This document shows, piece by piece, positions 1 through 55,601 of a DNA stretch of 55,601 nt. The position numbers and the translations under genes are program-made. Positions within the stretch are counted from its first letter, which is position 1; each line of letters starts with the position of its first letter. The stretch is from the IMG/VR virus record IMGVR_UViG_3300027752_000020, positions 1-55,601 of that record. One strand, 5' to 3'. Source of the stretch: a virus. The notes under the pieces are model-generated. The model had not been told where the DNA came from. It searched no databases and was given only the letters and a program-made list of their open reading frames with translations.

Positions 1-165
1 TTTCTTGTCGGTAAATAACTGCATGGCTTCTATAAGGTTGTTATCTTTTTGTCGTTGTTGCATAACAGAAAGTGCTAAATCATAATCGTTTTTACATTCA
101 TGCACGTCATCGGCATTAACAACTAACGACCCGAATACTGCTATAAGTGTTATTAGTACTTTCAT
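1..165 (-). CDS. Small secreted protein, partial (C-terminus beyond window)
   Basis: An open frame of 55 codons starts with ATG at 165 and runs off the left edge, so the C-terminus is missing. The first 18 residues (MKVLITLIAVFGSLVVNA) form a classical signal peptide with a likely signal peptidase I site after VNA, before an acidic stretch DDVHE. The start overlaps the stop of the upstream membrane-protein ORF in an ATGA arrangement, which implies translational coupling. The exported part seen so far has one Cys and no recognisable domain. I do not recognise the family. Export to the periplasm together with two small membrane-protein ORFs just upstream could fit a lysis, superinfection-exclusion or envelope function, but nothing in the sequence decides this. 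Confidence 0.6.
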   Translation of the reverse strand, partial: MKVLITLIAVFGSLVVNADDVHECKNDYDLALSVMQQRQKDNNLIEAMQLFTDKK

Positions 166-425
166 ATTAGGTCACTTTTTAGAAACAGATTTATAAGTGC
201 AAAAGTACCAATCATGAATCCGAAAACCGAGACTTGCACTATGGTGGCCCAAACTATCTGTCTCATAGGATGCATCTCTGTAAGTTTTTCTAAGGAATCC
301 TCACTAGGAGATAAGTTTACAATCTGTAAAGCAGTTCTTTCGTTTTCAGGTTTTTGAAACCATGGTACATATGTCATGAAGGTAGTAACCCCCAAATTGA
401 GAATGCAAAAATAGAACAGAGACAA
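162..425 (-). CDS. Small membrane protein, two predicted membrane segments
   Basis: The frame is open from a TTG at 425 (87 aa); a GGAG motif lies five bases before that TTG. A hydrophobic segment covers roughly residues 2-22 and a second one residues 58-82 (VWATIVQVSVFGFMIGTFAL), separated by a polar loop with PENERT and SPSEDS. An in-frame ATG at 377 would give a 71-aa product with only the second segment. The frame just upstream (374-472) encodes a matching polar N-terminus, and one extra T in the T5 run near 427 would join the two into a 103-aa protein, so this may be the 3' part of a frameshifted or slippage-dependent gene. The stop overlaps the next ORF by 4 nt. Family not recognised. 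Confidence 0.5.
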   Translation of the reverse strand: MSLFYFCILNLGVTTFMTYVPWFQKPENERTALQIVNLSPSEDSLEKLTEMHPMRQIVWATIVQVSVFGFMIGTFALINLFLKSDLI

Positions 426-472
426 AAAGTCTCCATTCCATTCTTAAGTCGTGTTATCTTCTTCTCAGACAT
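374..472 (-). CDS. Possible 32-aa ORF or N-terminal part of a frameshifted membrane protein
   Basis: ATG at 472 overlaps the TAA of the preceding 55-aa ORF (TAATG) and reads MSEKKITRLKNGMETF, followed by a short hydrophobic tail, to a TGA at 374-376. That TGA overlaps the ATG at 377 of the next frame. The first 16 residues look like the cytoplasmic N-terminus of a membrane protein. At the T5 run a -1 shift, or one added T, would continue into the hydrophobic frame 162-425 without a stop. Whether this is an independent mini-gene, a programmed frameshift or a base error cannot be told from one sequence. Confidence 0.3.
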   Translation of the reverse strand: MSEKKITRLKNGMETFCLCSIFAFSIWGLLPS

Positions 473-639
473 TATAATGCAGCTAGGTACATCACAAAGA
501 AAGGTAAAAAGAATGGAAGAGTCATCAGCACTAGAAATTCGATAGCATCACAAACTTTGCAGACAATTCGATTGTCTCTCAAGTCTTGGATTTCTCTAGC
601 TTTTCGTACCATGCTCTTTGCAAAAGTTGCTGTGGTCAT
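472..639 (-). CDS. Small membrane protein, 55 aa
   Basis: ATG at 639 is preceded by GGGAAAACC (a weak Shine-Dalgarno) and the frame closes with TAA at 472-474. The product starts MTTATFAKSMVRKAREIQ, a basic amphipathic part, and ends in one membrane-spanning stretch (FLVLMTLPFFLPFFVMYLAA). A pair of cysteines (CKVC) lies just before the membrane segment. It fills the gap between the 155-aa protein and the next membrane ORF and is coupled to the following frame by a TAATG overlap. No family is recognised. The size and single C-terminal membrane anchor would fit a holin-like, anti-holin or inner-membrane accessory protein, but this is only a possibility. Confidence 0.5.
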   Translation of the reverse strand: MTTATFAKSMVRKAREIQDLRDNRIVCKVCDAIEFLVLMTLPFFLPFFVMYLAAL

Positions 640-705
640 GGTTTTCCCGTAAGTAAAAGTATAAGTATGTTGTATAATTGGGTATAAGTCCGTGTTATAC
701 GCACT

Positions 706-713
706 TATTTAGA
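706..713 (-). promoter_or_regulatory. Variant late-promoter-like box TCTAAATA
   Basis: TCTAAATA on the minus strand lies in the 86-base gap between the stop of the 155-aa gene (726) and the start of the 55-aa membrane ORF (639). It differs from the T4 late box TATAAATA at one base. The same octamer occurs in the intergenic gap at 32913-32920, and ACTAAATA occurs in two more gaps. Promoter function is inferred. Confidence 0.35.
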
Positions 714-725
714 CAAACTAAAAAC

Positions 726-1193
726 CTAATGTATTTTAGTCTTGTCTGTTGGTAATTCGTTTTCAAAATCTTGTGCATTCATATCCTCTTCCCACTGGTC
801 TAATTCTTCATCAGACATGGTTTCTAGAACATGTTGCATTGCATTATTAAGGTATTCTCTTGGGTCAATTGGGACATTACTTACAGTATTAGTAAGAGGA
901 ATGTTTCCACCCTCAACCATACCCAACCATCTACCTGCAGCTTCATCATAAAAGGGAACAAACTGTATGTTTAAAGGATTACGATGCATAATGGAATCTA
1001 TTTCAATTCGTACAATCGGGTCTGAACTTAATGGAGCATATGGAATGAATGTTGCTTGAGTTTCATTGTTCCCCATATTTTTAGTAAGTTGACATATCAT
1101 AGGAAGTGTCACCTGAACCTCACTATCCCCACTATCCCTAACCATACCACAGAACTCATGTCCTGTTTTTAATTTGATGACTTCATACTTCAT
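726..1193 (-). CDS. Conserved phage-type hypothetical protein, 155 aa
   Basis: I chose the ATG at 1193 (MKYEVIKLKTGHEFCG) because AAAGGA lies upstream; the ATG at 1220 would overlap the preceding oxygenase gene by 38 nt instead of 11. The N-terminal 60 residues have the pattern of a small beta-barrel (KLKTGHEFCGMV, then EVQVTLPMICQL), reminiscent of Sm-like folds; this is only a visual impression. The C-terminus is strongly acidic (MSDEELDQWEEDMNAQDFEN). The gene closes the UvsY-UvsW-oxygenase operon. Function unknown. Confidence 0.7.
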   Translation of the reverse strand: MKYEVIKLKTGHEFCGMVRDSGDSEVQVTLPMICQLTKNMGNNETQATFIPYAPLSSDPIVRIEIDSIMHRNPLNIQFVPFYDEAAGRWLGMVEGGNIPLTNTVSNVPIDPREYLNNAMQHVLETMSDEELDQWEEDMNAQDFENELPTDKTKIH

Positions 1194-1800
1194 CGGTATT
1201 AAGTCCTTTGGTGATGTCATTAAAGTTCCTTGGTTTTTCAGTTATCTCGGTGACTCTTCCAGCTTCCATAATGTATTCATCTGTATTAGGAGCTGTGTCC
1301 CATATATTTATTGCAACACTTCGTCTAAGTCCACTCAAAACCCTAGTTACTTCATGACGTTGAGAAGAATTAAAGACTACCAACCTATTAGGTACTGGCA
1401 ATATTTTTTCATGTTTATTTTCATATGAATGAATGATTAACTCTCCACCTTCAGGAATCTCTGTATGTGCGTAGTATATCATCCCCAACATAGGTGACCT
1501 TATTTCTCGAGTATCCTGAAAGTGAACCTCATCCTTATCAAAATGTGCAATCATATGCTCACCAGCAGGCATGGAGTTTAACCAATATTCATAACCTTGA
1601 TGTGGGTTTGTAAACTGTAATAAATCGTCCACCACCCCATGTATTAGGGTTTCGAAAACATTTACAGCTGGGTCTTCTTTATTTTTCCAATGGAATTTTT
1701 GATTTGTGTTAGATTTTAATATCAACCATTTATCCCACAAGGGGTGAGTACTGATATTTGCAAAGTTCTCATCATTTAAAAAATCATCTACTATAATCAT
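1183..1800 (-). CDS. 2OG-Fe(II) oxygenase (prolyl-hydroxylase type)
   Basis: A 205-aa protein with the double-stranded beta-helix signature of 2-oxoglutarate/Fe(II) dioxygenases: the HxD iron motif H86-F-D88 (AHFDKDE), the distal histidine H149 (SSQRHEVT) and the 2OG-binding arginine at R159/R160 (GLRRSVAINIW). The N-terminus MIIVDDFLND is typical of phage members of the family, which begin with a strand and a short acidic helix. Such enzymes hydroxylate proteins, nucleic acids or small molecules; the substrate cannot be deduced here. Its ATG overlaps the UvsW stop (ATGA), so it is translationally coupled to the helicase. A late box at 1850-1857, inside the end of uvsW, could also drive it. 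Confidence 0.85.
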   Translation of the reverse strand: MIIVDDFLNDENFANISTHPLWDKWLILKSNTNQKFHWKNKEDPAVNVFETLIHGVVDDLLQFTNPHQGYEYWLNSMPAGEHMIAHFDKDEVHFQDTREIRSPMLGMIYYAHTEIPEGGELIIHSYENKHEKILPVPNRLVVFNSSQRHEVTRVLSGLRRSVAINIWDTAPNTDEYIMEAGRVTEITEKPRNFNDITKGLNTDEV

Positions 1801-3221
1801 TTTAAATTGAACTCCTTAATTTCATAAACAAAACCTTCTTCATTGTATATATTTATACGTTCCTTTAGATGATTTAGTGTGTAGTTGTTGCCACCAATAC
1901 TGTCTGCAATATCAAACAACCTCATAGAGTCTTTACCCTCACCCTTTCTCAACCCTCTTCCGATAGACTGTAGATTACGAATTCTAGACTTAGATGGTGA
2001 TGCAAAAACAATATTATCAATCTTCTTGATATTGACTCCAGTAGAGAATGTTCCATATGATGCAAGTATAACATTGTCACTAGCTTTCTCTACAAGGGTT
2101 CTCACCTCTTCCCTATCCGTTACATCTGTACCACCATACACATAATGTAATTTGTCTTTCAGTCTTTCTCTCATCTTGGTGTGTAGAATAACTCCATGTT
2201 TTTCGACATATTGAAATAATACAAGTGTATTTCCCTTCAAACTGTACACAAGGTTGCAGATGAATTCGTTGCGACTATCATTTCCTACGATGTAGTCCAT
2301 CTCTTCTTGGTAGTTTTCAAACTTTCTTTTTTGATGTTTCAGAACTAATATGTCTATGGATAGATTTGCAATTGTCCCCTCTTCCATAAGTTGTGCAGTA
2401 GTAATAACCTTCTTAACAGGCCCGAACAAACCTTCCAGTTGTAGTCTATGTACCTCGGTTCCGTCCAGTGTACCAGTACAACCGAATCGTAATGCAGTCT
2501 TTTTCATCTTCTCTAATATACCCTTCAAAACATTTGCTTTGAATAGGTGTGCTTCATCCCCAACGACCATATCGAAACTTTCTAAGACTTCCTTGGGTGC
2601 TTTTGCAAACGACTGCCATGTTGTAATTGTGATTGGTGCATCGAACACTTCTTGTCCGTGATATATTTTGCAGATAGGTTCAGTGTATCCGTAATCTTGA
2701 AAATCCTTTGTCATCTGTTCGACCAGTGACGTGGTAGGTACAATGATGACCGTCTTGGTGTCGTAGTACCTTGCTAAGAGGTAAATGATGAGAGACTTAC
2801 CACTTGCAGTGGGTGACAATAACAACTGTCTACCGTACTGTATTGCAGTCCTGAAGGCTTCTAACTGATAATCTCTAGGTGGGAATGGTAAACCTAATAA
2901 GGAAATCCAATCTTCTATTTTATGAAACTTGTCTTGTTCTTTATGTCCTAGAACCTCTCGAACACCTTCAAACTCATATCCACGTTCTCTACAGAACTCA
3001 TCGATGTATGGAAGTAATCCTATGTATATCTTTCTTGTTTTAATTGAAAATAGATATACTTTACCATCCCACCACTTGTTTCTATAGGAAGGCATAAATT
3101 TTGCATTTGGAACTTTGTATGAGAAGAATTCATGAAGGTCTTTTGCAAGGCCGTCATCAGGACATTCAACTTTTAGGAAACACTCATCTACTTTAGAGAC
3201 GGTGACTATTGGTTTAGACAT
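1797..3221 (-). CDS. uvsW: UvsW-like DNA/RNA helicase
   Basis: A superfamily 2 helicase of 474 aa (T4 UvsW is about 500). The N-terminal 100 residues match the small UvsW N-domain (KWWDGKVYLF). Counting from the chosen start, Walker A SPTASGKS is near residues 136-143 and the DEAH box (VVGDEAHLF) near 222-225; the C-terminal helicase lobe carries QSIGRGLRKG (motif VI). T4 UvsW unwinds D-loops, branched DNA and origin R-loops and switches replication to the recombination-dependent mode. I prefer the ATG at 3221 (MSKPIVTV) with GGAT upstream; ATG at 3233 adds four residues and a longer overlap. It lies after UvsY and an oxygenase gene in the same operon, so the recombination proteins are made with the late genes here. 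Confidence 0.93.
   Translation of the reverse strand: MSKPIVTVSKVDECFLKVECPDDGLAKDLHEFFSYKVPNAKFMPSYRNKWWDGKVYLFSIKTRKIYIGLLPYIDEFCRERGYEFEGVREVLGHKEQDKFHKIEDWISLLGLPFPPRDYQLEAFRTAIQYGRQLLLSPTASGKSLIIYLLARYYDTKTVIIVPTTSLVEQMTKDFQDYGYTEPICKIYHGQEVFDAPITITTWQSFAKAPKEVLESFDMVVGDEAHLFKANVLKGILEKMKKTALRFGCTGTLDGTEVHRLQLEGLFGPVKKVITTAQLMEEGTIANLSIDILVLKHQKRKFENYQEEMDYIVGNDSRNEFICNLVYSLKGNTLVLFQYVEKHGVILHTKMRERLKDKLHYVYGGTDVTDREEVRTLVEKASDNVILASYGTFSTGVNIKKIDNIVFASPSKSRIRNLQSIGRGLRKGEGKDSMRLFDIADSIGGNNYTLNHLKERINIYNEEGFVYEIKEFNLK
1850..1857 (-). promoter_or_regulatory. T4-type late promoter box (inside uvsW 3' end)
   Basis: A perfect TATAAATA on the minus strand, 50 bases before the start of the downstream oxygenase gene (1800). 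It lies in the coding sequence for the C-terminus of UvsW. It may be an internal promoter or a chance match within AT-rich coding DNA. Confidence 0.45.
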
Positions 3222-3897
3222 AAGGATATCCATTTGCCCAAACGACCATAGATATTCTAGTACCCTGCACTACAGGTGTAACTTGGTGATGAACAAAGGA
3301 TGGGAAAACGATTACCGAACCTGAAGTTTTGATACTTTCGGGAACAGTTCTAATCGCCTCATCATACGAGAATGGTTCTCCCTTTTTGATTCTATCAAAC
3401 TGACGGTTTGGTTCCAACCATTGAAATAGTCCACCCTCATACTCATCGGGTTCCGATAACTGAATAGACATGGATAATTTTCTATGCATTCCATCGGGAT
3501 TTGTTTTTCCACCATGGTCTGTGTGCCATGTGTAGAAATCACTTCTACTTTTAGATGGAGTGTGTTCATAGATGGTGTATTGCATATTTTCTAGAAATTC
3601 AAGTTTATGATTCCAGTTTGATACCACATTAGCTTCCATAAATGCATCCCAAATTCTCAGGACTATAGGTTCTGGCAGTCCGAACCCAATATTGGGATTA
3701 AACCACTTTATTTTAGAACTTCTAATTTCTTCTGAAGGGGATGGTGGTTGATGTGCTTCGGGACTGTCGGGGTCGGTTTGAACAAACCCTGTTGAACCCT
3801 CTTCTATTGGTATCATAGATGCATGTAAATGAATCTCCTTCACCTCTTCGGGTGTGAAGAATCCTTTTGATGCCCATAGATAATTCTCTAGTTGCAT
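3214..3897 (-). CDS. 2OG-Fe(II) oxygenase (prolyl 4-hydroxylase-like)
   Basis: With the ATG at 3897 (directly after the UvsY stop, TAATATG) the product is 227 aa. It shows the complete 2OG-Fe(II) set: H125-T-D127 in FYTWHTDHGG, the distal histidine at H203/H204 in FPSFVHHQVTPV and R214 in GTRISMVVWANG. The middle region KLSMSIQLSEPDEYEGG is the usual core strand pair of the phage PKHD/prolyl-hydroxylase group. An upstream ATG at 3930 would overlap uvsY by 32 nt and is rejected. A 2OG oxygenase in this position is familiar from marine T4-like phages; its substrate is not known. It sits between uvsY and uvsW and is likely co-expressed with both. Confidence 0.9.
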   Translation of the reverse strand: MQLENYLWASKGFFTPEEVKEIHLHASMIPIEEGSTGFVQTDPDSPEAHQPPSPSEEIRSSKIKWFNPNIGFGLPEPIVLRIWDAFMEANVVSNWNHKLEFLENMQYTIYEHTPSKSRSDFYTWHTDHGGKTNPDGMHRKLSMSIQLSEPDEYEGGLFQWLEPNRQFDRIKKGEPFSYDEAIRTVPESIKTSGSVIVFPSFVHHQVTPVVQGTRISMVVWANGYPYV

Positions 3898-3898
3898 A

Positions 3899-4342
3899 TT
3901 ATTGACCCGCCATGAATTTTCTCCAATCAATCGTGTTACGGATTGTTTGGTGTCTCCAAGTGATGTTAGTCATACACTCTTTGATATAGTTAATAGTCAC
4001 TTGAAGATATTCTCTCTTTGCACTCATCTCTTGTAAGTCGGGGTCTGCATTGAAGAAATATGACATATCGGTCTTCATTACTTTGAGACCATCAAATGGG
4101 TCGTGTTCCCATCCATATGCACTAATCTTATCTGCATCAAGTTTACCATTATACCACAACCACTTATCTTTAAGTAGGATGTTATATTTGGCTTCGTATT
4201 GTTTGGATACAAGTATCTTACTGGTTAGTAAGTCTTGGTATTTTGCGTGTAGTTTTGGTACTTCAAGAGATGCACTATCTAATTCGATATCATCTATCTC
4301 ACAGTCTTTAGACCACTGTTCTTTTATTTGTTCTAAGTTCAT
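3899..4342 (-). CDS. uvsY: UvsY recombination mediator
   Basis: A 147-aa, mostly helical protein (T4 UvsY is 137 aa) with the familiar N-terminus MNLEQIKEQWSKDCEIDD, the central YQDLLTSKILVSKQYEAKY helix and the WRHQTIRNTIDWRKF C-terminus. UvsY loads the UvsX recombinase onto gp32-covered single-stranded DNA. Its own late promoter (4380-4387) and an 8-bp 5' hairpin precede it, and an AGGTGA Shine-Dalgarno starts just where the hairpin ends. It is the first gene of an operon uvsY - oxygenase - uvsW - oxygenase - 155-aa protein. Confidence 0.93.
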   Translation of the reverse strand: MNLEQIKEQWSKDCEIDDIELDSASLEVPKLHAKYQDLLTSKILVSKQYEAKYNILLKDKWLWYNGKLDADKISAYGWEHDPFDGLKVMKTDMSYFFNADPDLQEMSAKREYLQVTINYIKECMTNITWRHQTIRNTIDWRKFMAGQ

Positions 4343-4353
4343 AATTAATCACC

Positions 4354-4374
4354 TACTAGTATTAACTACTAGTA
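4354..4374 (-). other. 5' leader hairpin of the uvsY transcript
   Basis: Two copies of the self-complementary octamer TACTAGTA (4354-4361 and 4367-4374) flank a 5-nt loop and can form an 8-bp stem. The late box ends at 4380, so the expected late start (six bases downstream) is at 4374, the first base of the stem. The Shine-Dalgarno AGGTGA follows at the other end of the stem. Confidence 0.65.
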
Positions 4375-4379
4375 TAACA

Positions 4380-4387
4380 TATTTATA
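4380..4387 (-). promoter_or_regulatory. T4-type late promoter of uvsY
   Basis: Perfect TATAAATA on the minus strand (CTATAAATA), in the gap between the gp3-candidate gene (ends 4393) and uvsY (starts 4342). Late promoters of this type are read by the phage sigma factor gp55 with the sliding-clamp co-activator in T4. Confidence 0.85.
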
Positions 4388-4392
4388 GGGGT

Positions 4393-4938
4393 TTAACTAG
4401 TGCTTTCTATCTCGTAATATGCAAATCTAAACGATGCATCAACTGAGATTGTTTCTGACTCAGCACCCGATTCAAACGATAATCCACCTAATGATATAGG
4501 GAATGCATCATGGAATCGTATGTATTTATTAGGTATGTTCTTGTTGGTATTTACAACAAGTGTTACCATAGAGGTTGTTAATAGGTCATTACCTGTATTA
4601 CTGGACTGTTCATATGGGTCTGTTGAAGACGATGAAGTGTAGGTTTTGTATTTACTAGGGTCTCTGAATGGAACAATTGCATCCATCCAATCATATAGTT
4701 CCTTGAAGTTTTGTAAATCTTCATCAACTAGGAAAGATACATCTAGTGTACCAAACTCAATCTTGTCGCCAGGAAAATATGCATCAATACCCACACCAGC
4801 TTGCATGGTTGCTTCTGCAAATGTGATTGAGGGAATGTTCACACTCTTCACATAGTATTCAACTGTAGGAACCTTGTCAATAAGAAGTCTAAAATTATTC
4901 TTATTGAGTATAGATTTATTGATTGTTGTTTCAGCCAT
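4393..4938 (-). CDS. Tail-tube-fold protein, candidate gp3 tail completion protein
   Basis: A 181-aa protein with the general pattern of the T4 gp19/tail-tube fold: NNFRLLIDKVPTVEYYVKSV, PSITFAEATMQ, PGDKIEFGTLDVSFLVDED and a C-terminal FRFAYYEIE strand. It is similar in length to T4 gp3 (176 aa), which caps the tail tube, and marine T4-like phages often place gp3 near gp23 and uvsY; the identification as gp3 rests on length and position. It overlaps the upstream 77-aa gene by 8 nt. Alternatives are another tube-related protein such as a tube initiator-like paralogue. Virion role likely, exact gp number uncertain. Confidence 0.6.
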   Translation of the reverse strand: MAETTINKSILNKNNFRLLIDKVPTVEYYVKSVNIPSITFAEATMQAGVGIDAYFPGDKIEFGTLDVSFLVDEDLQNFKELYDWMDAIVPFRDPSKYKTYTSSSSTDPYEQSSNTGNDLLTTSMVTLVVNTNKNIPNKYIRFHDAFPISLGGLSFESGAESETISVDASFRFAYYEIESTS

Positions 4939-5164
4939 TTATCTTTGCTATCCTTTTTGTACTTGATGTATCGAAATAGTCATTAGACCGATACTCTCTT
5001 GTTACTGTGTTTTCACATAAGTAACCATCTTGTTCGTAGAGGGTTACAGTTTTTCGTGATATAATACCCTTCGTAGTCTCCGACCCTGATGGGAATGTTT
5101 GTTGTTCCCAAGGCCCTTCTTGGACATTTACTTGTTTTTCAAATTCTTGCATAATCTTTTCCAT
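4931..5164 (-). CDS. Small hypothetical protein, 77 aa, leaderless late gene
   Basis: A longer open frame begins at 5200, but the late box TATAAATA lies inside it (5170-5177), so translation must start later. The ATG at 5164 is exactly five bases after the box (GTATT) and reads MEKIMQEFEKQVNVQEG; a second ATG at 5152 has GGAAAAG before it and is an alternative. The product is small and hydrophilic with GSETTKGIISRKTVTLYEQ in the middle and no domain I recognise. Its end overlaps the tail-tube-fold gene by 8 nt, so a small virion or assembly role is possible. Confidence 0.6.
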   Translation of the reverse strand: MEKIMQEFEKQVNVQEGPWEQQTFPSGSETTKGIISRKTVTLYEQDGYLCENTVTREYRSNDYFDTSSTKRIAKING

Positions 5165-5169
5165 AATAC

Positions 5170-5177
5170 TATTTATA
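5170..5177 (-). promoter_or_regulatory. T4-type late promoter, leaderless arrangement
   Basis: TATAAATA, then GTATT, then ATGG (minus strand). The T4 late start lies six bases after the box, which is the A of the ATG at 5164. Confidence 0.8.
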
Positions 5178-5182
5178 ACATA

Positions 5183-5200
5183 GTGGGGGTTTCCCCCCAC
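5183..5200 (-). terminator. GC-rich hairpin with GAAA loop (terminator or mRNA end)
   Basis: On the minus strand GTGGGGG-GAAA-CCCCCAC forms a perfect 7-bp stem with a GNRA-type tetraloop. It stands between the stop of the 71-aa gene (5207) and the next late promoter (5170-5177). There is no U run after it, so it may be a processing/stability element or a T-less terminator. Confidence 0.55.
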
Positions 5201-5206
5201 GAGTTG

Positions 5207-5422
5207 TTACTTTTCAGTGACAAACTCATTTAGTTGTCTTGCAACAACAATAACCTCTTCACCAGTAATTTCTCTTAGTGGTAGACTTTGTAAGTCATTT
5301 GGATTATTTTCATTGTGTAAAAATATTCCGTCAACTTGCCTTTGGTAGTTGTTCTCCAAAAGTCCTTGTGCTTGGTTTAGTAAGTCGGCTCTAATTTCGA
5401 ACCCTGATTTATTCTCTGACAT
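5207..5422 (-). CDS. Small hypothetical protein, 71 aa
   Basis: The start at 5422 (MSENKSGFEIRADLLNQAQ) is chosen because AGGAG lies at a good distance; the longer frame from 5446 would start inside the leader. The protein is acidic and helical, with GLLENNYQRQVDGIFLHNEN in the middle. I do not recognise it. It has its own late promoter (5470-5477), a perfect 5' hairpin (5447-5464) and a GC-rich hairpin after its stop, so it appears to be a single-gene transcription unit, which suggests strong late expression. A small capsid- or tail-associated protein is possible. Confidence 0.65.
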   Translation of the reverse strand: MSENKSGFEIRADLLNQAQGLLENNYQRQVDGIFLHNENNPNDLQSLPLREITGEEVIVVARQLNEFVTEK

Positions 5423-5446
5423 ATCATTCTCCTGTGTGTGTGTCAT

Positions 5447-5464
5447 GTAAGGATTATTCCTTAC
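5447..5464 (-). other. 5' terminal hairpin of late transcript
   Basis: Perfect inverted repeat GTAAGGA-(4 nt)-TCCTTAC. The late box ends at 5470, so the expected start is base 5464, the first base of the stem. The hairpin lies before the AGGAG ribosome-binding site of the 71-aa gene. Confidence 0.65.
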
Positions 5465-5469
5465 ACTAG

Positions 5470-5477
5470 TATTTATA
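5470..5477 (-). promoter_or_regulatory. T4-type late promoter of the 71-aa gene
   Basis: Perfect TATAAATA on the minus strand. It is back-to-back with the plus-strand sigma70-like promoter, whose -35 box starts five bases away at 5482. Confidence 0.85.
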
Positions 5478-5481
5478 CCAC

Positions 5482-5511
5482 TTGACAGTGTCCCCTATAA
5501 AGTGGTATACT
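5482..5511 (+). promoter_or_regulatory. Sigma70-type promoter of the 3'-phosphatase gene
   Basis: TTGACA (5482-5487) and TATACT (5506-5511) are separated by 18 bases. The -35 is a perfect consensus and the -10 differs from TATAAT at one position. The expected start, about seven bases after the -10, coincides with the first ATG (5518), so the mRNA may be leaderless. Confidence 0.8.
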
Positions 5512-5517
5512 ATATAC

Positions 5518-5973
5518 ATGATGAAAAAACAAACAATAATTTTTGATGTAGATGGAACCATTGCAGACTGTGAACATAGACGACATTTTGTGGATGGAAC
5601 AGATAGCTGGAAAGACTGGAAATCATTCAGAGAACAGACTAAATTCGACACTCCTGTTCAATGGGTTTGTGATATTGCAAAAAGACACATTGCACTTGGT
5701 GATGATGTTGCATTCTTCTCTGCAAGAAACGAATCTGAAAGGGACATTACAGAACAACAGATTTCTGAATGGATTGGGGATGACCATAAAGGGTTGTTCT
5801 TGAGACCCGATGGTGATTTTAGGAAGGATGATGTATTTAAAGGGGAACTTGCAGACAAGTTTGAATCATTGGGTGGTAAGATTGATATTGTCTTTGATGA
5901 CAGAAATCAAGTTGTTCAAATGTGGAGAGACAGAGGTACTACAGTAGTTCAAGTTGCTGAGGGAGATTTCTGA
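5518..5973 (+). CDS. HAD-type polynucleotide 3'-phosphatase (Pnkp phosphatase domain)
   Basis: A 151-aa HAD-superfamily phosphatase: motif I FDVDGTIAD, motif II serine in FFSARNE, motif III lysine in VFKGELADK, and motif IV FDDRNQVVQMWRDRG followed by VQVAEGDF. The last block strongly resembles the C-terminal 3'-phosphatase half of T4 polynucleotide kinase/phosphatase (PseT). The 5'-kinase half is absent. Expected activity: removal of 3'-phosphate or 2',3'-cyclic phosphate from nucleic acid ends, as in RNA or DNA end repair. It is the only gene I support on the plus strand, with its own sigma70-like promoter and terminator. The tandem ATG ATG at 5518/5521 makes either start possible; an upstream TTG would place the coding start in the -35 box and is rejected. 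Confidence 0.9.
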   Translation: MMKKQTIIFDVDGTIADCEHRRHFVDGTDSWKDWKSFREQTKFDTPVQWVCDIAKRHIALGDDVAFFSARNESERDITEQQISEWIGDDHKGLFLRPDGDFRKDDVFKGELADKFESLGGKIDIVFDDRNQVVQMWRDRGTTVVQVAEGDF

Positions 5974-6002
5974 TACTGCAACGTGTTTCTGCAAGACCAA
6001 AA

Positions 6003-6028
6003 AAAAACCCCTCGAAAGAGGGGTTTTT
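6003..6028. terminator. Bidirectional intrinsic terminator between phosphatase gene and gp23
   Basis: An 11-bp perfect stem (A5-CCCCTC / GAGGGG-T5) closes a GAAA tetraloop on the plus strand. A runs on the left and T runs on the right let it work in both directions: for the plus-strand phosphatase gene and for the minus-strand gp23 transcript. Confidence 0.9.
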
Positions 6029-6031
6029 AGT

Positions 6032-6047
6032 ATTACCCGAAGGTAAT
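6032..6047 (-). other. UUCG hairpin in the gp23 3' untranslated region
   Basis: On the minus strand ATTACC-TTCG-GGTAAT gives a 6-bp stem with a C(UUCG)G loop, the extra-stable tetraloop. It lies between the gp23 stop (6060) and the terminator, so it would sit near the 3' end of the major capsid mRNA. Confidence 0.75.
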
Positions 6048-6059
6048 GAACCGTAGTTC

Positions 6060-7367
6060 TTACAGAATGTTTGAAACAACAAATTTTCTGTAGTACTGGT
6101 TAACACCTGCAGTAGCAGACAAAGTATCTGACGGATTAGTTCCGACAAATGGATTTGCAACCATACCATATCTAGTTTTGAAACCGATTTTTGGTTGGAA
6201 TGTGTTCTCACCAACTGCACGAACCATTTGTAATGGAACGTATGGGCAGTAGAAGATACCAGCATCATACGGATTAGTTCCTCTATAACCTACAGTCAAG
6301 TAATCAACACCAGCATATGGGTCGATGTAAACTTTAACTCTTCCGTTTAGAATACCGGCAAATGTATTACCAGTGTCGTCTACGTTTAGGTTAGTTGAAA
6401 GAGCAGGAGCGTAATCTAATACACCAGCCATTGATAGTGCTGAAGCAACATCTGAAGAACATAAGATAAAGTTACCTTTTCCTCTTCTTGTTTCTTTAGC
6501 AATCTTGTTTGACTCTCTTTCGATTTGAAACAATAATCCTTTGAATTTCTCAACAGACCATCTTCCGTTAGCATCAACATCTAAGTTGAAAGTACCTGCT
6601 GAAGCTGTATCAGCTGCACCAGTTTTTGCTTGAATGTTGACACTTCTGACAACTTCACGGTTAATCTCTGCAAGAATTTCTGATGAAAGAATATTTGCAA
6701 GTTCTGATTCTGCGTCAAGACCGTGGATTGCTTTGAGGTCTTGTGCAAGTTCTAATGTGTATTCTGCTTTTAATGCTCTTGACTTGGCAGTAACAGTAGC
6801 TTTCTCAATTGAGAAACCCATTTGAGCAAAACCGTTTGAAGCTTCTACATCACCTAATGCTTCTGCTGAAGCTGTAGACATACCGTTACCAGTAGTGTCT
6901 GCATATGAAGGTGAAGAAGTATCGAATGGGTCTGAGATGTCGTTAGTTCCGACACCGTCAGCAGTTGGGTTAGCAGCTGAAGAGTATCCAGTTCTAACTT
7001 CGTCAATTCCCATTGCTTCTGATTTTGTCAATCTTGTTCCTGAAGGATAATCGTTATATCTTGCTTTCATAGCAAAGATTAATCCTGTTGGGCCAGTCAT
7101 TGGTTGAACTCCGCAAATGTCGTATGCAACGAGATTTGGCATAGCACGTCTAACTAGTGAAATCAAAATCGGATCCCAGTTAGAAACACCTGTTCCAGTA
7201 GCATTTAAAGGTGCTGCTTCTTGCAAGTTTTGCTCTTGAAGAGCTTTTTCTTGGTTCTCAAGAATAACAGCAGTAACGGCACGTTTGTAGTTGTCTTCGA
7301 TTTTTGGTAAATCGGAGTGTTCTAGAATCGGCTGCCACTTTTCTTGTAAGTTTTCTGATAAAAACAT
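6060..7367 (-). CDS. 23: Major capsid protein gp23
   Basis: A 435-aa HK97-fold major capsid precursor (T4 gp23 is 521 aa; marine T4-like forms are shorter). Recognised from the N-terminus (WQPILEHSDLPKI), the VSNWDPILISLVRRAMPNL block, GVQPMTGPTGLIFAMKARY and the C-terminal YGMVANPFVG. The prohead protease motif L-x-E occurs at LQE50 before AAPLNATG, so the mature protein probably starts near residue 51. The start has AAAGGA six bases upstream. It is transcribed with gp22 from the gp22 late promoter, or from an internal promoter I could not see, and ends in two stacked hairpins. Confidence 0.97.
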   Translation of the reverse strand: MFLSENLQEKWQPILEHSDLPKIEDNYKRAVTAVILENQEKALQEQNLQEAAPLNATGTGVSNWDPILISLVRRAMPNLVAYDICGVQPMTGPTGLIFAMKARYNDYPSGTRLTKSEAMGIDEVRTGYSSAANPTADGVGTNDISDPFDTSSPSYADTTGNGMSTASAEALGDVEASNGFAQMGFSIEKATVTAKSRALKAEYTLELAQDLKAIHGLDAESELANILSSEILAEINREVVRSVNIQAKTGAADTASAGTFNLDVDANGRWSVEKFKGLLFQIERESNKIAKETRRGKGNFILCSSDVASALSMAGVLDYAPALSTNLNVDDTGNTFAGILNGRVKVYIDPYAGVDYLTVGYRGTNPYDAGIFYCPYVPLQMVRAVGENTFQPKIGFKTRYGMVANPFVGTNPSDTLSATAGVNQYYRKFVVSNIL

Positions 7368-7392
7368 ATTTTTTCCTTTAATTTAGTAAGTA

Positions 7393-8763
7393 TTAACCTA
7401 GTGGTTTTAACTTACTTATTGCTTGTGAATACTTTGACATAGAAGGGTCAGTTTTAGCAAGAACTTCTTCTGCAGATTTCTCTACTTCGAATTCTCCTGT
7501 TCCTTCTTGTACCAAAGTTTCTTCAACTATTTTTCCACCTTCAGTAGGGAAGTACGCATTCTTAACTTCAGAAATCTTCTCAGCGAAGTCCTCTTCAGTT
7601 TTGTACTCAACACCTTCTGCAAGTGAAGATAGTTTCTCTTTTTGTGAATCAGTCAAGTCTTTCGACGCTTCTGATATCACGTTCTCTCTCTTGAGGGTTT
7701 CCAACTCTTCTGCGATGTCCATATTTCTAGAGACTTCACTGTCAAGTTTTACTTCCATCTCATCGAGACGATTTGCGAGTTCATCAATCACTGAATACTT
7801 ATCTTCAGGAACGTCAACATAATGTTCTACGAACAATGTTTTCAATCCTTCAATGAAATTTTCAGTCATTTCTGACCTCAATCCTCTTTCGATTGCAAGT
7901 TCATTCTCTTTGACCCACTCTTCAGCGGTGTAAGATAAGTACTTGTCTACGGCTTCTGCAAGGTCACCCTTAACAGTCGCAACAGTGGACTTTAGTTCTT
8001 CTTGATACTGAGCATCAAGAGATTCTTTAACTTCAGCAACTTTAGAAGTTACTGCAGCTTTGAATATTGTTTTGGCTTTTTCGGCATTTTCATCTGATAG
8101 GTCTAATGCTTCTGAGATTGCTGATAGGTCGTCATCTATTTCAATTTCAACAAGAGAAGACTCTAGGTCTGCAGTTAACTCTTCCTCAACGGACTCTGAC
8201 TTAACTTCTTCCTCTTTATCTTCTTTACCTTTCATTTTAGCATAGGCTTCTGCAACATCTTCTTCAGACATTGATTTTAATGATTCTACCACTTTTCTAG
8301 CAACTTCTGCTTTAGTCAAACTTTCGTCAACCTCTTCTTCTGATACTGTTCCCAGTACAGTTGAGATTTCTTCCTTAGTCATTTCCTTCATATTGTTGAC
8401 GATAGCTTTGATAGATTCCATTTTTGAAGACTTTACTTCGTCTTTTTTAGACTCTGATTCATCTTCTGAAACTTTCTTCAGTTTTGGTTGAGCATCACCT
8501 TTTCCAGCATTCTTTTGTTGTGCATCACCCTTTACGGCTGGGACACTTTCTGCTTTCTTTTGAGCTGCAACTGCTTTGTCAACAGGATTTTCTTCAGGTT
8601 TGACGACTTCAACATTACCTTGACCAATAGTCTCAGCATCTGATGAACCTTGTTTGACGGGTTTTGCGTCACCTTTTTCTGACTTAGAATCAGGTTGAAC
8701 ACCCTCTTCCATAGTCTCAACAACTTCTTCAGTTGTGTTTAGGTTATTTTCTAACTCTGTCAT
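7393..8763 (-). CDS. 22: Prohead core scaffold gp22
   Basis: A 456-aa, highly charged, Glu/Lys/Ser-rich, mostly helical protein directly upstream of gp23, as in all T4-like phages. It is longer than T4 gp22 (269 aa), with a low-complexity N-terminus containing repeated KGDA motifs (EKGDAKPV, VKGDAQQK, GKGDAQPK). The C-terminal half (LTKAEVARKVVESLKSM; EETLVQEGTGEFEVE) carries several L/I-x-E sites for the prohead protease that would destroy the scaffold during maturation. It has a perfect late promoter and AGGAGA upstream of the ATG. Confidence 0.93.
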   Translation of the reverse strand: MTELENNLNTTEEVVETMEEGVQPDSKSEKGDAKPVKQGSSDAETIGQGNVEVVKPEENPVDKAVAAQKKAESVPAVKGDAQQKNAGKGDAQPKLKKVSEDESESKKDEVKSSKMESIKAIVNNMKEMTKEEISTVLGTVSEEEVDESLTKAEVARKVVESLKSMSEEDVAEAYAKMKGKEDKEEEVKSESVEEELTADLESSLVEIEIDDDLSAISEALDLSDENAEKAKTIFKAAVTSKVAEVKESLDAQYQEELKSTVATVKGDLAEAVDKYLSYTAEEWVKENELAIERGLRSEMTENFIEGLKTLFVEHYVDVPEDKYSVIDELANRLDEMEVKLDSEVSRNMDIAEELETLKRENVISEASKDLTDSQKEKLSSLAEGVEYKTEEDFAEKISEVKNAYFPTEGGKIVEETLVQEGTGEFEVEKSAEEVLAKTDPSMSKYSQAISKLKPLG

Positions 8764-8791
8764 GTTTTTCTCCTGTTTGAGTTTACTTATT

Positions 8792-8799
8792 TATTTATA
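8792..8799 (-). promoter_or_regulatory. T4-type late promoter of gp22/gp23
   Basis: TATAAATA in a run of AT bases just after the gp21 stop (8802). The leader holds an AGGAGA Shine-Dalgarno before the gp22 ATG at 8763. Confidence 0.85.
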
Positions 8800-8801
8800 T
8801 A

Positions 8802-9455
8802 TTAAAGGTTTTCAACGAACCTTTTCCATAGATTTAACTTAGTTTCTTCTAAGTTATTTAGTCGTGCAGACTTTAGGGTTTTTTGGAAGTCTTCTGCTTG
8901 TATAGCAGTTAACACTCCATTTTTACCCATAATCCACTCAACCCCTTCCATTATTCCTTCGACAAATGCTTCAGGAGCTGATGGGTCTGCAACGATGTCA
9001 CCTGCGGTGGCAAGTTGAAAATCGTCTTTGACATATTGTGCATTACCTTTTTGTTCTAGTGAACCTAGACCTCTAGATGATACACCCAATTTCGCACCAT
9101 CATCGATTAGATTTCTTACAATCTGACCGTTGGGGGTACTTAAAATTTTTGCTTTACCAACATAGTTTGACCCTTCTAGAGTCAATGATTGGATAAGATG
9201 TGATACTTTATCGAGATTGATGGTTGGCCCTTCAGGGTGTCCCAACTCACCGAATGCACGGCTTTTCTCAACGAACTCTTTGACGTAACGACCTACTTCT
9301 TTCTCCATAATTTCTTTTGGATAGACTCTACCATTACGGTTTTTAATGTCCGCTTGCATGAAGATACCTTCAATAAAGTAGTCCTTCTTACCGTCCTCTT
9401 TAGACTCGGTAATTATAGGTGTTATATTTTCGTTAAACTCTGCTATTAATTTCAT
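8802..9455 (-). CDS. 21: Prohead protease gp21
   Basis: A 217-aa serine protease of the T4 prohead type (peptidase U9/S78-like fold). The catalytic histidine is H73 in ELGHPEGP and the serine lies in GVSSRGLGS (S126/S127), matching the order and spacing in T4 gp21. The N-terminal YFIEGIFMQADIKNRNGRVY block is typical. It cleaves scaffold and capsid proteins after L/I-x-E and then degrades itself. Its start overlaps the gp68-position gene by 23 nt. Confidence 0.95.
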   Translation of the reverse strand: MKLIAEFNENITPIITESKEDGKKDYFIEGIFMQADIKNRNGRVYPKEIMEKEVGRYVKEFVEKSRAFGELGHPEGPTINLDKVSHLIQSLTLEGSNYVGKAKILSTPNGQIVRNLIDDGAKLGVSSRGLGSLEQKGNAQYVKDDFQLATAGDIVADPSAPEAFVEGIMEGVEWIMGKNGVLTAIQAEDFQKTLKSARLNNLEETKLNLWKRFVENL

Positions 9456-9744
9456 TGATAATTTCCTCGATTGTTACTTCTTGCATATCTGAAGACGACA
9501 TTAGAGTTCTAATATCTTTCATCTCCTTCTCTGCACTCTTCAAATCTTTGTAAGGTTCGTCTCCACTGAACAAATTACCATCTATATACACATCAACCTT
9601 ACCTTGTTTATTCTGTGCATATACTAAATCCGCATTACGACTACCAACTTTAATCTTGTCGGTCTTGAGTTCTTTAGACCCACTAGGTAACTTAAAAGAT
9701 TTAGCTTCTCTAAGTTCTTTTTGCATTACCTTAAAACTTTTCAT
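9433..9744 (-). CDS. Small basic protein at the gp68 (prohead core) position
   Basis: A 103-aa Lys-rich protein (MKSFKVMQKELREAKSFKLP) encoded between the gp67-like ORF and gp21, where T4 carries gp68, a minor prohead core protein of 141 aa. I see no clear sequence match to T4 gp68, so the assignment is by position and composition (charged, partly helical C-terminus EVTIEEIINEINSRV). It follows the gp67-like stop with no spacing. Confidence 0.6.
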   Translation of the reverse strand: MKSFKVMQKELREAKSFKLPSGSKELKTDKIKVGSRNADLVYAQNKQGKVDVYIDGNLFSGDEPYKDLKSAEKEMKDIRTLMSSSDMQEVTIEEIINEINSRV

Positions 9745-9921
9745 TTACACTCCAGTGTGTTCTTCAGGATTGGACATCCAATCCACTTGCAGTTCTACTC
9801 TCTTCATGTCTACTACTTCTGCAGCTTTCTCTTTAACACCATCAAAGATTTGTTGTTTTGCAACATCCAATTTACCATCTTCAATACTATTAACTATATC
9901 TTTTGCGATTTCACTTACCAT
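9745..9921 (-). CDS. 67: gp67-like prohead core protein, 58 aa
   Basis: A short ORF that fills the gap between gp20 and the gp68-position gene. ATG at 9921 overlaps the gp20 stop by one base; TAA is at 9745-9747, directly before the next ATG. The product starts MVSEIAKDIVNSIEDGKL, continues with a charged helix (FDGVKEKAAEVVDMKRVEL) and ends in NPEEHTGV. The pattern (short helix, G/D-L-x-x-A, K-rich helix) resembles the N-terminal half of T4 gp67, an 80-aa prohead core protein found in the same place. Tight coupling on both sides and the conserved position make it a real gene. Confidence 0.8.
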   Translation of the reverse strand: MVSEIAKDIVNSIEDGKLDVAKQQIFDGVKEKAAEVVDMKRVELQVDWMSNPEEHTGV

Positions 9922-11483
9922 TATTTGTTCTCTCCATTATCATTTGAATCGTGGAAACCATCTCCACTATCATCGTTTTCACCTGCATCATTGTCTGCTT
10001 TTATTTGAGCATCCATTTGTGCAATTTCATCTTCAGTCTGTCTTAGTATATATTTTCTAACATACTCTTTACTGAAGTACTGACCAACATACTCTGATGC
10101 AGTCTGTAATGTATCCAATCTCTCTTTCAGTATTTCTTGGTCTTTCAACTCTGTAAAGTGATTGTCCGTTGCAAAATCATACTGTATAAAATCCTTAACC
10201 TTATCGAATTCTTCTGCAGAAACAATCTCCTTAAGGATTAATTGTGTTCTCAGAATGTCTGTAAAGACCCTTGCAAACTTCTTCTGAAGTCTGTTAGTAA
10301 ACTTATTAAACTTAAGTTCATCTCTATTAATCTCTGAAGACCTACCCATGTTGAAACCATTATCTGATTCCATCCTAGAGGCTGGTACATTAAGAGACTG
10401 ATATAGTTTCTTCTTAAAGTATTCTATATCGTCTATCTCTGAAAGATTTTGTCCGCCGGGCAGAGTTTCAATCTCTGTTCCTCTTCCACCCTCTCTTCTT
10501 GGTAACCAAAAATCTTCCAACATTGACATATGTTTTCTATCATCTTTAATCTCACCTGTATCTGCATTGTAAATAAGTTTGTTTTTATACTTATTCATTA
10601 CATCTGCAAGGTACTGTTCAGCTTTCGCTTTTGGTAGATTACCTACGTCAATATAAAATATTCTTCTTTCAGGAGCTCTTGATATTCTGTAAATAACAAG
10701 TGCATCTTCCATCATTGACAACTGGTTAGAAGTCTTTAATGCTTTATGCAAGTATCCTATAACTACATTCTTAGTGTAGTCTAATAGTCCTGAAGTTGTA
10801 TAAGTAACAGCTTCGGGTGCTATTCTGACAGTGTTACCTTCTGCGGCACCACCATCTTGAAATCCTTTATCATTAAATAGGAAGAACTCTTCTACCTTAG
10901 TAATGATATCTACATTAGTTTTTGGGTCTTTTTTCTTGTCAACATTTCTTATTTTCTTAATTCTAAGAGGGTCAACATTTCTTAAATCCACAATACCTAA
11001 TTTTGGTCGTTTTCCGTCCACGACTTTATGGAAGTAGATTCTTCCATCAACGTACCATTTTCTGAATAATTCATGAGAGTTCTGATTGAACTTCATCATA
11101 GATAAGATGTGGTAAAACTCGTCACCCATCTTCTGTTTGATTCCACTAGAGAGTTTTACATCTCTAAGGTCAAGTGACACTATCTTATCTGAACTATCCG
11201 CTGTGATACATTCATTAACTATATCTTCGATAGCAGAGTCACACTCGGGTATAAGTGATATCTCACGATATCTTGATATGAGGGTGGACTCATTCTTGAT
11301 TCCACCTTCCATATCTACATAGGAACCATAAGCTCCACCCGAGATAAATCCACCCTGTTGTGTTTGAATGACGGGGGTACCGTCATCCTCAACTGGTGGT
11401 ACAAAAGATTTGTTAGCAATTAACGCATCTGTTTGTCTTAGTTCATCCTTTTTACGGGATATTTCAAATCCGAATATTTCCAT
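9921..11483 (-). CDS. 20: Portal vertex protein gp20
   Basis: A 520-aa portal protein (T4 gp20 is 524 aa). Recognised from the N-terminus MEIFGFEISRKKDE, GGAYGSYVDMEGGIK, ISLIPECDSAIEDIVNE, the RIFYIDVGNLPKAKAEQYL block and the ASRMESDNGFNMGRSSEINR region used in marine phage gp20 surveys. It forms the dodecameric DNA entry ring and nucleates the prohead. The C-terminus is acidic (NDDSGDGFHDSNDNGEN). A late box lies exactly five bases before the ATG, with no room for a Shine-Dalgarno, so this promoter would give a leaderless mRNA. Confidence 0.97.
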   Translation of the reverse strand: MEIFGFEISRKKDELRQTDALIANKSFVPPVEDDGTPVIQTQQGGFISGGAYGSYVDMEGGIKNESTLISRYREISLIPECDSAIEDIVNECITADSSDKIVSLDLRDVKLSSGIKQKMGDEFYHILSMMKFNQNSHELFRKWYVDGRIYFHKVVDGKRPKLGIVDLRNVDPLRIKKIRNVDKKKDPKTNVDIITKVEEFFLFNDKGFQDGGAAEGNTVRIAPEAVTYTTSGLLDYTKNVVIGYLHKALKTSNQLSMMEDALVIYRISRAPERRIFYIDVGNLPKAKAEQYLADVMNKYKNKLIYNADTGEIKDDRKHMSMLEDFWLPRREGGRGTEIETLPGGQNLSEIDDIEYFKKKLYQSLNVPASRMESDNGFNMGRSSEINRDELKFNKFTNRLQKKFARVFTDILRTQLILKEIVSAEEFDKVKDFIQYDFATDNHFTELKDQEILKERLDTLQTASEYVGQYFSKEYVRKYILRQTEDEIAQMDAQIKADNDAGENDDSGDGFHDSNDNGENK

Positions 11484-11488
11484 AACTA

Positions 11489-11496
11489 TATTTATA
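11489..11496 (-). promoter_or_regulatory. T4-type late promoter of gp20, leaderless arrangement
   Basis: TATAAATA, then TAGTT, then ATGG. The predicted late start is the A of the gp20 start codon. It stands in the gap after the gp19 stop (11531). Confidence 0.85.
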
Positions 11497-11530
11497 ACAC
11501 CTTGCTGGTGGTATTTTTCACTTTAGAGTC

Positions 11531-12028
11531 TTAAATCACTCTTTCCCAGTGAGAGAATTCAAACGTAACATCGAACTTTTCTAGTTCGTTTTCAGTACCA
11601 TAGTCCAATGCAATTGAACCAATTTCTGAAGGAAACATGTTGAAGAATTCGTATCTCGCTAGGACTGAGTCATCTTTGTGTAATTGTTCTACAAACGCAC
11701 GAGACAATAGGTAATCAGTAGTTGTTGAACCGATTCCACTGTCTAGTTGTTGAATCTCTTCTTGCCACGCTTCTAAGGCGTTTCTAGCAGAGAATTCTAC
11801 GTCATTGAGAATAGATACTGTCCAAGGTGCAAAACTTCTATCTCCTGCAAGTTTGAGGTTATGACCTCTAAAAGGTTGTGTAATCACACCTAGTGTTCCA
11901 GCAGGAATTTGAGCTGCATTACACAGAAATTCTATTTTCTCACCAGCACGAGGTAAGTATACTCTAAATCGGTTGGCACGAGGGCCGCCTCCGACTAATT
12001 GTGCTTTAAATTGGTCTATTGTTGCCAT
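11531..12028 (-). CDS. 19: Tail tube protein gp19
   Basis: A 165-aa protein (T4 gp19 is 163 aa) directly downstream of the sheath gene. It has the tube-protein pattern: GPRANRFRVYLPRAG, KIEFLCNAAQIPAGTLG, the LKLAGDRSFAPWTVSIL strand and a C-terminal EKFDVTFEFSHWERV. It stacks in hexameric rings to form the inner tail tube. The gene follows gp18 by 12 bases with a Shine-Dalgarno (AGGAG), so the two are expressed together. Confidence 0.95.
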   Translation of the reverse strand: MATIDQFKAQLVGGGPRANRFRVYLPRAGEKIEFLCNAAQIPAGTLGVITQPFRGHNLKLAGDRSFAPWTVSILNDVEFSARNALEAWQEEIQQLDSGIGSTTTDYLLSRAFVEQLHKDDSVLARYEFFNMFPSEIGSIALDYGTENELEKFDVTFEFSHWERVI

Positions 12029-12040
12029 TTATTACTCCTG

Positions 12041-14044
12041 TTAAATTGCACCGTAAATTTCTTCAAACTGAACACCGCTTCTAGCAGCAACAAAGTTTAA
12101 AGTAATATAATTAATTGAACGAGCAGGTTTAACGAATATTGAACATACAAATTCGTTTCTGTCAATAACTGTATCAGTATTGTTTGTTTCATCACATACC
12201 ACTGAGTAATCAATAACACCGTTTCTATTCTTTACATCTCTCAAGAATGGTTCTACTGAACTTCTGAATTGAGCACGAGTAAAAGCATCGTTGAATTCAA
12301 ATAACTGAGCTTTAGCTGCAGTTGCGATTGCTTTTTCTAAGACGATGAATAATCTTCTTACATTGATTCTATCGAATGCAGAAGGTGATGTTAATGCAGT
12401 TTTATCTCCAAATAACACTGTTCCTTGACCTGCAAATGTAACCACTGGGTTAACTCTTGCACGATATAGGTCATCTCTAGATGATTGTGACGGATTGAAT
12501 GCAAGTTTAGTTACTCCTAGATACTGTCCTCTAGAGAATCCTGCAGGTGAATACCATGCATCTCTAAGAACATCTGACCTAGCAGATAAACCAGCAGTGT
12601 GACCGTTAGCAGGCACCCAACAATATTTGTCGTTGTGTCTGTCATAAATGTATACCCAACCCGAATCAATTACTGCATACGAAGATGAAGTAGCTGTATC
12701 TGCAGTTGTTTTAACATTAGATGATTGTGTTGACTCTGAAGTAACACCAACAACATCTGCACGTCTAGGTGAAATGTATGCAATACAGTCTTTTCTACTT
12801 TCTGTAAGTAGAATCGCTTGATTGGTTAAAGTTGTCCAGTCTGTAAGAAGGTCTTGAATCACTCCACTACCGTTATCAGTTCTTGAAGAACCTACGATTA
12901 GGAATGAAATGTCTACTGTTTCTGAATCTGCAAAGAATGTTGTCCATGCAGCTGTCTTTTGAGCTGCAGTTGTGTGGTTACCATTGTTTCCACCACTTAG
13001 TGAACTATTCTCAGGTAGAGAAGGTCTTCCAAATGCAGTACCGATTGAAACAGCAAGTGTTCTGTGTTCTGATGCAGTTGTCAACATTGTAGTTGCATGA
13101 CCCGACCAGTATACATACTCAGATTTGGATTCAATTACATTTCTGTAATAGTTACTTGTACCATCAGCACCTTTTCCATCTGAAGCAAGTGATACGAAAC
13201 CATATGTTTCTAACACTGTGTTTGCAACACCACTGAAAAGTCCGTCTTCATCTACCACAACAACATGAATTTCATCATTTGTTGTTCCAGCTGCAGTTGC
13301 AACTGCTGATGTTTCAGGTTTTTTGTCAAAGTAGGAATGGAATTCCCAATATCTGTTAATGTTAACTGCACTTCCTGAACCATCTACTGCAGTCGTAAGA
13401 CCAGTACCAGCAGGTTGTCCTAGTGCTTCAATTGTAAGTGTAGTTCCCGCAGCTGCAGTAACTCTATATTGTGTGTTGTGTCCGTCAAATGTGATAATAT
13501 CTCTAACTAAAAATAGTGTACCTGCATTCGTAACACCCGTAATGGATGTTGAACCAGCTGATAAATCTCCAGTTGTATTACCCTGATTATCTTTGTAGTA
13601 GGCATCTGCAGAACCACATACTGATACTTTAAGTGAATTACCTAATGCACCTGCATATTTTGATGTCCACTTACCAACTGTTCCGTTTTGTGAACCGTCT
13701 CTGTAAGTAGATACATATTCTGAACCATTTTTGATGATTGATGATGCGTGTGCGGCAGCGTTTGCAGAACTAAGTGATGTAGACGAAGGTCTTACCACTC
13801 TTAGTGAAGAACCATATCTTAAAAATCCTTCTGCAGTGTACCAGTCTTCGGCACCTATATCTGTGTTTGAAGGTTTACCGAATGTCTGTTCTAATTTTGA
13901 TGAACCGCTAACTGTTACTACTTCATCAACAGGGCCCCATTGAAATGAACCTGCAAAAGCACCTGTTGTACTTGATACTGCAGGAACAACATTTGTTAGG
14001 TCTATCTCTTTGACCTGAACGCCTGGTGAAACTTGAAATGTCAT
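12041..14044 (-). CDS. 18: Contractile tail sheath protein gp18
   Basis: A 667-aa sheath protein (T4 gp18 is 659 aa). The N-terminus VSPGVQVKEIDLTNVVPAVS and the C-terminal domain (RDDLYRARVNPVVTFAGQGT; RLFIVLEKAIATAAKAQLFE; ARSGVQFEEIYGAI) are characteristic of gp18. The middle, about residues 100-330, is Gly/Thr/Ser-rich and more variable, corresponding to the outward-facing domains. AGGAGAAAAAG lies before the ATG, and the gene has its own late promoter at 14084-14091. Confidence 0.97.
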   Translation of the reverse strand: MTFQVSPGVQVKEIDLTNVVPAVSSTTGAFAGSFQWGPVDEVVTVSGSSKLEQTFGKPSNTDIGAEDWYTAEGFLRYGSSLRVVRPSSTSLSSANAAAHASSIIKNGSEYVSTYRDGSQNGTVGKWTSKYAGALGNSLKVSVCGSADAYYKDNQGNTTGDLSAGSTSITGVTNAGTLFLVRDIITFDGHNTQYRVTAAAGTTLTIEALGQPAGTGLTTAVDGSGSAVNINRYWEFHSYFDKKPETSAVATAAGTTNDEIHVVVVDEDGLFSGVANTVLETYGFVSLASDGKGADGTSNYYRNVIESKSEYVYWSGHATTMLTTASEHRTLAVSIGTAFGRPSLPENSSLSGGNNGNHTTAAQKTAAWTTFFADSETVDISFLIVGSSRTDNGSGVIQDLLTDWTTLTNQAILLTESRKDCIAYISPRRADVVGVTSESTQSSNVKTTADTATSSSYAVIDSGWVYIYDRHNDKYCWVPANGHTAGLSARSDVLRDAWYSPAGFSRGQYLGVTKLAFNPSQSSRDDLYRARVNPVVTFAGQGTVLFGDKTALTSPSAFDRINVRRLFIVLEKAIATAAKAQLFEFNDAFTRAQFRSSVEPFLRDVKNRNGVIDYSVVCDETNNTDTVIDRNEFVCSIFVKPARSINYITLNFVAARSGVQFEEIYGAI

Positions 14045-14083
14045 ACTTTTTCTCCTGTTTATGAAAAGAGTTGTTTACTAGTT

Positions 14084-14091
14084 TATTTATA
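14084..14091 (-). promoter_or_regulatory. T4-type late promoter of gp18/gp19
   Basis: TATAAATA in the gap between the gp17 stop (14104) and gp18. The 40-base leader ends with an AGGAGA Shine-Dalgarno. Confidence 0.85.
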
Positions 14092-14103
14092 ACTTTTTTT
14101 ACC

Positions 14104-15702
14104 CTAAGAAATTTCTTCTTGGGTTATAAACCACCTATCTCCTCCTTCTACGAAGGATTCTTGTCCATTGGTTGTACTACCAGTGTCGAACACCCCAGCT
14201 GGTAACATATCGTCTTCTATCATTTTTTGTTGTTCGGCATATAATAGGTCTTTTACTGCATGATTAGTCATGTAAGTAAAGTGTTGAGTGGTTACAAACC
14301 AAGAAAACAATACTATATTCATAACCATATCATCATGGTAACCTTTATCTGCCTCGAAAGACATACCTTTATTTATGAAAGTCATGAGTTCAGTGATTGC
14401 ATATCTATCAACTAGTTCCAATCTATTTTCCTCAAGCAGTTCTTTCATTGTTGAACAACCGATTCTTTTAATCTTTCTGTTCATTGTCACACCGATATCT
14501 TCGGCTTTCATCAATCCCTGAACAAATACATTCTCGTATTCTATATCATAATGTAATTGTGTTGCAACCATACTACCTTCTGCATTATTCTCAATAATAA
14601 CCAAGGCATCGTTGTATGCTTTTGCATACTTATTTATAATATCAGGAAAGAGCATCGGAGATATCATATTGTCTCTATATGTTGCAGCCTGTTTAAATGG
14701 TTGAACACTTATATCAAATATCGTAAAGGTGGAGTAGTCGATACCCCTTCCCTTTGCAACATCTACTGTACATATGTAGGTGTGGTCAAGCATGGGTTTT
14801 TGGTACATACTGAAGTTATCTTTATACCATGTTGGGTCTATTGACCTCATACCTAGAAGTGTTGCACTATTAATAAGTGTATTACCTGTTCCTAGGAAAC
14901 TATTACCATACTCTTGTTGGAACTGGATTTCTGAGGTGTTTGCAATGGTCTGTTTCTTCCACTCTTCATCTCTGCCAGGCACATCATACCAGTTAATAGT
15001 GAAGTTTTTGTACTCACTCTCACCCCTAACTGCACTTTCGTAAATTTTGTGGTACATGTTACCAACACCGTTTGCAGTAGATGTGATAATAACCTTTGAA
15101 TTTTTACCCGATGTTACCACTGGATATGTTGCAGTATAGAATTCCTCTGCATTTTCTACGAACGCAAACTCATCAAGATACAAGAGGTTTATAGACAATC
15201 CACGAATAGAACTCGAAGATGTTGCAGCTGCAACTACTTTACTATCGTTTGCAAACTCTATTGAACCTTTGTTTAGAATCTTAACGCCAGGCTGTAAATA
15301 GAATGGAACGGACTCTAACATGGTTACCATACGAGCAATCATCTCTCTTGCAATTGCACCTTTGTTTGCAAGAACCGCTACAGTAACTTCGGGTGTAAAG
15401 AGGAGATACCATAGTAGGTATGCACATGATGTGATTGATTTACCACTCTGTCTTGACGCAAGAACAACACTAAATCTTTCGTCATTATAGTGGTTTATTA
15501 ACTTGTCTTGGTATCCCCGAAGTATAAAGGGTACAAGTCCTTCATCTAGGGATATAATTTTTGTATAGTTTTCTATGAAATAACAAGGGTCACTTGAACA
15601 TTTGACATACTCACCTAATTGTTTTTTGGTGTATTTTACTTCTACACCAGCTTTCTTAATTAGAGTATTACCTAGATAACCTTCATTTTTCGAATCAGTC
15701 AT
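14104..15702 (-). CDS. 17: Terminase large subunit gp17
   Basis: A 532-aa packaging motor (T4 gp17 is 610 aa). ATPase domain: Walker A SRQSGKS at residues 83-89, Walker B LLYLDE with D177-E178, and the coupling motif ITSTANGVGN near 206-215. Nuclease domain: D314 in CTVDVAKGRG, E371 in VIIENNAEGS, and a late acidic pair in KGYHDDMV. It binds the portal gp20, packages DNA and cuts concatemers. Its ATG overlaps the gp16 stop by one base. A TATAAATA at 14631 lies inside its coding region, far from any gene start. Confidence 0.97.
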   Translation of the reverse strand: MTDSKNEGYLGNTLIKKAGVEVKYTKKQLGEYVKCSSDPCYFIENYTKIISLDEGLVPFILRGYQDKLINHYNDERFSVVLASRQSGKSITSCAYLLWYLLFTPEVTVAVLANKGAIAREMIARMVTMLESVPFYLQPGVKILNKGSIEFANDSKVVAAATSSSSIRGLSINLLYLDEFAFVENAEEFYTATYPVVTSGKNSKVIITSTANGVGNMYHKIYESAVRGESEYKNFTINWYDVPGRDEEWKKQTIANTSEIQFQQEYGNSFLGTGNTLINSATLLGMRSIDPTWYKDNFSMYQKPMLDHTYICTVDVAKGRGIDYSTFTIFDISVQPFKQAATYRDNMISPMLFPDIINKYAKAYNDALVIIENNAEGSMVATQLHYDIEYENVFVQGLMKAEDIGVTMNRKIKRIGCSTMKELLEENRLELVDRYAITELMTFINKGMSFEADKGYHDDMVMNIVLFSWFVTTQHFTYMTNHAVKDLLYAEQQKMIEDDMLPAGVFDTGSTTNGQESFVEGGDRWFITQEEIS

Positions 15703-16112
15703 TACTCTTTATTCTTTTTAAGAAACTTCTGTAGTTCGGATGTGCTACCAACATATAAATGATTATGTTGTTGTCCTATCTTTTGTTCGTCTTCTTTCTC
15801 TAATTCTTTGATTTTTTTCTGCAAGTCTAGTAGTTTCTCTGCAGTATCACCAACGGTCTTGATGAGCTGTCCTGCAACCTCATACGCCCTCGGGTGTTCG
15901 GTTTCCTTACATAGGTCTAGGATTCCATCGATTGCATCTTGTCCCCTCTCTACGAGTCCGTAGAGGGTCTCACGACCATACTTATAGTCGTTGTCCATAC
16001 TCTCTGAACGACTGGGTAATTTAACTATTTTGGTCTCTCTTTTAATCTCTTTAGTAATTTCTGTAGAGATATCTAAAACACCATCTAGTTTAGAATCTAT
16101 ATCTTTTGTCAT
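15702..16112 (-). CDS. 16: Terminase small subunit gp16
   Basis: A 136-aa helical protein (T4 gp16 is 164 aa) directly before gp17. Recognisable blocks are DNDYKYGRETLYGLVERGQ, HPRAYEVAGQLIKTVGDTA and the coiled-coil LLDLQKKIKELEKEDEQKI. In T4 it forms rings that bind DNA and regulate the gp17 ATPase and nuclease. It is separated from gp15 by two bases. Confidence 0.93.
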   Translation of the reverse strand: MTKDIDSKLDGVLDISTEITKEIKRETKIVKLPSRSESMDNDYKYGRETLYGLVERGQDAIDGILDLCKETEHPRAYEVAGQLIKTVGDTAEKLLDLQKKIKELEKEDEQKIGQQHNHLYVGSTSELQKFLKKNKE

Positions 16113-16114
16113 AT

Positions 16115-17161
16115 TTAACTCGCATCGGTAACCTTATCATCTGTGAAATCTCGGGAAGTACCGTCATCATAAAAATCTACTGATTCAGCAACTACGAATG
16201 TATCTTCAGGGTCTACTGAACCCACAAATTTAAGACTCGTATTTGCACTTATTGTAATTGCACTTGATAACACTACACTTAGTTTATCAGATGCAATACT
16301 CGAAACTGTTGGATTAGTTGTTAGGTTTGTCCCAAACACCTCATCATTCACACTTATAGAACTATTTATTGCAGTTGCAAAGGACACTGTTGTGGATGCG
16401 GAAACTGCATTTGATGTTTCTGCAAACGCAGGTTCATAGTGTTTAACCTCTTTAATGAGTCCCGATTCATCGATTTGAGATGAAGTGAACTGTCCGTTTT
16501 CATTAGTTAGATATGTTCTTTCTATAACATTCTTAATAATCTTACCAGTATAAACAGGGCCGAAGAAGTATAACTTCATAGTAAAATCTAGTGTATACTC
16601 TATTACACGTCTTTCTTCAAAAGTACCCTCGTACTCATCATTCATGGTAACTGAATTCAATGAGATGGGAACATCTCTAACCTCCGTCATTGAATCTACC
16701 ATTTTCATTGATACAGTGTATTCGGGTTGAAAATACGGAAGAATTTGTTCTAATATTTGTAATGCATCATTAGCATTCTTTGCAAGTATTGACAAAGTAA
16801 AATTTATGTTGTATGGTGCAGGTGCATATTGAAATGACCTTTTGGTATTATCGGTGTCAAGTGTGGTCTTAGATGCACGAATAAGTTTGTTTTGCTGTCT
16901 AGTTGCATCATATTCAAATCCTGAGATTTCAAATGCTATTCTAGGAAGACTGATTGAACTTCTCATTCCATCGGATAGATTAGGTTCATCATTAAGTCTC
17001 GACAACCATTTTTGTTTAGGGCCGTATGATATCGGTACAATTTGAGAAGTTAATACAGTATTATCTGATTTTACCTTCTTTACCGTAATATTATTAAAGA
17101 GTGTACCAAAAATGGATACACTTCTTTTAATAGTTTCGTTATAAAAATGTGTTCCAAACAT
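16115..17161 (-). CDS. 15: Tail completion and sheath stabiliser gp15
   Basis: A 348-aa protein (T4 gp15 is 272 aa) starting MFGTHFYNETIKRSVSIFGT, a hallmark of gp15, with PKQKWLSRL, LPRIAFEISGFEYD and YAPAPYNINFTLSILAKNA. It forms the terminator ring on the tail and is the docking point for the neck. Residues from about 250 onward (SASTTVSFATAINSSISVND and following) are an extra Ser/Thr/Val-rich beta segment that accounts for the added length. Adjacent to gp14 with a one-base overlap. Confidence 0.94.
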   Translation of the reverse strand: MFGTHFYNETIKRSVSIFGTLFNNITVKKVKSDNTVLTSQIVPISYGPKQKWLSRLNDEPNLSDGMRSSISLPRIAFEISGFEYDATRQQNKLIRASKTTLDTDNTKRSFQYAPAPYNINFTLSILAKNANDALQILEQILPYFQPEYTVSMKMVDSMTEVRDVPISLNSVTMNDEYEGTFEERRVIEYTLDFTMKLYFFGPVYTGKIIKNVIERTYLTNENGQFTSSQIDESGLIKEVKHYEPAFAETSNAVSASTTVSFATAINSSISVNDEVFGTNLTTNPTVSSIASDKLSVVLSSAITISANTSLKFVGSVDPEDTFVVAESVDFYDDGTSRDFTDDKVTDAS

Positions 17162-18018
17162 TAAGGTTCTCCAAACGGATTGGTTTCACTGAAGTCAAGA
17201 TATGTGGAGTCGGTTGCTTCAAATTCTAAATTCTGTGCAAGTGCATCGTTCGACATTGTTAATACATCTGTTATTGAATTCACAGTGTACTGTGCAGTAG
17301 TTACTGCACCAACCAACACGTCACCAACTACAAGTGTAGTGGTAACATCTTTAACTTTAAGTGTTCTAGTATTTCCACCAACCCAAGATAAGACTTCACC
17401 GACCACAACACTACTCTTAGTAAGGTTTTCCCCAACATTGTAGTCACCACTACCACCAGCTACCATGGTCATCTCTATGTTATATGCATCCTCATCTTCA
17501 ATTTTATCTATACCTGCAACATCAGTATCAAAGTCTTCACCACTATATTCAAACAGTTCACACTGCATTTTAAATGTAAATAATTTTCCAACTTGATAGA
17601 ATGGATTTTCGTGTTCTACAAACTTAATTTCGAACAGTGAACCACTCATAGGGAAGTGAATTAAATCTCCTTCGTTTGGTCTGAGTGATGTTGCAAGGTT
17701 TGAATCTAATGATATAAATCTTTCCCAACTTCTTAATGATATAACAAATGTTGCAGTATCACGAATTGACAGTCCAAATTTAGACATGAGGTCACCCTCA
17801 CCTTCAAAACCATCAGTATTTTCAATATACATCTCAACTGCATATGCATCACCAAAGGCAGACTGCACATCTTCATTGAGTATAGTATCTTCTTCCACTA
17901 CCTCTCTAGGTAGATAGAAACACTCATGTCCATACATTCTCAACGACTCAACAACTATATCCTCATAAAGATGTTGTTCAGTTGATACTGCATGGTTAAA
18001 AAATACATTTGTAGGCAT
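17161..18018 (-). CDS. 14: Neck protein gp14
   Basis: A 285-aa neck protein (T4 gp14 is 256 aa). Recognised from the N-terminus TNVFFNHAVSTEQHLYEDIV, MYGHECFYLPREVVEEDTI and the LSIRDTATFVISLRSWERF and FPMSGSLFEIKFVEHENPFY blocks. Residues about 185-260 form an added beta module with GENLTKSSVVVGEVLSW and LVVGDVLVGAVTTAQ, of the same kind as repeats in the gp7-position and DUF4815-like proteins. With gp13 it closes the filled head and joins it to the tail. Confidence 0.94.
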   Translation of the reverse strand: MPTNVFFNHAVSTEQHLYEDIVVESLRMYGHECFYLPREVVEEDTILNEDVQSAFGDAYAVEMYIENTDGFEGEGDLMSKFGLSIRDTATFVISLRSWERFISLDSNLATSLRPNEGDLIHFPMSGSLFEIKFVEHENPFYQVGKLFTFKMQCELFEYSGEDFDTDVAGIDKIEDEDAYNIEMTMVAGGSGDYNVGENLTKSSVVVGEVLSWVGGNTRTLKVKDVTTTLVVGDVLVGAVTTAQYTVNSITDVLTMSNDALAQNLEFEATDSTYLDFSETNPFGEP

Positions 18019-18022
18019 ATTT

Positions 18023-18838
18023 TTATCCCATCATGTCCATGACTGGCATTTCATAGTTCAGTCTAGACTCTTCTTCTAATTTTGTAATCTCTTCTTTGGC
18101 TTCTGTTTTCATGTTTTCTGCATCTAGTGTAACTCCGCCTGGCAAAGTCATACCTGAGAACTTAGAAAGGTTTTCACCCCATTGATACTTAACTAGTGAA
18201 GTTGCATATCTCTTTAACCACATATCATTATAGATATCAGTCATGTCTGTTGGGTCTAACTTTCTATAACACTCAATAAGAATGTACTCACCCACATTCA
18301 CACCGTTCCAGTCCATATCCATGTATAGTCTGTTACTATGTGTATTGTATCTTATAGGTGTTCTACCCACTAACATGTCGTCCATAAGTGAGAGATGTTG
18401 TTGAACTTGAGAATAATACATAACACTTGTAGATGTTAAATCCCACAAGTCATTCAATCTAAGTTGATATCTCATATCAAACATATTATTGGACACACCA
18501 TTACTAAACGGGAATATATTAATTACACTTAACACATGTTCGGGTAGTGTAACATAGTTTTGTTGTTCACCATAAGTTTGGTTTGCAATTGCTTGAGTTC
18601 CAGTCGTTGCAGCTGTCACACTTGAATTTGTCTTGAAGGAATCGAGTTCTGCTTGAGTGATTTGGTGTTTTAGATAACACTTAATAGAACCATCGTAATG
18701 ATACTCACGGAAATATTGGAGTGCTTCATCAACTCTGTCATCTAATTGGTCGTCATCTATATTGATTTCCAATACAGGAGCTCCAAGTTTTCTCTTGATA
18801 TACTCTTTTAGTGATGCTTTTGAATTTGGTTCTGCCAT
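18023..18838 (-). CDS. 13: Neck protein gp13
   Basis: A 271-aa protein (T4 gp13 is 309 aa) with the typical start KASLKEYIKRKLGAPVLEIN, DDQLDDRVDEALQYFREYH, the conserved RYQLRLNDLWDLTSTSVMYY block, and NDMWLKRYATSLVKYQWGEN. It binds under the portal after packaging. It heads the neck-packaging operon gp13-14-15-16-17 and has its own late promoter and an inverted repeat in the leader. Confidence 0.95.
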   Translation of the reverse strand: MAEPNSKASLKEYIKRKLGAPVLEINIDDDQLDDRVDEALQYFREYHYDGSIKCYLKHQITQAELDSFKTNSSVTAATTGTQAIANQTYGEQQNYVTLPEHVLSVINIFPFSNGVSNNMFDMRYQLRLNDLWDLTSTSVMYYSQVQQHLSLMDDMLVGRTPIRYNTHSNRLYMDMDWNGVNVGEYILIECYRKLDPTDMTDIYNDMWLKRYATSLVKYQWGENLSKFSGMTLPGGVTLDAENMKTEAKEEITKLEEESRLNYEMPVMDMMG

Positions 18839-18850
18839 GTGTTTAATCCA

Positions 18851-18872
18851 GTAGTAATAGTTATCTTACTAC
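18851..18872 (-). other. Inverted repeat in the gp13 leader
   Basis: GTAGTAA and TTACTAC (7 bp, perfect) flank an 8-base spacer and directly abut the late box at 18873. Depending on the exact start site, only part of the first arm may be transcribed, so it could be an RNA hairpin or a DNA operator. Confidence 0.5.
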
Positions 18873-18880
18873 TATTTATA
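18873..18880 (-). promoter_or_regulatory. T4-type late promoter of the neck-packaging operon
   Basis: Perfect TATAAATA in the gap between the small membrane protein gene (ends 18893) and gp13 (starts 18838). Confidence 0.85.
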
Positions 18881-18892
18881 CACTTTGATACC

Positions 18893-19153
18893 CTATTCTT
18901 GGAAGTATGTTTTAGATTGAAGTCTATCCAACTTTTCGTCCATTCTGTTCATAGTGTCAAACAACCTTTGGAAGTCTTTTTCTATTTGGTCACGCGTTAA
19001 ATAGTCTCTAGCTATCTCCTCTCTTGTTTTATTGAGAAGGATATCTATTCGTTTTTGTTCAGACATCACGTTTCTTACAATTAATCCAACTGGTGCTATG
19101 ACTAGTGTAAGGAAGAGATTCCAAATCATGTTTGGGTCGATTACTAATTCCAT
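18893..19153 (-). CDS. Small membrane-anchored coiled-coil protein, 86 aa
   Basis: Residues about 10-30 (IWNLFLTLVIAPVGLIVRNV) form one membrane segment; the rest is a charged helix with heptad character (EKDFQRLFDTMNRMDEKLDR). The N-in or N-out topology cannot be fixed. It is located between an oxygenase gene and gp13. The architecture (short N-terminus, one membrane helix, long cytoplasmic or periplasmic coiled coil) is seen in some phage holin-like and lysis accessory proteins and in small membrane tethers. No lysis enzyme is seen beside it, so the function stays open. Confidence 0.65.
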   Translation of the reverse strand: MELVIDPNMIWNLFLTLVIAPVGLIVRNVMSEQKRIDILLNKTREEIARDYLTRDQIEKDFQRLFDTMNRMDEKLDRLQSKTYFQE

Positions 19154-19170
19154 ACGGATATTTAGGAAAT

Positions 19171-19851
19171 CTATGACAGTATGGGGTCACCTTTCTCATC
19201 TAATTTGAATGTAAATTCATTTTCATCCCAAGGCATTGGTTTATTGTTATAGTCAAGCAAGTCCACATTGAAGGATATACTATATCGATTAGATGTTGAG
19301 AAGTTTGGTTCTACCATATGCATCGCACCACTAGGAAATAGTATACAGTTTCCTGTAGATGGTGCAACCCTGTGACTGGGATTACTACGTCTTCCATGAG
19401 GCATATTTCCTACTACCTTTGGCATTGGGTCTATAAACTGAATATCACCCTCATCCCCTCCTGCACTTATGTATAGAACACCACTAAACCAACATCCATT
19501 ATGAAGATGTGGCATATTCCATGCACCCTTATCGTTGATGTTTGCCCATGAGTTACCCATACGAATTTTTGAAGAAACACCAAAATATGTACACACTTCT
19601 TCATGGAAAAATGTTGAAATTCTATTCATACATTTCTGAAAAAGGGGGTTTCTATCAATCCCATCATTTGACTGCCAACCAGTATAGGCATTTGAGATTC
19701 TTCTACCTTCGGGGTCTTTCCTTCTCATTGCATCTATTTCATTCTTCAACTGGGTTGCATAACTCTCATCGTAACCTTGATTTGGATTCAAGTTGGAGTC
19801 AAGGAAGTTTCTCTCAAAAATAGGAGTAGGAAATAGTAATTTTACACTCAT
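19171..19851 (-). CDS. 2OG-Fe(II) oxygenase (HxH-type phage family)
   Basis: A 226-aa protein that starts KLLFPTPIFERNF and has MPHLHNGCWFSGVLYIS followed by EGDIQFIDP, which is the layout of the putative 2OG-Fe(II) oxygenase family often seen in marine phages. Candidate iron ligands are H115/H117 and the distal H178 (FPSGAMHMVEPN), and the 2OG arginine is R189 (NRYSISFNVDL). The substrate is unknown. It is the last enzyme of the accessory block; its ATG overlaps the preceding gene by 4 nt, so it is co-translated with the glycosyltransferase cluster. Confidence 0.85.
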   Translation of the reverse strand: MSVKLLFPTPIFERNFLDSNLNPNQGYDESYATQLKNEIDAMRRKDPEGRRISNAYTGWQSNDGIDRNPLFQKCMNRISTFFHEEVCTYFGVSSKIRMGNSWANINDKGAWNMPHLHNGCWFSGVLYISAGGDEGDIQFIDPMPKVVGNMPHGRRSNPSHRVAPSTGNCILFPSGAMHMVEPNFSTSNRYSISFNVDLLDYNNKPMPWDENEFTFKLDEKGDPILS

Positions 19852-20702
19852 TTAAAATCAAACTCCATCTGAACTTCATCATTTTTAGACCGAGGGTTAT
19901 CATGACCAAACGGACATCCACCCTTTGCATCTTTAAATAATTTTGGTTTTGGACTCCATGAGGTTTGCTTGTATTCTCCTAGTCCCGATTCAATCTTTTC
20001 ACGATTTGAGGAAAGTCCTTCAGGATGTACTAAACTGGACTGTTCTTCATAATGTTCCCATGATGTTTTTAGGTTGTATTCAGCCGTCCACTCATCTCTC
20101 TTAAATGGTATAACCTGCACTAATGGTGTCCCCTTCTTGATAACAAAATCATTACCATGTTTTGGATACATGATGATATTACTGTTTTCAGTAAGATGGT
20201 TGAAATGTTTGTCTGCATCTATAACACCATTCCATGCTTTAAAATCTTTATTCTGCCACAAGAATGGGTCTAGGTACATCATACTGTAACCTGTTGGTAG
20301 TTTTATAGACCATGAAGCTCTTACTTTAAATGCATCATAAATTTCGTCATTATTAGTATGATAATTAAACTGATAATCTTTCCCAGTTCCAAACTGTTCT
20401 TTAGGGTGAGATGGTATTGCAACCCCTTGTTCATTCTTGGCGACATCGAATATGGCTTTACATGTCCCCAAATCTTTATCGTGTACTACTTTTATGTCAT
20501 AATTTGATACTAACAACCAACCTATATTTAAGAAATCGTGCATTGCAGGACAAATCTTTAACGTCCCCTCAACAATGCTACCATTATTGATATCATTCGC
20601 CGGCAATGCCGCCCACCAATCAGGTTTATATTTTTTTGCAAGGATAGGTCTACACGAGACAAATCCATCTGAATTAGTTGTATTAAACTCTATCGTTGGC
20701 AT
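19848..20702 (-). CDS. Hypothetical protein, DUF6065-like
   Basis: A 284-aa soluble protein. It begins MPTIEFNTTNSDGFVSCRP and contains KICPAMHDFLNIGWLLVSNY, SWSIKLPTGYSMMYLDPFLW and a region KKGTPLVQVIPFKRDEW. This layout recalls the DUF6065 family found next to phage and bacterial oxygenase or glycosylation genes; I recall it rather than having computed it. A C-terminal PFGHDNPRSK may bind metal (one Cys nearby). It lies between two 2OG oxygenase genes with overlaps of 13 and 4 nt, suggesting that the three work on a common substrate or pathway. Confidence 0.6.
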   Translation of the reverse strand: MPTIEFNTTNSDGFVSCRPILAKKYKPDWWAALPANDINNGSIVEGTLKICPAMHDFLNIGWLLVSNYDIKVVHDKDLGTCKAIFDVAKNEQGVAIPSHPKEQFGTGKDYQFNYHTNNDEIYDAFKVRASWSIKLPTGYSMMYLDPFLWQNKDFKAWNGVIDADKHFNHLTENSNIIMYPKHGNDFVIKKGTPLVQVIPFKRDEWTAEYNLKTSWEHYEEQSSLVHPEGLSSNREKIESGLGEYKQTSWSPKPKLFKDAKGGCPFGHDNPRSKNDEVQMEFDFK

Positions 20703-21361
20703 AACTTCACTTCATCTCCTCGAATTACTATAGACCTTCTATCCATATATCTTGCATTAGAATTTGGTGCATCTGCACCGTGCGGTATTCTTCCATCAAA
20801 CATAATTAGTCTATTAGGCTTAAATGACACCTCCGCAATTTGAACTCCATTTTCTCTATTATCAAAACCTTGTATTGTTTCTATACCATCTTTAGGATTT
20901 TCATATAATCTCAGAACCCCACCCCAATGGTCTTCCCAATGTGTATTTGGGTAGTATAAAAAGGATAAATTTTGGTCTTCATCATCAGGACAATCATTAT
21001 GAATAGTTCCATAAAGTCCTTGTGTTTGAGAGTTTAATCCCATGTAATCCAATTTTTTCCAATTAAATCCAAAACCCTCTCTTAATCTCTCCTCTAGATA
21101 TTTACTCCATACAATTAAGTCGTGGCTATTTTCATTGTCCCAGTCATTATCCCTATTCATGGTAGAACCCCAAAACTGGTGCATTGGTAGACCAGTAGGG
21201 TCGTCTCCCCTAACTTCGTTAGTTTTTCTCCAATTGGCGGTCGTTACAACCCCATCTATCTTTCTGTGGATTATAGGAGCCAACCAGTTATCCAAAACAT
21301 ATATTTTATCTAAAGGTAGTGTCTCAATCTCGAAGGGGGAATCTATAAAACAGACTTCCAT
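20690..21361 (-). CDS. 2OG-Fe(II) oxygenase (prolyl 4-hydroxylase-like)
   Basis: A 223-aa protein with the clear P4H-type order: H121-N-D123 in LYGTIHNDCPDDED, the strand LSFLYYPNTHWEDHWGGVL with RLYENP, and the distal H194 in MFDGRIPHGADAP, then R208/R209 in DRRSIVIRG. This pattern (Y-T-x-H-x-D ... GGxLxLY ... RxxxFDxxxxH) is typical of enzymes that hydroxylate protein residues, although phage members may act on other molecules. It lies three genes downstream of the Pro/Tyr repeat protein and next to a glycosyltransferase. Confidence 0.9.
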   Translation of the reverse strand: MEVCFIDSPFEIETLPLDKIYVLDNWLAPIIHRKIDGVVTTANWRKTNEVRGDDPTGLPMHQFWGSTMNRDNDWDNENSHDLIVWSKYLEERLREGFGFNWKKLDYMGLNSQTQGLYGTIHNDCPDDEDQNLSFLYYPNTHWEDHWGGVLRLYENPKDGIETIQGFDNRENGVQIAEVSFKPNRLIMFDGRIPHGADAPNSNARYMDRRSIVIRGDEVKLCQR

Positions 21362-21366
21362 GAAAC

Positions 21367-21924
21367 CTATCCTTGTGAGTCTTTCAAGAAAGGAGTTGGG
21401 TAATATGGTGTATATTCTTCAAATGTTTTTAACATTTCTTCAGATGTAACTTCAATTTCTTTAATTAGTGTATCAGTGACCGCTGCGAAGGCATCCCCAC
21501 ATTCCATGACCAATCTTGCATCAGTTCTTTTGGGATGATTTGAACCATGTCTTCCTACCCAACTACATTCATTTATATCACGAAATCCATAGTCACTAGC
21601 AATCTCATTAAGTCTGTTATCTTGAAAATCATACAGTCTATCAATCAGTTGGTCATTAAGATTAACTCCTAGTGGTGGTTCGGACGCATCAATGTAAACT
21701 TCAACGGCCGACATTTGTTCATCAGTTAATGCAATTTGTTCATGTTCTTCAAAAAGTTTACTATCATCAAATTTTTCAATTCTCCAATGTTCGTCTCCGT
21801 CATATACGAGAATGTCAAAGTCAAATCCTAAACTAGGTTTATCAACATTGTTGAATTCATACCTCAATCCATTTGGTTTTGTAATTTTTAAATCGTTGTT
21901 TTCTGTAAATACTAGTGCGTTCAT
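21367..21924 (-). CDS. Hypothetical protein, possible tail-fibre assembly factor
   Basis: A 185-aa acidic protein. The N-terminal 60 residues look like a small beta domain (ITKPNGLRYEFNNVD; FDFDILVYDGDEHWRIEKFD). The C-terminal part is helical, with LIDRLYDFQDNRLNEIASDY, WVGRHGSNHPKRTDARLVM and ends in EEYTPYYPTPFLKD. The order of a helix with R/N, a short HG motif and a Pro-rich end is faintly similar to phage tail-fibre assembly chaperones, and it lies downstream of the fibre block. This is a weak suggestion; I do not recognise a family. It overlaps the glycosyltransferase gene by 4 nt. Confidence 0.5.
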   Translation of the reverse strand: MNALVFTENNDLKITKPNGLRYEFNNVDKPSLGFDFDILVYDGDEHWRIEKFDDSKLFEEHEQIALTDEQMSAVEVYIDASEPPLGVNLNDQLIDRLYDFQDNRLNEIASDYGFRDINECSWVGRHGSNHPKRTDARLVMECGDAFAAVTDTLIKEIEVTSEEMLKTFEEYTPYYPTPFLKDSQG

Positions 21925-23468
21925 AAGTTTATTTCCCCGTCTCTTTCAAGACAATTCTTTTCAATGGTGTATTGTTTTAAGTTTGATATATCAGAACAAT
22001 CTTGTCCTTTCACCCAAGGGCCTCCCCTTGTATAATGAAACCCAAAGGCATCGGGTTTAATATCATCATACCCCTCATTGTGTATATATTTAGTGGGTAT
22101 TTCAGATACCATATCTGTCCACTCAAACTGGTGTAGATACTTCCCACTTGCGGTATTGATAACTTCAGGTGTCAACTTCTTACAATCTTCATGACTGTTA
22201 TTGAACACCATCATACTCGACCACAATTTCTTAGGATAAGCAACATTCTTTTCACCATCGAACTTAGTTTCAGGTGTGTGTAGATTGTCATAATCGTACT
22301 TGCACACTGCAACAGCATCATCGGGGTGTAGGAACATAAACAGTGGTAGAGGACTTTTACTGAAAATCATATCATCATCAATAAACAATGAAATTCCCTT
22401 ATAGTCTTCCAAGTATGGTATTAAGAATCTACTGTATGTAAACTCAGTACTTTGACCTGCATATTCTCTAGTATACTCGGGAATTTTTGATTTGTCAAGG
22501 AATTTAATTTCAGGTTTGAAACACTCCAAATCACTCATCTTATGTTGTTTATTACCATTTAGATATCTTAATATACTATTTCTAGAAAGTTGTGGAAGTT
22601 GTTGATGTCTGCTATCATATCCAATATAAATGTTAAAGGGTTTTCCTTCAGTTAATTCAAACACACTCTTACCAAATTCTGTCACCCTTTTTCTCCAACT
22701 ATCTAATCTAGGTGTCAACTGGGTAGGCCATACTTGCACATATCCATTATGATAATCTAAACTAAGTTCAGTGGCTTGAAGTGATGAATCTGCAAAAATC
22801 TCCAAATGTTCTTTTACACTTAGTTCGGGACTTTCGATATAATTATAGGGGTCTGCTAACAAAATTGGTAGTGAATCATCGTCCAAAATTTTATACATTG
22901 ATTGTCTAATAGAGCCTGGATGTATATGAAGTCTATATCTTTGTGTATCAGACCTTCCATCAGAGTATGCATAGATACATCCTTGTACTGGATTTACTAG
23001 ACCATTTTCTTTAATATCATGAATCATCCAATGTGCTTTCGTGGAGTGGTAAAAGGTACTACCTACTGAATTCAACTCATCATCAGTGAGTCCTGTATCA
23101 CCCGCTTGATTATGAATACCACCTGTGTAACCACGGTAATTCATGTTGAGGTAGGTCTCAACCTCATATTCTAGACCCATTTCAAGGTCGATTAAGTCGT
23201 GTTTTTTTAATTCACCCCAAGTTAACATTTTAGTTGGTGGTACAAGATTTTGTTTACGAATTTCTTCATAAACTTTGACCTTTCTATTGTCTTCGGGAAT
23301 TTTGGAATCTGCATATAGATGTATCGTACCCAAGTCAATATTAACTTGTCCCAACTCTCTCAATGTACCGTCTACATCTCCATTAACACTCCAGTCTAAT
23401 TCAGGAATATTGTATTTTTTTACTATTGTGGGGGCATCTATAGGGGTTATTCTGCTTTTTAATCTCAT
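21921..23468 (-). CDS. Glycosyltransferase with ParB-like N-terminal region
   Basis: A 515-aa protein of two parts. Residues about 277-490 look like a GT-A-fold glycosyltransferase: FNIYIGYDSRHQQLP at the start, EFTYSRFLIPYLEDYKGISL, the metal/nucleotide-sugar motif FIDDDMIF (D364-D366) and a late GFHYTRGGPW. Residues about 135-200 contain IKENGLVNPVQG and YRLHIHPGSIRQSM, which resemble a ParB/sulfiredoxin-like domain. The first 100 residues are unassigned. The enzyme probably adds a sugar to a virion protein or another phage product. It is the first gene after the Pro/Tyr repeat gene, separated by a 13-bp inverted repeat, and begins a tightly overlapping operon with two 2OG oxygenases. Confidence 0.75.
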   Translation of the reverse strand: MRLKSRITPIDAPTIVKKYNIPELDWSVNGDVDGTLRELGQVNIDLGTIHLYADSKIPEDNRKVKVYEEIRKQNLVPPTKMLTWGELKKHDLIDLEMGLEYEVETYLNMNYRGYTGGIHNQAGDTGLTDDELNSVGSTFYHSTKAHWMIHDIKENGLVNPVQGCIYAYSDGRSDTQRYRLHIHPGSIRQSMYKILDDDSLPILLADPYNYIESPELSVKEHLEIFADSSLQATELSLDYHNGYVQVWPTQLTPRLDSWRKRVTEFGKSVFELTEGKPFNIYIGYDSRHQQLPQLSRNSILRYLNGNKQHKMSDLECFKPEIKFLDKSKIPEYTREYAGQSTEFTYSRFLIPYLEDYKGISLFIDDDMIFSKSPLPLFMFLHPDDAVAVCKYDYDNLHTPETKFDGEKNVAYPKKLWSSMMVFNNSHEDCKKLTPEVINTASGKYLHQFEWTDMVSEIPTKYIHNEGYDDIKPDAFGFHYTRGGPWVKGQDCSDISNLKQYTIEKNCLERDGEINL

Positions 23469-23485
23469 AATATAATCTGTTATCC

Positions 23486-23521
23486 GTTATCTGTTGACCC
23501 TATATTTAGTCAACAGATAAC
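23486..23521 (-). other. 13-bp inverted repeat between repeat-protein and glycosyltransferase genes
   Basis: GTTATCTGTTGAC and its perfect complement GTCAACAGATAAC are separated by 10 bases. There is no T run in either direction, so it does not look like a standard terminator. The loop holds the promoter-like ACTAAATA (23503-23510 on the minus strand), so it may be a regulatory cruciform or an mRNA hairpin in front of the glycosyltransferase gene. Confidence 0.6.
23503..23510 (-). promoter_or_regulatory. Variant late-promoter-like box ACTAAATA
   Basis: Located in the loop of the 13-bp inverted repeat, 35 bases before the glycosyltransferase start. One mismatch to ATAAATA. Promoter function is inferred from position. 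Confidence 0.35.
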
Positions 23522-23530
23522 AGAGGGGTT

Positions 23531-25579
23531 TTAACTAGAAATAGGTGACGCAGGCCAATTCTGTTGTAATACACCATCCCATCTTTGTACAGGAGTCCTT
23601 GCAATATAGATAGCAGGTTGTTGTGCAATATAGATAGCAGGTTGTTGTGCAATATAGATTGCAGGTTGTCTCGCATTCGCTTGATAGATTGCAGGTTGTC
23701 TAGCAATATAGATTGCAGGTTGTCTAGAAGGTGCTTGATAGATTGCAGGTTGTCTAGCAATATAGATTGCAGGTTGTCTAGCAGGTGCTTGGTATATACT
23801 AGGTTGTCTTGCAGTATAAATCGCAGGTTGTCTAGCAGGTGCTTGATATATAGCAGGTTGTCTTGCATCATATCCAGCTGGTTGTCTAGCAGGTGCTTGG
23901 TATATACTTGGTGACCTTGCAATATAGGCATGTGGAGACCTAGCATTCGCTTGATAGATAGCAGGTTGTCTCGCACTCGCTTGATAGATTGCAGGTTGTC
24001 TTGCTTGATACGTTGACGGATATGTAAACGGTATTTGAGCAATTGCAGGTTGTCTAGCAGTATAACTTGCACTGTAAGTAAACGGATTCTGTGCATTTGA
24101 AGGTTGTCTAGCATCATAATTTGCAATATATGGTGTTTGACCATTCACTGGTTGTCGAGCAGATGCTTGATAGGCTGCAGGATATGGTGTTTGACCATTT
24201 CTTGGTGAACGAGCAGGTGCTTGATAGGCTGCAGGATATGGTGTTTGACCATTTCTTGGTGAACGAGCAGGTGCAATATAACTTGCAGGATAAGTAAACG
24301 GTGTTTGACCATTCACTGGTTGTCTTGCTACAGTGTTCGCAGGGTAAGTAAACGGATTCTGTGCATTACTACTTGAGTATGCAGTATAGTTAGTAAACGC
24401 AAAGTAAGTAAACGGTTGTTGAGCATTCGTTTCAGTGTTACCATTCGCAATCACGGGAGCTCGAGTTGGATTCTGAAGTGGCATATATTCAGAAAACTTA
24501 CCTACTGAAATTAGAACCTGAGACTGACCTTGAGGATATAGCGGCGCATAGTAATTTTGTTGCCCATTGAACGTATATGGTATTCCTGAAGGAGTTCTAA
24601 ACGGAATCCTTCCATTTGCACTATAACCAGTTATCGCAGGATACGGTGTTTGTATCGTGTACGGTTGTCTAGAAGGTGCTTGATACGTTGTAGGATACGG
24701 TATCTGATAAGTGTATGGCTGTCTAGCAGATGCAATGTACGAAGCAGGATAAGTAAACGGTATCTGATAAGTGTATGGCTGTCTAGCAGTGTACGAAGCA
24801 GGATAAGTAAACGGTATCTGATAAGTGTATGGCTGTCTAGCAGTGTACGAAGCAGGATAAGTAAACGGTATCTGATAAGTAAATGGTTGTCTAGCAGGAT
24901 ACGTTCCAATGTATGGTGTTTGTATCGTGTACGGTTGTCTAGAAGGTGCAATATAAATTGCAGGATACGGTATCTGATAACTTACAGGTTGTCTAGCACT
25001 TAATCTCTGATTTGCAATATAAGGAGTCTGACTTGACGCAGGGTAAGTAAACGGTGTCTGACTCGATGTGGGATAAGTAAATGGTATCTGATATATCGCA
25101 GGATATGTACTTTGAGCATTCGCACTGTAAGTAAACGGTGTCTGATATCCAGCTGGATATGGTGTCTGTCTCGCCGCGGGGTAAGTAAACGGAGTTTGAC
25201 TTGACGCAGGGTAAGCTGTTTGAGCACTAGCTGGGTAAGTAAACGGAGTTTGACTTGACGCAGGATAAGTATTCTGTCTCGACGCAGGATAAGTAAACGG
25301 AGTCTGACTTGCCGCAGGGTAAGTAGTCTGTCTCGACGCAGGATAAGTAAACGGAGTCTGACTTGATGCAGGGTACGATGTCTGACTTGATGCAGGGTAC
25401 GATGTCTGACTATTTGCAGGGTATGGTTGTTGTGTGTTTCGTTGACCTGAGGCTGCAACCCACCCAGTCGGCGTTTTTATTTGTATATCAGATACAGATT
25501 TCCATGTACCTGATGCTGTTTTAACCCAAGCACCTTGGGTTGAATTCCAACCCGAAGGTGTTTTTACCTTTTGACTCAT
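23531..25579 (-). CDS. Pro/Tyr/Gln-rich repeat protein (fibre or adhesin)
   Basis: A 682-aa low-complexity protein. Residues 1-45 form a Trp-containing head with three similar strands (KTPSGWNSTQGAWV, KTASGTWKSV, IKTPTGWVAASG). Residues about 51-320 are repeats of QTPFTYPAS and ARQPYTYQIP type; 320-385 is a non-repeat linker; 385-661 is mainly ARQPAIYQAP-type repeats that become near-perfect towards the end; the last 20 residues contain RWDGVLQQNWPAS. By eye there are 16 PFTY and 11 QPAIY copies. No Cys is present and charged residues are mostly Arg. Composition recalls Tyr/Pro-rich adhesive or elastic proteins. It closes the fibre gene block, so a virion surface role is likely. Its first 45 residues may attach it to the tail. 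Confidence 0.85.
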   Translation of the reverse strand: MSQKVKTPSGWNSTQGAWVKTASGTWKSVSDIQIKTPTGWVAASGQRNTQQPYPANSQTSYPASSQTSYPASSQTPFTYPASRQTTYPAASQTPFTYPASRQNTYPASSQTPFTYPASAQTAYPASSQTPFTYPAARQTPYPAGYQTPFTYSANAQSTYPAIYQIPFTYPTSSQTPFTYPASSQTPYIANQRLSARQPVSYQIPYPAIYIAPSRQPYTIQTPYIGTYPARQPFTYQIPFTYPASYTARQPYTYQIPFTYPASYTARQPYTYQIPFTYPASYIASARQPYTYQIPYPTTYQAPSRQPYTIQTPYPAITGYSANGRIPFRTPSGIPYTFNGQQNYYAPLYPQGQSQVLISVGKFSEYMPLQNPTRAPVIANGNTETNAQQPFTYFAFTNYTAYSSSNAQNPFTYPANTVARQPVNGQTPFTYPASYIAPARSPRNGQTPYPAAYQAPARSPRNGQTPYPAAYQASARQPVNGQTPYIANYDARQPSNAQNPFTYSASYTARQPAIAQIPFTYPSTYQARQPAIYQASARQPAIYQANARSPHAYIARSPSIYQAPARQPAGYDARQPAIYQAPARQPAIYTARQPSIYQAPARQPAIYIARQPAIYQAPSRQPAIYIARQPAIYQANARQPAIYIAQQPAIYIAQQPAIYIARTPVQRWDGVLQQNWPASPISS
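23597..24427 (-). repeat. ARQPAIY-type repeat block (C-terminal half of repeat protein)
   Basis: Degenerate repeats with units of mainly 7-10 codons. At 23601-23672 three consecutive 24-bp units (coding AQQPAIYI/ARQPAIYI) occur, the first two identical, which indicates recent expansion or conversion. Variation in the spacer residues (QAP, QAN, QAS, IAR, TAR, DAR) marks the older units. Confidence 0.85.
24620..25429 (-). repeat. QTPFTYPAS-type repeat block (N-terminal half of repeat protein)
   Basis: Repeats of 8-18 codons built from QTPFTYPAS, RQTxYPAS and ARQPYTYQIP elements. Units at 24700-24900 (coding ARQPYTYQIPFTYPASYT) are nearly identical at DNA level. The coding frame is preserved throughout, while alternative frames also stay open because the codons repeat. 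Confidence 0.85.
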
Positions 25580-25612
25580 CCTATTTTATCCTATAAAAGA
25601 AATTATTAATCT

Positions 25613-25620
25613 TATTTATG
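25613..25620 (-). promoter_or_regulatory. Late-promoter-like box CATAAATA upstream of the repeat protein
   Basis: One mismatch to TATAAATA, placed in the 41-base gap between the 1005-aa fibre gene (ends 25621) and the repeat-protein start (25579). AGGATAAAATAGG follows before the ATG. Confidence 0.5.
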
Positions 25621-28600
25621 TTAAGAATATTGTACCCATAAATCACCCACTATACCAGCACCTGCTGTTGGGGCTGATGTTGATTGGTAAACATTCCTAG
25701 CAACACCACCACTATTGGATGCGTTAGTAGTACTCAATGTTGTAAACGACGCACTTGCACCTGTAACTGCAAAATTTGAGTTATTTGTCAAGTGTGAAGT
25801 ATGTGTTGCAGAAGTTATTGCACCAGTTGTACTATTGTATGCACCTGCACCAGCAACATGTGAATGTGCAGCTCTTGCTCTTACATCAGTGTAGTATAGA
25901 TTACTGTTTTCAGTAATGGCACTAGTGTTTAGTGTAATATCTGCAGAACCATTGAATGATACACCTGATATATTTCTTGCAGTTTGCAATGTTGTAGCAG
26001 TTGCAGCGTTTCCTGTTGTTGACTGGTTAAGTGTACCGACTGAAAAGTCTACTGTACTGTCACCATCATTATATGTAACTGTAATACCTGATTCAGTATT
26101 ACCTGTAAACATACCACCGACTGCATCTTGAGCTCTTTCGTTTGTAAAGTACAGGTTTGACCCTTCAGATACATTACTAGTAGAATGATTAGATAAACTA
26201 GAAACTGTACCAGTTACGTTTCCTGTTAAGTTTCCTTCAACATTGGCAACTAAAGTTCCTGTAGTGATTGATAGGTTACCTGTGGTTGCACCAGTAAATG
26301 TACCAGTACCCATTGTAAACTTATCTGCACTCTCATCAAAACCGATGAATGCGTTTGCAGAATCACCCCTTTCTATAACGATACCAGTATCGTTAGCAGG
26401 TGTTCCTGTAGTTCCGTATCCAAGTTCGATTAAACCATCTGTCATGGTTGTGTTAGTTGAACTAACTGTAGTAGTAGTACCATTAACAACTAGGTCTCCA
26501 GCAAGTGTCAAGTCGTTGAATGCAACATCACTCGAAGTTGCAACTGCTTGACCAATACTGAAAGCACCACCACTGTATGTTACACCAGTTCCAGCACTTA
26601 AGTGAGCTCTTGTTTCCGATGCACTTCCACCAGTGTATGTTATTACACCAGTTGTACTATTGTATGCAAGTGAACCATCTCCACCAGCATCAGAAACATC
26701 AACTAAACCTCTTACTTGTGCATCTGTTCTTTCTGTGAACGAGATTACACCAGTTGAACTGTTGTATGCTAAATCACCACCAGCAGATACTAGACCTCTG
26801 ATTGCAGCGTCTGATTTACCATCAAGTGTAAGTGTTCCAGCAGCATCAACATAAGTTGCAGTGATATTTACACCACCAACTACTAGATTGTCTACGATGT
26901 CTTCGATTTCTTCTTGAGTTTTACCCGAAGAGTTAATTGTAAGTGTACCAGCAGTGTCATTGTATGCAAGTGTTATGTTTGTTCCAGCAGTCGCCATTGC
27001 ACCAACAACATCTTGAACTCTTTCTGTTGTATGATAAAGATTTGACGAACCTTCTGAAGTTGCATCTGTATTAAATGACCCAGTTGCACCCAATGCTATT
27101 GTTGCACCGTTAACTGTTAGACCCGAATTAGTAAGTTTACTGTTTGAAATATTACCAGCTAACATACCATCTGTAATACCTAATGCTTTAACTCTTAGTG
27201 CATCTGAATTCAATTCTACAGAAGAATTATCTACTCCGACTGTAAGTGTAACATCACCAGTAGTTCCCCCACCTGTTAGACCATCTCCAGCAACTACCGA
27301 AGTGATATCTCCAACTTCTGAAGTAAGTGTTAGTGTTCCAGCAGTGTCATCGTATGTAGATGTGATTCCTGTTCCACCAACGATTAATGAACTGACTCTG
27401 TCGTCAACTCTCTCGTTTGTGAAATATAAATTTCCAGTACCTTCAGATACGTCATCCGTATCACCCGAAAGTTCTGATAATGCATCTTTTGATTGAACTT
27501 GTGAGTCAACATATGCTTTAATAGATTCTGAAGATGAAAGTGTTGTTGCACTTGCACCCGACATAGTGTCTGAGTCTAGTATTGCAGAACCACTTACACC
27601 AGTGTTTATTACTGGACTTGTGATTGTTTTATTTGTTAAACCCTGTGTACCTGTTAATGTTGCAACCAAAGTTGTATCAATCTCGATTGTATCTGCATTA
27701 ACTGTAATACCTGAACCAGCACCAATGTTTAATGTTGCATCACCACTAGTTGCACCACCAGTTAAACCCGAACCAGCAACTACTGAAGAAATATCTCCAG
27801 CATCGTTTGTGAAACTTATTACACCAGTTGTACTATTGTATGCTAAATCTCCACCAGCACTAATTGCACCTCTTGCTCTTGCAGTGGTGTGATAAAGGTT
27901 AGTTGAACCTTCAGTTAAGCTGTCTGTATCAGTAGCGATATCTACATATGATGAACCATCATTAGTAAATTGCCATTTGTCTGTACTTTCTTTAAATTGT
28001 ATTTTAACATTAGTAGATGTTCCTCTTTCAACTTCAACACCTGCATCCTGTGATGGAGTACCTGCTTCGTTGTTGTTTAGGACAATCATGTTGTCATCGA
28101 CTGTTAATGTTTCTGTATTGATTGTTGTTTGTGTGCCGTTAACTGTCAAATTACCACTTAGGATAAGATTATCACTAAATGTTTTAACACCTGCAATACT
28201 TTGTGTACCAGTAGTTCTAACCAAATCTGATGCAGCTGTGACTCTTGCATCTGCTCTTGCATCTGTATAATAGAGATTACTCGAACCTTCAGATACGTCA
28301 TCTGTGTCACCACTTAGTTCACTTAAGTCATCTTTAGCTGCACTTACGGAATCAACGTATGCTTTAATAGATTCTGAAGATGAAAGTGTTGTTGCACTTG
28401 CACCCGACATAGTGTCTGAGTCTAGTATTGCAACATCAATAACAATAGTATCTGCACCATCGTTATACGTTGCAGTTGCACCACCAGTTGCACTAACAAT
28501 ACCACCAATCTTATCTGCGATTGCTTCGTTTACTGCAACTCCAATCCCACCAGCGACTAAGTCACCCGATGAGTTAATTACTTCTACACCACCAACGGAT

Positions 28601-28638
28601 AAACCATTTTTGATATTAAAATTCTTTTCACCAGCCAT
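25621..28638 (-). CDS. Large tail-fibre-like structural protein, 1005 aa
   Basis: A Gly/Thr/Ser/Asn/Val-rich, Cys-free fibre protein. It starts MAGEKNFNIKNGLSVGGVEV, an N-terminal anchor shared with the 72-aa gene upstream. It contains repeated LSEGSSNLYYTDARADARV-type motifs, repeated SSVVAGSGLTGG-type turns and two copies of a module beginning NLTVNGTQTT/NLVVNGTTTT followed by DNMIVLNNNEAGTP or DGLIELGYGTTGTP and an ERG...IGF/IQF segment. The C-terminus is YQSTSAPTAGAGIVGDLWVQ, common at the ends of such fibres. Likely a trimeric fibre or whisker attached to the tail or collar. Overlaps the 72-aa gene by one base. Confidence 0.8.
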   Translation of the reverse strand: MAGEKNFNIKNGLSVGGVEVINSSGDLVAGGIGVAVNEAIADKIGGIVSATGGATATYNDGADTIVIDVAILDSDTMSGASATTLSSSESIKAYVDSVSAAKDDLSELSGDTDDVSEGSSNLYYTDARADARVTAASDLVRTTGTQSIAGVKTFSDNLILSGNLTVNGTQTTINTETLTVDDNMIVLNNNEAGTPSQDAGVEVERGTSTNVKIQFKESTDKWQFTNDGSSYVDIATDTDSLTEGSTNLYHTTARARGAISAGGDLAYNSTTGVISFTNDAGDISSVVAGSGLTGGATSGDATLNIGAGSGITVNADTIEIDTTLVATLTGTQGLTNKTITSPVINTGVSGSAILDSDTMSGASATTLSSSESIKAYVDSQVQSKDALSELSGDTDDVSEGTGNLYFTNERVDDRVSSLIVGGTGITSTYDDTAGTLTLTSEVGDITSVVAGDGLTGGGTTGDVTLTVGVDNSSVELNSDALRVKALGITDGMLAGNISNSKLTNSGLTVNGATIALGATGSFNTDATSEGSSNLYHTTERVQDVVGAMATAGTNITLAYNDTAGTLTINSSGKTQEEIEDIVDNLVVGGVNITATYVDAAGTLTLDGKSDAAIRGLVSAGGDLAYNSSTGVISFTERTDAQVRGLVDVSDAGGDGSLAYNSTTGVITYTGGSASETRAHLSAGTGVTYSGGAFSIGQAVATSSDVAFNDLTLAGDLVVNGTTTTVSSTNTTMTDGLIELGYGTTGTPANDTGIVIERGDSANAFIGFDESADKFTMGTGTFTGATTGNLSITTGTLVANVEGNLTGNVTGTVSSLSNHSTSNVSEGSNLYFTNERAQDAVGGMFTGNTESGITVTYNDGDSTVDFSVGTLNQSTTGNAATATTLQTARNISGVSFNGSADITLNTSAITENSNLYYTDVRARAAHSHVAGAGAYNSTTGAITSATHTSHLTNNSNFAVTGASASFTTLSTTNASNSGGVARNVYQSTSAPTAGAGIVGDLWVQYS

Positions 28639-28856
28639 TAGATAGTACCTCCATCAACAGTTGCATTTGATAGTCTTGTATCAAAGCTTGAGTTAAATCT
28701 TGCGTTTGTGAAGAAGAGGTTGGTTGAACCTTCTGATAAATCATCCGTGTCTAAGTTAGAGATTGCAGCTGCAACCACCTTTCCATTAGAGTCGATAACA
28801 TCAGTTGACCCAACGCTTAAACCGTATTCTATTACGAATTTGTTCTGTGTTGCCAT
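28638..28856 (-). CDS. Short fibre-related protein, 72 aa
   Basis: It starts MATQNKFVIEYGLSVGSTDV, parallel to the first residues of the 1005-aa protein, carries one LSEGSTNLFFTNARF motif and ends in the tail NATVDGGTI. It looks like a fibre protein reduced to anchor plus C-terminal motif. The DGGT(F/I) end is shared with two other proteins of this block. It may be an adaptor or a degenerate fibre gene that is still translated. A variant box ACTAAATA lies 55 bases upstream. Confidence 0.65.
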   Translation of the reverse strand: MATQNKFVIEYGLSVGSTDVIDSNGKVVAAAISNLDTDDLSEGSTNLFFTNARFNSSFDTRLSNATVDGGTI

Positions 28857-28910
28857 GTGTGTGATTCCTATTTGTGAATGGTTTTGAAATTCTTTAAATT
28901 CTTATGCAAG

Positions 28911-28918
28911 TATTTAGT
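28911..28918 (-). promoter_or_regulatory. Variant late-promoter-like box ACTAAATA
   Basis: In the 89-base gap between the 272-aa gene (ends 28946) and the 72-aa gene (starts 28856). Same octamer as at 23503-23510. Function inferred. Confidence 0.35.
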
Positions 28919-28945
28919 ATGTTCGGTCACTGAAGACTGGTAATA

Positions 28946-29764
28946 CTAGACAGAAATTTCAATTTTTTTGAATTTAAATACTGTTGAGTTTGTAGATGCA
29001 GGAGTTACCCTTAATCTTGCATTGCTTATATTGACATCTACCGTAAATGTCCCCAAAGGAGACGACCCTGTATACATTTCACCATATTGTGAATGATATG
29101 CAGTAGTACCATCATGTAAGACCATTATCTCAATGACATGGTATTCACCCGAAGTTGTGTCGGACGCTTGTACTTGATACTTCACACTTCTATAAGACCC
29201 AAGTGCAAAAGTATCTAATGTTGTCTGTGTCGTTGCAGTGGTAGTTATAGAACCTGCTGTAAGTCCACCTCCTGCATCTTGGAAGGAAAGTGTTCCACTA
29301 CCATTGGAAGTTAGAACTTGTCCGTTAGAACCATCACTAGAAGGGTAAGATAGACCAGCTGCAGTCAATGTAGATGAGGTTAAATCACCCAATTGTAAAT
29401 CAGCAAGTGCATAGTTTCCACCCGATAAATCTACTGTAGTACTTGGTTCTGTTTCTAGACCATCAAATAACTTCCATGTTGAATCACTTGCATCCCTGAA
29501 TAAACCTGTGTATTCTGATACTCCCGACTCACCACTCAAACCATCATTATAGTTACCATAGAAACCAATGTCAATTAAATCTGCAGTAGTGTTACCACTT
29601 GCAAGTTCCAACATTGAATCGGTAACTGAGGTCGTTGTGGAATCGATAATAGTCTGAGTACCATTGACCGTTAAGTTTCCACTTACGACCAAACTCCCAT
29701 CTATCTCGGTATTACCTAAGTCCTTATGACCATACTCGGTAAAGAATTTTGTTTGAGTTCCCAT
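28946..29764 (-). CDS. Fibre-like structural protein with NLTVNGT module, 272 aa
   Basis: N-terminus MGTQTKFFTEYGHKDLGNTE (anchor type), then one NLTVNGTQTIIDS module with DSMLELASGNTTADLIDIGF, a linker with SYPSSDGSNGQVLTSNGSG, and a C-terminal domain of about 85 residues (YHVIEIMVLHDGTTAYHSQYG ... NARLRVTPASTNSTVFKFKK) that is paralogous to the ends of the next two upstream genes. Likely part of a collar, whisker or fibre complex. A late box lies exactly five bases before the ATG (leaderless arrangement), and an intrinsic terminator separates it from the upstream gene. Confidence 0.8.
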   Translation of the reverse strand: MGTQTKFFTEYGHKDLGNTEIDGSLVVSGNLTVNGTQTIIDSTTTSVTDSMLELASGNTTADLIDIGFYGNYNDGLSGESGVSEYTGLFRDASDSTWKLFDGLETEPSTTVDLSGGNYALADLQLGDLTSSTLTAAGLSYPSSDGSNGQVLTSNGSGTLSFQDAGGGLTAGSITTTATTQTTLDTFALGSYRSVKYQVQASDTTSGEYHVIEIMVLHDGTTAYHSQYGEMYTGSSPLGTFTVDVNISNARLRVTPASTNSTVFKFKKIEISV

Positions 29765-29769
29765 AGTAC

Positions 29770-29777
29770 TATTTATA
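29770..29777 (-). promoter_or_regulatory. T4-type late promoter, leaderless arrangement
   Basis: TATAAATA, GTACT, ATGG. The predicted start is the A of the 272-aa gene start codon (29764). Confidence 0.85.
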
Positions 29778-29799
29778 CCTTAAAATATCTTAAACAAAA

Positions 29800-29825
29800 A
29801 AAAGGGGTCAATGAAGACCCCTTTT
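29800..29825. terminator. Intrinsic terminator, bidirectional shape
   Basis: A 10-bp stem AAAAGGGGTC / GACCCCTTTT with a 6-base loop; the minus-strand side is followed by eight U (from A 29796-29803). It ends the minus-strand transcript of the 136-aa gene just before the next late promoter. Confidence 0.88.
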
Positions 29826-29848
29826 AGTTTTATGATATAATTAAAAGC

Positions 29849-30259
29849 TTAAGCTTCTACCAATGTTCTATCAAATTTGATGACCGTTGAGTTTGCACTC
29901 GCTGGTGTACATCTTAAACGAAGGTTTGAACCACTTATGTCTGCATCGAAAGTCGCAAGATTTGTGTCTTTCAATGTTCCATATGAAGTCAATGTCACAT
30001 CAGTTCCGTCATGTATGAGCATGATTTCTGTAGAATGAAAGTTTGACCCCTCACTCATTGCGACAATATATCTAGCTGCACGATACGTTGCTTTCGCAAA
30101 TGTATCTAAATCAAACTGTGTAGTAGATGTTTTTGTCTCAGAACCAGTCTTCTTATTCTTAGAGTTAATATTTTTAGTAGAAGTAATCGTGTCTGTTGCG
30201 ACATCATACTCAATACCTCGAATTAACTCAGCAATTTTAAAACTATTTGTCTTAGCCAT
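29849..30259 (-). CDS. Small fibre-region structural protein, 136 aa
   Basis: The first 45 residues (MAKTNSFKIAELIRGIEYDV, then Lys/Thr-rich TKNINSKNKKTGSETKTST) are followed by an 85-residue domain with FHSTEIMLIHDGTDVTLTSYG and SNLRLRCTPASANSTVIKF. The second part is paralogous to the C-terminal domains of its two neighbours, so this gene is nearly a stand-alone copy of that domain. It is terminated by the strong hairpin at 29800-29825. Possibly an accessory tip or adaptor. A 12-bp palindrome AAGCTTAAGCTT spans its stop codon. Confidence 0.75.
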   Translation of the reverse strand: MAKTNSFKIAELIRGIEYDVATDTITSTKNINSKNKKTGSETKTSTTQFDLDTFAKATYRAARYIVAMSEGSNFHSTEIMLIHDGTDVTLTSYGTLKDTNLATFDADISGSNLRLRCTPASANSTVIKFDRTLVEA

Positions 30260-30271
30260 TTGTTAATTCTC

Positions 30272-31099
30272 CTATGTTAATCTAATTTGGAAGGTGGTGA
30301 AATCAGTGTTCGTATTAGCAGGTGTTACTAGTAATCTCATATTTCCACTGTTTATATCACTCGAAAGTGAGAACAATGAAGATGCTGAGAAAGCATCACC
30401 ATACTGGACGAAATGTGCATTCGAACCATCGTTAATTAATAGTACCTCAGCTGCATGAGTTCCTAAAGATGCATGTTTCCCAACGATAACATATTTTATC
30501 GTTTTGTTTGCAACTGAATTAGAACTCAATACTTGGTCTGCAGTAGTCGCTGTTAGTGAGGTATTCGAAAAGAATCCCTGCACTAAGTTTGATACTGAAG
30601 TCTGAGCTACAACCTGTAGTATATCCCCTGAGACTGCATTTGCTTGAAGTGTTATTACAGTAGTAGAAGTCGTGACATAGTCACTTCCACTTACTAATTT
30701 AATACCGTTCAAATAAACACCCTCAAGACCCGCAGTGTAACTTAATGTGTTACTATTATCGTCACTACCCGAAAATACAGTTTGAGTTGAACTCGTAACT
30801 GTATAATAGAATTGTGTTAATGCAGAACTAGCTGCATCGATAAAGTCTAAGTTACCCGAACCATCTGTGGACAATAACTGTCCACTAGAACCGTCTGCAG
30901 TTGGGAATACCAATGCATCGTTGATAGTTAAAGAAGATGGGTTAGACCCAACTTCAACAATGGCAGCACTTCCGTCATTCTTTTCAGTGTAAAATCTACC
31001 GTGGTAGGTATTTACTGCAATTTCACCAAGTGATAAATCACTAGTAACGGGAACTGCGTTCTGAGTAGAACTTCTTTTAAATTGAATTACTGTTGCCAT
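30272..31099 (-). CDS. Fibre-like structural protein, 275 aa
   Basis: N-terminus MATVIQFKRSSTQNAVPVTS with LSLGEIAVNTYHGRFYTEKN is the common start of phage fibre proteins of this class. A middle domain (FYYTVTSSTQTVFSGSDDNS; VYLNGIKLVSGSDYVTTST) matches the beta domain also at the start of the 1211-aa fibre. The C-terminal 85 residues (THAAEVLLINDGSNAHFVQYG; GNMRLLVTPANTNTDFTTF) are paralogous to the next two genes. It follows the 550-aa gene by 20 bases and precedes the 136-aa gene by 12, so they form one operon. Confidence 0.8.
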   Translation of the reverse strand: MATVIQFKRSSTQNAVPVTSDLSLGEIAVNTYHGRFYTEKNDGSAAIVEVGSNPSSLTINDALVFPTADGSSGQLLSTDGSGNLDFIDAASSALTQFYYTVTSSTQTVFSGSDDNSNTLSYTAGLEGVYLNGIKLVSGSDYVTTSTTVITLQANAVSGDILQVVAQTSVSNLVQGFFSNTSLTATTADQVLSSNSVANKTIKYVIVGKHASLGTHAAEVLLINDGSNAHFVQYGDAFSASSLFSLSSDINSGNMRLLVTPANTNTDFTTFQIRLT

Positions 31100-31119
31100 G
31101 TTTGGTCTCCTTAACTATC

Positions 31120-32772
31120 TTAGAATGTACCACCGTCTAGAGAAGTAACTGACACTGCACCCGAAGATACTGTGAAGTCACCACCAAACGAGGCGATACC
31201 CTTAACTGAAGAAGTAGCATCTTTAATAGACACTGCACCTGAAGTAACATCGAAGATTGCTGTAGCAAAACTCGCAATACCTTTGTTAGAGACTGTAGCG
31301 TCTTCAACAGATAGTGTGATTGCACCATTAGCATTAGTAACATCGATTCCTTCACCAGCTGTTAATGTTCCAAGAGCAAAGTCTGTACCAGTACCAATCA
31401 TTATTTGACCAGCTGTTGGAGCAGAACCATCTATAGAAGTAATAGAACCACTTAGAGCGACATCTGTAGCACCTAAAGCACCAAAGTCTGCAGCCATTGC
31501 TGTTCCTGAGAATACTGAAGATGTGTCTGTTGCACTAGATAGAGCTACGAATTTACCAGTTGAGTCGTCCATACCGAAGAAACCAACTTTTGCAGTTCCA
31601 TCGTTATATTCAAACTTAATACCACGGTCTAAGTTGTCATCTGAAGCATCTGAACCAATTTGGAAAACTGGGTCTGCAATAGAGACTGTAGTAGAATTTA
31701 CTGTAGTTGTTGTTCCGTTAACAGCTAAATCACCAGTAACCGTTAAGTTACCTGAAGTTGTTAAAGTAGCAGTTGTGATATCATCTGTGATTAAGTTACC
31801 TGAAACTGTTAAGTTACCTGAAACTGTAGGGTTAGCTACAAGACCAACTGTTATAGTTTGTCCTGAGACTGCTGTATCAATTTCGTTTGCTGTACCTGAA
31901 ACTGTTAGTGACTGAGCGTCAAGGTCGATTGAACCTGTTCCACTATCACCGATAAGTCCTAGGGCATCATCAACATCAATTGCAGAAACGTAATCGAATA
32001 CTGCTTTTGTTGTTGGGAATGTTACATCAGACGTACTGTTTGAAGATACACCTTCAGCTGCAGTGATAACCGCTGCACCGTCTACTGACGCAAATACTAC
32101 TGCGTTAGAAGCAAGTTTAGCTGCTGTTACAGCATCATTTACTATAGAAGCTTCAACTACTGCGTTAGAAGCAAGTTTGTCAGCGTCAACTGCATCATTA
32201 GCAATTTTCCCTGTTGATATTGCACTTGCACCGATTGTTACAGCACCGTTAGATGCTAATGTTACATCACCACTGAAAGATACGTTGTCAAATGAATCAC
32301 TTCCGTCATGAACAAGTACTTGACCTGTTGAAGGAGTTGTGATATCTGAATCCGTAGCACCTGCTAGGGTTGATGTTGTAGAAGCGAATGATAATTGACC
32401 TGAACCATCGGTAATAAGTGCTTGGTTAGCACTACCGTCAGCTGTAGGTAAAACCAATGATACGTCACCACCTAGAGCAGCTGGAGAGCTGAGGGTTACT
32501 GATGATGTTCCATTGTCTGTGTCTTCGTGAAATTTTAGAAAACCTGCAGTTCCACTAACACCCTTAGTTGCACCAACGATATCGGTATAATATTTACCAC
32601 CGATTGTATGGATAACTGGGTTAGAAGAGGAATCTACTGATTCAATAAATAATTTTGCAGAAGCACCATTATTACTCGCATCTTGGACGTACGCTAACTC
32701 ACCATTACTCAAATCCGAAACGGATGGAGCTGATGCAGACGTACTTCTTTTGATTTGAATTACTGTTGCCAT
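31120..32772 (-). CDS. Fibre-like structural protein, 550 aa
   Basis: Begins MATVIQIKRSTSASAPSVSD with NGELAYVQDASN, like the 275-aa protein. The middle carries alanine-rich repeats (AISTGKIANDAVDADKLASN and variants), an NLTVSGN/DLAVNGTTTTVNS module with DPVFQIGSDASDDNLDRGI, and a final LDGGTF. Absent Cys and high Gly/Ser/Thr/Ala fit an extended trimeric fibre. It has AGGAAA upstream; a 151-base gap with a variant late box (32913-32920) and a hairpin (32876-32897) precedes it. Confidence 0.8.
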   Translation of the reverse strand: MATVIQIKRSTSASAPSVSDLSNGELAYVQDASNNGASAKLFIESVDSSSNPVIHTIGGKYYTDIVGATKGVSGTAGFLKFHEDTDNGTSSVTLSSPAALGGDVSLVLPTADGSANQALITDGSGQLSFASTTSTLAGATDSDITTPSTGQVLVHDGSDSFDNVSFSGDVTLASNGAVTIGASAISTGKIANDAVDADKLASNAVVEASIVNDAVTAAKLASNAVVFASVDGAAVITAAEGVSSNSTSDVTFPTTKAVFDYVSAIDVDDALGLIGDSGTGSIDLDAQSLTVSGTANEIDTAVSGQTITVGLVANPTVSGNLTVSGNLITDDITTATLTTSGNLTVTGDLAVNGTTTTVNSTTVSIADPVFQIGSDASDDNLDRGIKFEYNDGTAKVGFFGMDDSTGKFVALSSATDTSSVFSGTAMAADFGALGATDVALSGSITSIDGSAPTAGQIMIGTGTDFALGTLTAGEGIDVTNANGAITLSVEDATVSNKGIASFATAIFDVTSGAVSIKDATSSVKGIASFGGDFTVSSGAVSVTSLDGGTF

Positions 32773-32875
32773 TTTTATATTTCCTATAAAATTTATTTAA
32801 TTTAAGTTGTGACCTGTCACTGTCAAGGTCGAGATTTACATAATATATTTAAACAGTCCACTCACAATGTGGGTC

Positions 32876-32897
32876 GATACCTTCACTGGTTGGTATC
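32876..32897 (-). other. Hairpin in the leader of the 550-aa fibre gene
   Basis: GATACC and GGTATC pair around a 10-base loop in the gap 32773-32923. It lies downstream of the variant box at 32913-32920 and would be near the 5' end of that transcript. Confidence 0.45.
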
Positions 32898-32912
32898 CTT
32901 GATTTGTACTAG

Positions 32913-32920
32913 TATTTAGA
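32913..32920 (-). promoter_or_regulatory. Variant late-promoter-like box TCTAAATA
   Basis: Located four bases beyond the stop of the 79-aa gene, upstream of the 550-aa fibre gene. Identical to the octamer at 706-713. Flanked by CTAGT/ACTAG arms. Confidence 0.4.
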
Positions 32921-32923
32921 CAA

Positions 32924-33163
32924 CTAGAATGTTCCACCGTCTAGATTAGTAGTAGTTGTCCATTTATCTGTTGATGCATCATACGAGAGAAGACCATCGT
33001 CCGTCTCTGTTGCGTTTACGTCTGCAAGTTCGTTGATTGACTTGGATGCAATATTTACATTCACTGCATTACCGATAGCTACTTGTTTAGCACGGACATT
33101 ACCTGCACCCGATACTACACCACCAATACTTGCAGTTCGACTTAGTGTTCCTTTAATTGCCAT
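32924..33163 (-). CDS. Short fibre-related protein, 79 aa
   Basis: MAIKGTLSRTASIGGVVSGA starts the protein; a middle ISKSINELADV-like segment (ASKSINELADVNATETDDG) is a motif often seen just before the tip of marine phage fibres, and it ends TTTTNLDGGTF, the same ending as the 550-aa protein. The protein is small and Cys-free. It may be an adaptor subunit or an assembly tag protein. It follows the 110-aa gene by four bases. Confidence 0.7.
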   Translation of the reverse strand: MAIKGTLSRTASIGGVVSGAGNVRAKQVAIGNAVNVNIASKSINELADVNATETDDGLLSYDASTDKWTTTTNLDGGTF

Positions 33164-33167
33164 AATA

Positions 33168-33500
33168 TTATCTCGTTACACTCGGAGTTACATTTATCTG
33201 TCCCTCAACAACTCTCGTGGTTATAGAGGAAGCACTCGTTATGGTCAAATCATATACATATCGACCAGCTGGTATTGCAGATGTTTCTGTATCTGTTAAG
33301 GATAGTGTTACCTGTCCTGAAGCAGCTGCGATTGCAGTAGTGAATGTTCCACTTGCAGTTGAGGATGAATAAGTCTTTCTTATCTGTCCAGCTGCAGTAT
33401 ATCCTGTCATCTCTAATGCTGTACCATCGGTATCTGTGACATCTACAGTTATTGAGAAGTCTGTTCCTTGGTCGATGAATATGTTTGCTATGATTGCCAT
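33168..33500 (-). CDS. Small beta-rich structural protein, 110 aa
   Basis: The sequence (MAIIANIFIDQGTDFSITVD; LEMTGYTAAGQIRKTYSSST; IPAGRYVYDLTITSASSITT; RVVEGQINVTPSVTR) has the pattern of a single Ig-like beta domain similar to the N-terminal domains of phage baseplate or receptor-binding proteins. It lies at the head of a late operon with the 79-aa, 550-aa, 275-aa and 136-aa genes. The late box is five bases before the ATG, so the first gene of this operon would be translated from a leaderless mRNA. Confidence 0.75.
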   Translation of the reverse strand: MAIIANIFIDQGTDFSITVDVTDTDGTALEMTGYTAAGQIRKTYSSSTASGTFTTAIAAASGQVTLSLTDTETSAIPAGRYVYDLTITSASSITTRVVEGQINVTPSVTR

Positions 33501-33505
33501 ATAAC

Positions 33506-33513
33506 TATTTATA
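33506..33513 (-). promoter_or_regulatory. T4-type late promoter, leaderless arrangement
   Basis: TATAAATA, GTTAT, ATGG. The predicted start is the A of the 110-aa gene start codon (33500). Confidence 0.85.
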
Positions 33514-33531
33514 CCATTTTATTGGTTGAGG

Positions 33532-34197
33532 TTAAAGTACTTTGTATGAAGAATGTGTTTCAGGCCATCCAAATGATGAACCCGAAACTAATTTAATAAT
33601 AACTGTGGTCTCATCATCAATATTCCAATCAATTTTTGAACCATCTGTTGAACTTAACCCAAAGTTTAAATATATATCATCCCTAAATGATGGAGTATTA
33701 AGGTGGATTATACTGTGTTGTTTTTGAACACTACCCACTCTACTGGTAAATAATCTTTCAATACCATTTGACCAACATGCATCCTTCAGTGTTATATCTA
33801 CAGCACCTTCTTTTCCTGTAACACTATTTTTTATTAATGTTAACCAAGTCTTATCACCATGGCTATCATCTATATACATTTGTATTCCTACGATACCAGT
33901 GGTATCTTCCCACCCATCTTCTAGAAGGTCTGCAATATGACTCAGATTTGAAGTGTCAAAAATTCTTTGAATTTGAAGAACTCCAATAAGAGTCTCATCT
34001 TCCCAACATAAATGACAAAAACTTCGGTGTTGTTCTTGCATCATTTGTTGATAACTATCGTCTCTCAGTTCATCTGAAGTAGTAAATCCGTGGTCGTCTC
34101 GTCTGTATGCATTGTGAGTCCAAAATGCACCAATATTGGCATTCCATAACGTATTGAATTGTTCTTGTGTTGGAAAACCTACAGTATGTTTGTACAT
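33532..34197 (-). CDS. Hypothetical protein, 221 aa
   Basis: A soluble protein starting MYKHTVGFPTQEQFNTLWNA with FWTHNAYRRDDHGFTTSDEL and a Cys/His pair FCHLCWED. The centre (LIGVLQIQRIFDTSNL; GIVGIQMYIDDSHGDKTWLT) has alternating strands and helices that recall an acyltransferase-like fold, but no acetyl-CoA motif is evident. Composition is more globular than its fibre neighbours (Trp, His, Cys present). It lies directly after the 407-aa gene with no gap. Function not recognised. Confidence 0.6.
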   Translation of the reverse strand: MYKHTVGFPTQEQFNTLWNANIGAFWTHNAYRRDDHGFTTSDELRDDSYQQMMQEQHRSFCHLCWEDETLIGVLQIQRIFDTSNLSHIADLLEDGWEDTTGIVGIQMYIDDSHGDKTWLTLIKNSVTGKEGAVDITLKDACWSNGIERLFTSRVGSVQKQHSIIHLNTPSFRDDIYLNFGLSSTDGSKIDWNIDDETTVIIKLVSGSSFGWPETHSSYKVL

Positions 34198-35421
34198 TTA
34201 AATTCCCGTATTCCAGTAAAGTGAGAAGACTTCCCCATCTTGATTTGAACGACCAACTGATACAGTGGGTGTAGTGTCGGCTTCGACATAAGTGTTTGTA
34301 CTAAAGCCTTTAAGAAAATTAGTGCTGGAGGTGTATCTCTTTTCATCACAAAACAATGAGATGGCATATGCACCTGTTCGCAAACCAATGTGTGACTGAT
34401 AATATATCTGTCCAGTTCCATTTAGAGCAGCTGTATACCCATAAGTTGTGGCATAATAGTTATTGTAAAATGGACTAGAAAACATTGTTATTCCATTATT
34501 AGGGCCCCCAGCTGGTTCGGTCTTGACATAGTTTGAGTTATTATCTGTCTGTTTAATAGCACTACATATAATCCCACTGACAGGGCCTTTGAGAACAAAG
34601 AAATGCATTAGTACGGGTTGACTCGAACTCATATGGGCATAATATTCAACTCGATTCTCATCACCTGTACACACCATAGACTGACAGGCAGCCCAAGTAT
34701 CGTCTCCTGCTTCCGATTTTCTATGTAGATGATTCGTCCAGTTATTGTCTATCTGAGAACCACCATTTTTAGAAATCCTACGGAATTTTGCAGCTTGATA
34801 ACTACCACTTGCAACCGTTGGTGTATATAATGTTCCACCACTAGTAGATACCAGCATTACAATTACATCTCCAGCTGCACATACTGTACCTAAATTCATC
34901 GTTGTCCATGTATTACTTGTTGTAGCTTTCCAAGTACCTGCAATCTGTGAACCAGTTACATTTTTGAACCTACCACTAGAATTTGTTCTATAGGCACTTC
35001 CTGTTCTACCTGAATTAAATATTCTGTTAGTTGGGGTTTGTCCACATGCATCTGTAACAAGAGGGTTACCATTAGACACACCAACAAAATCACCTAACTT
35101 AATTTGAGTATTTACTGTTGATGGAATACCACGAACAATTGATGGGGTTCCAGTTGAACTAGTCCTTAGACGAGATTTTGTATGTTGTGGTAATACGAGT
35201 GGAATTCCTGCCGCAGTTCCACTAATTGCACCATCGTACTCAGCACCCTCACGAGAACAGTTTGATTCGGGTATGCTTAATCCAGCATTTGCAGGCAGAT
35301 ACAAATTAGCTGCATCTTTATGAAAACTTGTTAATGAGACGTTAGAACGTGCTTGACCGAATTCATCGGCAAGGGCACCCATGTTGAGATAACTCTTTGT
35401 ACCAATTTCAGGAAGACCCAT
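34198..35421 (-). CDS. Tail-associated structural protein, 407 aa
   Basis: Starts MGLPEIGTKSYLNMGALADE, with FGQARSNVSLTSFHKDAANL, a pattern I associate with marine T4-like fibre or whisker proteins. A middle beta domain (GTWKATTSNTWTTMNLGTVC; VIVMLVSTSGGTLYTP) and FRRISKNGGSQIDNNW follow; it ends VFSLYWNTGI. It contains several Cys, unlike the long fibres, so it may form a compact tip. It overlaps the S74 fibre gene by one base, which suggests that it attaches to that fibre. Confidence 0.65.
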   Translation of the reverse strand: MGLPEIGTKSYLNMGALADEFGQARSNVSLTSFHKDAANLYLPANAGLSIPESNCSREGAEYDGAISGTAAGIPLVLPQHTKSRLRTSSTGTPSIVRGIPSTVNTQIKLGDFVGVSNGNPLVTDACGQTPTNRIFNSGRTGSAYRTNSSGRFKNVTGSQIAGTWKATTSNTWTTMNLGTVCAAGDVIVMLVSTSGGTLYTPTVASGSYQAAKFRRISKNGGSQIDNNWTNHLHRKSEAGDDTWAACQSMVCTGDENRVEYYAHMSSSQPVLMHFFVLKGPVSGIICSAIKQTDNNSNYVKTEPAGGPNNGITMFSSPFYNNYYATTYGYTAALNGTGQIYYQSHIGLRTGAYAISLFCDEKRYTSSTNFLKGFSTNTYVEADTTPTVSVGRSNQDGEVFSLYWNTGI

Positions 35422-38400
35422 TATTTATTCCCCTTTAATTCCTCAATCTCCCCTTTCAACTCTTTAATAGCTTCTATTAATAAGGGAACGAGTTTTTCAT
35501 ATTGAACAGTTTTATAATCTGTTCCATGTTCTTCATTGATAGGTGCAGATTTAATAATCTCTGGCATAATTGCTTCTACTTCTTGTGCAGAAACACCAAC
35601 TTGTCTTTGGTCATTATCGAATCCCAATTCTTTTGCAGTTTCATTTGCAGTAAAGTAGTAACCATTCAACTGAGATACTTTATCTAATGCATTTGGTATT
35701 GTTCCTTCGAAATCTTTTAGTCTTTCATCTGAGTAGTATGCAATAACATCACCACTTGAATGAAGAGTGGAAGCGGTAAATGTACCACTATATGAACCAC
35801 TCATTAGGAATTGTGTTCCACTTAGAGACATACCATTACCAGCAGAATATGTTGTGTTGGTATCTGTATTGACAACTGTATTTCTAAACTGAGTACCAAC
35901 TAAAGTCAATCCTGTTCCAGCTGTATAAGTTGTGTTAGTGTCTGTATTGACAACATTACAGTTGAATGTAGTTCCACTTAAGGACATTCCTGTTCCAGCT
36001 GTATAAGTTGTGTTGGTATCAGTATTGGTATCAGTAGAATTGATTGTAATTGTTCCACCTGATTTTGATATTGATGTTGCACCACTACCATTTATATAAA
36101 TGTTACCAGTAGATAAACCTGTGTTATTTGCACCAACTGATGTTACTGTATTGGTATCTGTATTAACAACCGTGTTGGTAATTTTTAATGCATCTTTACC
36201 AGTACCACCAAAGTTGCTGACCTCACTAAGAGATATACCAGTTCCAGCTTGAACATATAGAGATTTGTTACTTGTCGATGCACCCATCGCCATAACATAA
36301 CCAGCACCAACATTACCATTATATCCATAAATGGCATTGAACCCTAATGTTGCATTACTGTCAACACTATCTAGTTTGGTCTTTAGAGTACTTGTAAAGT
36401 TCTTTTGAGTTAATCCACCGTCACCAACAGAATATGTAGTGTCTGATGAACTTGTTCCTGCACCAATTAGTGACCTAACTTCTGCACCAGTAATACCCGA
36501 TGCAAGAGATGGTGTTGAACCATTACTAGTTATGGCTGCATCTGAACCTGTACTGTTGACTGTAAATGCATTTCCTGAGCGGGTAATACTAATATCAGTA
36601 CCATTTACGAAATTCATCGTTTCACCAGCACTTATATTTGTTGTTGCACCACCATTTGCTTGAATGTTGAAATTGGTTGTGTTAGTATCTGTAAACAATG
36701 CACTTGCTGGTACTGCTGTTTTAACATTATCAAATGCCCAGTTACTACTGATTGATGTAGTTGTTGCACCGTCAACTGGACTATCGTGAATAGGTCTCCA
36801 AGTATTGGTATCTGTTCCAGTAAATGTTACAATTCCACTTGACCTTGATACTGAAACTGAACCTGCACCTCTAAAGTCTACTGCACTACCCGATGTAATT
36901 GCATATGCACTTCCACCATCTTCTTTAATAGAAAATGTGTAGTTGTTTGCGTCTGTAGCACCACCATAACCTAAGTTGGCAAGTGTCAAAGTATGAGAAT
37001 TTACACCTGTAAGGTGACCCTGACCATCGATTGTCAAGTCTTGTATTACTGTTGCACCACTATTGTTTACAGTAGCTGCACCAGTTGATGTATGGTCAAT
37101 TGTTAAAGTATCACCTGATACTGAAGTCTCTAATCCTGTCCCACCTGTAATTGTAAGTGTGTCACTTGTTGCGTCTGCAACTGCATTTCCACTATCGGAA
37201 GCAACAGTTTGGAATATGTTTTCTGCACTTGCAGCTGAAAGTCTAATCTCATTAGATGCATCTACATATGCAACGGTCACATTGGTGTGGTTACTATGGT
37301 TTAATGCAGCTGCAGTTGCATCTTGAGCTCTCTCATCTGTGTACCATAGGTTAGATGAACCTTCAGATATTGTATCTGTTGTACTAGGTGCAGTGTTGAC
37401 CCACGCAGAACCATTATATGCTAACAAGTTACCACTTGCAGGGGTTGTTATTGTGACATTAGAAAGGTCTTGAATATTTGCTTGTCCAATCTGCACATCT
37501 GCACGAGCATCAGCTCTTGCATTTGTAAAGTATACATTGGTAGAACCTTCTGATAAACTATCTGTATTATGATTTGATATACTTGATACCGAACCAGTTA
37601 ATGCACCACTTGAAACATCTAATACTAATGCACTACCAAATTTAATATCACCTGTTACGTTTCCTGTTACGTTTCCTGTTAAATTACCACTAAAACCTGT
37701 ACTTGCAGTAATTGTTGTACCACCAATTGTTGTACCAAGTATTGTTGAAGCAACAGCTGCACCGATTGTGGTACCATCAACACTACCACCATTGATATCT
37801 GCTGTATTGGCAACAAGTGCATCTGTAGTCACTGTTCCATCAAAGTATGCATTATTCCATTCCTTTGAAGATGTACCTAGATTATATGTTCCATCTATGT
37901 TTGGGATTAAATGTGAATTAACATCTGCGTTGAAAGCAACACTATCTGTATCTGCATCACCGAATGTTAGGTTACCATTAATAGTTGCATTACCAGTAAC
38001 AGTCAAGTTCCCACTTAGGTCTACATTTGTAAACTTACCAGTTGACCTTGAGGACTCACCGATTGAAGTTCCATTGATTATTGCACTGTCTATTGTACCA
38101 CCATTAATGTCTGCAGTATCAGCAACAAGTGCATCTGTAGTTACAGTTCCATCAAAGAATGCATTATTCCACTCTTTCGAAGATGTACCTAGATTATATG
38201 TTCCATCTGTGACTGGTATTAAATGAGAGCTGACCTGACCTGTTAATGTGATTGTATCACTAGAGGCATTACCTAATGTTGTGTTACCATCTACTGTAAG
38301 GTTTGAATTTAAGTCTGTAGTACCTGTAACTGTTAAGTTCCCATTAAGGTCTACATCTGTAAACTTACCAGTTGACCTTGAGGACTCACCAATGGTTGCA

Positions 38401-39056
38401 CCATCAACACTACCACCATTGATATCAGCTGTAGTTGCAACAAGTTCAGGTGTTGTGATTACTTTACCACTTGCAAGGGTTAGGTCGTCTTCAGCATAAG
38501 TCCTACCTGCAAGTTGTATGTTGTATCCACTTTCTAATTCTGTTGTGTATGCATCATCTCCCTGAAGGATGATACCATTTTCATTAGTATTGTATATTGT
38601 ATTTGCAGCTGTTTCAGTGAAGAATGTTGACCCAGCACCTGACCCACCTAGAACTCCTAAGTATGAACCAGTGAATGCAAAGAACACTATAGTGTCATTA
38701 AGACTTGCACCCGATGTTAATGTTATAGATGTTACGATACCTTGGTCATTATCTGAACCAAGAATATAGTCATCACCTTCTTGTAATAATGCACCATTTT
38801 TAAATACTTGTAATCTTTCTCTTCGTACTTGAAGGACATTATTACCGTCACTTCCAGTAAATACAGTTTGACCTGCAGTCGCAGTGTATGCAAATTCTTG
38901 GAAATAGAAAGACCTACTGTCTAGAGTATTAATCGCATCTACAACACTATTATCTGCAGTTTGTATTCCCGAAGCATCACCCACATCTGTGGCAAGTTCG
39001 TTATACCTTTTTCTAAAGTCTTCTATAGTACTGTGTTGGTCAACTGTCTTAGCCAT
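35421..39056 (-). CDS. Long tail fibre with S74 self-cleaving chaperone domain
   Basis: A 1211-aa fibre. N-terminal domain to about residue 150 (STIEDFRKRYNELATDVGDA; FAYTATAGQTVFTGSDGNN), then triplet-like repeats such as GESSRSTGKFTDVDLNGNLT and SHLIPVTDGTYNLGTSSKEW in near-identical copies, then repeated NTDTNTTYTAGTGLTL strands. The C-terminal 105 residues are an intramolecular chaperone of the S74 peptidase family: YYSDERLKDF places the catalytic Ser at about 1109 and Lys at 1114, followed by QVGVSAQEVEAIMPEI and YEKLVPLLIEAIKELK. Family knowledge: the domain trimerises, folds the fibre, and is cut off just before the Ser. Confidence 0.9.
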   Translation of the reverse strand: MAKTVDQHSTIEDFRKRYNELATDVGDASGIQTADNSVVDAINTLDSRSFYFQEFAYTATAGQTVFTGSDGNNVLQVRRERLQVFKNGALLQEGDDYILGSDNDQGIVTSITLTSGASLNDTIVFFAFTGSYLGVLGGSGAGSTFFTETAANTIYNTNENGIILQGDDAYTTELESGYNIQLAGRTYAEDDLTLASGKVITTPELVATTADINGGSVDGATIGESSRSTGKFTDVDLNGNLTVTGTTDLNSNLTVDGNTTLGNASSDTITLTGQVSSHLIPVTDGTYNLGTSSKEWNNAFFDGTVTTDALVADTADINGGTIDSAIINGTSIGESSRSTGKFTNVDLSGNLTVTGNATINGNLTFGDADTDSVAFNADVNSHLIPNIDGTYNLGTSSKEWNNAYFDGTVTTDALVANTADINGGSVDGTTIGAAVASTILGTTIGGTTITASTGFSGNLTGNVTGNVTGDIKFGSALVLDVSSGALTGSVSSISNHNTDSLSEGSTNVYFTNARADARADVQIGQANIQDLSNVTITTPASGNLLAYNGSAWVNTAPSTTDTISEGSSNLWYTDERAQDATAAALNHSNHTNVTVAYVDASNEIRLSAASAENIFQTVASDSGNAVADATSDTLTITGGTGLETSVSGDTLTIDHTSTGAATVNNSGATVIQDLTIDGQGHLTGVNSHTLTLANLGYGGATDANNYTFSIKEDGGSAYAITSGSAVDFRGAGSVSVSRSSGIVTFTGTDTNTWRPIHDSPVDGATTTSISSNWAFDNVKTAVPASALFTDTNTTNFNIQANGGATTNISAGETMNFVNGTDISITRSGNAFTVNSTGSDAAITSNGSTPSLASGITGAEVRSLIGAGTSSSDTTYSVGDGGLTQKNFTSTLKTKLDSVDSNATLGFNAIYGYNGNVGAGYVMAMGASTSNKSLYVQAGTGISLSEVSNFGGTGKDALKITNTVVNTDTNTVTSVGANNTGLSTGNIYINGSGATSISKSGGTITINSTDTNTDTNTTYTAGTGMSLSGTTFNCNVVNTDTNTTYTAGTGLTLVGTQFRNTVVNTDTNTTYSAGNGMSLSGTQFLMSGSYSGTFTASTLHSSGDVIAYYSDERLKDFEGTIPNALDKVSQLNGYYFTANETAKELGFDNDQRQVGVSAQEVEAIMPEIIKSAPINEEHGTDYKTVQYEKLVPLLIEAIKELKGEIEELKGNK

Positions 39057-39261
39057 TTAATTTTCCTAGTATTGTTTGAAGCATAGATTTCATTTCTGAT
39101 ACTTCATTCTTTAATGTATTTATCTCATTTTTTTGGTTTAGAAAATTTTGCTTTCTATTCTTTGCATACTGAAATGACTTCATATCAGTATTAACAATTG
39201 CACCAGTAACTTCATCACGATATATTCCAGTGTGTCCTTCAACTTTTGCAAGAGTTTCCAT
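39049..39261 (-). CDS. Small coiled-coil protein, 70 aa
   Basis: The ATG at 39261 follows the stop of the 2218-aa gene directly (TAATATG) and is preferred over 39273. Residues 1-40 (METLAKVEGHTGIYRDEVTG, AIVNTDMKSFQYAK) are of a kind found in many marine T4-like phages; residues 40-70 form a coiled coil (EINTLKNEVSEMKSMLQTIL). It overlaps the S74 fibre gene by 8 nt. Position between the large tail protein and the fibre suggests a connector or assembly factor. Function not known. Confidence 0.7.
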   Translation of the reverse strand: METLAKVEGHTGIYRDEVTGAIVNTDMKSFQYAKNRKQNFLNQKNEINTLKNEVSEMKSMLQTILGKLNG

Positions 39262-39262
39262 A

Positions 39263-42200
39263 TTATGTTGCAAGTGCTAATGTTCTGAAGTTAGATACCA
39301 TCGGTATCACTCCTGTATTGTAGGACTGACCTACAATCTTAATTGCAAAAGAACTAAACTCGGGTAAGTCATTGACTGTAAATTCGTATTCTTTAAAGTT
39401 TCTTCCATCAGCTTCTACTGTCTCATCAGGACTTCCATTCGTATTGAAATATGTCCATCCAATATCATCAAAACTGATTGATTCATCATTCTTTAATATT
39501 TTGTATAGAACCTTAACTTCTGCACCCGAACCTCTGAACACATCCATGATGGTTTTTAGGGAAGTTGCAGGAGACTTGAGATTAATCTTCTTAGTCAAGT
39601 ATGTGAATACATTGTTATCTCCGTCTGCAGCTGTTGATGGTACAAATGTAGTACCACTTCCTAAACTTGTGACTGTAGAACTAAGTGATGTACCATTATA
39701 TTTCTTACCTGTTGCACTATCGATATTATTGATTCTATTAGTAATACCTAAGAAACCTACCGATGCAGTATCAATAACTGGGGATAGGTTTGTTGAATTT
39801 GTCTGTAATTGAACTTGTAATTGGAATGACTTAGTAGAGTTCATATTACCCGACTCGTTGATACCACTTGCAATAATAGTCGGACTGTCAAAGAAATTGT
39901 TATCATTAAGTGTAATGAACTTTGAAGAGGTCTTCTTAACATAAACTGAGTCAACAGTTTTTCTGAAACCTTCAGGTGTGTTCATACCAGTACCTTTAAT
40001 GTTTACACTTATTTTTGTATCCTTTACTTGTAAATTTGGTATTAGTGTATGACATGCATCAAAGTATAAATTTCTTGTAGATGTTACGTTTGAACTTCCA
40101 CCGACTGTTCCATTATCCCCAGTAAATCCTGCAATTAAATTCATAGCACCAAACGCAGCAGAAGCAGAAACTTCAGGTATGATAGTGAATGCGTCAATTT
40201 CATAACTTGATAAAGCACTATGTGTTCCATTCAACAAACTAATCGGGAACCCACCTAATGTATCTTCAATAGCACCTATTGAAATATTAAAACTATTAGT
40301 TGCACTACCAAAATCAGTTACAGTTAGAGTATCACTTGCACTATAACCACTACCACAGTCTACAACTTTGGCTGCAAATGCAGTTCCACTGGATGAGACT
40401 GTTATTGAAACAGTTGCACCAGTACCAGTTCCACTAGTTGTAGTGGTAAGAGGTGATGATACGGTTCCCCAAGTTTGGTCTGCAGGTGTAGTTCCTGTTT
40501 GTTTAGCAGGTGTTCCTACATTTGTAACACCACCTGTCTTGTCTCCAATAATCCCTGAAAGAATTACCTGTGATGAGTTATCATACATACCATGGTTGTA
40601 TGCATATACTTTAACATATCTTTGGTCAACAAATGTCTGAATTGGGTTACTTTGTAATTTAATGGTTGGTAACTCAATATTCTCAAAGTTAACTGTTGCA
40701 ATATTCGCTGAGGCATTCGCTGTAAATTTAGCAACTTTAATGTTAAACTTGAGGTCGTCTGTTTGTTCTGCAGTCCATGTTGATGCATTCTGAGACATGA
40801 ATAATGACCCTGCATATGGTTGTCCTGCAATTGTTTGTGAAGTGATTAAATCTTTTTCACCCATTCTAGAAATGTATGTGTGATACTTATCTGAGTTAGA
40901 TAGAACAACAAAACAATATTCTTGTTGTGATTCTAAGAATACTGGTGAATCAAATGTGAATGTTGTTAATGCCGAACCATTAGTTGAAGTGTTAATTTCA
41001 GCAGGTGTTAGTGTCTTAGTTGAGAAGGGAAGAACATTCTGGCCAGGATATCCATTGACCATATTTCTTAATTCAACTGTTACAGGTAGTGAATCATCCT
41101 TTGTTTCAAAGTATAAATCTACCCCTGTTACAAACATACCACCACTTTTCTCTACTATGAATGATTGTGCTAATGGGTCTCTCCAATTAAACTCAACTGG
41201 AATAAACCAAAAGTCTTCTACTTCCCATAAGTCGGGAATAAAATCTGCAATAACTGGGTCGGGAATTGTTTCTTGTGGAGTTGTATCCACTGGTATCTCA
41301 GGTGCAGTTGTATCAGTCGGAGTTGAGTTAAGACTTTCACCTCTTCTTACGGTGTCTTTACTCTCTCCTAAACTTTCTCTAATTACTCTACCATTTCTTG
41401 TAGATGTAATTTCAGTTTGTGATGCTTGTAGTAGACCTTGAGCTTGATAAATCTCCTGTCCACTTGACGCAGGATTTGATAGGTTATATAAACTCGAAGT
41501 AACTCTTAATTGTCTTTGACCTGTAGGGAATCTCATTGAATCCGTTTGAGGGATTGTAAAGTATGCACGAACCCTACCATTACCATCAGCTTTAATTCCT
41601 GATGTTACAGTCACCCCACCATCTTGTGAATAGGATGCACTATGTGGTCTAACGTGTGCGTTGACATCTTGATTATCAAAGAAAATGAAGTGGTTAGAAT
41701 TTGGTTTAAGTTCAGTTGCATCAATTTCTATTTCTCTTGAACGAATCCAAGGGATAATTGTAACACTGACAACTCGGTCATTTCTGTTTTCTACAAAGTC
41801 TTCAACTACAGTAGTTTTAATACCCGACCTAGTCTGAGTCTCGGGTGTTTCTGTAATTTCTCTAGTGACCTGTTCACCAGCAACCCATGTTCCACCTTGA
41901 GTAGGGTCACCTTCCCATCTTCCTGCAGTTGTTGATGTAACTTCTTCGGATACGACTGTTGGTTCACCGACAAATGTTGTTTGCCATGAGTTCCAAACAG
42001 AACCTAATGAGTTTGTATTTTCTGCAAGAACAGCGTCATAATTACCCTGTCTATTAACTCTTACATCGGGAAGTCTTTCAGAATCATTCCAAATATCGAT
42101 TGCAGGAGTTAGTTTAACATTTCCTATAAATGCAAATACATTGTATGGGTTGACATTAATAGTTCTTGATGCTTTATCTTGAGACACATAGTTATAACTA

Positions 42201-45200
42201 GTGTATGGTAATGTTATTAAGTCACCTGTCTTTTGATAGTTGGAACTTGTGGTTGTGTCAAGTGTTAAATCAATAAAGTTTTGATATGATTGTGGTCTCA
42301 GTGTTCCAGTTTTAGCGTCCACTGCACATCTGTAATCAGGATGTCTAACATCTCCGATACCATGTCCTTTAAATGAATCAACAACAAACCCCGACTTGAA
42401 TCTATCAAAACCATCAGAATCTAATATCTGAAGTGACTGTGTGTCTTTTTCTAATAAAGATAATGTAGTGACTCTTTCTAAGTTTGCAACTCTATTGGCA
42501 ATTTTACCAATATCTTTCATTGTGTAACTTCTATGGTCTTTAGCTCTTACCTTTACAGTTTTTAAATCTTTTGTATATGCAGGAATACTGACTTCAAATA
42601 ATTCAATTGCATCGTCAATAGCCTTTGGTTTAGTTGGTGTGATTGAAGATGTTCCTTCAACAATTTGGAAACTACCTTCTCTATGTAAAAATACTTTGTC
42701 AATTCTACCAACATAGAATGAAATATCTCCTACGGAGAATGTACCATTCACTGGTGTATCTATTTTACTTGAACCTGTAGAACCAAAATCCCTAACTGTG
42801 TATAGGAATGGTGCAGATGATATCTCTGTTGAGATGTTTGTTGGGTCTGCAACAGTTCTACCATTGTTACTACCAGTATCATTTGAGAAATTGGTGTTAG
42901 TCAATAGTTGTCCAACCACTGGTCTGTAGTCGATTGAGTCTGATAACTCATATGTTCCATCAGGTTCCAATCCACCAAGGTCTACTTTGTTTGCAGTATA
43001 AACTGGGATATCTTTATATGGGATATCATATGAATTAATGTCATAGAAATTACCTTCACCAGCTGATGCAAAGTAATCAAATACTACGAGAATTGCATTA
43101 CTTGGTGCAGGTTCCCCCGATTTTCTTGTTAGTCTTGCAATGTCATAGAACCCATCTCTCTGACCATCGTCAAAGAAGAATCTATTTGTTATATCTGATG
43201 AACCAACTGCAACACTTGTTAGTGTTCCTGTAGCACTTGAAGTTTGTCCAGTGATAACTTCACCTGCAACAAATCTATTAGTACCAGTGTAGTAGATATA
43301 TGAAGTTGCATCATCACCACCATATGCAATAATTGTTCCTCTTGCACTTGATGTTGTTCCGATGACAATTTCACCACTAGTGAAACTTGTAGAATTTGTC
43401 TCATTAATTACGAGTGAAGGTGGTACTGGTGTTGAACCACCAACTCCTTCATAGATACCATGTACTTTGTATGCATCTGCAACACCTAGTGTAATATCTT
43501 TGTCATCGTAATTTCTACCATAAGGTGTATTAGATGATGATGCAGTAGTTACTGTTACAACTCTACCTGATTTAAAATTCTTTGTTTTTCTTGCAGGGTT
43601 TGATTGTTTAACAGTATATGAAACTCTTAATATTGCACCTGCATCTTGGGCATCCCAACTTCCACTTGTGAAAGTATAAGTACCTGTTCCTGAAACAGAA
43701 AACTGATTAATGTCTAATGTATCACCATTAACAAGTGTTCTACCTGCATCAGATGATTGTTGTGCAACGGATACTGTGAAGTTATCGTTATTCACTGCAC
43801 CGAATGTTTCACCCGAACCGACACTTATTGCAAATCCAGTCGAACCTGCACTAACAGTATTCTGTCTTCTAACTGTAAGGTCATCAGGCGTATGGTTTGA
43901 AATCCAATCTCTTGGTAGTGCAGAGATACCTACTGTTCTATCTTGTTGATATACTTTAGTTCTTCTTCTTGTTGCATTACCACTATATGTTGGTTCTGTA
44001 CTATTTCCATCTAGAGTTAATGATATTGCACTGGCAATACTAGACACTACATGTTCTGTACCTGCACCATCAACAATGATGTCACCTTCTTTAAGTTCGG
44101 TTTTAAAATCGGTTCCGAAACCTGATACGGCTGTTGTTCCATTGAAGTTAACTGTTCCAAGTAATATCTTATCTGAATCTGTTACAATGTTTGCAGTAAA
44201 TGTTTCTCTAGATGCAGTTGATACTTGTGTTACTGACCTTGCACGGTCAATGTTATATCCTCTAACACCTGCACCAATTGTGAATGCACCAGTACCTACA
44301 CCTGAAGTTGTTACAGCTTCACCATCGGCAAATGTTCCTACAACATCGTGAAGATATAATGCACTATTAGAGACATCATTATGTACTATACCTGTTGCAC
44401 CTGTTGTCGTACCTGTAACTATATCACCTGCTGTGAATGTTCCAGTTTTTGAACCATAAGGTAGTTTAGTAAACATCTTAACATCAAACATGTATAAGTT
44501 GTGTTGTGCATTACCAGTCTTTGCAAATATTAGTCCAGTTGCACTTGAAGAGTTATCTACAAAGTCGTAACCTCTAACTCTTGCATAACCGATATGATTA
44601 CCAGCTGCAGTTGGGTCTCCTGCATCACCTGATGCAATTACACCATCAAATATTTTAACTTCGTTGAATGGGGACTGTGAGTCACCACCTGTTTCGTTAC
44701 CGAACTCAGGCATACTATGTACATTCTTAAGTTTAATGAAGTTACCAATTCGGATAGGAGTAGATGCACCCACTAGTGCTTCTGTACTTCTAGCTTTCTT
44801 GAATGTTAGTGGAGTAGTTCCAATCTTTTCAATCTCATATCCTTTAACATATGCTTTTCCTGGCGATACCTGCATGATAAACTTGGATTCATTACCACCA
44901 TATAGTGAAGAATAGTAACCTGCATTGACACCATTGTTTAAATGTTCTTTTAGATTAGGAACGAATTGTCTTGTTACAAAATCTCCACTAGCATCGAATG
45001 TTCTTCGTGCAAGTGTACTATTGAAACCTTGAGTGTATCTTGTCTTGTCTATTTTAAGTTCAATGATACCATTGTTGACTCTAACAAGTTCTATAAAATC
45101 TGAATCTGTTGTCGAACTAAGTAAAACTTTTGTGAATGTTAACGAAAGTTTAAGTCTATCTGCACCACCAGCATTCTCATTAGAAGAACCCGCTGCATTA

Positions 45201-45919
45201 TCTAGTAATGATGTGTCATCTGCAGATGAAATTAGATTTTCGGAAATTTGAACACCAATTCTGTACGAAGGTTTACCTGAATACTTTTCAAGTATCAATT
45301 CTTGAGTGTCTACCTTTGTAAAGAATCCACGAGTGTAAATAATACCTTCACTTATGTGTGCAATCGAAGACCTACCAATTGGTGTAACAGATGTTGCAGC
45401 TATGGTAAATTCTTTTCCTGATGCTGTTGCAGTTATACTACCACTTGAACTAATTGTGACTGGTTCTAAGACCTCTCCTGCTGAGAAGGCATAGTCATTA
45501 GTTGCAGTTGTTCCCTGTCTAATAAACTTGACTAAAAGAGTTAACTCATCTGTTCCAGTTGAAGCTACTGAGGTCATTACTCTAGCAACAACACCTGATG
45601 TCTTTCCTTGAACATGCAACCCATGAGTTGCAACTCTATGTGTTTCTGATGTACCTGCACCACTGCCTGGGTTTGCAGCTAAACACTTCACATAGTAGAT
45701 ATCCATATCGATATCTGCAATAGCACCACTAACAATAGACCCCTCTTCAAACACATGATTACCAAATCTTTCGATTTGGTTCTGCATGATTGATTGGGAT
45801 TGTGTTAGTTCTCTTGCTTGAAGAGGTCTACCTGCACGATATAAAACTTTGTGAAACTTTTTAGATTCATCATAGTCATCATAGTAAGGCGAAATATTTA
45901 AGTCAATCTTCTCTGGCAT
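39263..45919 (-). CDS. Giant tail/baseplate structural protein, DUF4815-like (2218 aa)
   Basis: The N-terminus (DLNISPYYDDYDESKKFHKV; LYRAGRPLQARELTQSQSIM; QIERFGNHVFEEGSIVSGAI) is the DUF4815-type start of large virion proteins in marine T4-like phages. Many beta modules of the form F-x-x-GE-x-V-x-G-x-T-S/T-x-A-x-G follow (KTGTFTAGDIVTGTTTGATG; TNRFVAGEVITGQTSSATGT). The central part includes DPLAQSFIVEKSGGMFVTGV, and the C-terminus a domain with SFDDIGWTYFNTNGSPDETV and FSSFAIKIVGQSYNTGVIPM. It occupies the gp9/gp10 position after gp8, so it probably forms the baseplate periphery and the attachment site for fibres. Confidence 0.85.
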   Translation of the reverse strand: MPEKIDLNISPYYDDYDESKKFHKVLYRAGRPLQARELTQSQSIMQNQIERFGNHVFEEGSIVSGAIADIDMDIYYVKCLAANPGSGAGTSETHRVATHGLHVQGKTSGVVARVMTSVASTGTDELTLLVKFIRQGTTATNDYAFSAGEVLEPVTISSSGSITATASGKEFTIAATSVTPIGRSSIAHISEGIIYTRGFFTKVDTQELILEKYSGKPSYRIGVQISENLISSADDTSLLDNAAGSSNENAGGADRLKLSLTFTKVLLSSTTDSDFIELVRVNNGIIELKIDKTRYTQGFNSTLARRTFDASGDFVTRQFVPNLKEHLNNGVNAGYYSSLYGGNESKFIMQVSPGKAYVKGYEIEKIGTTPLTFKKARSTEALVGASTPIRIGNFIKLKNVHSMPEFGNETGGDSQSPFNEVKIFDGVIASGDAGDPTAAGNHIGYARVRGYDFVDNSSSATGLIFAKTGNAQHNLYMFDVKMFTKLPYGSKTGTFTAGDIVTGTTTGATGIVHNDVSNSALYLHDVVGTFADGEAVTTSGVGTGAFTIGAGVRGYNIDRARSVTQVSTASRETFTANIVTDSDKILLGTVNFNGTTAVSGFGTDFKTELKEGDIIVDGAGTEHVVSSIASAISLTLDGNSTEPTYSGNATRRRTKVYQQDRTVGISALPRDWISNHTPDDLTVRRQNTVSAGSTGFAISVGSGETFGAVNNDNFTVSVAQQSSDAGRTLVNGDTLDINQFSVSGTGTYTFTSGSWDAQDAGAILRVSYTVKQSNPARKTKNFKSGRVVTVTTASSSNTPYGRNYDDKDITLGVADAYKVHGIYEGVGGSTPVPPSLVINETNSTSFTSGEIVIGTTSSARGTIIAYGGDDATSYIYYTGTNRFVAGEVITGQTSSATGTLTSVAVGSSDITNRFFFDDGQRDGFYDIARLTRKSGEPAPSNAILVVFDYFASAGEGNFYDINSYDIPYKDIPVYTANKVDLGGLEPDGTYELSDSIDYRPVVGQLLTNTNFSNDTGSNNGRTVADPTNISTEISSAPFLYTVRDFGSTGSSKIDTPVNGTFSVGDISFYVGRIDKVFLHREGSFQIVEGTSSITPTKPKAIDDAIELFEVSIPAYTKDLKTVKVRAKDHRSYTMKDIGKIANRVANLERVTTLSLLEKDTQSLQILDSDGFDRFKSGFVVDSFKGHGIGDVRHPDYRCAVDAKTGTLRPQSYQNFIDLTLDTTTSSNYQKTGDLITLPYTSYNYVSQDKASRTINVNPYNVFAFIGNVKLTPAIDIWNDSERLPDVRVNRQGNYDAVLAENTNSLGSVWNSWQTTFVGEPTVVSEEVTSTTAGRWEGDPTQGGTWVAGEQVTREITETPETQTRSGIKTTVVEDFVENRNDRVVSVTIIPWIRSREIEIDATELKPNSNHFIFFDNQDVNAHVRPHSASYSQDGGVTVTSGIKADGNGRVRAYFTIPQTDSMRFPTGQRQLRVTSSLYNLSNPASSGQEIYQAQGLLQASQTEITSTRNGRVIRESLGESKDTVRRGESLNSTPTDTTAPEIPVDTTPQETIPDPVIADFIPDLWEVEDFWFIPVEFNWRDPLAQSFIVEKSGGMFVTGVDLYFETKDDSLPVTVELRNMVNGYPGQNVLPFSTKTLTPAEINTSTNGSALTTFTFDSPVFLESQQEYCFVVLSNSDKYHTYISRMGEKDLITSQTIAGQPYAGSLFMSQNASTWTAEQTDDLKFNIKVAKFTANASANIATVNFENIELPTIKLQSNPIQTFVDQRYVKVYAYNHGMYDNSSQVILSGIIGDKTGGVTNVGTPAKQTGTTPADQTWGTVSSPLTTTTSGTGTGATVSITVSSSGTAFAAKVVDCGSGYSASDTLTVTDFGSATNSFNISIGAIEDTLGGFPISLLNGTHSALSSYEIDAFTIIPEVSASAAFGAMNLIAGFTGDNGTVGGSSNVTSTRNLYFDACHTLIPNLQVKDTKISVNIKGTGMNTPEGFRKTVDSVYVKKTSSKFITLNDNNFFDSPTIIASGINESGNMNSTKSFQLQVQLQTNSTNLSPVIDTASVGFLGITNRINNIDSATGKKYNGTSLSSTVTSLGSGTTFVPSTAADGDNNVFTYLTKKINLKSPATSLKTIMDVFRGSGAEVKVLYKILKNDESISFDDIGWTYFNTNGSPDETVEADGRNFKEYEFTVNDLPEFSSFAIKIVGQSYNTGVIPMVSNFRTLALAT

Positions 45920-45957
45920 AAGTTTACTCTATTTGTTATGTTTCCTAAGAAACAAAA

Positions 45958-47397
45958 TTACATTTGAACAATAAGTTTAATATCTTCTATTTGGTCGGCT
46001 GCTCTTGATACTGCACCTCTATTTTCCACATAGATAATCTTACCTGTTCTCGGAAGGGCTTCAGGGAAAGTACTGTCTAAAGACGACACTGTTCCAAAAG
46101 ATGATGCACTTCCACTAATAAACATGTTATCGGATACAGAGAAATCTGCATATCCACCAAAACTATTTGGAATTGGTAAGTATGAGACAACTGAACCTAC
46201 GATTGAAACAACTCTTGCAACTGCAATGTTATCTCCGTCTGCATCAGCATTCAATAAAATAGAATCTACTACAACACCCGATACACTTGAAAGTGTAAAC
46301 TTCTTATATGTTGCAAGAGTAGCATCAGCTGCAATTGCACTGACTACTTTTTGTGGGTCTTGAAGAAGTCCAATTCTTCTAAAGTCATTAGTTGTTGGGA
46401 AATCACCACCACCTTCTGCAAACTCTAATCTAGAGTTTACGATGACATAGTTTGCACCTAGTTCATTGACTGGGTCTGCACCATGTCCAAGTAATGGAGA
46501 GATGATTGGTGTAAGAACCATATCATTGTTACCATTACCAGCACCAACAGCTGCAACTCTCATTGTACCTGATGTGTAATTGGTTCCATTTGCAGTCATA
46601 GTGATGGATTCAACTCCACCTGAAGAGATAACGACTGTTGCTACTGCACTAGTTCCATCACCTTCAACAGGAACATTAGTATATGTACCTGACGTATAAC
46701 CTGAACCTATGTTGTCTGCACGAACATGGTAAATTGCACCTTCATATGTGTCTGCACCATCTTCTGACGCAAATTGTGTGGAACCATCTGTACTACCAAC
46801 GGCACCAATAGCTGCAAGGTCACCATGCACTTTCTGTAATGCACCCAATGTTTTACAAGGGATAAAATCGTTAGTTACGAATTTAATTGTTTCTGAGGCA
46901 GATACAGAGTACATGTATTTCCAAATGTAACCATCAGCAGTTGTGATTGGTGCAATTGCTGTTCCTGTTGGTTCAACAGTAGAAGGTTGTCTAACATATG
47001 AACTGTTTCTTCCAGTTCTGATACACTTGTAAACATTGTATGCTGAGGACATAACGTAGAAAGTAGTGTCGTATAAGTTGTTAGAACTTGTAACTGGTGA
47101 AAGGTTTGATGCACTGTAATCATGTGCATACTCTTCGTATGTGGTTCCTGTAGTCCAGTTTCGTCTAGGAATAGAATGAGATACGTCACCTGATGCAACT
47201 TTCTTCATTGCAAGCATGTCATTGAACGCTGCAACTTCTTCTTTTACAGAGTTAGCTGGTGTAGGAATTGTATCCGTTGAATCCCAAACATAAGGTCTAC
47301 CTATGAATAGATATGTGGAAGATGTTGCATCTGCAAAATCCTCTTTAAATTGTCTCGCATTGTGGATTCGAAACTTTTCCGTAATAATTGCTGCCAT
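45958..47397 (-). CDS. 8: Baseplate wedge protein gp8
   Basis: A 479-aa protein (T4 gp8 is 334 aa) with the gp8 pattern of marine relatives: FADATSSTYLFIGRPYVWDS, SHSIPRRNWTTGTTYEEYAH, TTFYVMSSAYNVYKCIRTGR and TTADGYIWKYMYSVSASETI. The C-terminal half contains extra beta segments (YHVRADNIGSGYTSGTYTNV) that account for the length. In T4 gp8 dimers join the wedge. Two tandem late boxes and GAGGAG precede it; the ATG at 47397 is chosen because the first ATG after GAGGAG leaves no spacing. Confidence 0.9.
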   Translation of the reverse strand: MAAIITEKFRIHNARQFKEDFADATSSTYLFIGRPYVWDSTDTIPTPANSVKEEVAAFNDMLAMKKVASGDVSHSIPRRNWTTGTTYEEYAHDYSASNLSPVTSSNNLYDTTFYVMSSAYNVYKCIRTGRNSSYVRQPSTVEPTGTAIAPITTADGYIWKYMYSVSASETIKFVTNDFIPCKTLGALQKVHGDLAAIGAVGSTDGSTQFASEDGADTYEGAIYHVRADNIGSGYTSGTYTNVPVEGDGTSAVATVVISSGGVESITMTANGTNYTSGTMRVAAVGAGNGNNDMVLTPIISPLLGHGADPVNELGANYVIVNSRLEFAEGGGDFPTTNDFRRIGLLQDPQKVVSAIAADATLATYKKFTLSSVSGVVVDSILLNADADGDNIAVARVVSIVGSVVSYLPIPNSFGGYADFSVSDNMFISGSASSFGTVSSLDSTFPEALPRTGKIIYVENRGAVSRAADQIEDIKLIVQM

Positions 47398-47416
47398 TTT
47401 TTGTCATCTCCTCAGA

Positions 47417-47424
47417 TATTTATA
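47417..47424 (-). promoter_or_regulatory. T4-type late promoter, proximal of a tandem pair
   Basis: Perfect TATAAATA 20 bases before the gp8 start; GAGGAG lies between them. Confidence 0.8.
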
Positions 47425-47428
47425 ATAC

Positions 47429-47436
47429 TATTTATA
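47429..47436 (-). promoter_or_regulatory. T4-type late promoter, distal of a tandem pair
   Basis: Second perfect TATAAATA, offset by 12 bases from the first. The two share the sequence TATAAATAGTATTATAAATA (20 bases). Confidence 0.8.
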
Positions 47437-47439
47437 CAC

Positions 47440-50400
47440 CTATGCAGACTTAACCGTCGCACTAAATGTAAAATTTGTTCTAGTTCGTTGTCTTTGTTCA
47501 AATTGTGGTATAAAGAAGTTGGGCATATCAGATTCTAAATCACTAATCCTCAACCCTTCAGATACACATTCTTCCAAAAGTATGTTTCCATGACCATCTT
47601 CAAATAATATATCATCATCATCTGTTTCATCTTTTAGATATTTTGATATTCTATATGTGTCTTGTCCTGTTATTATATTTAGACTTCTTAAAGTAGTCCC
47701 TAATGGGGCAAACGAATAAACTCCGTTTTCTTGTCCCGTTTCTAATAGGAATAAATCCCCATCTTCACTTGTTAAAATGTCACCATCTTCCATAACCAGT
47801 CTTTGACCAGTAGGTTCCATAGACCTTTCAGTAGTGAAATAATATTCTTCAAATGTTTCTGTTGCATCTTCTAGTTCAATAAAGTCACCATCTTCGTAAA
47901 TCATTTCTCCACCAAAATCTTGAACTGAAATTCTATCAGCTTTAGGTTCTAGTCTCATACGATTAACTTCGGGTTCTAGAAGGATGTTACCACCATCTTC
48001 TAATACCAATTTCTCTTCTTCAGGTGTCCACATTTGAATCACTCTACCTACATCTGCGGGTCTAGCTCTTGTCCCAAATATAGTTTCTTCTCTGTCCTGA
48101 TTTTCAAAACCATTATTAGAATCTATGTTTAGTGTAGTGGTGTTACCATCGTGGGTAAAGAATGAGGGTGCAGATGCAGTTGCAACTGATTTAATTTGTA
48201 AGATATTGACATGTCTTTGTCTGATTGCAGGGTCATTCCATTCGGTTCCCTTACCTCTCTGAATACCACCTGTGACTGCGTATGAACTTAGTGAACCCCC
48301 ACCAATAGCATCGACACCATAAGTAGGTGTTCCTGCATCTCCCAAGTATACATAAGGGCCGAACTCGTTAATAACTCGGATTATCTTATTGTATTCTAAT
48401 GATGCACCAATCGATGCAGCTGTTGCGGCATCCGAATTAATGATGATAGTGGGCAAGAATTGTGTAGTCATACTAGTATCAAAGTTGTTCGATACCTGAA
48501 CCTCACCAAAGAAGATGTGTCCTGCAGGGTGAAGTAAGTCTTTTACTGCACTTCTCCACTTGTTAATAGATTCACCAATTCTAATTACATAAGAATGTGT
48601 TTGATATATTCTATTATCATGTAGTTTCTGTTCGGCAGAATCCAAGGCACCAAAGTCACCTGTTTCTCCCTTACCAGTTTGAGCTTCACCAGCAAGTAAT
48701 CCTGTACCATTGAATGCTTTATATTCTACTACCTTTAATGAACCACCAGTAAATGTTACTGTCTCTTCTTGTAAGAAGTCTCCAGTTGCACCTTGTAGTT
48801 TAAGAATGTTTCTTGTTGAATCAAGATAGTAAACTTGTGCAGTTACACCCGAAGTCGAACCAGTGATGGTGTTGCCTGGATTTAACGAGGGGTCACCACT
48901 ATATGTTATGTTCTTAAATAGAAGTGGTGAGATAGATGTAGATTTTAATTTTGCATTCTTTGTGAATCCTGAACCAACATCTTGAATGTTTAATGAACCG
49001 ATACCACCAATAGTAGATGATGATGCAATTAGTGATGCACCACTACCATTAGAGATGTCTACACCTGTAGTAGTCGAGGTTGTTTCAGTTGATGAACCTG
49101 TCACTATCTCCCCAACGACAAAAATACCTGTATCGGTTGTTTCTCTCATACAGACAAGTCGTTTCTTATCTTTCTCTACAAGAACCACTTTTGCAGTTGC
49201 ACTCGAAGTTGTACCTGTTATAGTTTCCCCACCGACAAATCCAGTTGTGTCTGTTACATAGATGTAACCGCCTGGAGCACATTGTGGAAGTGTTAAATAA
49301 CCACCACCATTATTGATGAGTTCAACATTTCTTATTGCAGAGTTACCAACTCCTGCACTAGGGTTGGTTGCAGTTTCTTGTAGTATTGGAAATCCATCTT
49401 CCGTTAATAAATTATCAGCTTCTTCTGTATAGACTTCTACTATCTGTCCTACAGTTAAACCCGAATTAAATGTAATCGTATTTGTTGTTACTGTAAAGTC
49501 GTCTTCAGTTTGTTCTATACCATCAACAAAGACTCTTCTCCATTGTTTTGTGAACTCTAGTGTTTGACTGTAGTCATCGGTACCAGTAAATGCAGTTTGA
49601 CCTGCAGCTGCAGTGAAGTAGAAATGTCCATCTGCACTTCCCGACTCTAGTAAGTACTTATACCCAATTGCAGAGATAATACCCATTGCATTACCACCAT
49701 GAGTATCTCTATTATCGAATATGACCAAGTCACCACCGACATATCCTGTACCTTCGGTTTCGATATAAATTTTATCTATATTACCTGTGGTAAGACCATC
49801 AACAACAGAAACAACATCGTATACTGTTCCCGACTCGGAATCTCCAGTAAAGTCAATTCTATCGTTAAGTGTATATAATGCACCTTTAGAATTTGTCGAA
49901 CTAGTCGAATCAATTCCTGAAATAACACCAACAATAGTTGCAGTGAATACATCAAGTATATTACTTCTACTTCTGACTGTTACCGTCATTCCTTGAGTAA
50001 ATGTACCACTATGTCTTTCTGATATCTGTAGTAAGTACTCGTCTGTTGTCTTACCTGCATATACATTTTCAATAACACACTCTGCTAATATTTCACTACC
50101 ATTGTATGCAGTAATTTTATCAGTTGGACTTGGTGGTTGTGTACATGATATAACCATGTTTCGGTATTCTACATAAGAAGATTCCGATACATGTAGTGTA
50201 TGGTCGATAGGATAGTAAACTTCTGCATCCTGACCATAAAGAATTCTCATTAAGAACTGTAAGGAAGCTGTTGTTCCCTTTTTCTCGTATAGTTCTTTAA
50301 TATGTTTAATAATTAATCGTCTGTCTTGGGTATCGCCAGGATTAATCTGAGGCATGAAATCATTCTGATAATACTGTAAGAAATCATCTGAAGTCTTATC

Positions 50401-50910
50401 GATATCTGAATATGATAACAACCTATTATTGGCAAGAATAGTATTCTCTTTGTAGGCACCAATAACACCTGTCTGTCCACTACTTCTTCCTGTAATGGTC
50501 TCCCCTGCAATAAATCCTGACCCATGGATAGTCTCCACAAAGAAACTACTACCATTGATTACACGAATCTCTGCAACACTCTTTGACTTAGACCCTACAA
50601 CATACTCACCCTTTATAAAAGGATTGAATTGAATATTACCTGCAGAATCAACTTGGTTACCTTCTATACGAAGATATGAAGTGTCTTGGTCGGGGGAAGG
50701 GGAAACGGTTGCAGGTTCTAAAAGTAAAGAACCTGTACCGTCTTCATGTAAAATACCTTCTATCTCAGTTTGAGAAGAGAGAGTGATTATCTCACTCTCT
50801 AGAAACTCAAAGTATGCTTCTAAGAAGGCGATAAACTCAGGCGATTCTTGTTGAACGAAATCGGGTAAGAGGTCGTGCAGTCGATGACTGAGTTTATCTA
50901 CATTATACAT
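47440..50910 (-). CDS. Large baseplate wedge protein at the gp7 position (1156 aa)
   Basis: It lies between gp6 and gp8, where T4 carries gp7 (1032 aa), and is of similar size. N-terminus VDKLSHRLHDLLPDFVQQES and FIAFLEAYFEFLESE, then IKHIKELYEKKGTTASLQFL and RILYGQDAEVYYP, are conserved in marine T4-like phages. Several GE-x-I-x-G-x-T/S modules follow (GFIAGETITGRSSGQTG; GFVGGETITGTTSSATAK). The C-terminal 250 residues are acidic with repeated ED-G-x-I/L-LEP motifs. Likely function: central wedge scaffold of the baseplate. Sequence similarity to T4 gp7 itself is not evident, so the number is by position. Confidence 0.75.
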   Translation of the reverse strand: MYNVDKLSHRLHDLLPDFVQQESPEFIAFLEAYFEFLESEIITLSSQTEIEGILHEDGTGSLLLEPATVSPSPDQDTSYLRIEGNQVDSAGNIQFNPFIKGEYVVGSKSKSVAEIRVINGSSFFVETIHGSGFIAGETITGRSSGQTGVIGAYKENTILANNRLLSYSDIDKTSDDFLQYYQNDFMPQINPGDTQDRRLIIKHIKELYEKKGTTASLQFLMRILYGQDAEVYYPIDHTLHVSESSYVEYRNMVISCTQPPSPTDKITAYNGSEILAECVIENVYAGKTTDEYLLQISERHSGTFTQGMTVTVRSRSNILDVFTATIVGVISGIDSTSSTNSKGALYTLNDRIDFTGDSESGTVYDVVSVVDGLTTGNIDKIYIETEGTGYVGGDLVIFDNRDTHGGNAMGIISAIGYKYLLESGSADGHFYFTAAAGQTAFTGTDDYSQTLEFTKQWRRVFVDGIEQTEDDFTVTTNTITFNSGLTVGQIVEVYTEEADNLLTEDGFPILQETATNPSAGVGNSAIRNVELINNGGGYLTLPQCAPGGYIYVTDTTGFVGGETITGTTSSATAKVVLVEKDKKRLVCMRETTDTGIFVVGEIVTGSSTETTSTTTGVDISNGSGASLIASSSTIGGIGSLNIQDVGSGFTKNAKLKSTSISPLLFKNITYSGDPSLNPGNTITGSTSGVTAQVYYLDSTRNILKLQGATGDFLQEETVTFTGGSLKVVEYKAFNGTGLLAGEAQTGKGETGDFGALDSAEQKLHDNRIYQTHSYVIRIGESINKWRSAVKDLLHPAGHIFFGEVQVSNNFDTSMTTQFLPTIIINSDAATAASIGASLEYNKIIRVINEFGPYVYLGDAGTPTYGVDAIGGGSLSSYAVTGGIQRGKGTEWNDPAIRQRHVNILQIKSVATASAPSFFTHDGNTTTLNIDSNNGFENQDREETIFGTRARPADVGRVIQMWTPEEEKLVLEDGGNILLEPEVNRMRLEPKADRISVQDFGGEMIYEDGDFIELEDATETFEEYYFTTERSMEPTGQRLVMEDGDILTSEDGDLFLLETGQENGVYSFAPLGTTLRSLNIITGQDTYRISKYLKDETDDDDILFEDGHGNILLEECVSEGLRISDLESDMPNFFIPQFEQRQRTRTNFTFSATVKSA

Positions 50911-51377
50911 TAGCTAATTGTCGCACCATAGTTAGCAAGAACAAACCATTTTCCAACAGTTGAGTTCCAAACTAATAGAACTGCTTCACCACCATTATCA
51001 AATACGATACTGTTATGTGAAGTCAATGCATTAGTTACGTTAACCGTTGCAGTGTAAGATGCATGGTCTGAAGATGCATAAATTACCTTCAATTGACCAT
51101 TATCAGTACCATCTGCAAGTGTAAAAGTTAGAGACGATGCAAAGTTTGCTACGTCTAATACTGTTCCAAACGTAGTGTTCAAAGCTGCACTCGTTACTGT
51201 TAAGGTTGTAAAATCATCTACTGCAAGATGGGTTGGTATGTTTTCAAACATTTGTCCAACAGTCATCCTTTTATTGATGGGTGTTGCACTTGGGTTATCA
51301 ACAATGTGAAGCAATACATCACTTTCGATGTCTGCATCTGCTATTTGTGACAAAGCACTTATTTTTTTATCTGCCAT
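50910..51377 (-). CDS. Small virion structural protein, 155 aa
   Basis: MADKKISALSQIADADIESD and LLHIVDNPSATPINKRMTVG form the N-terminal segment typical of short marine phage structural proteins (K-I-S-x-L near the start). The remainder is one beta domain (LTFTLADGTDNGQLKVIYAS; VFDNGGEAVLLVWNSTVGKW) like the tip domain of several cyanophage fibre proteins. It overlaps the gp7-position gene by one base and follows gp6, so it is likely a baseplate component or a fibre tip. No T4 counterpart is recognised. Confidence 0.75.
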   Translation of the reverse strand: MADKKISALSQIADADIESDVLLHIVDNPSATPINKRMTVGQMFENIPTHLAVDDFTTLTVTSAALNTTFGTVLDVANFASSLTFTLADGTDNGQLKVIYASSDHASYTATVNVTNALTSHNSIVFDNGGEAVLLVWNSTVGKWFVLANYGATIS

Positions 51378-51457
51378 TTTTTTCTCCTAGAAAAATTATT
51401 AATTAAATCCGAGTTAACGGAAAACTATTCGGGGGACTCCCGACCACTTTATACATT

Positions 51458-53338
51458 CTAATAATTGTAACTAGATGTAGAATTATATCCCACACCTGCA
51501 CTTGAATCACCACTTGCGATGGTATCCAATTCACCTGATACTGAAATGTTGTTTGCATCTATATCGATTAGTTTCCCTCTCGTTGCAACAACATCGTTAC
51601 TATTCGGTATTACGGTGAAGTCAACCGTGTTATCAACATTAACTGTAGAGAGAATGTTAATAGCATTTACGGTTATTTTTCCACTAGTATAGTCTATGGT
51701 ACCTGCAGTTGAATCACTGTAGACCCTTGTAGAACCATCTAGATAATATCTTCTTAAATTACCACTTCCATTTTCATCGAAGTAGTATGTTGTAGTCGTA
51801 TCTCCGACTATTTTAAAACCTGTTGAACTCACAACACCACCCGATGCAGACGCGTGGCCATCATGGGGGTGATACATTCCATTTCCAAACTCTACACTAT
51901 ATCCTTTCTTCTTGAGTTCTCCTAGAATAACTGAGATATTCTTTCTCAATCTAATTCTAGTTACGTTAGATATAACTGCAACTTCTGAATCATCAATTGA
52001 TTTAGCAAGATTAGAATGTCTAAAGATACTATCGAAAGTATTCAAGTTTGTTGAGTCAAATTTAAGGATTGAATTTTTCACTATTGTCTCTAGTTCACCT
52101 TTAGATAGAGTTGTTGCTTTTTGGTCGTACTTAAATGTAGTACTGATGAGAATTTTAACAATCTCTGCATCCACAATAATCGGTCTAACCGTCAGCATGT
52201 TAAGGTTATTTAGAGATGTTACAACAGCTGCTTTTTCGGTAGCTGTTAGGTAATCTGCATTTGCAGGTTTAAGTGCAATAAACACTTTACCATATTCGGG
52301 TGGTACGTTGTCTTCCCCACCCCAAATTGCAAGTGCATCTGCACTTGGATAGAACTCTTGTAATTTTGCTTTGTAGTCATTCAGTGTAACTAATCTATTC
52401 TGAGATGAATATGATTTAGATGCTTTAAACTTGATGGACGAGATACTTTCTTTCTCTGAACCACCCGAGGCTTTCTCCTTAGTTGTTATTGTCGTATCAG
52501 AATAACCTGATATCAGACTTAACAGTGAAAATATATAGGCACCATTTGCATGTGTATCATTGACAAGAATGTATTGTATTGTTATAATATCCCCATCAAG
52601 AAGTTTTGAACCTAGAACACCATCCCCAAAATACACTTCTGTGAACTCATCTTCATTTTCTTGAGTAAAGTATACATTAGATGTGGATTTTACATTAGAT
52701 ACATTTGTAGACTTACTAAAGGTTGAGAGAACACCACCACTGTTTACTGAAACAGTCATAGTACCTCTGTCAACTCGTTCATTACCTAAAACAAATTTCT
52801 GATTTGCAATCTGCGAATCATACACAAAGTGTTCTGAAACAAAAATACCTTGGGCAATATTAATACCCGAATAGGTAAAGGAAGTTCCACTCTTAGTAGG
52901 AGTAACAGATGAAGTAGATGTGAACACAAAATTGGTTCCATCAAAGTTTGTTCGGAATCTTGACCCCTTTGCAAGAATCATTTCTGATGCTGGTGGAGTA
53001 GTACCATCAGCTTTAACTGCATTATTAATTGTTAGGTCTAATAGTGCTGAGGCAGCTGTTTCTGATGCAGGAGTAAACCCCAAATCTTTTGCACGGGACA
53101 CTACGTTCTTTCTCATTTGTGCTGAGTCTAAGAACAATTCTGACGCTGCAATGTTTGTGTTCACTGCACTAATATGAGCAGTATAACTCATAAGGTCAAT
53201 CAACATAGAAAGTGTGGAACCTTCAAAGTTGTAGTCTTTTAATTTATCCTGACCTTTAAGATAGTTCTTGAGATTATCTGCAATGTTATCGAAGTCTAAG
53301 TCGGTAACATTGATTGATGAACTTTTAATTTCTGCCAT
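51458..53338 (-). CDS. 6: Baseplate wedge protein gp6
   Basis: A 626-aa protein (T4 gp6 is 660 aa) with the gp6/J-like start: DFDNIADNLKNYLKGQDKLK, YNFEGSTLSMLIDLMSYTAH and NTNIAASELFLDSAQMRKNV. The central NDTHANGAYIFSLLS and ENVPPEYGKVFIALKP parts and a C-terminal LDTIASG end follow. gp6 dimers form the inner ring of the baseplate and are conserved across contractile tails. The ATG overlaps the gp25 stop by one base. Confidence 0.95.
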   Translation of the reverse strand: MAEIKSSSINVTDLDFDNIADNLKNYLKGQDKLKDYNFEGSTLSMLIDLMSYTAHISAVNTNIAASELFLDSAQMRKNVVSRAKDLGFTPASETAASALLDLTINNAVKADGTTPPASEMILAKGSRFRTNFDGTNFVFTSTSSVTPTKSGTSFTYSGINIAQGIFVSEHFVYDSQIANQKFVLGNERVDRGTMTVSVNSGGVLSTFSKSTNVSNVKSTSNVYFTQENEDEFTEVYFGDGVLGSKLLDGDIITIQYILVNDTHANGAYIFSLLSLISGYSDTTITTKEKASGGSEKESISSIKFKASKSYSSQNRLVTLNDYKAKLQEFYPSADALAIWGGEDNVPPEYGKVFIALKPANADYLTATEKAAVVTSLNNLNMLTVRPIIVDAEIVKILISTTFKYDQKATTLSKGELETIVKNSILKFDSTNLNTFDSIFRHSNLAKSIDDSEVAVISNVTRIRLRKNISVILGELKKKGYSVEFGNGMYHPHDGHASASGGVVSSTGFKIVGDTTTTYYFDENGSGNLRRYYLDGSTRVYSDSTAGTIDYTSGKITVNAINILSTVNVDNTVDFTVIPNSNDVVATRGKLIDIDANNISVSGELDTIASGDSSAGVGYNSTSSYNY

Positions 53339-53742
53339 TATCGTGTCCTAGTTATTTTTACTTTCACAGCGTTTGTCGTCTGTCCATGAATGATACTATA
53401 ATTTACATCTACATTTAAGTAGTTGTTTTTAGATTGTAATCGTACAAATACATTATCGACTCTTGGTTCAAATGTCTCTATACTGTCTTTAATAAAATCT
53501 GCAAGTCGTCTTACTTGTCTGTCTGTATTCAGTTCAAAGAGCATCTCTCTTACACCTGAACCAAGACCTGGCTTAAAAGGTCTTTCATTGAAATTAGTTT
53601 GCACTATATTTCTTACACTTCTTTTTACAGCTGCATCATCATACTTTAAACTCACATCTCCTGTAATTGGATGTGGTTTAAAGAACAAGTCGATATCTGC
53701 ATACTCTGTCTGTACAACTGTCTTTGATTTTGTGTATTCCAT
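53338..53742 (-). CDS. 25: Baseplate wedge protein gp25
   Basis: A 134-aa protein (T4 gp25 is 132 aa) of the GPW/gp25 family: VRNIVQTNFNERPFKPGLGS followed by GVREMLFE and the strand IETFEPRVDNVFVRLQ. It forms the wedge core with gp6 and starts sheath polymerisation. The late box is five bases before the ATG, so expression from this promoter would be leaderless. It begins the wedge operon gp25, gp6, 155-aa, gp7-position gene. Confidence 0.95.
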   Translation of the reverse strand: MEYTKSKTVVQTEYADIDLFFKPHPITGDVSLKYDDAAVKRSVRNIVQTNFNERPFKPGLGSGVREMLFELNTDRQVRRLADFIKDSIETFEPRVDNVFVRLQSKNNYLNVDVNYSIIHGQTTNAVKVKITRTR

Positions 53743-53747
53743 AGTTC

Positions 53748-53755
53748 TATTTATA
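53748..53755 (-). promoter_or_regulatory. T4-type late promoter of gp25, leaderless arrangement
   Basis: TATAAATA, GAACT, ATGG. The predicted start is the A of the gp25 start codon (53742). Confidence 0.85.
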
Positions 53756-53763
53756 CAACTTCG

Positions 53764-55601
53764 TTAGGGTGTTGGCACTTTGATTGCACATACTACTAAA
53801 CCTTTTTCCAATATGGTATCCATAATCACGTTAGTTCCGACCACTGTGTAGTTATCTACTTGTTTGACACCATTGATAAACACTTTTAAATCACCAGTCG
53901 TCCCTTCGATGGCAAATAGATTGGTCTCTTCAGTTCCATCTGAAGTTGATAGGTTTGAGTCCAACTCTGCATCTAGTTTACTTGGTACCCGAACCTTGGG
54001 TTTGTATGTAGACGATTCTATTATACCTTCAAGACTAGGTATTGTAATCATGATTGCAAACGGATTACCAATAAGTTTCAAGAAATCACAGAAAGTTAAT
54101 AGGATTAAATCTATCAATGCACCCAGTCCAATTGCTTGTATAAATTTCTTAATTAATTTGACCCATGCAAAGAGAAGTTTTTGTTGCCAGTTCTTTACGA
54201 AGTCATCTAGTTTTGCTTCAAACTTCTTCAGTCGGTCTTCTATAGAACTATTTGTAGAGATATTTTCTCCACCCATTATCTCCTCAATTGTCATTCCTAT
54301 AATTGGTATCTCGAATCCTAATATGAGGTCTTCTATCGCTCTTAGATATTTTCCTTTCTCTAAAAGTAATTGTTCTTCTAGTTCCCGTTTCTCTATATTT
54401 AATTTTTCAATTTCTTCGACATTACCATCAAGTTCTGCAACTGCCAACTCTCCCTCAATATCCTCAAGTCTTTCTTTAATTTTCATTGATGTAGTCATGA
54501 ACTTGTCTTTCAGAGTTTTTTTCAATTTCTCCAACAATGCAGGAACATCCATCTTCAGAAGTTCTAAAATTTCAGATAATGGTAAACTTGGTAATCCAAG
54601 TGCATCCCATATTTCCTGAAACATACCAATAAGTTTTTCAAAGGCCTTTATGTGTAGATTTAGTATCCACTCCTTTATCTCTTTCTTAATATACTTCCAT
54701 ATAAGTTTTGCCTTTTGGTCGTTATTAAGTTCTGATAACTCTCCGTCAAACCCTCTTTCGTTTTCAGGAACCAATAGGAGAAATTTGTCAACCCATGCAG
54801 TTCTAAAATCTCCAAGTTCAGTTATATCTTTCTCAAGTTGTGCCTTCTCTTTCTCTAATGTTTCAAGTTCTTCGGCCGTCCATGTATGTGCCAAGGATAA
54901 CTCTATATTTACTTCTGCAAGGCGTTTCTTCTTTGTAATTATCTGAGTTACAAAGTTCTTTCCTGCAATCATGTCCTCCAACTCTTTCTTATAGTTGGGG
55001 TCGGTTATTAATTTGATGATGTCAATCTCTAATCCTAAAATAGGAATAGTTAGACTCAGTGGAATGAGTTTTTGTATTATTTCAGAAACTTTAACTGGGA
55101 TGTAGATATGAAACTCTGCAAGTAAGTCCTCTAATGCATTTTCAAGTTCTTGTTGCCAGTTTCTCTTACCTTCAGTCTTTTTCCAAAATGGACTTAAGAG
55201 TTCTTCCAAACCTTCAAAATATGTTTCAATCTGTTTTTGGATGTCTCGAATTTGTTCAAGCAACTCACCACCCAAGACATTCTCAACATAGGCTTCTGCA
55301 ATTTCTATCTCTTCTATAATTGCAGTTCGTTCTTCTTGGGTTAATTCGGGGTTCTTTAACTTTTCTACTAAGACAACTATCTCGTCTTCTTTTTCTTTCT
55401 TCATCAGAGCAAGTTTGGCTTCCAGTTTATCAGGAAGTTGTGCAATTTCTTGTAAAGGTTTTAAGAGGTCTTCTAATTTTGGTATTGTAAATATGTCATC
55501 GGTTGGACATGGTAGAGCAGTAGGTAGTTCTATTGTGAGTGCCTTTGCTGTCTCGGCCACTACCATTCCTGCCGTAACTTTTACTGTCTCTTCTTCAGGC
55601 A
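53764..55601 (-). CDS. Coiled-coil virion protein, partial at the right edge
   Basis: The frame is open to the edge of the window: an ATG at 55566 gives 600 aa, but 11 more codons in frame (PEEETVKVTAG) lie upstream without a stop, so the true start may be outside. The protein is largely helical with long charged coiled coils (residues 30-120, 200-260, 360-420), hydrophobic stretches such as LIPLSLTIPILGLEIDIIKL and IGLGALIDLILLTFCDFLKL, and a C-terminal beta domain (LKVFINGVKQVDNYTVVGTN). It stands directly before gp25. A baseplate hub-associated protein or a tape-measure-like protein is possible by architecture; no family is recognised with certainty. Confidence 0.65.
   Translation of the reverse strand, partial: PEEETVKVTAGMVVAETAKALTIELPTALPCPTDDIFTIPKLEDLLKPLQEIAQLPDKLEAKLALMKKEKEDEIVVLVEKLKNPELTQEERTAIIEEIEIAEAYVENVLGGELLEQIRDIQKQIETYFEGLEELLSPFWKKTEGKRNWQQELENALEDLLAEFHIYIPVKVSEIIQKLIPLSLTIPILGLEIDIIKLITDPNYKKELEDMIAGKNFVTQIITKKKRLAEVNIELSLAHTWTAEELETLEKEKAQLEKDITELGDFRTAWVDKFLLLVPENERGFDGELSELNNDQKAKLIWKYIKKEIKEWILNLHIKAFEKLIGMFQEIWDALGLPSLPLSEILELLKMDVPALLEKLKKTLKDKFMTTSMKIKERLEDIEGELAVAELDGNVEEIEKLNIEKRELEEQLLLEKGKYLRAIEDLILGFEIPIIGMTIEEIMGGENISTNSSIEDRLKKFEAKLDDFVKNWQQKLLFAWVKLIKKFIQAIGLGALIDLILLTFCDFLKLIGNPFAIMITIPSLEGIIESSTYKPKVRVPSKLDAELDSNLSTSDGTEETNLFAIEGTTGDLKVFINGVKQVDNYTVVGTNVIMDTILEKGLVVCAIKVPTP

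Follow-up and report, generated by a model that had tools for sequence, protein, structure and literature searches.

Two repeat arms of a putative tail-fibre protein from a T4-like phage appear to match antiparallel in residue register

The window analysed here, a stretch of 55,601 nucleotides from the genome of a T4-like marine phage, contains an open reading frame (23531–25579, minus strand, open from ATG to stop) for a 682-residue protein in which two arms of short Pro/Tyr repeats flank a linker of about 65 residues. The locus raises the question of how two arms made of different repeats are related to each other, and what such a protein may build. The parts of the gene are listed in the order in which they are translated.

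25439..25579, minus strand: N-terminal (NT) domain, residues 1–47, comprising three small hairpin units that are rich in Trp (KTPSGW, VKTASGTW and IKTPTGW)
24614..25426, minus strand: arm 1, putatively outgoing, residues 52–322, in which residue n is set opposite residue 713−n of arm 2
25349..25423, minus strand: opposed 24-bp copies at the 5′ end of the gene, residues 53–77
24416..24613, minus strand: non-repeat tip or linker, residues 323–388 (66 residues), with the turn centre at 356/357
23591..24415, minus strand: arm 2, putatively returning, residues 389–663, antiparallel with arm 1; its equivalent is a separate CAP gene in relatives
23601..23672, minus strand: 24-bp copies at the 3′ end of the gene, residues 636–660, two perfect and one diverged
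23534..23590, minus strand: CAP motif, residues 664–682, VQRWDGVLQQNWPASPISS, the conserved C-terminus that defines the CAP-gene relatives

A preliminary description of this gene had reported QTPFTYPAS-type repeats in an N-terminal block and ARQPAIYQAP-type repeats in a C-terminal block, divided by a 65-residue non-repeat linker; the same two classes and the linker (about residues 323–388) were recovered here. The NT domain, which is conserved in every NT-gene relative, where it comes first, and is presumed to be the base or attachment end, was predicted by AlphaFold2 to contain strands at residues 4–7, 10–13, 18–20, 26–28, 33–36 and 39–42, with a local pLDDT of ~80 for residues 20–40, and was without a match among 50,697 phage records. 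The C-terminal motif of the window protein is RWDGVLQQNWPASPISS, and the R, WDG, Q and WP of the CAP motif are near-invariant in alignment A3. Searches of Pfam, PHROG and PDB sequences returned no family match for the repeat arms, and matches of the protein to Cementoin and Cornifin were set aside as apparently compositional.

Positions 23601–23672 carry ACAACAACCTGCTATCTATATTGC in two perfect 24-bp copies, together with a third with four differences. These copies had been noted before, and the preliminary description read them as a sign that replication slippage or conversion is under way near the 3′ end. Comparison with relatives speaks against that interpretation: the 8-residue units are equal in number in three relatives of ~80% identity (L001–L003) and in L047, which has an identical C-terminus and comes from another metagenome, and there is therefore no sign of current expansion there. 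Furthermore, positions 25349–25423 carry ATCGTACCCTGCATCAAGTCAGAC twice and one diverged 24-bp copy (Tandem Repeats Finder: 25356–25423, period 24), and because 713 minus 636..660 equals 53..77, the two sets of copies exactly face each other from opposite ends of the gene. This 5′ set had escaped the preliminary description, as had the mirror matching of the arms and the proline/aromatic parity that are reported below.

Scans of IMG/VR found 91 and 370 relatives, of which 80 were kept from each, and the GTDB genomes yielded one matching contig, from a MAG; 66 complete NT/CAP pairs were examined. No family member is known in cultured phages. Matches to Pseudomonas and Mycobacterium phages were weak, as was one to Arthrobacter phage Atuin, which lies inside a very large minor tail protein, and a match in Vibrio phage F23s1 to a perfect short tandem repeat was judged compositional. 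In nearly all complete loci, the arms are split over two adjacent genes: NT, comprising the W-rich N-domain, an arm and a variable tip, and CAP, comprising an arm and the WDG..QQWPA end. One group of relatives (L052–L060 and L062–L064) has the reverse order, with the CAP gene before the NT gene, and the fused form is restricted to the window and L001–L003, where the linker occupies the place of the tip. NT-gene tips consist of Gly-rich tails, Hint domains or unannotated domains of ~140 residues, and identity between the window protein and L001 is 98% in the N-domain, 82–83% in the arms and 44% in the tip. Exchangeable tips and the splitting or fusion of the gene are thus apparent from comparison of these loci.

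The lengths of the NT and CAP arms are closely correlated (Pearson r = 0.984 for 22 representative pairs of 187–545 residues) and exactly equal in L034, L036, L038 and L042. With cognate arms aligned antiparallel, starting at the base, opposed residues shared 0.99 bit of mutual information at one register, compared with 0.294 ± 0.014 bit for arms taken from different loci (z = 50); in the parallel layout it was 0.28 bit, which equals the control level. The signal is high within each of the two parity classes of positions (0.84 vs 0.06 and 0.95 vs 0.08), and both faces are therefore matched. Aromatic residues are opposed to Ala or Gly, and Pro to Arg or Gln. An aromatic faces another aromatic in 4 of 1217 cases at the register, compared with 12–52% at even shifts of up to 10. 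The commonest opposed words are PYIANA/FTYQNR, PYPYIA/YARQGQ, PFTYNA/YIANAR and PANAQS/NPFTYR. As the loci are related, p-values that treat them as independent come out too small. On these sequence statistics, the arms almost certainly match antiparallel in residue register, and direct cross-strand beta pairing is likely.

The register is accompanied by a strict two-residue parity. Spacings between prolines are even in 557 cases and odd in none in the CAP arms of 14 clusters, and even in 902 and odd in 56 in the NT genes with their tips included. Within the window, all prolines of each arm (49/49 in arm 1 and 41/41 in arm 2) lie at one parity within their own arm, and the aromatics (Y+F) lie at the opposite one (54/54 and 35/38, respectively); relative to Pro, one class of positions holds P, Q, R, N, T and I, and the other Y, A, F, S and N. 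Indels between relatives are even-sized in 1794 cases vs 58 odd, counted over events that are not independent, and the even spacing survives changes of 2, 6, 8 and 10 residues. A two-residue rule maintained over hundreds of residues is expected of extended beta strands and argues against three-residue helices, and the arms would accordingly be in beta conformation, with prolines presumably confined to positions whose backbone NH is directed away from the partner. The preliminary description had proposed a beta-spiral or polyproline-like rod. An extended repeat rod encoded within a tail-fibre gene cluster is retained here, whereas the polyproline or beta-spiral form fits badly with spacings in multiples of two and with a residue-by-residue code across the arms. 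Elastin and gluten beta-spirals, polyproline rods and collagen share Pro-rich tandem repeats with the window family, but their periodicity is turn-based or of three residues, whereas that of the family is strictly even.

A pair table was learnt from 20 split loci, with the fused proteins excluded, and applied to the window protein. The best hairpin centre was i+j = 711 (0-based), at residue 356/357, with a score of 237.6; the runner-up, at an 18-residue shift, scored 85.7, and the mean score was −203. The register of the split loci predicts 51+662−2 = 711, which is the centre found. At this centre, none of 53 arm-1 aromatics has an aromatic opposite, 47 of the 53 have Ala or Gly, and prolines are never opposite one another. 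Six held-out families from the second scan, with <60% of their 5-mers in common with any earlier pair, all picked the same register (6/6, 1.31–1.52 bits per residue, with ≤0.04 for the parallel layout). Leave-one-out analysis of 28 loci gave a register of +2 for 22 of them; the remaining six, whose anchoring Pro is apparently located elsewhere, gave +4 or −2, and the parallel layout was always negative. Many loci carry, ~6 kb upstream, a third repeat gene that probably encodes a second fibre; it has the ending KVKGVYVN..VEKIHQ and was not found in the window. It scores as a hairpin alone in L014 (107–1582), L018 (129–1595) and L068 (684–2150), and in L038 (2–1625), where it is split into two genes, the pairing score is 128.9 vs 22.

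Insertions and deletions often follow the same register. When related loci were compared in disjoint pairs, an opposed CAP indel, defined as one of the same size at ≤30 residues from the opposite position, accompanied 17 of the 31 NT-arm indels, compared with 2/31 for a parallel mapping; the other 14 were without an opposed match by this criterion. Opposed indels include −10 at 82/87 and −8 at 220/225 in L004/L007, +16 at 230 in L008/L024, and +44 and −8 in L012/L023. The window and L001 differ by two 18-residue indels per arm, and a +2/−2 change at about residues 284/295 faces a +2/−2 change near 428/415. The length variation anticipated by the preliminary description is present between relatives, except that fixed changes tend toward opposed pairs of equal size. 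Conversely, five pairs of loci (L008/L016, L012/L020, L026/L030, L030/L035 and L052/L053) are approximately identical except in one arm, where the difference amounts to 20, 44 or 88 residues, so that either strict arm equality can be broken or the assemblies are wrong. These differences could reflect slippage or assembly collapse, the latter because short-read assemblies collapse perfect repeats; if real, they would mean that bulges are tolerated or that the variants are transient.

Such one-arm differences in copy number, along with tandem repeats of 24, 30 and 54 bp in the DNA, would also suit a low-complexity, slippage-prone and disordered protein whose arms resemble each other through shared ancestry and composition. 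We regard this explanation as extremely improbable, since the signal vanishes in the non-cognate and parallel controls, the opposed indels exceed those of the parallel mapping, the arm lengths do not vary independently, and direct duplication cannot give mirror order. A DNA inverted repeat was considered as the origin of the mirror order and rejected, as the best match was only 58% over 130 bp. Register, direction, parity rule and compensating indels can all be read from the sequences; physical contact between the arms is likely.

Structure prediction, which the preliminary description had suggested, was performed with AlphaFold2 on the fused single chain. Runs with 4 and with 40 sequences left the arms without confident structure (mean pLDDT of 31 and 40, respectively), and beta conformation, bundling and location in the virion are therefore put forward as inferences. 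Part of arm 2 was weakly modelled as a solenoid: short strands with a period of ~18 residues were predicted for residues 531–660 (pLDDT of about 40–61) and 585–645, and weak strands reached about 50–65. Together with repeat units that sum to 18 and 20 residues, they would fit arms that each form a beta-solenoid of their own, with a coil of 18–20 residues, lying side by side and matched only in length and order of units. That arrangement is unlikely: side-by-side solenoids would not be expected to show residue complementarity on the two faces at one and the same register, even spacing is maintained through changes of 2, 6, 8 and 10 residues, and the deeper alignment brought no gain in confidence. 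Co-variation by itself is no proof of contact, and extended arms, either beta or polyproline-like, might instead be aligned axially by a third protein and co-vary without touching. This is less likely still, as the pair table describes direct size complementarity, in which aromatics face Ala or Gly and aromatic–aromatic opposition is nearly forbidden, no third arm of equal length was found, and the other repeat gene has an internal hairpin register of its own.

The genomic surroundings point to a structural role. The genome is T4-like, with a major capsid protein 67% identical to that of Methylophilales phage Melnitz and 64% identical to those of pelagiphages Mosig and HTVC008M. Baseplate wedge, sheath, terminase and neck genes surround the repeat gene, which is found in a fibre cluster, between baseplate wedge and neck genes and beside fibre genes, a setting that resembles the pelagimyophage cluster for host recognition (PMC7029224). 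Its neighbours are the following.

25621..28638, minus strand: tail-fibre or structural protein (PHROG 697, E 2e-44), with a homologue in 72 of the 80 loci kept
21921..23468, minus strand: GT8-like glycosyltransferase adjoining the repeat gene (Pfam Glyco_transf_8, E 5e-5, just under the cutoff), in 77 of the 80 loci kept
20690..21361, minus strand: 2OG-Fe(II) oxygenase (PF13640, E 2e-8), with a homologue in 75 of the 80 loci kept
19171..19851, minus strand: second 2OG-Fe(II) oxygenase (PF13759, E 7e-19), with a homologue in 75 of the 80 loci kept

The oxygenase at 20690..21361 is a possible prolyl hydroxylase, and the glycosyltransferase and two oxygenases (19171–23468) could hydroxylate or glycosylate the repeats; the neck genes are nearly as syntenic, so that their synteny (75–77 of 80 loci) shows no specific link to the repeat gene. 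From its position, the repeat protein is likely to be a virion fibre.

Taking these results together, we consider it likely that the chain forms a single giant antiparallel beta hairpin or zipper, built by NT and CAP chains in most relatives. Starting at the Trp-rich base domain, arm 1 would run outward, the linker would form the distal tip, and arm 2 would return to leave the CAP motif near the base, such that each residue n of arm 1 would lie opposite residue 713−n, with aromatic and Ala/Gly residues on one face and Pro and Arg/Gln on the other. In most relatives, NT and CAP chains from adjacent genes would zip into the same shaft, with the C-terminus of the NT chain providing an exchangeable tip. 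Two or more ribbons would probably bundle; a trimer of six strands is a guess, and a trimeric bundle is somewhat doubtful. At 3.3 Å per residue, about 271 residues would give a shaft of ~90 nm, which would display the tip for host binding, with receptor binding presumably at the tip.

The T4 gp37 needle, a homotrimer with six strands, follows an out-and-back chain path. Its tip is an antiparallel beta-strand needle with the receptor-binding part at the end (PMC7291167). By analogy, the repeat protein is most likely a tail-fibre shaft that would work like this needle, as the chain appears to run out and then back antiparallel, here as judged by register and with an empty parallel control. The two differ in that the gp37 needle is short, consists of one polypeptide and has a His/iron core, whereas the arms of the window family span 160–545 residues, usually belong to two polypeptides, and present an aromatic/Ala face and an explicit pairing rule. 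The gp37-type collar domain and HxH metal motifs are absent from the window protein, and Pfam, PHROG and PDB searches found no sequence relation to gp37; by sequence, the repeat protein is not a member of the gp37 needle family. Heterodimeric coiled coils resemble the NT/CAP pair in that a regular residue code governs recognition between two chains, but they are based on helical heptads, whereas the code of NT and CAP is antiparallel and strand-like, has a parity of two residues and is accompanied by compensating indels. Synechococcus phage S-SCSM1 gp245, a ‘short tail fiber protein’ (L083, 3560–4825), shares the parity, with 29 of 31 P–P spacings even; it has an Arg/Pro-rich stretch between HTHN and SHNH motifs, and several 2OG-Fe(II) oxygenases adjoin it. 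The pair table gave no hairpin register for gp245, which was therefore not accepted as a cultured member and is only a lead.

Openly licensed PMC papers yielded no description of such a pairing rule between protein chains. We think it probable that two separately encoded proteins pair antiparallel by a residue code over up to ~500 residues, in a nucleic-acid-like manner, with shaft length and partner specificity written in the sequence and kept by compensating indels, and that the same principle operates in the second fibre encoded by the third gene. If so, a simple rule by which long strands settle on a single partner and register would be a new means for sequence to specify how proteins assemble. 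It could serve as a template in the design of programmable beta zippers, and it would explain long fibres with exchangeable tips in widespread, uncultured marine T4-like phages. The register of any family member would be predictable from sequence ahead of a structure.

Two further observations concern individual relatives. L166, a Sphingobacteriales MAG contig on which the third gene is present alongside the NT/CAP pair, is probably a binned phage contig. Hint-domain tips (intein/hedgehog-like) are found in L034 (7989–9254), L036 (7989–9596), L059 (3296–4513) and L049 (1022–2239), with a Cys at the start and VHN/AHN-like motifs at the end (by eye only in L034), and self-processing of the fibre tip is possible in these cases.
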